From a virus, in IMG/VR virus record IMGVR_UViG_3300011115_000700, positions 1-30,374 of that record: a stretch of 30,374 nt of DNA. The stretch is one strand, 5' to 3'. This document shows positions 1 to 30,374 of the stretch, in pieces. Numbering within the stretch: position 1 is the first letter of the stretch; every line of letters starts with the position of its first letter. Below the pieces are notes generated by a model. That model was not told where the DNA came from, made no database searches, and saw nothing but the letters and a program-made list of their open reading frames with translations. The translations under genes were made by a program, and so were the position numbers.

Positions 1-21
1 CTGGCGGTGATGTACGTATGA
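1..21 (+). CDS. 3' end of an upstream gene (partial)
   Basis: The first 21 bases read as six codons and a TGA whose last bases overlap the ATG of the next gene (ATGA overlap). This is the coupling style seen throughout the window, so these bases are probably the tail end of a gene that lies outside it. Nothing can be said about its function. Confidence 0.45.
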   Translation: MAVMYV

Positions 22-236
22 GCGAGTCGGTGATGTTCAACCAGCACGTAGGCGCAGCTAGAGCGCTATGGGAGTTCCAAGAGAAGCTGTCAAGCCTCGG
101 CTACAACCACAGCCACCCGTCCTCAGACATAAAGCGGATCTACGACCTCATCGGTGACGCGGCCTTTGAGCGCGCAACCTACGTCGACGCGATCACGCGC
201 GAGATGGGCCTTCAGGGGAATCGGGGTATCTCGTGA
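18..236 (+). CDS. Small hypothetical protein (72 aa)
   Basis: I do not recognise this protein. It is a soluble, mildly charged 72-residue product with no signal peptide, membrane segment or visible catalytic motif. The ATG overlaps the stop of the partial upstream gene, and its own TGA overlaps the GTG of the next gene, so it sits in a translationally coupled early operon. The reading frame is supported by this tight packing and by the absence of a competing frame. Function unknown. Confidence 0.6.
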   Translation: MSESVMFNQHVGAARALWEFQEKLSSLGYNHSHPSSDIKRIYDLIGDAAFERATYVDAITREMGLQGNRGIS

Positions 237-397
237 CGATCACTCGCTCCGCAAGCGAAGAAGCCGCGCGGCTCTACGGCCACGCCGCGCTCCTACGCCT
301 TGAAGCGCAATCAGCCGACAGCGAGTTTGACCGCATCGCGCTGACGCTCCAGGCCGAAGACCTTGAAAGCAAAGCTAAGGGATTGGAGAAGCGATGA
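233..397 (+). CDS. Small hypothetical protein (54 aa)
   Basis: GTG start overlapping the TGA of the gene before, and a TGA overlapping the ATG of the gene after. The product is alanine-, leucine- and charge-rich (AARLYGHAALLRLEAQSADS near residues 11-30) and would form one or two amphipathic helices. No known family recognised. Too short for a 60-residue ORF cut-off; supported by the perfect overlap chain on both sides. Confidence 0.55.
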   Translation: MTITRSASEEAARLYGHAALLRLEAQSADSEFDRIALTLQAEDLESKAKGLEKR

Positions 398-540
398 CTG
401 TTTGGGATTGGTTCGTGTTCTTGTTCGGGTGCGGCGTCGTCTTGGCGACGGTACTCGTCCTAATCACCGCTGTCGTCGGCTGGGTAGCCGCGCGCCTTTG
501 GGGTAAGCCAACAGACAACCGCGCGCATCGTCGCGCCTAA
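394..540 (+). CDS. Small single-span membrane protein (48 aa)
   Basis: ATG overlaps the preceding stop (ATGA). Residues about 4-38 are strongly hydrophobic (WDWFVFLFGCGVVLATVLVL and onward), followed by a basic tail ending HRRA, so one membrane span with a positive cytoplasmic C-terminus is likely. Membrane mini-proteins in phage early operons are sometimes superinfection-exclusion factors, but nothing here shows that directly. Holin is less likely, because the lysis genes are clustered near the other end of the window. Confidence 0.55.
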   Translation: MTVWDWFVFLFGCGVVLATVLVLITAVVGWVAARLWGKPTDNRAHRRA

Positions 541-560
541 CTGATTCGGGGGATGACCGA

Positions 561-1337
561 ATGAGCAATACAGATACAAACGGCAACGGCGAGATCGTCG
601 AAGCTGTCGTAGTTCAATCACAAGAGCTAGCTCCGGCCGGACTCTTCAAGACCGACGACCCGGTTGAGGTCGTCGAGCGCGCTACGAGAGTGGCGGACTC
701 GCTGAAGGACGTAATCAAGCAGCGCGAGCTCTATACGATGATTCAGGGCAAGCCGCACGTTCGCGTCGAAGGCTGGCAGCTAGTGGGCGCGATGCTCGGC
801 GTAACCGCCGTTTGCGTTGAGACGGTCGAGGTTGAGGGCGGCTGGAAAGCCACCGTCGAAGCTCGCACCGCTGACGGCAGGGTGATCGGTTCGGCTTCTG
901 CGCTTTGCACGAAGAACGAGAAGCGCGGCCCGTGGAAATCGGCTGACGATTACGCGCGGCTTTCGATGGCTCAAACTCGCGCGACGAGCAAAGCCTTGAA
1001 GGGGCCGCTCGGCTTCGTGATCTCGCTCGCGGGGTATCAGACAACGCCGGCAGAAGAGATGACCTTCGTCGAGGCCGACCCGGTAGCCGAGGTTGAGCCA
1101 GCGACGCCGCCGGATCTAATCGACGCAGGAGCGGCAGCGGAGATCGTGAACGATGCTGACGGTTTCGGGCTGCTGGAAACTCTCCAGCTAGCCGCTAGCC
1201 ACGTAGCAGGCTTTGACGTTGGCGACTGCTCTACAAAGCCGAAGGCTAAGAAGGCGCTGCTGAAGCTCTCCGCGAATGATGGCGAGCGCTTGAACGCTTG
1301 GATCAGCAAGAAGGCCGACGAGCAGGTGACGGTATGA
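561..1337 (+). CDS. Conserved phage protein, candidate ssDNA-annealing/recombination partner of the adjacent nuclease
   Basis: 258 residues, start ATG preceded by a G-rich Shine-Dalgarno (GGGGGA). The middle of the protein (about residues 55-165) has the pattern YTMIQGKPHVRVEGWQLVG, then a beta-rich stretch, then SMAQTRATSKALKGPLGFVI and LAGYQTTPAEEM. From memory this arrangement is a recurrent actinophage family, usually annotated hypothetical. The AQTR-SKAL block recalls single-strand annealing proteins such as ERF or RecT, but I cannot prove homology. The gene overlaps a PD-(D/E)XK nuclease by 4 bp. An annealing protein next to an exonuclease is the classic phage recombination pair, and that is the main reason for the suggestion. 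The C-terminal third (170-258) is acidic/alanine-rich and of low similarity to anything I know. Confidence 0.7.
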   Translation: MSNTDTNGNGEIVEAVVVQSQELAPAGLFKTDDPVEVVERATRVADSLKDVIKQRELYTMIQGKPHVRVEGWQLVGAMLGVTAVCVETVEVEGGWKATVEARTADGRVIGSASALCTKNEKRGPWKSADDYARLSMAQTRATSKALKGPLGFVISLAGYQTTPAEEMTFVEADPVAEVEPATPPDLIDAGAAAEIVNDADGFGLLETLQLAASHVAGFDVGDCSTKPKAKKALLKLSANDGERLNAWISKKADEQVTV

Positions 1338-2257
1338 CCGTCCTCGTCGACCGCGACTTTGAGGTTCACACGCTGCCCAGCGGGGAAACGCTTGTCTACC
1401 GCGACCGCGACCACTCCTACTGGAAAGAGCTAGTGGAGAAGCCGAACGGTGAGCAGGCCGGAAAGGGCAGGCTCACGGGAGTCTCAACCGTTGTCGGCCC
1501 GATGGACTGGCAGAGCGACAATCTGATGGGCTGGGCCGCGAGGCTTGACCGCGAGGGCGTGGCGGCTTTGGCTGCTGACTCTTTCTCTAGCTCGGACGCT
1601 TTGGCTTCGCTTGGCTGGCTGGCATCGGGGGAGAGCATCGGCATCGCACTAGATGGCGCCGAGCTCTCCTGGCGGCAGACGAGAGACAAGGCGGCGACGC
1701 GCGGGACGGCGGTTCACACTCACGCGCTGAACGCCCTAGCGAGCGGCGAGCCGGTTCCGGCCTTTGAGCAGATGACCGGCGAAGAGCGCGGCTACGCGGA
1801 AGGCGTGACAGCGTTCTGGCTTGACCACGATCCAAAGGTGATCGCCGCCGAAGCGGTCGTCGCGGATCTCGAGCTGGGCGTTGCCGGACGGTTTGACCTG
1901 CTTGCTGAGATCGACGGGCGCGTAGTTGTCCTTGACGCTAAGACCTCCAAGTATCTGTCGGCCAAGTTCGTCGCGCAGATCGCGGGCTATGCGCTTCTCC
2001 TAGAGCGCTCCGGCTATCAGAAGCCAGAGGCCGGAGCAGTGCTTCAGGTACGCGAAGACGGCTCCTACTCGCTAATCGAAATGGAAATCGTCGAGGACGA
2101 CTTCACGATGGCGCTCGCGGTTTATCGCCGCGCAGCGGAGATCAAGAAGCGCCTACGCGCGGCGGAGAAGGCATCGAAGCCAACCGAGCCGGTGATCGTC
2201 GACGAGATGGCGGCAAAGCGCGCCGAGAAGCTAGAGAGGCAGCCCGTCAATGACTGA
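1334..2257 (+). CDS. PD-(D/E)XK (Cas4/RecB-like) nuclease
   Basis: 307 residues from ATG 1334, chosen over the in-frame TTG at 1298 because it forms an ATGA overlap with the preceding stop. Visible nuclease landmarks in order: RGTAVH near 123-128, E173 in EAVV, GRFD at 185-188, the catalytic LDAKTSK at 200-206 (D201, K203), and the helix QIAGYA at 215-220. These are the H, E, D, D-x-K and Q-x3-Y elements of the RecB/Cas4/lambda-exonuclease-like superfamily. No iron-sulphur cysteine cluster is visible, unlike true Cas4. With the neighbouring upstream protein it may form a phage end-resection and annealing module for recombination or concatemer processing. The nuclease class is confident; the exact role is inferred. 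Confidence 0.85.
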   Translation: MTVLVDRDFEVHTLPSGETLVYRDRDHSYWKELVEKPNGEQAGKGRLTGVSTVVGPMDWQSDNLMGWAARLDREGVAALAADSFSSSDALASLGWLASGESIGIALDGAELSWRQTRDKAATRGTAVHTHALNALASGEPVPAFEQMTGEERGYAEGVTAFWLDHDPKVIAAEAVVADLELGVAGRFDLLAEIDGRVVVLDAKTSKYLSAKFVAQIAGYALLLERSGYQKPEAGAVLQVREDGSYSLIEMEIVEDDFTMALAVYRRAAEIKKRLRAAEKASKPTEPVIVDEMAAKRAEKLERQPVND

Positions 2258-2453
2258 GCTAACGACCGGCGAGAAGGACGCGATCCTCGTAGCTAAGGCT
2301 CGCGCCGGCACGATCACAGGCGCGGAGCTTCGCCAGGTATCGCACTTCTCAATCAACCGCATCGACCGCTACGACCTCGCGCACTTGACGGCTGCTGATC
2401 GCCGCTGGGCGAGCGATGAGCGCTGCGAGGCAAACGGAAGGTTTAGCGAATGA
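2250..2453 (+). CDS. Small hypothetical protein (67 aa)
   Basis: The ATG overlaps the end of the nuclease gene by 8 bp. The 67-residue product is polar, with a helix-rich N-terminus (TTGEKDAILVAKARAGTITG) that loosely suggests a small helix-turn-helix or adaptor fold, but no definite motif. Its stop overlaps the next start. Function unknown. Confidence 0.55.
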   Translation: MTELTTGEKDAILVAKARAGTITGAELRQVSHFSINRIDRYDLAHLTAADRRWASDERCEANGRFSE

Positions 2454-2842
2454 GCGGAGCGCTAGACATCGTTGGCGCAAGGGAGGCCGAACACGCGGCC
2501 TCGGCGCTCCAGCTTGGCTCTGAGGCCGCGCTAAGAGAATCTGCGAGGGTAGTAGCAGCCGCCGAGCAGTCCTATCGGTTGGAGTTGGCTAAGGCCATCA
2601 CGCGCATCCACGCTGAAGGCGTGGCGTGGAGCTCGACGGCTGATCTCGCTCGTGGGAATGAGCGCGTCGCGGGGCTTCGTTATGCCCGCGACGTTGCTCA
2701 GGGCGTTCACGAAGCCGCGCAGCAGGCCGCCTTCCGTCACGGCGCAGACCGCAGGGCTCTCGGTCGTCTTATCGACTGGAGCGCGCGCATTGACTTACGC
2801 AGCAATGGGGAAACCGAACAGCCGTATCGGGTCGCGGCCTAA
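2450..2842 (+). CDS. Hypothetical alanine-rich helical protein (130 aa)
   Basis: The ATG overlaps the preceding TGA. The sequence is alanine- and arginine-rich and mostly helical, with regular hydrophobic spacing over about residues 10-110, possibly a coiled coil or a helical bundle. No signal peptide, membrane segment or catalytic motif is visible. It sits between a nuclease and a winged-helix candidate in the early operon. I do not recognise it. Confidence 0.55.
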   Translation: MSGALDIVGAREAEHAASALQLGSEAALRESARVVAAAEQSYRLELAKAITRIHAEGVAWSSTADLARGNERVAGLRYARDVAQGVHEAAQQAAFRHGADRRALGRLIDWSARIDLRSNGETEQPYRVAA

Positions 2843-2856
2843 TGAGAGGAGTTGGT

Positions 2857-3159
2857 ATGACACAGAAAGAGCGGGTGCTAAAGAGTCTCCGCGTGGCAGG
2901 TTCGCGCGGGATTACGCAAGCTGACTGGACGGGCGCTTCAGGTACGCCGGACGGCGGGCCACCGATAACTCGGCTAGCCGCGCGAGTCCTTGACTTGTCG
3001 CAGGACGGCCACGTAATCGCTAAGGGCGCGATCCGTGACCTCTGCCGCATCTACAAGCTAGAGCCAAGCGCGCCAATCTGCTCACCGATCATCCCGATCA
3101 CGCTAATCAGCGAAGAGCGGCACATCCCTAGCCCTTACGAGTACGAGGCCGCAGCGTGA
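2857..3159 (+). CDS. Winged-helix DNA-binding protein candidate
   Basis: About 100 residues. I place the start at ATG 2857 because GAGGAG sits at the right distance upstream; an in-frame ATG at 2842 would add five residues and overlap the previous stop. Residues 1-55 (MTQKERVLKSLRVAGSRGIT, then TRLAARVLDLSQDGHVI) follow the winged-helix layout of helix, helix, recognition helix and beta wing ending in GHVI. The remainder is basic then proline-rich. It is one of only a few candidate transcription regulators in the window, so it could control the early operon. Alternative: a plain DNA-binding adaptor. Function inferred from fold only. Confidence 0.6.
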   Translation: MTQKERVLKSLRVAGSRGITQADWTGASGTPDGGPPITRLAARVLDLSQDGHVIAKGAIRDLCRIYKLEPSAPICSPIIPITLISEERHIPSPYEYEAAA

Positions 3160-3626
3160 GCCAGCCACTAGAAGCGCTTGAACGAGCAAACCGCGTCCGC
3201 TACGGCCGGCGCGATGTCAAGGCCGAACTATCAAGTGGGATTCTCCCACTTCGGGACGCGCTCGCAGATGAGCGCGTAGCCACGATGCCGGTTCACAAGC
3301 TCCTGGCTTCTATGCGTAGCTGGGGGCCAACGCGAGCGATGACGCTGCTCGTCGAGGTAGGAGTTAGCCCGCTTCGGGAGCTTGGAACGCTCACAGACCG
3401 CGAGCGCGACTTCATCGCTGAGTACGCGCCGATGACTCCGAAAGAGCGCGAGGTCGCTTCCTACAAGCGCGGACTAGAGAAGGTGCTCCAGGAGGCGCAA
3501 AGGCGCGGCTGGAAGCCTCGTCTGCACGACGCGGCGGGCGTTGTAGTCGTCACGGTTCTAGGCGAGGCGATGCTGACCGACCTTGAAGACCTCGGATTCC
3601 TCCAAGCGGAGCTGGAGGCGGCGTGA
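3156..3626 (+). CDS. mIHF-like nucleoid-associated protein with extra C-terminal region
   Basis: 156 residues, GTG start overlapping the preceding TGA. Residues about 5-90 match the actinobacterial integration host factor pattern: ALERANRVRYGRRDVKAEL, then an L-DAL-DERVATMPVHKLLAS segment, then WGPTRAMTLLVEVGVSP and LGTLTDRER. In mIHF this region forms an H2TH-type fold that bends DNA and helps integrases and nucleoid packing. Cellular mIHF is about 100-105 residues, so the final 55-60 residues here are an addition (basic helix YKRGLEKVLQEAQRRGW followed by a beta-rich stretch VVVVTVLGEAM). The phage may supply its own DNA-bending factor for excision, replication or late transcription. Family assignment is good; the function of the tail is unknown. 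Confidence 0.72.
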   Translation: MSQPLEALERANRVRYGRRDVKAELSSGILPLRDALADERVATMPVHKLLASMRSWGPTRAMTLLVEVGVSPLRELGTLTDRERDFIAEYAPMTPKEREVASYKRGLEKVLQEAQRRGWKPRLHDAAGVVVVTVLGEAMLTDLEDLGFLQAELEAA

Positions 3627-3943
3627 AGCGAGCGAAGAAGCCGCCGAAGGTGGAGAAGGTCGCGCCGATGTATCAGGTGGTCACTTTCCAAGATGCGCGG
3701 ATCGCTAAGTACGGCGTTCTGCGCGGGTCGCTGTCTCGCGGCTTCACCTACGACCACTCCGTTGAGCTAGCTGCCGGCGTTCTGGACGCGCCCGTCTTCG
3801 CGTCGATACCGCTAGGAGCGTGGCTGCTCGCAAGGCGCGGAGGGCAGCCCGTAGACGCTCTGACGGCTGGGAAGCGCTGGGCGCATTACGTTCAAGCTGG
3901 CGGGTCGGTAGTTGACGGCGCGCTTGTGGACGGCGAGCAATGA
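3623..3943 (+). CDS. Hypothetical protein (106 aa)
   Basis: GTG start overlapping the previous TGA. Strongly basic N-terminus (KRAKKPPKVEK), then a soluble domain without recognisable motif. No membrane segment or signal peptide. The stop overlaps the start of the kinase gene, so it is co-translated with it. I do not recognise it. Confidence 0.55.
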   Translation: MKRAKKPPKVEKVAPMYQVVTFQDARIAKYGVLRGSLSRGFTYDHSVELAAGVLDAPVFASIPLGAWLLARRGGQPVDALTAGKRWAHYVQAGGSVVDGALVDGEQ

Positions 3944-4425
3944 GAATCGTCCTCACAGGTCAAATGGGCTCAGGCAAGAGCCACATCGCCGGACTACTCG
4001 TTCCACTTGGTTACACGCGGCTGCACTTCGCCACGCCGCTCAAACAAGCCGCGTTGTGCTTTCAAGATAAGCCAGGACGCGAGCTGCTTCAGAAGCTCTC
4101 TGAGGTTTCACGCGGCGTTGAACCGCGTCCGCTACTGGAGCGGATGGAGGAAGCGTTGGAGTTTGCTGGCGATGACGTGGTCATTGACGACTGCCGCTTC
4201 AAGGATGAGCTCGCAATGCTGCGCGCTAACGACTTCAAGGCGGTTCGCATCGCCGCTCCTATTGGCCTACGGGTCGAGCGACTGAAGGCGAACGGCAGGT
4301 TTGAGAGCCTCGATCAGCTCAGTCACGTTTCAGAGAACGGACTGCTTGGCGTTGATCTGCCGGTGTTGGAGAACGTGGGAAGCGACGAGCACCTATTGAG
4401 CGACCTAATGGAGATCGTTCAATGA
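3940..4425 (+). CDS. Deoxynucleoside monophosphate kinase-like P-loop protein
   Basis: 161 residues, ATGA overlap with the preceding gene. A perfect Walker A (GQMGSGKS, residues 7-14) follows the first beta strand, and a core strand VVIDDCRFKDEL near 83-94 looks like the Walker-B-like strand and acidic turn of phage dNMP kinases. Basic residues around 112-120 could form the lid. These enzymes phosphorylate dNMPs to dNDPs to feed phage DNA synthesis. The length is somewhat short for T4 gp1-type enzymes but normal for actinophage versions. Substrate range cannot be read from sequence; another small-molecule kinase is possible. Confidence 0.72.
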   Translation: MRIVLTGQMGSGKSHIAGLLVPLGYTRLHFATPLKQAALCFQDKPGRELLQKLSEVSRGVEPRPLLERMEEALEFAGDDVVIDDCRFKDELAMLRANDFKAVRIAAPIGLRVERLKANGRFESLDQLSHVSENGLLGVDLPVLENVGSDEHLLSDLMEIVQ

Positions 4426-4817
4426 TCCTCGCGCTCGCAGCCGCCGCAGTCCTTACCGGCTCCGGGAGTGCTTACGCCTCTTGCGACGGGTCAACGACGC
4501 AGACCGCGAGCGGACAAACGGTTCGCGTTGGCTACGTCGCAGCGAACGGCCTACCGCTCGGCTCGTGGGTTGAGATGCGGCGCCCGTCGCGCGTAATGGG
4601 GCTCAGGTACTTCCGCGTGATGGACAGGGGCGGAATGGCTTTCGGAACGGATCTGGACTTCTGGACTGATGACTGCCAATGGATGAACGCTTGGGGCCGT
4701 AGGCCGGTCACGTACCGCGTTGTTCCTCGTAGTGAGCTTTACCGGGGGAAGCCGTATAAGGGCTGGAAGCTGCGGCGTGCCGCTAAGGGCGCTCGGTTGA
4801 CTTGGAGCGCACGATGA
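4422..4817 (+). CDS. Secreted 3D/double-psi beta-barrel-like protein
   Basis: 131 residues. The N-terminus is a Sec signal peptide: a hydrophobic run ILALAAAAVLTGSGSA with a plausible AYA-S cleavage site near residue 19. The mature part contains MGLRYFRVMDRGGMAFGTDL (residues 59-78), followed by a DFWTDDC segment. This DRGG and D-x-D pattern resembles the 3D and RlpA double-psi beta-barrel domains that act on peptidoglycan; two cysteines (21 and 85) may form a disulphide. It lies among early genes, far from the lysis cassette, so it may modify the wall or block superinfection rather than cause lysis. It overlaps both neighbours by 4 bp. Domain call is moderate; function is inference. Confidence 0.62.
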   Translation: MILALAAAAVLTGSGSAYASCDGSTTQTASGQTVRVGYVAANGLPLGSWVEMRRPSRVMGLRYFRVMDRGGMAFGTDLDFWTDDCQWMNAWGRRPVTYRVVPRSELYRGKPYKGWKLRRAAKGARLTWSAR

Positions 4818-5146
4818 AGCGCGACTGGACTGCCGCGCGGGCGAAGTGTGACGCCGAAGGCCGCTGTCGGTACTGCCGCGTCGCAGGGCCGTTGGAGGCC
4901 GCGCACATCATTAGCCGCTCAATCAAGGGCCACGACAATCAGATGGCGGATAGCTGCATACCCCTTTGCCCGTCCTGCCATCGCCAGCAGCACCACGACC
5001 GAGCCTCAATGAAGCTACTCAGCCGGGGCTTCTTGACCGCAGAAGAGCAGGCCGCAGCGGTCTTGGCGGCGGGCTCAATCTTTCAGGCGGTCGAACTTAT
5101 AGATGGCAGAGGCTCGTCCAAATCACTAGACACGGGAGAAAAGTAA
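4814..5146 (+). CDS. HNH endonuclease
   Basis: 110 residues from ATG 4814, which overlaps the preceding TGA; a TTG at 4802 is the less likely alternative. The zinc pairs CRYC (18-21) and CPSC (52-55) bracket AAHIISRS with H31, N42 and the H56/H60 region, the beta-beta-alpha metal fold of HNH nucleases. Phage HNH proteins can be homing nucleases or, when next to terminase, packaging helpers. This one is in the early operon, far from terminase, so a homing or DNA-metabolic role is more likely. Confidence 0.82.
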   Translation: MKRDWTAARAKCDAEGRCRYCRVAGPLEAAHIISRSIKGHDNQMADSCIPLCPSCHRQQHHDRASMKLLSRGFLTAEEQAAAVLAAGSIFQAVELIDGRGSSKSLDTGEK

Positions 5147-5385
5147 TGACAGCACGAATCGAGAAGGCCGCCGAAGGCTACTGGCAGACAATCAAGCGAA
5201 ACACCGACACCGGGGATGAAATCTCCGTCGATTACATCGGGGATGATCACGCTCGCGGCGGCGTATGCGTCTCCCTGCTGCTCGCACTATCGGGCGGCGA
5301 CACGGTTTGGCTTCCGCCGGACAGGGCCGAGCGATTGGGCGAAGAACTGATCGCGGCTGCGAAGCGCGCGCGGGAGCTTGTATGA
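5146..5385 (+). CDS. Hypothetical protein (79 aa)
   Basis: ATG 5146 shares its first base with the preceding TAA (TAATG); the longer in-frame ORF from 4966 would run inside the HNH gene and is not credible. The product is a small soluble protein with a beta-rich centre (GGVCVSLLLALSGGDTVWLP) and a helical C-terminus. No known family recognised. Coupled to the next gene by an ATGA overlap. Confidence 0.55.
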   Translation: MTARIEKAAEGYWQTIKRNTDTGDEISVDYIGDDHARGGVCVSLLLALSGGDTVWLPPDRAERLGEELIAAAKRARELV

Positions 5386-5603
5386 GCCGCAAGTGCTGGG
5401 CCGTCAGAGACAACGCGGGAGCGACCGTTGAGATTGAGTGGGTAGAGGGCGGCGCGTTGCTGCGTTCTTACACGGGCGACGAGTTGGAGGACGGGACACT
5501 GAGCCCTCCGTTCGCCCGCTTTACAAATAGCCAAAGCCGCTGGCTTGCTGAGTGCTTGCTAAAGGCCGCGGGAATCCGTTACACGCTTGGAGATAAAAAA
5601 TGA
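5382..5603 (+). CDS. Hypothetical protein (73 aa)
   Basis: ATG 5382 overlaps the previous TGA. The product looks beta-rich in its first half (CWAVRDNAGATVEIEWVEGG) with a helix near SRWLAECLLKAAGI. It has the same size class as the gene upstream (79 residues), but I see no clear sequence similarity between the two. Function unknown. Confidence 0.55.
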   Translation: MSRKCWAVRDNAGATVEIEWVEGGALLRSYTGDELEDGTLSPPFARFTNSQSRWLAECLLKAAGIRYTLGDKK

Positions 5604-6358
5604 GTGAACTTGTTGAGGTTGTAAATGGGATTGTTGTTGACGCTCGACCACTGGCTGAAATCAGCGCGGAGATTCACGCTGCTGAGGGGGCTGAGGTTGG
5701 CGGCTTTGTTCGGGTTGGAATGTTGCTGCGGGAAGTTCAGCAGTCAAAGGCTTACGTTGGGGAGTTTGGCACGTTTGAGGACTACATTGAGGCAGAGTTT
5801 GGCCTTGGATGGCGACAGGCTTACTATCAAATGGACGCCGCCGAACTAGCGGTTGAACTTGCACCATTGGTGCAGGTTCCTAGTACTCGCGTTCTGCGGG
5901 AGTTTGCCTCGGTGCAGAACCAGAAGGGACTAAAAGCAGCGGCTAGCGCGTTCGCGGAGGTTTATCAGCAATACGAGCGCGAGCGCGAACGCAACCCGAA
6001 ACTGAGACTGACCGCGAAGTATGCGCGAACAGCACTCATCCAGCTACGGCTAAAGCCAGGGCCAGCAAATGGGGGGCCATCGAACCGGGGAATCCAAGCG
6101 GGCTTCATCTTTGACTCGTACAAGCGCAACAGCGGCCAGCTTGTTAGGTGGATTGAGTCAGAGGTCAACGACAATCCGCCAAGCGTTGAGCTCCGCAAAA
6201 TGATGGCGCGCCAAGCTGATCTTCTTCAGGCGGCGGCTGATGCTTGCCGCGCCATAGCGGACGGCGGGAAGCCAAACCACGAGGCAATCGGGGCGGCGAT
6301 CCAGCGCAGCGACGACAAGCTGAAGGGCTTTGACGAGCCGCTTCAGCTAGCCGCGTGA
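5600..6358 (+). CDS. ParB-like / plasmid replication-type DNA-binding protein
   Basis: 252 residues; an ATG after GGAGATAAAAA overlaps the previous TGA. Residues about 38-78 (RVGMLLREVQQSKAYVGEFG, then FEDYIEAEFGLGWRQAYYQM) match the helical segment typical of ParB-like and plasmid replication/partition accessory proteins, where 'the protein is a grower in a given way, and the HTH reads Y-Q-M-DAAE'. There is no clear ParB CTPase box, so it is probably not a true partition protein. The middle is charged and helical (YERERERNPKLRL), the C-terminus glutamine/alanine-rich. The 5' end of the gene is less GC-rich than its neighbours. A role in replication control or gene regulation is inference. 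Confidence 0.5.
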   Translation: MSELVEVVNGIVVDARPLAEISAEIHAAEGAEVGGFVRVGMLLREVQQSKAYVGEFGTFEDYIEAEFGLGWRQAYYQMDAAELAVELAPLVQVPSTRVLREFASVQNQKGLKAAASAFAEVYQQYERERERNPKLRLTAKYARTALIQLRLKPGPANGGPSNRGIQAGFIFDSYKRNSGQLVRWIESEVNDNPPSVELRKMMARQADLLQAAADACRAIADGGKPNHEAIGAAIQRSDDKLKGFDEPLQLAA

Positions 6359-6384
6359 TCTCCTCTACCCGTAAGGAAATAAGA

Positions 6385-6687
6385 ATGGTGGGACTAACGC
6401 GATGCCGCGACCGCTGCGTAGAAGCACTCGCAACCGGAACGTGCAACTGCAAGACCTACTGCCGGGCAACTGGAGAACTCGGCCACCTTAGATTCCGCCG
6501 AACCTACACAGACGGCACCGGCCGCGTCACCGCCGTAACCGGACAGATAGGAACCGCACACGGAAGAGAAATAGCGGCCTGGACTGATCTTGCTGACAAG
6601 TGGAACCTAGAGCTGACAATACGCGGCTACTCACGAGTCGCGGATCACAAGTTCGAGGTCGAGTTTCGCCGGCGGGAGGAATCGTGA
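6385..6687 (+). CDS. Cysteine-containing hypothetical protein (100 aa)
   Basis: I use ATG 6385, preceded by AAGGAA at about 10 nt; an in-frame GTG at 6355 overlapping the previous stop would add ten residues. Four cysteines cluster within residues 7-26 (CRDRC, then CNCKTYC), a likely small zinc-binding element, followed by a beta-rich region. I do not recognise the family. The GTG of the next gene overlaps its stop. Confidence 0.55.
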   Translation: MVGLTRCRDRCVEALATGTCNCKTYCRATGELGHLRFRRTYTDGTGRVTAVTGQIGTAHGREIAAWTDLADKWNLELTIRGYSRVADHKFEVEFRRREES

Positions 6688-6875
6688 CTATTGAGGAGCG
6701 CCTACGAGCGCGTGGCATTGAGCCGACCAAAGAAGCCGTCGCTGCGTACCACGTAGCGCAGCGGATAGCCGACAACATCATCGCGGATCTAAACGCCGAG
6801 AACTTGAAGATGCATCGCTTGGAGTTTATGGGCGAGGACTGGAACGGCTTCAAGGGCAAAGAGAACAAGCCGTGA
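6684..6875 (+). CDS. Mini-protein, paralogue A (63 aa)
   Basis: GTG 6684 after a GGGAGGA Shine-Dalgarno, overlapping the preceding TGA; the longer in-frame ORF from 6600 lies inside the gene before it and is rejected. Its N-terminus, TIEERLRARGIEPTKEAVAA then YHVA, is clearly related to that of the next gene (TLEDKLRAAGITPTIDACAA then YRLA). The C-terminal half is helical and charged. Function unknown; the two were probably produced by local gene duplication. Confidence 0.6.
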   Translation: MTIEERLRARGIEPTKEAVAAYHVAQRIADNIIADLNAENLKMHRLEFMGEDWNGFKGKENKP

Positions 6876-7021
6876 CGCTAGAGGACAAACTTCGCGCCGC
6901 AGGAATCACGCCGACGATCGACGCCTGCGCCGCCTACCGCCTCGCGCTCGCAGACAAGTCCGCAAATGGCGACAATGCCCGTCCGCTACCGATCACAGTG
7001 TGGCAACCTAAGAAGCGATGA
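6872..7021 (+). CDS. Mini-protein, paralogue B (49 aa)
   Basis: GTG 6872 overlaps the TGA of paralogue A, and its TGA overlaps the integrase ATG. About 15 of the first 24 residues match paralogue A in the same positions, including the L-R-A-G-I-x-P-T core; the downstream parts differ, and this copy ends in a proline-rich basic tail (PITVWQPKKR). Placed immediately before the integrase, so a role in the integration or lysogeny decision (for example an excisionase-like helper) is conceivable but not shown. Confidence 0.55.
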   Translation: MTLEDKLRAAGITPTIDACAAYRLALADKSANGDNARPLPITVWQPKKR

Positions 7022-7965
7022 AGCTTGACCGCGCCATAGACCTCTTCATCTCCGACTGGCGCAGCTACGGACGGATCAACTCACCGCACACCGAGAGCGC
7101 CTACCGCCGGAAGCTAGAAGTCCTCGGTGAAGTATCGAACCGCCGGCCGGTGGAGAAGCTAGGCAAGGCCGATGTCAAAGAGGCGCTTCGGTCGTGGCCT
7201 AATCCAAACTCTGCGCTTCAGGCTCATTCCGTCTATACCGCGTTCTTTGATTGGTGCCTAGAGGAAGACATAAGGAAGACAAACCCTGCTCGGATGGTTC
7301 ACCGGCCTAAGAAGAAGCAGGCGATCATCACGCGGCTAACGCGGGCCGAAACGCAGCAGCTCCTAGAGTGGTCGATCACGGCGCCGCCGACCTACCGCTG
7401 GACGCTCTACCTCGGCGTCTGCGCTGGACTACGCAATCAAGAGCTCTGCCTGCTAGAGAAACGCGACTTAGAGCGTCCGGGGTTTATTCACATTCGCCAG
7501 GCGGCAGGGAAGGGGCAGAAGGAGCGGATCATCCCCGTCATCAGAGACTTGGAGCCGATCATTGACGAGATCCTTCAGGTCGGCCAGCCGGACGGAACGC
7601 TTCTCCGGGGCCGCGTTCAGGTTATGCCGCAGCGGAGCCTAGAGATGCGCGACAAAGCCTCCCCGATGAGCAGGGGCGGGATGTATAAGCTCGTTCAGCG
7701 CTCAGGTGAGCGCGCGGGCCTTCACGTACCGATCACGCCGCACACACTCCGACACGCCTTTGGAGACTTCGTAGCGAAGTACGCAGGATTACGAGTAGCG
7801 CAAGCCCTACTCGGTCACGCTTCGGTCGAGACGACCGCGGGAACGTATGTAGACCGCGTAGGGCTAGACGAGATGACCGTCGCTATGAGCGGCTTCTCAA
7901 TCTGGCAGGGGGTATCACTTGACAATCAACCGAATGAGCGAGGAGCTGGCAATAATGCGCGATAA
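7018..7965 (+). CDS. int: Tyrosine recombinase (phage integrase)
   Basis: 315 residues. An N-terminal SAM-like core-binding domain (about 1-90) is followed by the catalytic domain with all expected residues: R139 in AGLRNQEL, K165 in the GKGQKER turn, H242 and R245 in HTLRHAFG, H267 in LLGHASVETT and nucleophile Y277 in AGTYVDR. There is no arm-type DNA-binding domain, so it is a short, XerC/D-like type. It catalyses site-specific integration and excision between attP and a host attB. Its start overlaps the mini-protein before it and the next gene begins within its end, so no non-coding attP flanks the gene. The element is probably temperate. Confidence 0.93.
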   Translation: MKLDRAIDLFISDWRSYGRINSPHTESAYRRKLEVLGEVSNRRPVEKLGKADVKEALRSWPNPNSALQAHSVYTAFFDWCLEEDIRKTNPARMVHRPKKKQAIITRLTRAETQQLLEWSITAPPTYRWTLYLGVCAGLRNQELCLLEKRDLERPGFIHIRQAAGKGQKERIIPVIRDLEPIIDEILQVGQPDGTLLRGRVQVMPQRSLEMRDKASPMSRGGMYKLVQRSGERAGLHVPITPHTLRHAFGDFVAKYAGLRVAQALLGHASVETTAGTYVDRVGLDEMTVAMSGFSIWQGVSLDNQPNERGAGNNAR

Positions 7966-8179
7966 TGTAGATTTTCGGGACTCGACGAAGGAATGGGACG
8001 ACAGCCTCATAATGGGCCTCAGAAGGGGACTCCCGGAGCACAGCGGCGACGCTGAGGGAATCCTTGTTTCACTAGCCGGAGCGAAGGTGATACTGACGCT
8101 TGAAGACGGCGAGATGCTAGAGCTCGACCGCGTTGAGCTGATGGCGGCGCTGCAGCCGCCGCTTCGGGTAGCGGCGTGA
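7955..8179 (+). CDS. Hypothetical protein (74 aa)
   Basis: I choose ATG 7955 because AGGAG at 7941-7945 lies 9 nt upstream; in-frame TTG 7919 and ATG 7934 are alternatives that would overlap more of the integrase gene. The product is small and acidic with a beta hairpin-like stretch (VSLAGAKVILTLEDGEMLEL). No known family recognised. The stop overlaps the GTG of the replication gene. Confidence 0.55.
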   Translation: MRDNVDFRDSTKEWDDSLIMGLRRGLPEHSGDAEGILVSLAGAKVILTLEDGEMLELDRVELMAALQPPLRVAA

Positions 8180-8745
8180 GCTGGGCGAAGCTGGACGACC
8201 GCTTCCACTCCAACCCGAAGGTGAGTAGGGTTTGGCACACCTGCCCTTCGGCTATAGGGCTCTACGTTATGAGCATTACGCACTGCTCGCAGCACGAGAC
8301 TGACGGCAGGATTGACGAGTACTTCATCGTCGGCTTAGTGCCGGATCAGATGGCGCGTAAGGTGATTATTGACGCTCTAGTTGACGCGGGGCTTTGGATT
8401 ACGATTGAGGCCGGCGCGTATCAGATCCCGGACTATCTCGACTTCAATCCGAGCCACGCCGAGCAGGAAAAGCGCCGCAAGACTGAAAAGGCTCGTAAGG
8501 CTAAGGGCCGGAAAACTCAGGCTCAAACGAAAGATTCTGTCCGCGATCTGTCCGCGCGGACACTTTGCGCGCCGGGACAGCCGGACAACTTGCGCGCGGG
8601 GTCGGAGTTGTCCGGGCGTCCCGACCCGACCCGACCCGACCCGCTAGAGGGTTCTTACGCTTCAGAGGGTTCTTTCCTTGAAAGCGCTGGCGGCTCATAC
8701 CTAGCGGGAAAGACAATCGAGGCATCTAGGGGGATGACTGGATGA
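8176..8745 (+). CDS. Replisome organizer / replication initiation-like protein
   Basis: 189 residues, GTG start coupled to the gene before. Residues 1-95 (MSWAKLDDRFHSNPKVSRVW, then AIGLYVMSITHCSQHETDG, VDAGLWI and YLDFNP) match the N-terminal winged-helix domain of phage replisome-organizer/DnaD-type proteins. Residues 96-118 are a basic linker; the rest is low-complexity and contains a PDPTRPDP stretch. The expected C-terminal DnaC-like helicase-loading domain is absent or much reduced. The linker DNA carries the repeat cluster described separately, so the protein may bind its own gene, as lambda O does. Loading of host DnaB is inferred. Confidence 0.68.
   Translation: MSWAKLDDRFHSNPKVSRVWHTCPSAIGLYVMSITHCSQHETDGRIDEYFIVGLVPDQMARKVIIDALVDAGLWITIEAGAYQIPDYLDFNPSHAEQEKRRKTEKARKAKGRKTQAQTKDSVRDLSARTLCAPGQPDNLRAGSELSGRPDPTRPDPLEGSYASEGSFLESAGGSYLAGKTIEASRGMTG
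8537..8674 (+). repeat. TGTCCG repeat cluster, candidate replication origin
   Basis: Inside the replication gene. The hexamer TGTCCG, in either orientation, occurs five times in 77 bp: 8538-8543 (+), 8549-8554 (+), 8557-8562 (-), 8582-8587 (-), 8609-8614 (+). They build a tandem pair TCTGTCCGCG with 11-bp spacing (8536 and 8547), a 14-bp perfect palindrome (8549-8562), and a 10-bp perfect inverted repeat CCGGACAACT (8581-8590 and 8606-8615). Then come four CCGAC units (8621-8640) and a direct repeat AGAGGGTTCTT (8646-8656, 8664-8674). The layout recalls the lambda ori inside gene O. Repeats are seen; origin function is inferred. Confidence 0.5.
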
Positions 8746-8978
8746 GCTACCGCGAACTTCAAGAGCAGGGTAGGGTCGAACTAGAGCGATCAAAGGATCA
8801 GCGGTCACGTTCAATCTTCGACAGCGTTGAGGACTTCATCGCCTCGCGGCGAGAGTTCGACGATCTACCTGCCGGAGATCCGCACCTTCGGAACGCCGTC
8901 CTTTATTGCCGCCGTGAAGGGCTACCTATCGGCGCCGTCCTAACCGTCCGCAAGCAGATGGTGGCGAGATGGATCTAA
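8742..8978 (+). CDS. Hypothetical protein (78 aa)
   Basis: ATGA overlap with the replication gene. A charged, mainly helical protein (ELQEQGRVELERSKDQRSRS near residues 5-24). No visible catalytic motif. Being directly downstream of the replication gene it may be an accessory replication factor, but there is no sequence evidence for that. Confidence 0.55.
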   Translation: MSYRELQEQGRVELERSKDQRSRSIFDSVEDFIASRREFDDLPAGDPHLRNAVLYCRREGLPIGAVLTVRKQMVARWI

Positions 8979-9397
8979 CAGCGGAGCCGGAATACCTGAA
9001 GCTCGTCAACCTCCTACACCGCCTAGAGCTAAAGAGCCACACTTCCGCTCTCGTGATTGACGCTGACCGTGTATCGGGTGGAAGTGGGACGACAGGCAAC
9101 CGACCGCCAGGCGGGGCCGAGCGCAAGGACGACCGCGAGCCGGAGTATTGGCTTCGGTCTGTGACTCATTACCGCCGGCGCCTAAAGGGAGCCCGCAGCG
9201 TCAAGGCCGTAATGCTCATCACCGCTGACGTTGAGCGAACCTTGAAGGCGTGGGAGAAGGCGCCGGTTCCATCTGCTCCGTTGCCGGGGTCGCCGTTCTT
9301 CCGTCGCTACATCGTGGAGAGCGATAAGACAGTTGGCGAGCTCGCAAGATTGACCGGGGTGAGTAGGCAGTACCTACACCGGCTAAGGGCGGCATAG
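8969..9397 (+). CDS. C-terminal helix-turn-helix protein (142 aa)
   Basis: The ATG overlaps the end of the previous gene by 10 bp. The final 25 residues, TVGELARLTGVSRQYLHRLR plus AA, form a clear helix-turn-helix with the conserved A-x3-G and S-R at the turn. The N-terminal 110 residues are helical and basic, around YWLRSVTHYRRRLKG, with no known motif. A C-terminal HTH in a gene at the early/late border, just before a non-coding gap, is compatible with a late-gene or crossover regulator. This is an inference; the DNA-binding element itself is well supported. Confidence 0.62.
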   Translation: MDLTAEPEYLKLVNLLHRLELKSHTSALVIDADRVSGGSGTTGNRPPGGAERKDDREPEYWLRSVTHYRRRLKGARSVKAVMLITADVERTLKAWEKAPVPSAPLPGSPFFRRYIVESDKTVGELARLTGVSRQYLHRLRAA

Positions 9398-9476
9398 GTT
9401 CCGTCCGATCAGTTTGTCAACCTAGCCGTATCGTCGCACTCGTGCGCGATGAGCTACCGCAGACCAAAGATCCTCG

Positions 9477-9498
9477 GCGCCTAACCACCACGAGGCGC
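9477..9498 (+). promoter_or_regulatory. Inverted repeat in a 128-bp gene-free gap
   Basis: The gap 9398-9525 holds no credible gene. Within it GCGCCT (9477-9482) pairs with AGGCGC (9493-9498) around a 10-nt loop. No U-run follows, so it is not a textbook rho-independent terminator. I could not identify a convincing -35/-10 pair. The gap separates the replication block from the small genes before terminase, so it could be an operator, a processing site or part of an attachment site. Confidence 0.3.
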
Positions 9499-9525
9499 GA
9501 TAGCTGAAACGTAAGGGAGGCAGCC

Positions 9526-9699
9526 GTGACCATCGTCTGCCACAAGTACGCGAACGGCTGCGTCTGCCCGGATTGCCGAGTCACGATCAACCAGATCAAC
9601 GCTCACCGGCAAGCAGGCCGCAACCCGTTCACACCAGACGGCAAGATCAAACCACTACGAGCCAAGCCAAAGCCACAGCCCTGGGATCTCGCCGCATAG
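9526..9699 (+). CDS. Small cysteine-rich protein (57 aa)
   Basis: GTG 9526 preceded by a strong GGGAGG at good spacing; the stop TAG is followed at once by AGGAGG for the next gene. The first 20 residues contain four cysteines and a histidine (VCHKYANGCVCPDC), which suggests a tiny zinc ribbon or knuckle, followed by a proline- and lysine-rich tail. An out-of-frame ORF that begins at 9573 and spans this gene is a shadow. Function unknown. Confidence 0.55.
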   Translation: MTIVCHKYANGCVCPDCRVTINQINAHRQAGRNPFTPDGKIKPLRAKPKPQPWDLAA

Positions 9700-9708
9700 G
9701 AGGAACCA

Positions 9709-9900
9709 ATGCTCATCGACGTAGACCTCGGCAATCGTCAAGTCTTCGTCAAGGGCCACAGGCTCCATCACGGCCTAGTGGGAGCAGTAGCAATCCTCGC
9801 CGGCGCTGTCCTCGCAGTTCACGACCGACACGACCTTCACCGCTGGATACCAGACGCGCGCATAAAGCGGCCAACCTCTCAATCGAAGGGCCGAGAATGA
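9709..9900 (+). CDS. Small membrane protein (63 aa)
   Basis: ATG 9709 after AGGAGG, one of the best Shine-Dalgarno sites in the window. One hydrophobic segment, HGLVGAVAILAGAVLAVHD (about residues 21-39), predicts a single membrane span, with a short polar N-terminus and a basic C-terminal tail. Similar small membrane proteins are common in actinophages just before the terminase genes. Holin is possible but the lysis cassette is at the other end of the late operon. Confidence 0.6.
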   Translation: MLIDVDLGNRQVFVKGHRLHHGLVGAVAILAGAVLAVHDRHDLHRWIPDARIKRPTSQSKGRE

Positions 9901-10130
9901 GCGAGCCGATCTGGAAGATGACCGATGAAGGTTTCGCCGTCACGTTCATACCCGTCTCGGATGATGACGGACGCAATCACATCGCCATCGCAGTAGGCAC
10001 ACCGACACCGCGCGTCCTAGTCAGCCTGCTATCGAGCGAGGCTAAAGAGCGGGCGACAGCGCACATTGCTTTAGCGATGGTGGCGCACGACAACTTGGAA
10101 GCTAAGGGATTGACGTTTAGGAGTGGATGA
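9897..10130 (+). CDS. Hypothetical protein (77 aa)
   Basis: ATG 9897 overlaps the previous TGA. A longer in-frame ORF from 9573 would overlap two other coupled genes and is rejected. The protein has a beta-hairpin-like first half (KMTDEGFAVTFIPVSDDDGR) and a helical second half. No family recognised. Confidence 0.55.
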   Translation: MSEPIWKMTDEGFAVTFIPVSDDDGRNHIAIAVGTPTPRVLVSLLSSEAKERATAHIALAMVAHDNLEAKGLTFRSG

Positions 10131-10561
10131 TGGCGAAGATGCATCCGGCGACCCGCGAGAAGCGGATCAACTACTTGGCAGATCAGTGGAAGGACGATCT
10201 CTTCTCGGAGCTGCTGCTGCGGGGTAGGGACATTGAGGAAGCAGCCCTGGCGCTGAAGATTGACCAAACAGACGGGATTGTCTACTTCGTCCAGTGTGGA
10301 GATGGTGGCCCGATCAAGTTAGGTCACACGCGCCACGACATCAATAAGCGACTAGCTGCGCTCCAAACAGCTAACCCGTTCCTACTTACAGCACGACGCA
10401 CTATCCCCGGATCGCGGAGGCTGGAGTCAATGCTTCACAAGCACTTCGCCCGCGACATCATCCTCGGAGAATGGTTCGTCGCAACCGAAGAGCTAGCAGC
10501 GATGTGTGGGGGAACGCCGACACCGGCTGAGTTCCTAGCTGGAGGAGTTTCTAATGCGTAA
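10127..10561 (+). CDS. GIY-YIG nuclease family protein (MUG113/T5orf172-like)
   Basis: 144 residues; tandem ATGs at 10127 and 10130, the first overlapping the preceding TGA. After a helical N-terminus, residues 50-118 carry the diverged GIY-YIG pattern: GIVYFV (50-55), IKLGHT (63-68), R75 in NKRLAALQ, E100 in RLESMLHKHF and the end motif GEWF (114-117). This is the variant found in T5orf172/MUG113-type proteins, single-strand or structure-specific nucleases or just DNA-binding domains. It sits immediately upstream of terminase, so a role in packaging or as a homing-type element is possible. Confidence 0.75.
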   Translation: MMAKMHPATREKRINYLADQWKDDLFSELLLRGRDIEEAALALKIDQTDGIVYFVQCGDGGPIKLGHTRHDINKRLAALQTANPFLLTARRTIPGSRRLESMLHKHFARDIILGEWFVATEELAAMCGGTPTPAEFLAGGVSNA

Positions 10562-10961
10562 GAGCGATACAGATGTGACACCTAAAGGAGTGCAAGGCAA
10601 GCAGCGCAAGTGGAAGCCTGACTTCATCGCTGCGCTCTCAGAGGCCGGAACGGTCACGGAGGCTTGCCGCAAGTCTGGCGTATCGCGTACTACCGCCTAT
10701 CGCGCTCGTCAGCAGGATGAAGCCTTCGCGCTTCAGTGGGCGGACGTTGAGGAAGAGGGAACCGAGCTACTGGAGAAGGTCGCCGTTCAGCGCGCAGTTG
10801 ACGGCTCGGACACTCTGATGATCTTCCTACTGAAGAGTCGCCGTCCGCAGAAGTACCGGGAGAACGTGAAGATCGAACACGGCGGCGAGATCCGCACCGA
10901 CCTTGACGAGCTAACTAGGGATCAACTTCGTGAGCGCGCTCGCGTCCTCCTCGGAGAGTGA
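10554..10961 (+). CDS. terS: Terminase small subunit
   Basis: 135 residues, overlapping the previous gene by 8 bp after GGAGG. Residues about 22-58 contain a helix-turn-helix (AGTVTEACRKSGVSRTTAYR), followed by a helical oligomerisation region and an acidic C-terminal segment (ELTRDQLRERARVLLGE), the usual order for a TerS that recognises the packaging site and recruits TerL. The next gene is the large subunit, which starts inside this one. Family call rests on fold plus position. Confidence 0.78.
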   Translation: MRKSDTDVTPKGVQGKQRKWKPDFIAALSEAGTVTEACRKSGVSRTTAYRARQQDEAFALQWADVEEEGTELLEKVAVQRAVDGSDTLMIFLLKSRRPQKYRENVKIEHGGEIRTDLDELTRDQLRERARVLLGE

Positions 10962-12372
10962 GCTTCAGGCAGTAGTCGAAGCGCTTGATCGCAAGGACTG
11001 TCAAGCCTCTTCCGCTGACTTCATCGAGCGTCACTGCTTCATCGAGGAGCCGGACGGAACCGCCATCCCGTTCAAGCTCTGGCCCTTTCAGCGCGACGTT
11101 GTAGTTGCGCTAGAGGCAGGCGAGCCGGTGATCGTCCTGAAAGCTAGGCGGCTCGGCCTTAGCTGGCTAGTCCTTTGCTTCGCACTCTGGCTCGCCATCT
11201 TCAATCAGGGAACCCGCATCCTCGTCCTCTGTAAGACCGAGGGCGACGCGACCGAGCTGCTCGACCGTATCCGCCGCACTCTTGAACGTATCCGATCAGA
11301 TCCAGCAAGCCAGCACATCCTCTCCCGCCTGGAGCGTCCAGCGAAAGAGCGCGACGCGGTAAAGACTTTGGACGTTGGAGCCTCGACTATTCGAGCTCTC
11401 GTTGGAACGCCGGCAGCGGCCCGCTCTGAGACAGCAGGGCTCGTGATCGCTGACGAGTTCGCCTTCCAGTCACGGGCTGATGAAATCTGGCGAGCCTTGA
11501 CGCCGACCATCGACGGCGGCGGCAAGCTCGCAGTCGTCTCAACCGGCAACGGCCCGGACATCGGCGGCGGAACCGGCGCAGAGTTCGCGTCGCAGTGGAA
11601 CCGAGCAGTCAGCGGCGAGTCCACGTTGACGCCGTTCTTCTTCTCGTGGGACTCGCGGCCTGACCGCGATGAGGCGTGGCACAAGCGAACGCTCGCAATG
11701 CTTGGCGACATCGAGCGCTTCAAGACTGAGTACCCGTCAAAGCCCGCCGACGCTTTCACTAGCCCGGACACCGACCTTGTCTACGATCAGACACACCTAG
11801 CCGCAGCAGTAGCGCTCGGCAAGCAGTACGACGAAGGCGACGCACCGTCCGGCCCGCTATGGCTTGGCATTGACTGGGGCGTAAACACTCACGCCTTACT
11901 TGCCTACCGCACCGCAGGCGGCGGCCTCTACGTCTTCGCTGAAGTGTTCGACAACGGGCGCGACCTGGCAGTGACCACCGCCGCAATCCTTAGAGCGATA
12001 GCCGACACCGGGCAGCGCGCAGAGTACGAACGCTTCGACGCAGCCGAGCCGGTGATTCATACCGAGTTCCGCCGGCAGTTCAAGACCGCGACCGGCTACA
12101 ACCCGCGCTGGGGCTCAATCCCTTTCAACAAATACAAAGAGCTGGCCGTGAAGTACGCGACCTACCTAATGCGCCGCAGTCACTCGCAGGAGCCGTCCGC
12201 AGTCCTCGCCATCAGTCCTAAAGGCTGCCCGGAGCTAATCCGGCAGATGGGCCGCCTAGAGCGAACCGCTGACGGGAAGGTAATGAAGGGTGACGATCAC
12301 GGCGCCGACGCGCTGCTCACCTTGACCGCCGAGCCGGGCGAGCAGTTCGCCAACGTAACCGTCACCGACTAG
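10930..12372 (+). CDS. terL: Terminase large subunit
   Basis: 480 residues; GTG 10930 starts 32 bp inside terS. ATPase domain: an adenine/arginine-type motif near FKLWPFQRDVV (48-58), a Walker A variant KARRLGLSW (71-79), Walker B LVIADE (171-176) and the coupling motif STGN (204-207). Nuclease domain (RNase H-like): D315 in LGIDWG, E338 in FAEVF, D456/D460 in GDDHGADALL. The protein powers DNA entry through the portal and cuts the concatemer. The nuclease metal residues are intact, so it should be active. It is followed without a gap by the portal gene. Confidence 0.93.
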   Translation: MSALASSSESELQAVVEALDRKDCQASSADFIERHCFIEEPDGTAIPFKLWPFQRDVVVALEAGEPVIVLKARRLGLSWLVLCFALWLAIFNQGTRILVLCKTEGDATELLDRIRRTLERIRSDPASQHILSRLERPAKERDAVKTLDVGASTIRALVGTPAAARSETAGLVIADEFAFQSRADEIWRALTPTIDGGGKLAVVSTGNGPDIGGGTGAEFASQWNRAVSGESTLTPFFFSWDSRPDRDEAWHKRTLAMLGDIERFKTEYPSKPADAFTSPDTDLVYDQTHLAAAVALGKQYDEGDAPSGPLWLGIDWGVNTHALLAYRTAGGGLYVFAEVFDNGRDLAVTTAAILRAIADTGQRAEYERFDAAEPVIHTEFRRQFKTATGYNPRWGSIPFNKYKELAVKYATYLMRRSHSQEPSAVLAISPKGCPELIRQMGRLERTADGKVMKGDDHGADALLTLTAEPGEQFANVTVTD

Positions 12373-12381
12373 GAGCTTCCT

Positions 12382-13860
12382 ATCCCTAACTTCGCATACG
12401 CGCTCCTAAGCGAGCTAGACGCATCACCCGCCTGGCCGCTGAAGCGTGAACGTCACGCCATCGCAAGGGTTCAGCGCCGCCGCGCGTTCTACGAGCAGGA
12501 CGAGGCCGTGATCCGTTCGCTAGCCAACTGGGACATCCGCAGCCAAACCCTCTTCGTAGGTGACTCGCCTCGTCAGTACATCATCGACCCTTTGGCTTCC
12601 CGCATCGCAGAGGGCTACGGCGACTTCCTCTTCGGAGAGGACGTAGAGATCGAACCGGCAGCCCTTGACGGGGTTGAGGCCGCTAACGATCACGCCTTCC
12701 TAGAGAGCATCGTTGACGAGAACCACCTAGAAGCCGAGCTATGGACAGCCGAGACGCGCTGCATCAGCGAGGGCGAGGTCTGGTGGCACGTGTACGTCGA
12801 CCGTGAAGTGGCAGACGTTCCGCTCGTGGAGTGGGTCAGCCGCACGAGCGTCACTCCGCTTTACCGAGGGAACCGTCTTCTAGCTTGCGCTTTCGTCACC
12901 TGCGTAGCTGAAACAGACGACACCTACTACCGCCTCGCTGAGATCCACGCGGACGGGATCGTAGTCAACGTGCTTTACATCGGCACCGTCGACAAGCTCG
13001 GCAGGCGCGTAGAGCTAACGGCCCTACCTTTGACTGAGAGCCTTCTGCCCGAATGGCTGACCGGCCTGCCGATGCTCGCCGGCGTGGTCAAGAACGGCTT
13101 CAACATCCGAGGCAACCTCGGCTTTAGCGAGTACGACCGCATCGAAAGCCTTCTCCTGGAGCTGAACGAGGCGCGCACTATCGGCTCAGAGAACGCAAGG
13201 CTGACCGCGAAGAAGCGCCTCTTTGCCAACTCGTCAATCCTCGCAACCGACAGCTCCGGCGGGAACGCCTTCCCCGTTGGCGAGGACATCATCTTGACCG
13301 ACTCAGGCGGCGGGCCTATCGGCGGCGGCTCAGACAAGCCTCCAGTGACCGCAGTGGAATACAGCTTTGACGCTCTGCCGCTGATCGCTCACACGCAGGA
13401 GGTTGAGCGGACAATCCTTAGCCGCGTTGGACTCGTGCCGCAGTTCATCGGGACGGACGTTCAAGGTTCAAGCGACAGCGGGACAGCGCTCCGGCTGCGC
13501 TTCCTGCCAACCGTGAACGCAGCTCGCGCCAAGTCGCGCGAGTGGGAGTCAAAGCTGCCGTTGATAATGATGCTGGCGATGCTCGTCGATCAGATGCCGC
13601 TAGAGATGGGCGGCTTCGGACGCGAATACTTCACCGCAGGGCTCCGGCCATCCGTCAAGCTCGGCTCGGTTCTACCGACCGATGACGCCGAGCTGGTTCG
13701 CAACACTTCGCTAGCCGTCAGCTCGGAGATTATGAGCCGCGAGACAGCGATCAGCGAGCAGCATCCAGAGTGGGATCAGCAGGCCGTTCTCGAAGAGATC
13801 GACCGAATCCAAATAGACCTTTCCGGCGCGCCCGTAGTTCTGCCGCCGGCAGTGCAGTAA
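12382..13860 (+). CDS. Portal protein (start possibly ATC)
   Basis: From the first conventional start, GTG 12508, the protein has 450 residues; in the same frame it is open back to the terL stop at 12370. AGGAG lies at 12371-12375, and 6 nt later is ATC 12382, which would give about 492 residues. The added 42 residues (NFAYALLSELDASPAWPL then RRRAFYEQDEA) look like the usual portal N-terminus, with portal-type codon bias. The rest (about SPRQYIIDPLASRIAEGYGD, LVEWVSRTSVTPLY, then the GSSDSGTALRLRF segment) is portal-like. The ring is the DNA channel of the head. Conservatively, annotate 12508..13860. Confidence 0.8.
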   Translation: MPNFAYALLSELDASPAWPLKRERHAIARVQRRRAFYEQDEAVIRSLANWDIRSQTLFVGDSPRQYIIDPLASRIAEGYGDFLFGEDVEIEPAALDGVEAANDHAFLESIVDENHLEAELWTAETRCISEGEVWWHVYVDREVADVPLVEWVSRTSVTPLYRGNRLLACAFVTCVAETDDTYYRLAEIHADGIVVNVLYIGTVDKLGRRVELTALPLTESLLPEWLTGLPMLAGVVKNGFNIRGNLGFSEYDRIESLLLELNEARTIGSENARLTAKKRLFANSSILATDSSGGNAFPVGEDIILTDSGGGPIGGGSDKPPVTAVEYSFDALPLIAHTQEVERTILSRVGLVPQFIGTDVQGSSDSGTALRLRFLPTVNAARAKSREWESKLPLIMMLAMLVDQMPLEMGGFGREYFTAGLRPSVKLGSVLPTDDAELVRNTSLAVSSEIMSRETAISEQHPEWDQQAVLEEIDRIQIDLSGAPVVLPPAVQ

Positions 13861-13887
13861 GTCAAATCCACCGAAGCCCGCTAGGTG

Positions 13888-13903
13888 CTCGCGTCGCTGC
13901 GAG
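13888..13903 (+). promoter_or_regulatory. Small hairpin between portal and scaffold genes
   Basis: In the 76-bp gap 13861-13936, CTCGC (13888-13892) pairs with GCGAG (13899-13903) around a 6-nt loop. No U-tract follows. It may tune mRNA stability or translation of the downstream scaffold gene, which has its own AAAGGA Shine-Dalgarno. Low stability and short length make this tentative. Confidence 0.25.
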
Positions 13904-13936
13904 TCATAAAACGCGCGGGACTGAAAGGACGTACCT

Positions 13937-14515
13937 ATGTCTGATGACGTAGCAGTAGAAGAGGCCGTCGAAGAGACGGTAGAAGCGGTTGAAGAGGTCG
14001 TAGAGACTCCTGAAACCGTGACTATGAGCAAAGCTGAAGCTGACGCACTGCGCCGCGAAGTAGCGGAGCAGCGCAAGACAGCTAAGAAGCTCGCAAGCGC
14101 CGCAGAAGTAGCGGAGCGCAAGCGCCTAGAGGAAGAGGGGCAGTATCAAACCCTCGCTTCCCAGGCGGAAGATCGCGCCACCGTTGCAGAGGCCCGCGCC
14201 AAAGAGCTAGAGCAGCGCCAGCTCATCTCGCAGGTAGCATCGCGTCTGAAGTTCCGCGACTCCGCAGATGCCGTCGCGCATCTGAAGGATCGAGGCATTG
14301 AAGCCGATGATGAGGCAAGCGTAGAGAACGCACTAGCTGCGCTCGCTACCGAGAAGTCGTATCTGATCGAGCAGTCCATCCCTACAAGGACGGGCGGCTC
14401 AGTCACCTCGGACGCGCCTCAGACCGTGACCATCGAAGCGCTCCGGGGAATGACCCCGGCTCAGGTCTCGGCGCTCGACCCGGCGGAAGTTCACCGGGCG
14501 CTCTCCGGCTCATAA
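13937..14515 (+). CDS. Capsid scaffolding protein
   Basis: 192 residues. The N-terminus is very acidic (repeated V-E-E motifs, residues 4-26), followed by a long charged coiled coil (about 30-95: SKAEADALRREVAEQRKTAK, then ERKRLEEEGQYQTLAS) and a mixed C-terminus that would bind the coat. It directly precedes the major capsid gene, the standard location for scaffold. No protease domain is visible here or next to it, so a head protease is either absent or outside the window. The scaffold is predicted from composition and position, not from a sharp sequence motif. Confidence 0.75.
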   Translation: MSDDVAVEEAVEETVEAVEEVVETPETVTMSKAEADALRREVAEQRKTAKKLASAAEVAERKRLEEEGQYQTLASQAEDRATVAEARAKELEQRQLISQVASRLKFRDSADAVAHLKDRGIEADDEASVENALAALATEKSYLIEQSIPTRTGGSVTSDAPQTVTIEALRGMTPAQVSALDPAEVHRALSGS

Positions 14516-14553
14516 CGAGCCTTCAATCCCTAAACCTAAAGGAGTCCTAGCTA

Positions 14554-15396
14554 ATGGCTTTGACTAACTTCATCCCGGCTGTATGGTCGGCTTCGCTACT
14601 GACGAATCTCCAGAAGAGCCTCGTCTTTGGCAACCTCGCAAACCGTGACTACGAAGGCGAAGTCGCCGGCGCAGGTTCGACGGTCAACATCAACGCAATC
14701 GGCGCAGTGACGGTCGGCTCATACACGAAGAGCACCGACCACAGCGTGCCGGAAACTCTGACTTCAACTCAGAGCATCCTCGCCATCGACCAGCAGAAGT
14801 TCTTCAACTTCTTGATTGACGATGTAGACAAGGCTCAGACGGTTCCGAAGGTAATGGAAGCGGCTATGGCCGAAGCTGGATACGCGCTCGCCAACGATGT
14901 AGATAGCTACATCTCTGGCCTTCACGCCTCCGCCTCGTCCTCAAACCTCGTCGGCTCAACGGCTACGCCTACCGCTCTCACGAGCGCTAACGCTTACGAG
15001 TCGCTGGTCACGCTGTCGAAGCTGCTCTCGATCAGCAACGCAAGCAAGCAAGATCGCTGGATCGCGCTTCCGCCGCAGTGGATCGCTCTACTGCTAGCTG
15101 ACAGCCGCTTCGTAGCGTCTGGCGCTCCTGAAGGTGACGCTCGCCTCGTGAACGGCCTTGTCGGTCGCGCTGCTGGCTTCAACATCTACGAGACGAACAA
15201 CACGACCATCGTCTCGTCCACGAAGTACAAGGTGCTCGCCGGTACGTCACAGGCAATCACCTACGCAAATCAGGTTGATTCGGTAGTCGCCTACCGTCCT
15301 GAGCTGCGCTTCGCAGATGCCGTCAAGGGTCTGCACATCTACGGCGCGAAGGTAGTCCGGCCAGAGTGCCTGGCTTGCGCCACCGTCACCTTCTAA
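14554..15396 (+). CDS. Major capsid protein (HK97-fold type)
   Basis: 280 residues; AAAGGAG before ATG 14554. The N-terminus FIPAVWSASLLTNLQKSLVF is the typical opening of the P22-coat/HK97-like capsid family, followed by the E-loop-like VNINAIGAVTVGSYT and SVPETLTSTQS. The axial A domain includes DRWIALPPQWIALLL, and the C-terminus ends in YGAKVVRPECLACATVTF. Self-assembles on scaffold into the icosahedral head. No protease-cleaved delta domain is seen, in keeping with the separate scaffold gene. Confidence 0.88.
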   Translation: MALTNFIPAVWSASLLTNLQKSLVFGNLANRDYEGEVAGAGSTVNINAIGAVTVGSYTKSTDHSVPETLTSTQSILAIDQQKFFNFLIDDVDKAQTVPKVMEAAMAEAGYALANDVDSYISGLHASASSSNLVGSTATPTALTSANAYESLVTLSKLLSISNASKQDRWIALPPQWIALLLADSRFVASGAPEGDARLVNGLVGRAAGFNIYETNNTTIVSSTKYKVLAGTSQAITYANQVDSVVAYRPELRFADAVKGLHIYGAKVVRPECLACATVTF

Positions 15397-15406
15397 AGAA
15401 GGTTTC

Positions 15407-15473
15407 AGCGACGCTCCGGCGCTACTCAGTTGAGTAGCTAGGGCTAGGCAGGGTTCGACTCCCTGCCGTCGCT
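15407..15473 (+). ncRNA. tRNA-like three-stem RNA element without anticodon arm
   Basis: In the 131-bp gap after the capsid gene. AGCGACG (15407-15413) pairs perfectly with CGTCGCT (15467-15473) as an acceptor-like helix. Inside are GCTACTC/GAGTAGC (15421-15427, 15432-15438), like a D arm, and GGCAGGG/CCCTGCC (15447-15453, 15461-15467) around the loop TTCGACT, a consensus T loop with G before it. Only 8 nt (TAGGGCTA) separate the two arms, too few for an anticodon arm. No 3' CCA is encoded. It is therefore not a working tRNA; it could be a tRNA mimic, an RNA-processing site, or the tRNA-derived core of attP. Confidence 0.55.
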
Positions 15474-15527
15474 TCAGTTTGTGGACACCTACGGCCACAA
15501 CTTGCATCGCTAAACGAGGAGAATCCT

Positions 15528-15980
15528 TTGCCGATCACCGTCTACTACTCCGCCGCCGCGACTTTGCGCGACGAGCTGGGCGTATCCTCAGTGGTTCTAA
15601 CCGATGACGCCGCGAACCGTCTGATCCGCAAGGCCGAAGGTGAGATCGACCGGCTAATCGGGGTCAGGCCGACCGATGACACGACAGGCCGCAAGGTCGT
15701 ACAGGCTGACGTTGACGCTTGGCAGTGGACGAAGCTCGGCAGGGCTACGACCGTAATCGCGGCAGCTATCTACTCCAACGCGGAAGGAATCGACCTACCG
15801 CAGTGGGAGCGCGTCAAGGGGCCGGACTTTGAGTTTCAAGGCCCGAACAGCTCGACGAGCCGCGAAGCCCTCAACGAGCTAGATCAGAGCGGCCTACGTC
15901 GCTTGACCGGCTCCGCTCACGGCAGGGTGCCAGGACGCTTCGATTCATTCCTACAAGCTACGAGACACGGGGGGCCATAA
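15528..15980 (+). CDS. Head-tail connector / adaptor protein
   Basis: 150 residues, TTG start after GAGGAG. The N-terminal helical part (AAATLRDELGVSSVVLTDDA, AEGEIDRLIG) is the pattern of the gp6/gp15-like adaptors that plug into the portal ring; the C-terminus is basic. It is the first gene after the capsid gene and tRNA-like element. Role inferred from size, helix content and synteny. Confidence 0.65.
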   Translation: MPITVYYSAAATLRDELGVSSVVLTDDAANRLIRKAEGEIDRLIGVRPTDDTTGRKVVQADVDAWQWTKLGRATTVIAAAIYSNAEGIDLPQWERVKGPDFEFQGPNSSTSREALNELDQSGLRRLTGSAHGRVPGRFDSFLQATRHGGP

Positions 15981-16427
15981 GTGGCTGACAACGTAAGCAT
16001 AAATGCGAGCTCAGGGACAGCCAACGTCAGCACCGATGACGTAGGCGGAGTGCAGTTTCAGAACGTCAAGCTAGACATTGGCGGCAACGGCCTAAGCGTC
16101 CCGCTCTCCTCAACTAACCCGCTGCCAGTCACCGCTTCGGTTATCAACGCTTCGATCACCGATGGGCGAACGGTAGTCACGACCGCCGGCACGCGCGTCG
16201 CCCTAGCCTCCTCAACGGTCGTCAAGGAAGTAGTCATCACCGCCGAGACAGACAACACCGGCATCGTGGTCGTCGGCGGCTCAACCTGCGTCGCTGCTCT
16301 TGCTACTCGGCGCGGTATCCCGCTGAACGCTGGCGACTCGGTGAGCTTTCAGATCACAAACCTAAACGCGATCAGCATTGACTCTACGGTCAGCACTGAT
16401 GGCGTGACTTACGTGGCGTTCTCCTAA
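15981..16427 (+). CDS. Beta-rich virion structural protein (decoration/fibre-like)
   Basis: 148 residues, GTG start immediately after the preceding TAA. Nearly all beta: long Thr/Ser/Val stretches (TVVKEVVITAETDN, then GIPLNAGDSVSFQI) that resemble small phage head decoration or fibre-tip domains ending in a GVTYVAF-type strand. No enzymatic motif. First of three consecutive beta-rich genes between the capsid and the head-tail joining genes, where many phages keep head fibres. Exact role unknown. Confidence 0.55.
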   Translation: MADNVSINASSGTANVSTDDVGGVQFQNVKLDIGGNGLSVPLSSTNPLPVTASVINASITDGRTVVTTAGTRVALASSTVVKEVVITAETDNTGIVVVGGSTCVAALATRRGIPLNAGDSVSFQITNLNAISIDSTVSTDGVTYVAFS

Positions 16428-16864
16428 TGGCTAGCGTATCGAGGGTTGCTAACGAATACACGGTTTTGGGTGTTCACACGCTCACAACGGCGTTTACTAC
16501 TTCGGCAACGCATACGACTTATCAGGATGAGGGTTTGACGTTGAGCGTTACTTATTTACCTTCACGTATTCTGCGTGTGTCGTTCAATCTCAATCCATTT
16601 TGTTCGGGGGGGGTGCAAGCTATGGCGTTTCAAGTGTTGCGTGGCGCAACGTCAACGCGCGAGTTTTTTATCAACCCTGTTGCGTTGTCAGCCGCCGGCG
16701 TGACTTACGTCGGTCTGTCACATACGTTTAATGGGCCTGCGACGGGCGCAACCGAAACCTTCAAACTGCAAATCAAGGCGGGCGATGCAAACACTGCTGT
16801 TCAGTCGTATGGGGCCGCGACCATACCGCGGCAGCTTATCGTTGAAGACTTGGGACCACAATAA
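16427..16864 (+). CDS. Beta-rich virion protein, atypical base composition (145 aa)
   Basis: The ATG overlaps the previous TAA. The protein starts MASVSRVANEYTVLGVHTLT and is almost all beta strand with many threonines. Its DNA is visibly poorer in GC than the surrounding genes (TTG, GTT, TTT and ACG codons prevail) and contains a run of eight G (16606-16613) within codons, a sign of recent acquisition or rapid change. The next gene begins MASVTR, so the two may be related modules. Likely surface-exposed head or tail decoration; receptor binding is possible but unproven. Confidence 0.55.
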   Translation: MASVSRVANEYTVLGVHTLTTAFTTSATHTTYQDEGLTLSVTYLPSRILRVSFNLNPFCSGGVQAMAFQVLRGATSTREFFINPVALSAAGVTYVGLSHTFNGPATGATETFKLQIKAGDANTAVQSYGAATIPRQLIVEDLGPQ

Positions 16865-16875
16865 GGGGGCATTGA

Positions 16876-17409
16876 ATGGCATCTGTTACTAGGAATCCAC
16901 GACCACTATTCGTTACGACACTGCCACCGGCAGCTGACGGAATGGAAGTCTATTACCGCGCTGACTCAACTAACGGCGTTATCTGGCATCTACGTGCTCG
17001 CTCGGTGGCTAATGGTGGCTCCGCTACGTACCCCTGGGAGTTCGTCGGGGGGGGGGCTTTAGCTACTGATTCACTCAGTCAGATTGCCGCGACTGCGGCT
17101 TACTCAGTAGCTAATGCTTGGGTGAGTATTGGGGCTGCGGTTTCGGATACGGCACCGCTCGCCGGCGAATACCGCTGCGACGCTACGGCAACGGTTTACA
17201 ATCGCTCAACAGGCATACGGCACCGCTCGCCGGCGAATACCGCTGCGACGCTACGGCAACGGTTTACAATCGCTCAACAGGCACCGGCTCAATCGGTGTT
17301 GCTAATCCGACGACACCAGCGTTTCAAACAAGCTATACAAGCAGCGGCGATCAATTCGGCGTACACAGCATTTCGCAAACCCTTACGGCAACCGCCGCCG
17401 CCGTCTTGA
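16876..17409 (+). CDS. Beta-rich structural protein, frame-disrupted by a duplication
   Basis: As it stands, 177 residues. Residues 1-56 (DGMEVYYRADSTNGVIWHLR, then YPWEFVGGGAL) match a motif common in actinophage tail or fibre proteins. From about residue 113 the frame becomes nonsense because a perfect 68-bp unit is repeated at 17147-17282. With one copy removed, the frame joins VYNRSTG to TGSIGVANPTTPAFQ and runs to 17498 as a coherent protein of 184 residues. A run of ten G (17047-17056) lies within the coding part. So the present gene encodes an altered C-terminus, or the duplication is an assembly artefact. Confidence 0.6.
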   Translation: MASVTRNPRPLFVTTLPPAADGMEVYYRADSTNGVIWHLRARSVANGGSATYPWEFVGGGALATDSLSQIAATAAYSVANAWVSIGAAVSDTAPLAGEYRCDATATVYNRSTGIRHRSPANTAATLRQRFTIAQQAPAQSVLLIRRHQRFKQAIQAAAINSAYTAFRKPLRQPPPPS

Positions 17410-17498
17410 CGCTCAAGTTTGCTTTCACGGCAACTAGCGACATCAACTTCTATCGTGCGAGCACATCAGTCAGCATCACACCTATAAGGGTTGGCTAA
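17118..17498 (+). pseudogene. Detached C-terminal part of the structural gene at 16876
   Basis: This frame is open from TTG 17118, but only the part from about 17217 onward makes sense: it repeats APLAGEYRCDATATVYNRST and continues into TGSIGVANPTTPAFQTSYTS and a beta-rich end (TSVSITPIRVG). Upstream of that it is an out-of-frame reading of the first repeat copy, rich in Arg and Gly. It has no Shine-Dalgarno. It is best regarded as the severed C-terminus of the preceding gene rather than as an independent gene. Confidence 0.55.
17147..17282 (+). repeat. Perfect 68-bp tandem duplication
   Basis: Positions 17147-17214 and 17215-17282 are identical over 68 bp, beginning ATACGGCACCGCTCGCC and ending CGCTCAACAGGC. 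Since 68 is not divisible by three, the second copy shifts the frame of the gene. The absence of any difference between the copies points to a very recent event or to an assembly error. Confidence 0.92.
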
Positions 17499-17510
17499 GA
17501 AGGAGGCAGT

Positions 17511-17558
17511 ATGAGTTTGCTACTGCTACTCCAACACGCAGACAAGGGGAAACCGTGA
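17511..17558 (+). CDS. 15-codon mini-ORF (MSLLLLLQHADKGKP)
   Basis: ATG 17511 follows the strong Shine-Dalgarno AAGGAGG at 5 nt, and the TGA overlaps the GTG start of the next gene. It encodes MSLLLLLQHADKGKP. The same first seven residues open the tail-tip protein at 26232. It may be a leader peptide that couples translation to the next gene, or the remnant of a larger gene that once started with this motif. A coding role is supported only by the ribosome-binding site and the overlap. Confidence 0.45.
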   Translation: MSLLLLLQHADKGKP

Positions 17559-17926
17559 CTAACGCAACGCTAACCACGATCACGGTTCCCGGCTCAGTAG
17601 ATGCTTACGGCGACCCAGCCTCCAACACCTCAGCGTGGACAGGCGCAGTGAAGGGCTACTTGAAGCGGCCTCGTATTGAGCAAACCGGCGGCGACCTAGA
17701 GGCAGATCGCAAGTCCGACACCTTCGTAGCTAACGCAAGCAGCGCCCGCACCTTGATCGCCGCAGTCGTCGCCGGCGCCGACGCGCAGGCCGCGACCGTA
17801 ACGATCATCGACCGCAGGCAAGCAGTCCCCGTCACAAACACTTACCGCGTCAAGGGGCTGGAGCTGATCGCCGCCGGAACGGTCGCAGATAGCGTCCGGC
17901 TAGTCCTTCGCCGCGAAGAGCCGTAG
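17555..17926 (+). CDS. Head closure / head-tail joining protein
   Basis: 123 residues, GTG start coupled to the mini-ORF. Beta-rich body with TNATLTTITVPGSVDAYGDP at the N-terminus, central WTGAVKGYLKRPR and a terminal LIAAGTVADSVRLVLRR strand pair. This is the size and pattern of phage head-closure (SPP1 gp16/lambda FII-like) proteins. Located between connector genes and the minor capsid gene. Assigned mainly from synteny. Confidence 0.5.
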   Translation: MTNATLTTITVPGSVDAYGDPASNTSAWTGAVKGYLKRPRIEQTGGDLEADRKSDTFVANASSARTLIAAVVAGADAQAATVTIIDRRQAVPVTNTYRVKGLELIAAGTVADSVRLVLRREEP

Positions 17927-18817
17927 ATGGCAAAGCGCGAGCCGTTCCCTCACGACGATCTCGTGGAGGAGATGGCGCGAACCTTCCGTGACGTTCAGCG
18001 CACTCTCGCCGCGCAGATCCAGTCAGCAATCGCGCAGGGCCGCCTAGAGTACGCCGCCGAGCGCCGGATGCAGTACGCCGCAGTCCTGGCGACGCTCGAC
18101 CGGCTCGGAGCGCAGACCGACCAGCAGGCTCGCAAGGTTGTCGCCGATGCTTTCAAGGAAGGCGCAGGCAAGACCGGGGCTCAGATCAGCCAGCAGGCAG
18201 GCTTCGCCGTCTCGGTTCCGTTCAGCTTCACCGGGGTTCAGCAGGACGCTATCGAAGCGCTCCAAAGGGAAGTAGTCGACAGTCTTGGAATCAGCCGCCG
18301 AACGGTTGGCCGCAGCGTCGAAGACCTCTACGCGAAGGCTGGCCGCAGGGCGACCGTTAGAGCGCTTCTAGGCGCTGATGGTAGTCCGCAGATAGCAGCG
18401 CGTCGGCTCAAAGCAGACCTGCTTAGAGAGCCCTACGTGAAGCGGCTGATTGAGAAGGGCGGAACCGGGTTCACCGACCGCGCCGGCAAGAAGTGGAGCC
18501 TCCAAAGCTACTCAGAGATGGTCGTCCGCACTACGACCCGCAAAGCAGTCGTCGAAGGTCAGATAGCGAAGATGGCGAGCCTCGGCGTGAACCTCGCAAG
18601 GGTCAGCACTCACGCCTCAGCTTGCGCGATCTGCGTACCAAAGCAGGGGCGCCTAGTCAGCCTTGACGGATCGACAAGCGACTACAACGGCGAAGCGGTC
18701 GCGGATCTCTCGTCGGTAGGTGCGCCGCCGTATCATCCGAACTGCCGTCACACTTTGCAGCCGGTCGTCGCGGACATCGAAGCGCTTCGTCAAGAGATGG
18801 GAGTCACCGTTGCCTGA
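17927..18817 (+). CDS. Minor capsid protein (Phage_min_cap2/MuF-like)
   Basis: 296 residues; its ATG directly follows the previous TAG. The N-terminal 100 residues are helical. The C-terminal part shows the family signature: YSEMVVRTTTRKAVVEGQI, then HASACAICVPKQGRLVSLDG and PPYHPNCRHTLQP near the end, with conserved Cys and His residues. MuF-type proteins are associated with the portal vertex and may be injected with the DNA. In many phages this gene follows the portal directly; here it lies about 4 kb downstream, after capsid and connector genes, which is an unusual position. Confidence 0.82.
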   Translation: MAKREPFPHDDLVEEMARTFRDVQRTLAAQIQSAIAQGRLEYAAERRMQYAAVLATLDRLGAQTDQQARKVVADAFKEGAGKTGAQISQQAGFAVSVPFSFTGVQQDAIEALQREVVDSLGISRRTVGRSVEDLYAKAGRRATVRALLGADGSPQIAARRLKADLLREPYVKRLIEKGGTGFTDRAGKKWSLQSYSEMVVRTTTRKAVVEGQIAKMASLGVNLARVSTHASACAICVPKQGRLVSLDGSTSDYNGEAVADLSSVGAPPYHPNCRHTLQPVVADIEALRQEMGVTVA

Positions 18818-19157
18818 AGTCCGATACGTGGGCCTCGCCTTTCTTCACTCTCGCGGCGTTGAAGCCGTAGCGCAAGCAGTCGGCAAGGCCGCGCTGGATC
18901 TTGAAGGCCGCGCGCAGGCCGTGACTCCAGTTGACACCGGCACACTAAAGGCTTCGATCCACGTTGAAGGGCCGGAGGTTCGCGGCAACGAGGCAACCGC
19001 CAAAGTCTCAACCGGCGGCGAGTCTTCCGAGTACGCGATCTACGTTCACGAAGGCACGAGCCGGATGGCGGCCAGTAAGTTCATCGAGCGACCGCTGCTC
19101 TCAATGATCCCCGTCTACCAGCGATACATTGAAGACGCAGGAAGGCAGGCGTTCTAA
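18810..19157 (+). CDS. HK97 gp10-like neck / tail completion protein
   Basis: I choose TTG 18810: GGGAG lies 6-7 nt upstream and it overlaps the end of the minor capsid gene. The longer in-frame ORF from 18720 would lie inside that gene. The 115-residue product includes QAVTPVDTGTLKASIHVEG (about 35-53) followed by a beta sheet, YAIYVHEGTSRMAASKFIER and a terminal helix: the V-DTG-L-S and Y-x3-HEGT pattern of the HK97-gp10 family. It takes part in connecting head and tail. Confidence 0.78.
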   Translation: MPEVRYVGLAFLHSRGVEAVAQAVGKAALDLEGRAQAVTPVDTGTLKASIHVEGPEVRGNEATAKVSTGGESSEYAIYVHEGTSRMAASKFIERPLLSMIPVYQRYIEDAGRQAF

Positions 19158-19663
19158 TGCCCTACCACATCATCGAAGAGCTTCAGACCTACCTCATCGC
19201 GCAGGGCGTAGGGCAATCACCGTCAGCGACACCTTCGGCCACTATCCCTTCTATCTGGATTCAGCCGCGAGACGGCGCCCGTCTCCCCGGCAAGATGCGA
19301 GCAGCGTTCACCGCCGCTCAGTCAAAGGTTGAGACAACTACCGTCACTCTGATAGATACGCAGACCGGCTCACCGATGAACGGCGCGCTAGAGGCATACC
19401 TAGACGAGTCCTTCATCGACATCATCGTTCGCTGCAAGACCGCAGCTCCGGGGAAGCTCGTTCACCGCACTATCCGAGGGCTACTAACTCCAATAGGCGA
19501 CTTGAACGGCAAGCACAACTGGACGATGGGCAGCGTCACCGTTCAATACTCAACCGCCTGGAGAGCCGAGCAGCCGCTACCAGCTGACCCGGACTCAGAC
19601 GTACAGACTTATGACCGCGTAGCGAGTTATCGCTTCGGGGTTCGCCGTACCGCACTCGCATAA
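19157..19663 (+). CDS. Tail terminator protein
   Basis: 168 residues; the ATG overlaps the preceding TAA. Helical start (YHIIEELQTYLIAQGVGQSP) then beta strands with IDTQTGSPMNGALEAYLDES, consistent with the alpha/beta fold of tail terminators (lambda gpU/SPP1 gp17-like) that cap the tail tube and receive the head. Position between the gp10-like gene and the tail tube genes is the standard one. No strong motif, so the call is partly positional. Confidence 0.6.
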   Translation: MPYHIIEELQTYLIAQGVGQSPSATPSATIPSIWIQPRDGARLPGKMRAAFTAAQSKVETTTVTLIDTQTGSPMNGALEAYLDESFIDIIVRCKTAAPGKLVHRTIRGLLTPIGDLNGKHNWTMGSVTVQYSTAWRAEQPLPADPDSDVQTYDRVASYRFGVRRTALA

Positions 19664-19666
19664 CTC

Positions 19667-19692
19667 CCGCTAGCCGAACGGTCGGCCAGCGG
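19667..19692 (+). promoter_or_regulatory. Stable hairpin between neck and tail genes
   Basis: CCGCT (19667-19671) pairs with AGCGG (19688-19692) and GCCGA (19673-19677) with TCGGC (19682-19686), separated by an A/C mismatch and closed by an ACGG loop. It lies in the 58-bp gap directly after the tail-terminator stop. No U-run follows, so it is more likely an attenuator or an RNA-processing/stability element that adjusts the abundance of tail transcripts than a true terminator. Confidence 0.42.
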
Positions 19693-19721
19693 TCACCCAT
19701 CCCTCGATCAAGGAGATCGCG

Positions 19722-20069
19722 TTGTCACGTTTCCTAAAGCTGCCCGATTCTGTCGGAGTTAGCCCGAAGTATGTAATCAAGGACGGCGTAGAGGTAGAGA
19801 ATCCTCGCGCCGGCGAACTAGAGCCACTGAGCAGCATCGGCGTACCTATCGCCATTCCCGTAATGAACGGCAAAGAGGTTGTCGAGCAGAGCAGCACCTA
19901 CCACATTGAGCCCGCCGCAAAGCTCGGCAAGGGCGAGTGGGCGCGCATCGTTCCTGGCACTCGGAGCGTTGAGGTTGACCACGTAGGACTAGCAAATGTT
20001 CTTATCCAACAGGCCGGTTACGTGGAAGATCCCGCGTCTGGTAAATCAACGACCCCGGAGGTCAAGTAA
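19722..20069 (+). CDS. Hypothetical protein upstream of the tail tube gene (115 aa)
   Basis: TTG start after AAGGAG. A small mixed protein (SRFLKLPDSVGVSPKYVIKD, then SIGVPIAIPVMNGKEVVEQS) with several beta strands. Similar-sized unknown genes often precede the major tail protein in siphoviruses and may be neck or tail-tube accessory proteins. No motif allows a firmer call. Confidence 0.55.
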   Translation: MSRFLKLPDSVGVSPKYVIKDGVEVENPRAGELEPLSSIGVPIAIPVMNGKEVVEQSSTYHIEPAAKLGKGEWARIVPGTRSVEVDHVGLANVLIQQAGYVEDPASGKSTTPEVK

Positions 20070-20071
20070 CT

Positions 20072-21103
20072 ATGGCGACAGTCATTGAGAGCGGTATCGG
20101 CACAATCAACTACGGTCGCCAGTCAGCGAAAGGCACCATCGCTACTGCCGCGACAACTACGGTCGGCTACGACCAGCCAAAGTGGGCTGGCGGCAACCTC
20201 AGCCCGAACAAGAAACTCGGCAACGCTGAGTTTATCGACGGTTCACGCTTCGGCTCGCCGTCGACGTACACCGACTCGGTAGGCGGAGAAGTCGGCTCAC
20301 TGAGCCTTCAGCTCCAGCCAGAGAACGCGGGCCTTTACAGCGCCGCGATTCTCGGAGTCGACACCGTTACCGGCGCGTCTGATCCTTATACCCATACGAT
20401 TACCAGCGCTGGAACGAGCGGCCACTGGGCTACCTGGTGGCAGAAGGTCGGCTCCGCAGTAGGGCCAGAACGCGAGTACTTTATGGACTCCAAGATCGCC
20501 AAGCTCGCTCTGAGCTCGACGTTCGCTGACAAGGTTCTCAAAGCCGACATCGACATTCAATCGCTGACAGCCGCGACAACCTACGCGACCGACGCTGCTA
20601 AGACGCAGAACACATCAGACCCGTACTTCCACACGGAAGCGACCGGCAGCTTTAGCGTTGACTCGCTCGTAATCAACGAGGTCACGGAAGCGATGCTGGA
20701 AGTCGATACGATGATGAAGCCGTTCTACGGTGACAGCATCGCTCCACTACAGCTAATCGAAGGCAAGGGGCTAATCACGAACAGCGTCAAGAGCATTGTC
20801 ACCGACGACACTCTCGGCAAGTTCCGTAAGGCTGTCTACAACTCGGCGGCTCCTTCGTCCAGTACGGCAGTCAACGCGACAGTGTTCTACGCCGCGATGA
20901 CGCAGACGTACACTCGCTCGGCAACCAAGACGCTGACGATCACCTGCCCTCGCGTTGCGATTGACCCGGCGACGATGGACGTTGCTCCGAAGCCCGAAGG
21001 TGGAGAGATCGAACTGACTCTCGGCGGAACAGCGCTGAAGAACGGCGGGACCGCAGCTCTCACCATCGTCGCTCTCTCAGCCGACGCAACCACCTACGCC
21101 TAA
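20072..21103 (+). CDS. Major tail protein (tail tube)
   Basis: 343 residues; starts just after the stop of the previous gene. Beta-rich and threonine-rich: N-terminal arm (VIESGIGTINYGRQSAKGTI), core strands (VGSLSLQLQPENAGLYSAAI, TFADKVLKADIDIQSL) and a last domain with MDVAPKPEGGEIELTL. This is the pattern of siphovirus tail-tube subunits, and the two following genes are the assembly chaperone and tape measure, which fixes the assignment. Polymerises into the tail tube whose length is set by the tape measure. Confidence 0.82.
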   Translation: MATVIESGIGTINYGRQSAKGTIATAATTTVGYDQPKWAGGNLSPNKKLGNAEFIDGSRFGSPSTYTDSVGGEVGSLSLQLQPENAGLYSAAILGVDTVTGASDPYTHTITSAGTSGHWATWWQKVGSAVGPEREYFMDSKIAKLALSSTFADKVLKADIDIQSLTAATTYATDAAKTQNTSDPYFHTEATGSFSVDSLVINEVTEAMLEVDTMMKPFYGDSIAPLQLIEGKGLITNSVKSIVTDDTLGKFRKAVYNSAAPSSSTAVNATVFYAAMTQTYTRSATKTLTITCPRVAIDPATMDVAPKPEGGEIELTLGGTALKNGGTAALTIVALSADATTYA

Positions 21104-21801
21104 TGGCAGCGCCGAACGGCGCTTCTAAGGCGGGGGCGCAGAACACGAAGATCACAGTCGCAAGGTTCGAGTCCGCGATGCTGCTCCTAGAGGAGCTAGT
21201 CGCGGAGAACACCGACCTATTCATTGGCAAGATCCACGAGTACCGCGAGAAGCATCGCGCGGGAACGGATCGCGCCTTGTCGCCGGAAGAAGCAGCACAA
21301 GTCGCTGCCGCGCTCTCAGTCGCTATGACTGAGGGGCGCGACCCGGTACAAGTCGCCGCTGACGTTCAGGCTTCAGACCTACGCGCCTACGATCAGCCGG
21401 GGCAGACCGAAATCCTTGTAGCCGCAGGCGTGAGTACCGCGCCGGCGTTTATCAAGGCCGCTCTCCGCCTAGTCGCTCTCCTGGAGCTACCGGAAGATGA
21501 GTTTGAGGCTGCCTACGACGCTGAAACCCTCCCTGCTGCCATTGACGGCGGCGTGAAAGAACTACGCAAGCTCGACCTAGCTGAAGCCCGCACACGCGCT
21601 AAGAGCGCGTTGGAGCTGCTAGCTGAGAAGAGCGGGGCAGAGTCGGGGGAAGGACTGCGCTCTCTAGTCCAAGTGGTCTGGAGGGCGCTAAATCAGGCAG
21701 TTCAGATGGGGCCGGGCGAAAGCTCGGCCTTGTCGTCGTTGACGGGCTGGGACGAGCCTACGGCTGGAGCCGAAGAGACTGTCTTCACGGCCTCCCTATA
21801 G
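21103..21801 (+). CDS. Tail assembly chaperone, short form
   Basis: 232 residues; the ATG overlaps the preceding TAA. A helical protein (FESAMLLLEELVAENTDLFI, RLVALLELPEDEFEAA) typical of the shorter of the two tail assembly chaperones (lambda gpG-like). Its stop TAG 21799-21801 lies within an overlap with a second frame that stays open to 21964, where the longer form ends. Located exactly between the tail tube and the tape measure, the conserved place of this gene pair. About 12 of its 27 leucines use CTA by hand count. Confidence 0.8.
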   Translation: MAAPNGASKAGAQNTKITVARFESAMLLLEELVAENTDLFIGKIHEYREKHRAGTDRALSPEEAAQVAAALSVAMTEGRDPVQVAADVQASDLRAYDQPGQTEILVAAGVSTAPAFIKAALRLVALLELPEDEFEAAYDAETLPAAIDGGVKELRKLDLAEARTRAKSALELLAEKSGAESGEGLRSLVQVVWRALNQAVQMGPGESSALSSLTGWDEPTAGAEETVFTASL

Positions 21802-21964
21802 CCGAAGCTCTGAGCCTCTGGCATTGGTTGGCGAGTACGAGCGCGGCCAGCAGCAGTTCCAAGCGGCGCTTCACGGCGTTGAGCTAAACGATGACGGCAG
21901 AGGTGGCAGCACTTCAGGAATGAAGGGTTTCCACGAAAAGATCAAGCAGCGATGGAAGAGGTGA
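21103..21964 (+). CDS. Tail assembly chaperone, long form by +1 (or -2) frameshift
   Basis: The frame shifted by +1 from the short chaperone is open from 21743 to TGA 21962-21964, a stretch that otherwise has no gene and no good start with ribosome-binding site. It reads EPLALVGEYERGQQQFQAAL and ends GMKGFHEKIKQRWKR, like the T-type extension of other phages. A shift must occur between 21743 and 21801. The stop context TCC-CTA-TAG allows the tRNA on TCC (21793-21795) to slip +1 onto CCC (21794-21796), giving about 286 residues. The extension is seen; the slip mechanism is inferred. Confidence 0.65.
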
Positions 21965-21968
21965 ACCG

Positions 21969-22688
21969 ATGGCTCTAGATGCTGGCTCTGTATTCGCCGT
22001 TCTCGGCGGCAAGTTCAACCCTGCCGGGTTTGCTCAGTTTGACGCTGCGATGAAGAAGAGCACCGCTTCCGCTGCTGCTGCTGAGAAATCGCACAATCGA
22101 ACCGCTGGCGCTATGACGGCGATGGGCGCTGCCGCTAAGACCGGCGCTGCCGTTGGCGTTGTCGCGCTCGGCTACGCGCTTGTTGAGAGCGTGAAGAGCG
22201 CCGCGACGTTTGAAAAGAAGATGAGCGAGCTCCAAGCCGTTACAAAGGCAAACACGGCAACGATGAAGACGATGAGCAAAGCCGCGCTTGACCTCGGCAC
22301 GAAGACCGGCGTGGGCGCAACCGAAGCCGCCGGAGCATTGACCGAACTGGCAAAGGGCGGCCTTGACGCTAACACTTCAATCTCGGCGCTAAAAGCAACG
22401 ATTGACCTCGCGCAAGCTGGGCCGATGGAGCTTGCAGACGCAGCAAACACAATGGTGAAATCGCTCAGTCTTTTCAACTTGAAAGGAACTGAGTCAAGCC
22501 ACGTTGCCGACGGCCTCGCTTCGGCTGCTAGCGCGACTTCGATGGACGTGAAGGACTTCGCGCAGGCGCTAGCGCAGGGCGGCTCGGCAGCGGCGGCCGC
22601 GCAGGCTTCACCTTCGACGACACGATCAACATTATGGCTTCGATGGCGAACAAGTTCCAGTCCGGCTCGGACATGGGAACGTCGCTGA
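21969..22688 (+). CDS. Tape measure protein, N-terminal part (before a frameshift)
   Basis: 239 residues as read, of which about the first 211 are true tape measure: MALDAGSVFAVLGGKFNPAG, helical A/K-rich segments, then AATFEKKMSELQAVTKANTA and MDVKDFAQALAQGGSAAAA. After about 22602 the frame turns into nonsense (SPSTTRSTLWLRWR), while the correct sequence, GFTFDDTINIMASMANKFQS, continues in the -1 frame. One missing base near 22597-22603 explains it. Restored, the gene spans to 24775 and encodes about 935 residues. The tape measure fixes tail length and may help DNA entry. Confidence 0.82.
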   Translation: MALDAGSVFAVLGGKFNPAGFAQFDAAMKKSTASAAAAEKSHNRTAGAMTAMGAAAKTGAAVGVVALGYALVESVKSAATFEKKMSELQAVTKANTATMKTMSKAALDLGTKTGVGATEAAGALTELAKGGLDANTSISALKATIDLAQAGPMELADAANTMVKSLSLFNLKGTESSHVADGLASAASATSMDVKDFAQALAQGGSAAAAAQASPSTTRSTLWLRWRTSSSPARTWERR

Positions 22689-24775
22689 AGACAACGCTAG
22701 TCCAGATGTCTAATCCGTCTAAGAAGGCCGCAGCGGAAATGGATCGTCTTGGAATCAGCCTCTACGATGCTCATAACCAAATCAAGCCGGTCGCCAGTAT
22801 CGTCTCAATGCTCGGCAATCGCTTTAAGGGGATGAGCGACAAGCAGAAACTATCGACCGCCGCGACCATCGCCGGAACGGACGGTATGAGGACGCTGCTC
22901 GCGCTTCTCGGCAGCTCCGGCAAAGACATCATCGTTCCGGGGTCGGCTGCCGATGTTGCCGCTGGGAAGATGAACAACCTCACCGGCGCGTCTGACAGGC
23001 TATCTGCTGAAATCGAAGCGCTAAAGATTGAGGCAGGGCAAGGCGTGACGCCAGCCCTTACGGATGCAACTAACGCGGTGACTAAGTTTCTCGCACAGAT
23101 GCGGGAGGGCAAAGGAGCCGGAGGCGTCTTCAGCTCTATCGTTGGCATTCTTTGGGGCGTTCAGAAGGCGCTCTACTCAGTCGTGACGGGTGCCGGCACT
23201 GCCTTCATTGCGCTGCTTGAAGGTATCGCTAGGGCTGGCGCGTTCTTTGGCGTTCCGGGCGCTGAAAAGGCCGCTGACGATCTAACAAAGATGCGCCGCG
23301 AACTAGCTCAGACAACTCAGGAGCTACTTCCGTTTCAGGACGCGGCCAATAAGCCGGTGAACGTAAAGCTCGCAGCAGATAAGACTGCCGCAATCAACGC
23401 AATCAAAGACATTCAGGACAGCAAGATCGCGCCGAAGGTCGCAAAGGTTCTCGGCAATAACACCGACGCTAAGACAAAGATCGCCGCGCTAGTCGCGCTT
23501 GGTATTCCGCCAAAGCTAGCAAAGACACTTACTAACGCGGGCTCAACGCAGCGCGCCATTCAACGCCTCAAAGATGAGCTAGCGACTATCCGCAACCCTC
23601 CAGCGATCACGCTTACAATCCTAGAAGGCGGCTCGCAGCGCGCGTGGGACAAATACAGCGGCAAGCTCGGCCCCGGCGCAGCTTCAGGCGCCGGCGCTGG
23701 ATACGCTCACGCCTCGGTCGTCGGTGAGGGCGGCGGGCCGGAGTGGATCGTCGACCGCTCAACCGGGAAAGCGCGCAAGGTCACGGGCGCGCAGATGGCG
23801 AACCTGAACGCGAACGAGTACGTCATCCCTACCGAGTCAAAGTATCGTCCGCAGGCTCTCAGCCTTCTCTCAATGCTTGCCGCTGATCTTGGCGTGGCCG
23901 GGTTCAAGAAGGGCAAGTCCGCACCAAAGAAGCTGACAAAGGCCGAGAAAAAAGCTCAGAAGCGCCTTTACGCGCGCGAGGACGGCAAGATTCAAGCCGC
24001 GTCGGATAGCGCAACCCTTTACGAGACGCGAATGAATACCGCTGAAACAAAGGGCGACGAGAAACTATGGGGGACTAATCACAAACTGCTAGCCGACGCG
24101 CTGAAACTTGAACTGAACAGGATTGGCTCTGCGTTGAAGTTGAAAGGAAAGTTTGCGCCAAAGGGCGCTCGTCTAACGACACTCAAACAGCATCAGGCTG
24201 AGGTTGAGGGCTTGATCGCAACTGCCGCGCTAGCAAAGTTTCCGACAGCGGAGATCGCAGCCGAGACAACCTACAGCGCGAGCGAGCAGGCGCAGCTTGA
24301 CGAGTTTGGCCGCCAGATAGCGCTAGCGGAGCTCACGCCAGAAATAACCGACGATCAAGCCGCGCTCGCTGGGAAAGCATCGCTGCTCTCGTCGATCCTC
24401 TCCGGCGCGGGTAATGGCGCAGGGCGCGGCGGAGTAACGGCGGTTACGCAGATCGCAAGCGAACTAAAGAGCACGCGCGATCAGATCGCAGGACTCGCAG
24501 GTGGCACAAGCAGCGCGCCGGACATCGGCACACCGGGCATCACTCCCGACCAGCAGGCGCAGGCCGATCAAGCGGCCCGCAATCAAACTATGGCCGCGCA
24601 GTCCGCCGCCATCGACCGGCTCGTAGGGGCAACGATGGGCGGCTCGCCAACACTCGTATTCCAGAGCTACGTTCCGCCGTCACCTACTGAGGCGCGCCGC
24701 CTAGCCGACTACACCGTTGGCGGTATCGGCTATCAGGGCGCAACGCAAAGCTCTAAAGACTCGGTAGGCATCTAA
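22634..24775 (+). CDS. Tape measure protein, main part
   Basis: 713 residues in the ORF; the real sequence begins about ten codons earlier, in the GFTFDDTINIMASM block. Contains the conserved tape measure block up to LGISLYDAHNQIKPVASIVS, then a hydrophobic segment (VFSSIVGILWGVQKALYSVV), a low-complexity region, and a C-terminal block with GEGGGPEWIVDRSTGKARKV and NEYVIPTESKYRPQALSLLS, familiar in actinophage tape measures. The end (VPPSPTEARRLADYTVGGIG) contacts tail-tip proteins. At about 1.5 angstrom per residue, 935 residues would suggest a tail near 140 nm. Its stop overlaps the next ATG. Confidence 0.85.
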   Translation: MASMANKFQSGSDMGTSLKTTLVQMSNPSKKAAAEMDRLGISLYDAHNQIKPVASIVSMLGNRFKGMSDKQKLSTAATIAGTDGMRTLLALLGSSGKDIIVPGSAADVAAGKMNNLTGASDRLSAEIEALKIEAGQGVTPALTDATNAVTKFLAQMREGKGAGGVFSSIVGILWGVQKALYSVVTGAGTAFIALLEGIARAGAFFGVPGAEKAADDLTKMRRELAQTTQELLPFQDAANKPVNVKLAADKTAAINAIKDIQDSKIAPKVAKVLGNNTDAKTKIAALVALGIPPKLAKTLTNAGSTQRAIQRLKDELATIRNPPAITLTILEGGSQRAWDKYSGKLGPGAASGAGAGYAHASVVGEGGGPEWIVDRSTGKARKVTGAQMANLNANEYVIPTESKYRPQALSLLSMLAADLGVAGFKKGKSAPKKLTKAEKKAQKRLYAREDGKIQAASDSATLYETRMNTAETKGDEKLWGTNHKLLADALKLELNRIGSALKLKGKFAPKGARLTTLKQHQAEVEGLIATAALAKFPTAEIAAETTYSASEQAQLDEFGRQIALAELTPEITDDQAALAGKASLLSSILSGAGNGAGRGGVTAVTQIASELKSTRDQIAGLAGGTSSAPDIGTPGITPDQQAQADQAARNQTMAAQSAAIDRLVGATMGGSPTLVFQSYVPPSPTEARRLADYTVGGIGYQGATQSSKDSVGI

Positions 24776-26235
24776 TGGCTGACCGCAGGAGAATCGTCAC
24801 GATCAGCAGCACCGGCACCGTCACGCTCGTAAAGGACTTAGAGGACGCGACTAGCTACTTCAGCGTGAAGGACTCGTGGGAAGCTGCGCCGGGGAAGCGT
24901 AAGACCGTCTTCGCTCAGAGGACTCGCAGGTACGCGGGCGGGATTGCCGCTTCGGAGAGCCACGAGAACGGCGCCGTCAAGTGGAAGATGCTCGTCACGG
25001 GCGCAAGCGCCGATCTCGTCAACTCTAACGTCGAATCAGCCTTGAACGTGCTGGAGCGCGCGACGCTTGACACCTACCTAGAGTGGCGACCAGACGGCGC
25101 GACCTACTCCACGTACTACGAGATCAGAGGCCCGGCCGAATGGGTTCTAACCTATTCGTGGGTTCAGTACGCGGGCGCGCAGGTAATGATCGTGGACATC
25201 ACAATCCCGGTCGGCCCGCTCGCTCGCGGCACGCTCGCAGAGCAAACCTTCGCTTCGACAACTCTCCCGGCGACTATCTCGCTGTCGTCGACTGTTGCGG
25301 GCTCCGCTCCAGCCTTGTGCGACGTAAAGATCAGAACCTCCGGCGGCTCGGCTGCGCCGATCTGGGCGATGATCGCTTGGCGGCAGTCGTACTCCTCAAT
25401 GACCGCGCTCTCTGGCGCCGTAACTCCGTTTGGACAGATCGAGGCAGAAACCGGGACGCTCTCAACGTGGGCGAGCTTCAGCGGCGACGCAACCTTCTCT
25501 GGCAGCTCTGGAGTTAGGACAACCTCCACTACAACAGCTAACTCAGCTTCCGCATCATTCCCCGTCGACCCTTCGCTAATGCAGCCGGACGAGTTCACGA
25601 TGAGCACCGTCGCTGTAGAAGTCTGGGCGCGAGTGGAACTAGCGTCAACGGTTGTCTCCCCGAAGCTCACGTTGAGCGTGGAGCCAAACGCCGGCAGTAA
25701 CTTCGGGACAACGCAATACTCCGCTGAGTACGGCAGCGCAGGCAAACTCCTAACCAGCCCTTCATCCGGGACGGCGTTCCGCTTTATCCGCCTCGGAGTA
25801 GTCACACTCCCGGTCGATACCGTGAACCCGCTAGCTTGGAACCTGAAGGTAACGGGATCTTGGAGCGCGGGCGGCTCCGGCGCGTTTGGCCTTGACTACA
25901 TCTGCGTAGTACCAGCGAAGAGCCGGGCGCTCTCAAAGACAGCAGTTGCCAATGACAGCACCTATCCAAAGTTCATCATTGGCACCGTCGACACGACAAA
26001 GACGATCCGCTCCGACCTTTCAGGACTCATAGCTTCAGCAGCGGGGTACGCGGGGCAAGATTCAGGGCTCGGCGGCTCGCTAATCGAGATCCCGTCCGGG
26101 ACGACTGAGTTCTTTATCAAGCTCTCCAGCCTTGTTCCGGACGACCCTACCTCTGACACTACTTCTGAGCAGCTATCGCATACGGGGGTCACTGGAGCGT
26201 TTGAGATCACGCCGCGCTACTGGATCGTCAAGTGA
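24775..26235 (+). CDS. Distal tail / minor tail protein (Dit-like)
   Basis: 486 residues, following the tape measure with a one-base TAATG overlap. The first 150 residues (beta-rich, with TYLEWRPDGATYSTYYEIRG) resemble Dit-type distal tail proteins; about residues 180-390 form a galactose-binding-like/jelly-roll insert (FGQIEAETGTLSTWASFSGD), possibly a carbohydrate-contact module; the last 100 residues return to a tail scaffold. It would join tail tube to tail-tip hub. Classed by position and fold only. Confidence 0.68.
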   Translation: MADRRRIVTISSTGTVTLVKDLEDATSYFSVKDSWEAAPGKRKTVFAQRTRRYAGGIAASESHENGAVKWKMLVTGASADLVNSNVESALNVLERATLDTYLEWRPDGATYSTYYEIRGPAEWVLTYSWVQYAGAQVMIVDITIPVGPLARGTLAEQTFASTTLPATISLSSTVAGSAPALCDVKIRTSGGSAAPIWAMIAWRQSYSSMTALSGAVTPFGQIEAETGTLSTWASFSGDATFSGSSGVRTTSTTTANSASASFPVDPSLMQPDEFTMSTVAVEVWARVELASTVVSPKLTLSVEPNAGSNFGTTQYSAEYGSAGKLLTSPSSGTAFRFIRLGVVTLPVDTVNPLAWNLKVTGSWSAGGSGAFGLDYICVVPAKSRALSKTAVANDSTYPKFIIGTVDTTKTIRSDLSGLIASAAGYAGQDSGLGGSLIEIPSGTTEFFIKLSSLVPDDPTSDTTSEQLSHTGVTGAFEITPRYWIVK

Positions 26236-28349
26236 GCCTTCTTCTCCTACTACGGGAGAGCACTTACGCTCCTGGCGCTTCCGTTGCGAAGTTCACGGGC
26301 GCTAAGGACGTATCGGTTCGCTTGCAGTCGCTTGACGGAGTTTGGGAAGTGTGCGGCAGCGATCACGCTCGCGGCATCATCCCGGAGAACGTCGAGCTGC
26401 GATCCGATCAGTGGGGGAGCAGCAGGGCCACGTTCGATCTTCGCCGCAACCCGAAAGAGTTCTGGCCGGACATTGGCGCGTTCACTCCCGTAGAGATTGA
26501 GATTGGCGGAACGAAAGTTTGGAGCGGACGAGTCTCCGAGACACCGGTACGAGACTCCACCGACTCAGTGATCTCAGTGCAGTGCGAGGGCTGGCAAGCG
26601 CACCTAGACGATGACATTTATGAGCGGATCTACGTTCACACGAACCTTACGGAGTGGAAAGACGCTCGCTCCGCTCCGAGCGCAACGCTGACAACGCTCG
26701 TCGCCGCTCCGCAGGTGCAGGTCGGTGAAGGCGTTCTCTCCCTTACTTACCAGAATGGAACGGCAGCAGCAGGCAAGGCCGCCGCGATACTTGACCTCGG
26801 CCCGAACAGCACCGCCGCAAGAGTAGTTATCGACTGGTCGCTCACCGCCGGCGCAGCTACTCGGAGCCTATCTTTCGGCTTTGGCGCCTCGCCCGATGCT
26901 TCGATAGCAACCCTTGACACGATCAGCTCTTCCACTAGCGCCGTCTCCGGGACGTACTCCTACACGCTCTCAACCGCGAGCCGGTATCTCTTCCTCATCC
27001 ACGCCGCAAGCGGTCACACTCCGACCGCCGATGAAGTAGCAAAGTTCACTTCGATTCAAGTCTTCGCGTCCACCGCCTACGAGTCTGCTGCTAGCTCAAT
27101 CCTGAAGAGCGATCAGGTCGTCAAGGACGCTCTCACAAGCGCGTCGGTGCTCTTCTCAGCCGACCGCACGCAGATCGCTACCGGCACGTTCAACATTCCA
27201 GAGTTTGCGCCCAGCGAGCCTAGAACGCCTCGCGCAGTTTGGGAAGCCGTCGACGCCTTTGAGGATCGCTACAAGAAGATCACCGTTGACAAGGTTCCCG
27301 TCTACAAAGCGAAGCCAACCTACCCCGAAGTAGAGGTTGGCGCTTGGTCGGGTATGGAGTTTGACGACTCCGCAGCGAACAGCGGCGATGATGTCTACTC
27401 GCGCGTTATGGTCACGGGCGACCAGCCGAACGGAACGCCGCTACGGGTCACGCGCTCGCAATCACAGCAAACCGGAGTTCTATTCGTGGCCGTTTCTACG
27501 CCCGCCGCGACAAACCCCGGACTCGAAACTAATACAAGCGGCTGGACGGCGGCAAACTCCACGATTACCCGCGATACGGCCGTCTTCGACTCTGGCGTAG
27601 CTTCAGGCAGATGGGACAACACGGGCGCAAGCGACGCGCTAGGGGTTGGCGACCAGCTAACGGTTACGATGACCGGGACGTTCTACGCCGGCGTTTCATA
27701 CGTCGCCACCATACGCTCGCGTCTATCAGTTGCAGTAGATAATGGGCTATCGCCTAGCGTCAAGTTCGGAACATCAACGGACTGGAACTCAAGCTCGCTA
27801 CCTACCAGCGCAGCTTTCGACTCTGGCTCAGTTTCGTGGACACCGACAACTACCGTTACGTCCAACGTCACTCTGACGTTTGTTGCCAGAGATTCAAGCC
27901 CTTCAGCGTATGCGTGGATTGACAGTATCGCCGTAAAAACTTCCGCCGCGACAATAGTTGACCGGCGCGGCTTCCAGCGCACGAAGCAGCTCTCCACGAG
28001 CTTTATGCTCACCGATGGAGCAGCCAAGCAGATAGCCGACAAGTGGCTACTGAGCCACAAGACAAGCCCGTTCAAGGGCAAGGCGAAGATCACCGGCAAC
28101 GACGCGATCCGCGACATCACTTCCGGCAGACCCGTAGCGCCGGAGCAGATGCTTCTCAGGACGGGCGAGCTACTCCGCTTCAGCGACCGCATCGACCCCG
28201 ACACCGGGGCGCAGGGGCGTGACGGCAAGATCGTCGAAGCGACCTACAAGGTCGACGACAACTCCGTAGAGCTAACCATCGACTCGTCCCGCGCAGGGTT
28301 CGAGGCACTACTAAACCGCCTGGGCGTTGTCCTCGGCCAGATGAGGTAA
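26232..28349 (+). CDS. Tail-tip hub / minor tail protein with carbohydrate-binding-like module
   Basis: 705 residues, GTG start overlapping the previous TGA. It begins MSLLLLLRES. The N-terminal part (SLDGVWEVCGSDHARGIIPE, VWSGRVSETPVRDS) and the C-terminal part (KGKAKITGNDAIRDITSGRP, VDDNSVELTID) look like a Tal/gp27-type hub. Between about 425 and 580 is an insert with the CBM-4/9-like pattern (NPGLETNTSGWTAANSTITR followed by a beta sandwich). The hub forms the tail tip; the insert could bind host-wall polysaccharide. No tail-fibre gene follows, so this protein may itself be the main receptor-contact protein. Confidence 0.7.
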   Translation: MSLLLLLRESTYAPGASVAKFTGAKDVSVRLQSLDGVWEVCGSDHARGIIPENVELRSDQWGSSRATFDLRRNPKEFWPDIGAFTPVEIEIGGTKVWSGRVSETPVRDSTDSVISVQCEGWQAHLDDDIYERIYVHTNLTEWKDARSAPSATLTTLVAAPQVQVGEGVLSLTYQNGTAAAGKAAAILDLGPNSTAARVVIDWSLTAGAATRSLSFGFGASPDASIATLDTISSSTSAVSGTYSYTLSTASRYLFLIHAASGHTPTADEVAKFTSIQVFASTAYESAASSILKSDQVVKDALTSASVLFSADRTQIATGTFNIPEFAPSEPRTPRAVWEAVDAFEDRYKKITVDKVPVYKAKPTYPEVEVGAWSGMEFDDSAANSGDDVYSRVMVTGDQPNGTPLRVTRSQSQQTGVLFVAVSTPAATNPGLETNTSGWTAANSTITRDTAVFDSGVASGRWDNTGASDALGVGDQLTVTMTGTFYAGVSYVATIRSRLSVAVDNGLSPSVKFGTSTDWNSSSLPTSAAFDSGSVSWTPTTTVTSNVTLTFVARDSSPSAYAWIDSIAVKTSAATIVDRRGFQRTKQLSTSFMLTDGAAKQIADKWLLSHKTSPFKGKAKITGNDAIRDITSGRPVAPEQMLLRTGELLRFSDRIDPDTGAQGRDGKIVEATYKVDDNSVELTIDSSRAGFEALLNRLGVVLGQMR

Positions 28350-28353
28350 TCCA

Positions 28354-28569
28354 ATGACCGAGCAGCGCGTCCCTTCCAACGAGCTACTAGATGAGCGCTT
28401 GTCCAATGTTGATAAGAAGCTAGAGGCGATCCTAGAGCAGACGACGAAGACGAACGGGCGCGTCGACAACCTTGAAAGCTGGCGCGACCGCGTATCCGGC
28501 GCGCTTATTCCGATCTCGATTCTCTCCCCGATCTTTGCGGGTCTGATCGTTTCGTACCTCTCCAAGTAG
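28354..28569 (+). CDS. XhlA-like holin / hemolysin-like membrane protein
   Basis: 71 residues, ATG five bases after the preceding stop. A heptad-rich coiled-coil region (about 8-45: LLDERLSNVDKKLEAILEQT) is followed by a C-terminal hydrophobic segment, GALIPISILSPIFAGLIVSY, then LSK. This is the layout of XhlA-type proteins that assist holins in host lysis. It lies directly before the two peptidoglycan hydrolases. A topology-only assignment, but a specific one. Confidence 0.72.
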   Translation: MTEQRVPSNELLDERLSNVDKKLEAILEQTTKTNGRVDNLESWRDRVSGALIPISILSPIFAGLIVSYLSK

Positions 28570-28581
28570 TTAGGAGCCCTT

Positions 28582-29037
28582 ATGTCGTATCCGAATGGTC
28601 GCCTCCCCGCGAAGGCTCTCTCACGTATTCCCGAAGGCAGGCTCGCCTCTGGCGGCCCTGCTCGCTCGTGGCTAGCTATGAGGTACTACATCGGCAGGAA
28701 GTCCGGCGTTTGGCTCACTCCAACGGGGCCGAGCAGCTCGTACCGTCCTATCGCCAAGCAGCAGGAGTTTTGGAACAACTACACAAACGGACGCGGCCCG
28801 CTTGCGGCGCGTCCTGGCACAAGCAATCACGGCATCGGGCAAGCCGTCGACGTACCGACCGGCGCGATGCAGGGCCAGATCCGCCGCTACGGGCATCTAT
28901 TCGGCTGGGGGATAGCCGGAGGCAAACTTCAGTCCGACGCGCCGAGCGAGGAATGGCACTCGAAATGGGTCGGACCATACGGCCCTCGTAGCCGCTTCTG
29001 GTACGCGCGCTACAAGCTGGCGAAGGGCAAGCGATGA
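28582..29037 (+). CDS. M15/VanY-type peptidoglycan peptidase (endolysin)
   Basis: 151 residues after a TAGGAG ribosome-binding site. Conserved zinc-site features: SNHGIGQAVDVPTG (residues 81-94), with H83 and D90 in the S-x-H-x3-G-x-A-x-D motif, and EEWHSKW with H126. These are the metal ligands of D-Ala-D-Ala carboxypeptidase/L-Ala-D-Glu endopeptidase family enzymes. Preceding RPIAKQQEFWNNYTNGRGP is the usual substrate-contact segment. Cuts peptide links in the host wall. It overlaps the muramidase gene by 4 bp, so the two hydrolases are coupled. Confidence 0.87.
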   Translation: MSYPNGRLPAKALSRIPEGRLASGGPARSWLAMRYYIGRKSGVWLTPTGPSSSYRPIAKQQEFWNNYTNGRGPLAARPGTSNHGIGQAVDVPTGAMQGQIRRYGHLFGWGIAGGKLQSDAPSEEWHSKWVGPYGPRSRFWYARYKLAKGKR

Positions 29038-29798
29038 ATCGCGCTACGAAGGCTCTCTGGAAGCGCAAGCTCACCTACCGGCGTAAGCGCGTGTCCTATT
29101 GGCGCGCGAAGGGCAACATCCCGAAGGTCAACCATTGGCTCGTCCTTGTCCGCGAGGCTGTCCGCAAGCTAGAGCCACCAAAGCCCGCGAAGCCCGCTCA
29201 CGGCATCGACGTATCGGTTCACAATGGCTCAGTCGACTGGCCGAAGGTCAAGGCCGCAGGGTTCACGTTCGCCTTCTGTAAGAGCACCGAAGGCGAGGAC
29301 TACCGCGATTCCACTTGGACAAAGCAGCGGGTCACGGATCTGCGCGCCGCGAAGATTCAGTTTGGGCCGTACCACTATCTCCGGCCTCGCGCCGGCAGAA
29401 GCGGCGGCACTGAGGCGCGCTGGTTTATCAACAACGCCTTCGCCGCTGGCTGGGGCAAACCCGGCGACCTGCGAGCCGTCCTTGACTTTGAGGAAACCGC
29501 ACTACCACCGGCAGCGACTATCCGCTACTTGGAGCAGGCCGTCAAAGAAGTCAAGCGGCTGACGGGCAAGACACCGATTATCTACACGGGCGGCCCGTTC
29601 TGGGCTGAACACGGGGGAGGCACGAATAACTTCGGCTGTCCGCTTTGGCTCGCCGCTTACGTGGTCAATCCGGCGCCCTACATCCCGAAAGCTTGGAAGC
29701 GCTTCAACCTCTGGCAATACACCTCGACCGGCAAGGTTCCCGGCGTCAGCACCGCAAACGTAGATCAGAACCTCGCGCACGACCTCCCGCATCTCTAA
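29034..29798 (+). CDS. GH25 muramidase (lysozyme-like endolysin)
   Basis: 254 residues, ATGA overlap with the peptidase. Residues 1-50 are strongly basic and helical (RKLTYRRKRVSYWRAKGN), perhaps wall-binding. From residue 56 the GH25 domain is clear: HGIDVSVHNG with D59, FGPYHYLRP, the catalytic DFEE (151-154), IIYTGGPFWAEH, PLWLAAYVV and NLWQYTSTG. GH25 enzymes cleave the MurNAc-GlcNAc bond. There is no C-terminal wall-binding domain. A peptidase plus muramidase pair gives two bond specificities for lysis. Confidence 0.92.
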   Translation: MNRATKALWKRKLTYRRKRVSYWRAKGNIPKVNHWLVLVREAVRKLEPPKPAKPAHGIDVSVHNGSVDWPKVKAAGFTFAFCKSTEGEDYRDSTWTKQRVTDLRAAKIQFGPYHYLRPRAGRSGGTEARWFINNAFAAGWGKPGDLRAVLDFEETALPPAATIRYLEQAVKEVKRLTGKTPIIYTGGPFWAEHGGGTNNFGCPLWLAAYVVNPAPYIPKAWKRFNLWQYTSTGKVPGVSTANVDQNLAHDLPHL

Positions 29799-29811
29799 CC
29801 GAAAGGCCACA

Positions 29812-30015
29812 TTGACCTTTATCCGCAACTTCATCAGGGACGTAGCGACGCTGAAGCTGCCGGTCACGGCTGCCGCAGTCCTCGCAACCGTCCTCGCGCT
29901 GCTAGATCCGCTCGGAGTCAATCTTGGAGCCGACGCGGTTCCGAAAGTAACCGCCGCCATCGTCCTTGTAGGCGTTGTCGCTCAATACATCGACTCGCGG
30001 AGTAGCCGCAAATAG
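29812..30015 (+). CDS. Two-span membrane protein, holin candidate
   Basis: 67 residues, TTG start after AAAGG. Two hydrophobic segments: PVTAAAVLATVLALLDPLGV (18-37) and KVTAAIVLVGVVAQYI (45-60), short turn between them, basic ends (terminal SRSSRK). Together with position immediately after two endolysin genes this fits a class II-type holin. With the XhlA-like protein upstream, the lysis cassette has two membrane components flanking two enzymes. Confidence 0.72.
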   Translation: MTFIRNFIRDVATLKLPVTAAAVLATVLALLDPLGVNLGADAVPKVTAAIVLVGVVAQYIDSRSSRK

Positions 30016-30016
30016 C

Positions 30017-30052
30017 GACTTTCACCTTCGGCAAGCGTCCGAAGGGCGAGTC
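30017..30052 (+). terminator. Hairpin after the lysis cassette, probable terminator/attenuator
   Basis: CCTTCGG (30025-30031) pairs with CCGAAGG (30039-30045) around a 7-nt loop, and an outer GACT (30017-30020) can pair with AGTC (30049-30052). It begins two bases after the holin stop. Only a weak T-rich tail follows (TCTCACTTATT), so termination may be partial or need Rho. It divides the late operon from the next gene. Confidence 0.5.
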
Positions 30053-30064
30053 TCACTTATTGCT

Positions 30065-30374
30065 ATGTGGACGCGGGATGAGCTCCAGCAGTTACTAGAC
30101 ACTCACGGCACCTTCAACGCGATAGCTCGCGCTCAGGGAATGCCCGCGACAACCGTCCGATCTCGCGCGTCCGCGCTCGGAGTTACAAAGCCCGCGCACA
30201 TCGTTAGCCACAAAATGCGAACCGGCTTGACGATGAGCGGCGACACCGCCACCTTCGTCAGCGAACCGGCGCCGGAGCTTGGCGACATCGCAGAGATGAT
30301 CCGCGCTCGCGGCCTTGACCCGGACGAGTGGGAAGTCAAGAACGCGGGTCTGAACTGCTGGGACGCTAACGCCG
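30065..30374 (+). CDS. N-terminal part of an HTH-containing phage protein (cut by window end)
   Basis: ATG 30065; the reading frame is open to the last base (103 codons). Residues 1-42 (MWTRDELQQLLDTHGTFNAI, then GMPATTVRSRASALGV) form a homeodomain-like helix-turn-helix. Residues 75-103 contain ELGDIAEMIRARGLDPDEWE, a segment I associate with actinophage metallophosphoesterase-type proteins that carry an N-terminal HTH, but the enzymatic region would lie outside the window. The start is weakly marked: GGCGAG upstream only. DNA-binding N-terminus is supported; the enzyme identity is a guess. Confidence 0.6.
   Translation, partial: MWTRDELQQLLDTHGTFNAIARAQGMPATTVRSRASALGVTKPAHIVSHKMRTGLTMSGDTATFVSEPAPELGDIAEMIRARGLDPDEWEVKNAGLNCWDANA

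Follow-up and report, generated by a model that had tools for sequence, protein, structure and literature searches.

A probable replication origin, with a conserved CCC array, inside the initiator gene of a temperate phage

Does a dense cluster of short repeats within a replication initiator gene mark the site where a virus starts to replicate its DNA, or do the repeats serve some other purpose? The question is raised by the gene at the head of Table 1, in a stretch of viral DNA of 30,374 nt (the window, i.e., the whole stretch analysed). Its product matches phrog_2447, annotated as "replication initiation protein", at 1.6e-31 over residues 1–160 (the N-terminal domain plus the linker), with phrog_3926 second at 2.5e-20; its designation as a replisome-organizer or initiator gene in the sequence-only reading is thus borne out. 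The Pfam search of the product returned no family at an E value of 0.1, and hence no RepA_N profile match. AlphaFold2 predicts a winged-helix domain and a long helix (Table 1), and residues 130–189 form a low-confidence tail predicted to be disordered. The viral models nearest to the predicted structure in BFVD include phage replisome organizers. The top VIA-align rows include the RepA_N initiators 4pql (Z 7.6), 5kbj (7.3), 4pt7 (7.3), and 4pta (7.0), and unrelated winged helices reach similar Z; the likeness of the predicted model to solved initiators is at the level of the generic winged-helix fold only. A sequence search of solved structures found no relative, the weak matches being unrelated and mostly to helical or low-complexity regions.

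TGTCCG occurs five times within 77 bp (8538–8614), on both strands. Over the whole window, it occurs 19 times, against 17.6 expected from shuffles; its overall frequency is thus close to expectation, and its clustering is confined to 8538–8614, with no further cluster in the window. Five copies is the unique maximum over every 6-mer in every 77-bp window of the 30 kb, making this the densest 6-mer cluster present. In Markov sequences of order 2 and order 3 (120 trials), the maximum 6-mer count per 77 bp never exceeded four, and when the initiator gene was resampled with synonymous codons, five copies of TGTCCG arose in 0/20,000 trials and any 6-mer at five copies in 0/1,000. The cluster is beyond chance, and protein coding does not explain it.

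The architecture described in the sequence-only reading is present in full. TCTGTCCGCG occurs twice, at 8536 and 8547, as a tandem pair with an 11-bp spacing; positions 8549–8562 (TGTCCGCGCGGACA) form a perfect palindrome; and 8581–8590 (CCGGACAACT) forms a perfect inverted repeat with 8606–8615 (AGTTGTCCGG). The repeats, which had been assigned to a low-complexity linker, lie in and just before the predicted-disordered one. With the iterons beginning at about codon 121 and the CCC array described below at about codon 149, what the origin-like DNA specifies in the protein is the final part of the helix together with the tail.

Table 1. Coordinates of the gene, its predicted domains, and the candidate origin elements in the window, with arrays found in other initiator-like families.
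Feature	Position	Strand	Basis
Replication initiator gene, 189 aa, GTG start	8176–8745	+	PHROGs profiles; BFVD structural neighbours
Predicted winged-helix DNA-binding domain, residues 1–93	8176–8454	+	AlphaFold2, pLDDT 87–98
Predicted long helix, residues 94–129	8455–8562	+	AlphaFold2 model
Iteron core 1, TGTCCG, within TCTGTCCGCG 8536–8545	8538–8543	+	Word count, repeat search
Iteron core 2, TGTCCG, 11 bp past core 1	8549–8554	+	Word count, repeat search
Iteron core 3, TGTCCG, palindrome 8549–8562 together with core 2	8557–8562	-	
Degenerate sixth iteron core, TGTCCC (GGACA at 8575), amid the five exact ones	8574–8579	-	
Iteron core 4, TGTCCG, in left inverted-repeat arm 8581–8590	8582–8587	-	
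Iteron core 5, TGTCCG, in right inverted-repeat arm 8606–8615	8609–8614	+	
CCC array CCCGACCCGACCCGACCCGACCCG, five CCC triplets, 5-nt period, (CCCGA)n	8620–8643	+ (G-rich strand minus)	
AT-richer stretch 3' of the CCC array, direct repeat AGAGGGTTCTT (8646–8656, 8664–8674); candidate unwinding zone	8644–8690	.	GC content
Arrays in other initiator-like families	L131:9315–10208; L120:540–1334; L145:2039–2899; L225:2621–3526; L208	minus (L208)	

Immediately 3' of the TGTCCG repeats lies a perfect 5-bp tandem tract, CCCGACCCGACCCGACCCGACCCG, which the sequence-only reading had not recognised as a separate conserved element. A T-richer stretch with a direct repeat was said to follow; the two copies of AGAGGGTTCTT are indeed there, but the drop in GC is only mild (0.52 at 8649–8673 versus a window mean of 0.60). 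The window's own hairpin 3' of the array is at chance level.

Relatives were gathered by protein similarity alone from IMG/VR, GTDB genomes, and phage records. The main set comprises 84 non-redundant relatives (<90% identity), with counts on 83 or 78 loci where given; a second scan with another query provided a hold-out set of 49 relatives that are <85% identical to all earlier ones. By tblastn, relatives were found in 157 phage records of Gordonia, Mycobacterium, Streptomyces, Arthrobacter, Microbacterium, and Propionibacterium. At 189 aa, the window protein lacks the C-terminal part of typical 260-aa relatives, a part that is zinc-ribbon-like in 10/84; initiators of at most 146 aa were found in 17/84 relatives. 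A BLAST comparison of the window's two downstream ORFs with the downstream ORFs of relatives, looking for a shared partner gene, gave no match. One relative, L002, a contig of 13 kb that comes from a different sample, matches the window at 98.7% identity over 6.9 kb (6868–13742), and 83 of the 91 differences fall at 6500–6999 and 7500–7999, in or near the ends of the integrase gene; because none falls in 8176–8745, it provides no test of conservation.

Relatives with 28–48% identity retain repeats with an 11–12-bp spacing at an equal offset in the gene, while the sequence of the repeat has changed. The expectation that repeats would be kept where the protein drifts was thus realised, even 3' of shortened initiator ORFs. 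In the closest informative relatives (L003 and L015, 43–48% identical), four copies of CGGAGTCC lie at the same offset, three of them on an 11-bp spacing, and the centre CCGCGCGG of their palindrome GGACTCCGCGCGGAGTCC is identical to the centre of the window's palindrome; other relatives have different words in the same place, including GTGTCTCAC, GAGTCACG, GAACGTTCG, GTAACG, and GAAGCA. Over the 150 bp 5' of the array in 78 loci, 7-mer direct repeats were spaced by 11 bp in 33% and by 12 bp in 37% (controls, 1.4% and 5.0%), with additional peaks at 22–24, 33–36, and 45–48 bp. The hold-out set gave 33% at 11 bp and 62% at 12 bp over 40 loci (controls, 0.9% and 5.2%). Iteron type correlates with initiator identity (Mantel r 0.36), which is not proof of initiator–iteron binding, as it may reflect shared descent alone.

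In the comparison of relatives, the CCC array emerged as the best conserved of the DNA features. At least four CCC triplets at gene offsets 300–620 were found in 64/83 loci versus 0.9% of 2,797 control windows, and in 37/49 hold-out relatives versus 0.7% of control windows; 17/84 loci have only 2–3 chained triplets, and 6/84 have at most two. The array persists across relatives with 2–9 repeats, between the iterons and the AT-richer stretch. Internal C runs are exactly three long in 225/230, and the period is strongly 5. The spacers are mostly 2 nt, less often 1, 3, or 4 nt, and their sequences vary (GA, GT, AT, GG, AG, AA, TT, TA, and TG), with 34/65 arrays having non-identical spacers. Some relatives depart from the common form. 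L055, L064, and L007 have 5-bp arrays of TCCAT, TGGAT, or TCCAC at offsets of about 346–413 in place of the CCC triplets, and in L055, the GTGAGTCAC repeats are 3' of the array, not 5'. Reversed arrays (GGGAT or GGGTC on the strand of the gene) occur in L018, L022, L026, and L030 at offsets of about 330–460; in three of these four, the array lies in a second, overlapping ORF and encodes residues of DGMG type.

The tract might have no role as DNA: it would then be simply low-complexity coding sequence for a PTRPD linker, slippage-prone (phase-variable) or codon-driven. Slippage of 5-bp units would shift the reading frame, and the linker motif PTRPDPTRPD does recur. However, in nine relatives of the main set (L018–L020, L022, L025, L030, L036, L087, and L092), the repeats and/or the array are found 3' of the initiator stop codon, as are the arrays of the hold-out loci L286 and L314, and some arrays past the stop overlap a different ORF, where the residues they specify are unrelated. 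In L019, the sequence 3' of the stop codon has TGTCCG iterons identical to those of the window, and CCCGT units come after them. The units yield differing residues (PTQPN, GMGWD, and PVPSRPVPSR), and synonymous resampling of RPDPTRPDP restored five CCCNN units in only 392/200,000 trials. We rejected this explanation, which is highly improbable, because arrays are retained outside the initiator ORF and with non-identical units. Since the repeats and/or the array outlast the initiator ORF in about ten relatives, selection acts on the DNA and not on the protein; if the origin reading is right, recurrence of PTRPDPTRPD is a by-product of the DNA signal.

The 3' side of the array is likewise distinctive in relatives. 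In the main set, the GC content of the 25 bp starting 6 nt past the array is lower by 9.6 points (SEM 1.4), and in the hold-out set, it is lower by 15.3 points (SEM 1.3). Perfect hairpins of at least 6 bp occur past the array in 24/65 loci versus 6.3% of control 60-mers, often with the loop TGAC, TAAC, or TAC; in the hold-out set, hairpins of at least 7 bp were found in 14/37 versus 1.8% of controls. A group of relatives (L029, L062, L074, L088, L091, L093, L098, L100, L102, and L104–L106) has perfect hairpins of 7–11 bp directly past the array, whose stems differ while the loop is kept, mostly as TGAC, TAAC, or TAC. Such kept-loop hairpins might act as a signal for primase or for strand initiation.

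How the array might work within an origin can be approached from its pattern. One possibility is that the minus strand folds into a G-quadruplex, with an i-motif on the plus strand, and thereby keeps the origin open or controls the fork. The array fits G3N1–4 x4, the median G4Hunter score is 1.91 (at least 1.5 in 95% of arrays; 1.78 in the window), and by the run criterion (at least four G3 runs with 1–7-nt loops), the window has five runs and 64/83 relatives at least four. Furthermore, the loops drift in both sequence and length (2, 3, 1, or 4 nt; non-identical in 34/65) while the triplets stay. On the other hand, 17/84 loci, with 2–3 triplets, have too few for an intramolecular four-run fold; arrays of TCCAT, TCCAC, or TGGAT replace the CCC form in a few relatives; and C runs that almost never exceed three, together with the strong period of 5, look more like a register for protein or single-strand binding. 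Such a register would present single-strand or duplex binding sites every 5–6 nt to the initiator, SSB, helicase, or primase, a role comparable to that of repeats where other initiators hold an opened strand. The strict triplet length, the 5–6-nt period, the position between the iterons and the AT-richer stretch, and the range of 2–9 repeats are all consistent with it, but strand-specific binding is harder to reconcile with the few arrays that run in reverse, with the G-rich strand on top (L018, L022, L026, and L030). Because G4Hunter scores are high but 17/84 loci have only 2–3 triplets and triplet length and period are strict, we place the binding register slightly above the quadruplex, each of the two being less likely than not.

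An unbiased scan of IMG/VR for six CCCDD units gave at least 120 loci, and 47/122 arrays, among the matches listed, are in this initiator family. Five others, again among the matches listed, are in linker regions of further proteins, and profile searches of four of these gave matches to DUF1376/primosomal (L131), phrog_2509 (L120), phrog_9474 (L145), and, weakly, replisome organizer (L225). In these four and in L208, repeat-like sequence, judged by eye, lies just 5' of the array. The CCCNN arrays in other initiator-like families suggest sharing or convergence of an origin element. Most of the remaining arrays are in short ORFs or in sequence that is not phage-like; the array alone is therefore not diagnostic. 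The array is absent from relatives of the phrog_2509-type protein L120 (L231–L239), and its occurrence beyond the main family is therefore sporadic. In our estimate, the chance is about even that the CCC array is a working part of phage origins that has gone undescribed, one concerned with strand opening or helicase/primase loading, acting as a quadruplex or a binding register, kept through total turnover of the iteron sequence, and shared or independently acquired by initiators of the phrog_2447/3926, phrog_9474, phrog_2509, and DUF1376 types.

Complete phage genomes allow the locus to be seen in its context. In Footloose, GMA1, and Gudmit, the CCCGA array in the initiator gene is the sole CCC array of at least four triplets, and in Shoya and Melba, it is the sole regular one. 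In the window, a tyrosine integrase gene (7018–7965) is directly upstream of the initiator, 0.6 kb from the repeats, unlike the arrangement in the complete relatives. That proximity might suggest that the repeats are arm-type sites of the integrase and part of attP. However, in Footloose, Shoya, and Gudmit, the integrase is ~10 kb from the initiator, and the array is still in the initiator gene; for this reason we rejected attP arm sites, which are extremely improbable. The sequence-only reading had also looked to GC skew for a minimum at the site. Neither the window nor any of these five complete relatives has an extremum there, the extrema being elsewhere. To our knowledge, origins in phages of this kind are not reliably marked by GC skew, and the missing extremum thus neither places nor excludes an origin.

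Instead of an origin, the repeats might constitute an operator through which the initiator or the early operon is autoregulated. Replication initiators often repress their own expression, and a cluster of inverted and direct repeats would suit a winged-helix protein. The repeats, however, occupy offsets of about 360–440 nt in the gene rather than a promoter position, and the conserved array and the AT-richer stretch come after them. An operator in place of an origin is very unlikely, though operator function is possible as a second role beside it.

From the gene family, the repeat cluster, the conserved layout, and the selection on DNA, we infer initiator binding, duplex opening, and origin activity: positions 8536 to about 8690 are very probably the replication origin of this temperate phage, lying inside its initiator gene in the manner of lambda O or RepA_N. 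By analogy with lambda O, pSK41 Rep, and SPP1 gp38, the winged helix of the initiator would bind the TGTCC(G) iterons, whose helical-turn spacing would place it on one face of the DNA, to form a nucleoprotein complex; the duplex would then open, and host helicase and primase would be recruited, at the (CCCGA)n array and the AT-richer stretch. Because the linker encoded by the putative origin is predicted to be disordered, its protein sequence would be free to vary while the DNA signals are kept. If this is true, a lytic origin can be read from sequence as iterons plus a CCC array in an initiator gene, and this would apply to a large group of Gordonia, Mycobacterium, Arthrobacter, Microbacterium, Streptomyces, and Propionibacterium phages. 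The array would be a further kind of origin element, one whose DNA follows a strict pattern, and it could be tested in laboratory phages with established genetics. We found no description of a CCC array in the open-licence papers searched, although one may exist elsewhere, and no description of origins of integrating actinophages in the literature searched.

Origins inside initiator genes are already known, and the CCC array is the new part. Among actinophages, the RepA and RNA-based prophage origins of mycobacteriophages are replication origins whose cis sites are supposed to be in or next to repA, but those origins serve extrachromosomal prophages and RepA is dispensable for lytic growth (PMC7157519), whereas the window family is found in phages that carry an integrase. 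In the RepA_N protein pSK41 Rep, the Rep boxes, which lie in the middle of rep, are bound by an N-terminal winged helix of ~120 aa, the origin DNA encodes a dispensable linker, and a C-terminal domain binds DnaG (PMC5703833). The window protein similarly has its predicted winged helix at the N-terminus, with repeats inside the gene and an encoded linker; unlike pSK41 Rep, it ends after the linker and is without a Pfam RepA_N match. The SPP1 replisome organizer gp38 binds direct repeats in its own gene beside an AT-rich unwinding element (oriL), an arrangement that the window's repeats, inside the initiator gene and beside a mildly AT-richer stretch, resemble; SPP1 differs in having a second origin, oriR, and the accessible part of that account describes no CCC array (PMC6316719). 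In ori-lambda and its relatives in Stx phages, initiator-bound iterons in the middle of the O gene are followed by an AT-rich tract (PMC7466680). The window family likewise has its iterons within the initiator gene and an AT-richer zone after them. Its iterons, however, are GC-rich and 11–12 bp apart, the zone after them extends only a short way, and the two are separated by a CCC array, an element that the accessible portion of the lambda source (PMC7466680) does not name. Like the origins of the lambda O and SPP1 gp38 type, the locus has a cluster of short repeats in the coding region of its initiator, in a place that is conserved among relatives.

Follow-up and report, generated by a model that had tools for sequence, protein, structure and literature searches.

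The virus record IMGVR_UViG_3300011115_000700 of IMG/VR (a stretch of 30,374 nt, analyzed whole and referred to here as the window) contains a 67 nt tRNA-like element at positions 15407–15473. It starts 10 nt 3′ of the end of the capsid stop codon (position 15396) and precedes the TTG start codon of the next gene at position 15528. The element is real, and sequence comparison indicates that it appears to be under selection as an RNA. The preferred explanation, with a probability of about 45%, is that it is a structured RNA of the late transcript, a mimic of the acceptor/T-arm half of tRNA, and that it would define or protect the capsid message at its 3′ end, perhaps by way of cleavage by RNase P/RNase Z. 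A first-pass annotation of the window had proposed a tRNA mimic on the late mRNA between the capsid and connector genes; this is still the best reading, although its D-arm part fails in relatives.

Position and anatomy of the element

The element is present exactly where the first-pass annotation had placed it. Its predicted fold is a three-way junction of about −37 kcal/mol and none of 200 shuffled sequences folds as well (z = −3.85 for positions 15407–15475 and −3.64 for 15407–15473); across five sequences the z-value is between −3.6 and −6.3. Coordinates of the element, its parts and the adjacent features are given in Table 1.

Table 1. Coordinates in the window of the tRNA-like element, its helices and loops, and the flanking features.
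Feature	Positions	Strand	Remarks
Major capsid protein gene (Phage_capsid_4; phrog_267 major head protein)	14554–15396	+	family matches
Last seven capsid codons	15373–15393	+	identical at every base, window vs diverged L014
Stop-codon hairpin ACCTTC-TAAA-GAAGGT	15388–15403	+	kept in 5 of 6 relatives
Leader GGTTTC preceding the element	15401–15406	+	invariant
tRNA-like element, whole	15407–15473	+	fold and conservation
Outer (acceptor-like) helix, 5′ strand AGCGAC, pairs with 15468–15473	15407–15412	+	two compensatory pairs, L014
Side-arm base helix GCTC, pairs with GGGC 15441–15444	15413–15416	+	U-G or C-G in relatives
YGGC stretch	15417–15420	+	GGC invariant in all relatives
Side hairpin GCTACTC-AGTT-GAGTAGC	15421–15438	+	loop variable, duplicated in L014
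T arm GGCAGGG-TTCGACT-CCCTGCC	15447–15467	+	L014: two compensatory pairs, one G-U
Outer helix, 3′ strand GTCGCT	15468–15473	+	stacked directly on T stem
Next gene, presumed head-tail connector by position	15528–15980	+	own RBS, TTG start

The 3′ strand of the T arm continues straight into the outer helix, and the 6 bp of the outer helix and the 7 bp of the T stem form a stack of 13 bp. Counted from G1-C72 (15408/15472) the stack is 12 bp, which is the upper-arm length of tRNA, but the helices branch at a shifted point. The A at position −1 is paired with U73. The T loop has the sequence TTCGAYT, closed by a G-C pair, in all five complete sequences, and it agrees with the TTCRANN loop of tRNA. 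There is no anticodon arm in the element, as only 8 nt separate the side hairpin from the T stem.

The side arm consists of the GCTC/GGGC helix, an internal loop containing GGC, and the side hairpin. The outer helix had previously been drawn as a perfect 7-bp helix, AGCGACG/CGTCGCT. The helix is present, however it is better described as 6 bp followed by the 7-bp T stem; the seventh G begins the 4-bp helix at the base of the side arm, and half of the 8 nt formerly regarded as left over are paired there. The T arm and its loop TTCGACT stand as described, and the loop is near-invariant in relatives. The side hairpin had been likened to a D arm, and this does not hold: its loop reads AGTT, GTCT, AGCT, AGCC or ATCT among relatives and the hairpin is duplicated in L014. 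The constant feature at the location of the supposed D arm is the YGGC stretch before the side hairpin, not its loop.

The conserved block begins upstream of the element and takes in the terminal capsid codons, the stop-codon hairpin and the GGTTTC leader. Over the capsid gene, only 48% of same-residue codons match between the window and L014, and a terminal run of seven identical codons has a probability of about 0.006. The stop-codon hairpin is altered in L004; pairing between ACCTTC at the gene end and GAAGGT after the stop is possible in five of six sequences. Conservation does not extend into the sequence that links the element to the RBS of the following gene. No family match was found for the translated sequence of the presumed connector gene. 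The frame in which this gene lies with respect to the capsid gene is not the same in all relatives. As the gene also has its own RBS and start codon, readthrough or frameshifting from capsid into connector was rejected as the purpose of the element.

Several other features of the window were recorded. Positions 17147–17282 are a perfect 68-nt tandem duplication within the structural gene 16876–17498, which shifts the frame and divides the gene into two overlapping open reading frames. L012, a 99% identical contig, has a single copy of the 68-nt unit. The duplication may be a recent mutation, a phase switch or an assembly error. Positions 10127–10561, which immediately precede the terminase small subunit, encode a T5orf172/MUG113 (GIY-YIG-like) protein. 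An HNH protein is encoded in the early region at positions 4802–5146.

Conservation in relatives and searches for further members

Every related contig found with a capsid identity of at least 66% displays the element in the same location, directly downstream of the capsid stop codon. The element is known from six sequences, i.e. the window and five others, one of which is cut by a contig end. The carriers are L002/L012 (the 99% identical contig), L003, L004, L005, L006 (contig end) and the diverged L014, whose capsid protein is 66%–67% identical.

First-pass annotation had staked its reading on conservation of the structure in relatives, and this is what the alignment displays: all pairs are kept, with compensatory changes. 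All 120 pair cells of the five-sequence alignment hold standard pairs. Double changes have occurred at five pairs: the outer helix and the T stem have two each, and the side hairpin has one. The observed pairing and covariation are not attained by any of 500 column shuffles. L014 keeps all 24 pairs. Within the acceptor/T stack there are nine changes between the window and L014 and 13 of 13 pairs are intact (p about 0.001 for random placement). The five double changes all separate L014 from the rest, thus the covariation documents selection on one branch only.

The T loop varies only at position 59, which is C or T, and the tetraloop of the side hairpin and the linker vary freely. The duplicated side hairpin of L014 (L014:5912–5949) is predicted to fold as a single longer arm; arm length therefore seems free to vary. 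G-U pairs are present on the + strand, which favors a structure in RNA, read in the same direction as the late genes; a DNA cruciform is disfavored on the same ground.

Searches for tRNA and tmRNA, of the kind suggested earlier, were negative at curated cut-offs. ARAGORN at standard cut-offs calls no tRNA or tmRNA in the element, and Rfam at curated cut-offs gives no match to tRNA, tmRNA, sRNA or Y RNA models. At a permissive Rfam cut-off the two leading matches are tRNA-like families: the mascRNA model scores 18.5 bits in the window, 19.5 in L003 and 16.0 in L004 (the gathering score is 42.5), and the tRNA-Sec model scores 17.5–18.9 bits in the same three sequences (17.5 of 47 bits in the window). 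L014 matches neither model at this cut-off. These scores lie far below gathering and serve only as a hint. ARAGORN at lowered thresholds gives low-scoring tmRNA calls which are inconsistent among relatives; these were not used as evidence.

A descriptor consisting of a 12-bp stack and a canonical T loop was scanned against both strands of phage and bacterial sequence totaling 1.14 Mb, part of it redundant. It detects only the element family and one AT-rich site, and all five complete sequences fit it with 6 + 6 bp and no G-U pair. Matches to a covariance model are confined to this clade and always follow the capsid gene; no further member was found in other capsid-bearing loci, viral or bacterial. 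Pattern matches in L016 and L159–L162 have no matching 3′ half and were set aside as chance.

The cultured-phage relatives by capsid and portal are mainly phages of Actinomycetota. A covariance search of 296 Actinomycetota genomes gives only three weak matches (26–29 bits), all rejected: L183 is a true tRNA-Gly, L182 resembles a tRNA remnant minihelix and L181 is without the T loop. The L182 sequence (positions 1501–1550, in an Actinomycetota genome) is a minihelix of acceptor and T arm without D or anticodon arms that is not called by ARAGORN, and is perhaps the remnant of an integration site. No prophage of the element-bearing clade was detected in 84,980 species genomes, where the best capsid match is 55%.

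Possible role and alternative explanations

Phages need capsid protein in large excess over connector and tail proteins, and these proteins come from neighboring genes. The element would be transcribed within the late mRNA, where the capsid message would have it at its 3′ end. Its position suggests that the structure may set or shield the 3′ end of the capsid mRNA, and the abundant capsid mRNA would be uncoupled from the genes behind the element. The tRNA-like half may be recognized by a host tRNA enzyme. RNase P would cut before G15408, which is separated from the T loop by 12 bp. RNase Z would possibly cut after U15473; a 3′ end without CCA would suit RNase Z. Both messages would be translatable after cutting, because the downstream gene has its own RBS.

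Related to possible RNase P processing, this enzyme accepts an acceptor stem, T stem and T loop alone as a substrate, and its known targets include phage RNAs and mRNAs (PMC11143913). The acceptor/T stack is measured by the enzyme (PMC4919913). The element displays the features of such a substrate, i.e. a stack of about 12 bp, G1-C72 and the T loop. Counted against processing are the lack of a 3′ CCA and the pairing of the A at −1 with U73; for small substrates, the E. coli enzyme reportedly requires a 3′ CCA (PMC5723415). There is no 3′ RCCA; the 3′ neighbors of the element are TTCAG, TTTAT, TTTCA and TTTTG. Processing by RNase P is thus no more than plausible. There is better support for the broader claim, namely that the capsid mRNA has a tRNA-like element at its 3′ end. 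Recognition by EF-Tu, which had also been suggested, finds no support because no CCA end is encoded. A 'tRNA punctuation' of phage structural genes, in which the late transcript would be cleaved at the capsid end by host enzymes of tRNA maturation and the ratio of capsid to connector would thereby be set, with the element replacing the plain hairpin of relatives, is somewhat doubtful.

Relatives whose capsid identity is 58% or less do not have the element. Many of these distant relatives show a strong plain hairpin that starts within about 15 nt of the capsid stop codon (L029, L031, L033, L034, L036, L038, L045, L048, L051, L052, L055, L056 and others), and others show none. Several of the hairpins are stronger than 40 of 40 control windows from the same locus. 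Their sequences are unrelated, and in GC-rich phages they are mostly without a U tract. Post-capsid structure is therefore common in the wider capsid group, and in the element-bearing clade it seems to take the form of the tRNA-like fold.

The same hairpins, directly after the capsid stop and of unrelated sequence, also lend some weight to an explanation in which the element is the usual post-capsid hairpin, a transcription attenuator or a block to 3′-exonucleases, whose likeness to tRNA is accidental and is not read by tRNA enzymes. However a three-way junction and a fixed T loop would be needless in such a hairpin, and the T loop is constant while the other loops vary. The element has no U tract, and no intrinsic terminator (hairpin with U tract) or terminator-like site is found at positions 13800–16500. 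The explanation is considered rather unlikely.

Another possibility is that the element is an RNA binding site for a phage or host protein, acting in translational control or assembly, or a separate small regulatory RNA that the late transcript releases; the tRNA-like shape would serve this role and have no part in mRNA processing. A tertiary fold is suggested by the conservation of the junction, the GGC stretch and the T loop, and the conserved bases reach into the last capsid codons and the stop-codon hairpin. However no partner gene (Ro60, RtcB or similar) is present among the 20 window proteins scanned, and there is no Rfam sRNA match at the curated cut-off. This possibility is regarded as improbable.

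The phage encodes a tyrosine integrase (7018–7965) and sites used by integrases often contain the T arm and acceptor 3′ strand of a tRNA, thus an attachment site for this integrase (attP or attB-like), copied from the 3′ end of a host tRNA, has to be considered. Against this the element lies 7.4 kb from the integrase gene and between structural genes. It also has the 5′ strand of the outer helix, and this changes together with the 3′ strand in L014; as argued earlier, a plain attP fragment would not need both strands. The T half is found in none of 296 Actinomycetota genomes with up to two mismatches, although the host may lie outside this set. An attachment site is considered very unlikely. 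A decaying phage tRNA gene that has lost its anticodon arm and function would account for the clearly tRNA-like acceptor and T arm, but it is largely refuted, as decay would not restore helices and every pair is kept through five double changes, with the element intact across six relatives whose flanks differ.

A tRNA mimic conserved at the end of a capsid gene, as the preferred explanation has it, suggests that host tRNA enzymes may have been recruited for capsid excess. If true, this would be a new class of tRNA-like structure in DNA phage operons which the standard tRNA, tmRNA and Rfam searches have missed, carried by a small group of uncultured phages. Its components are already known separately, i.e. 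tRNA-like structures, phage RNAs processed by RNase P, and post-capsid hairpins. Their combination, an anticodon-less tRNA mimic that ends the capsid gene of a DNA phage, was not found in the searchable open-access literature.

Comparison with known systems

The model and non-tRNA substrates of RNase P include the acceptor and T-arm minihelix, phage M3 RNA, phage C4 antisense RNA and the T4 gene 32 mRNA (PMC11143913). The element is similar to these in its 12-bp acceptor/T stack, G1-C72 pair and canonical T loop, and some of the substrates are likewise phage RNAs or mRNAs. Unlike them, it has no 3′ CCA, carries an extra variable arm, is located at the 3′ end of a capsid gene and is only a putative substrate.

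In the tRNA-like domain of tmRNA and the tRNA-like structures of plant RNA viruses the acceptor/T half is also kept and the anticodon arm is absent or replaced. The element differs from these in having no tag reading frame, CCA or pseudoknotted acceptor, and it is found inside a DNA phage operon.

The mascRNA/menRNA family (RF01684) is the best Rfam match of the element at the permissive cut-off, with 16.0–19.5 bits in the window, L003 and L004. mascRNA and menRNA form the tRNA-like 3′ end of a long RNA, which is a resemblance of function, and both they and the element are tRNA-like structures that lack a usable anticodon and are placed at the 3′ terminus of an RNA. The scores are far below 42.5 bits and L014 is unmatched; homology is not claimed. 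The tRNA-like module of bacterial Y RNA (YrlA) is another case of anticodon-less tRNA mimicry in bacteria and phages; in comparison, the element has no Rfam match to it, and the 20 window proteins scanned include no Ro60 gene product or TROVE domain.

With respect to position, the T7 terminator after gene 10 is an analogue, with the same presumed role at the 3′ end of the capsid mRNA. The post-capsid hairpins of related siphophages (L029, L031, L036) share this position and presumed role. These hairpins are single stems, whereas the element is a three-way junction with the T loop of a tRNA.
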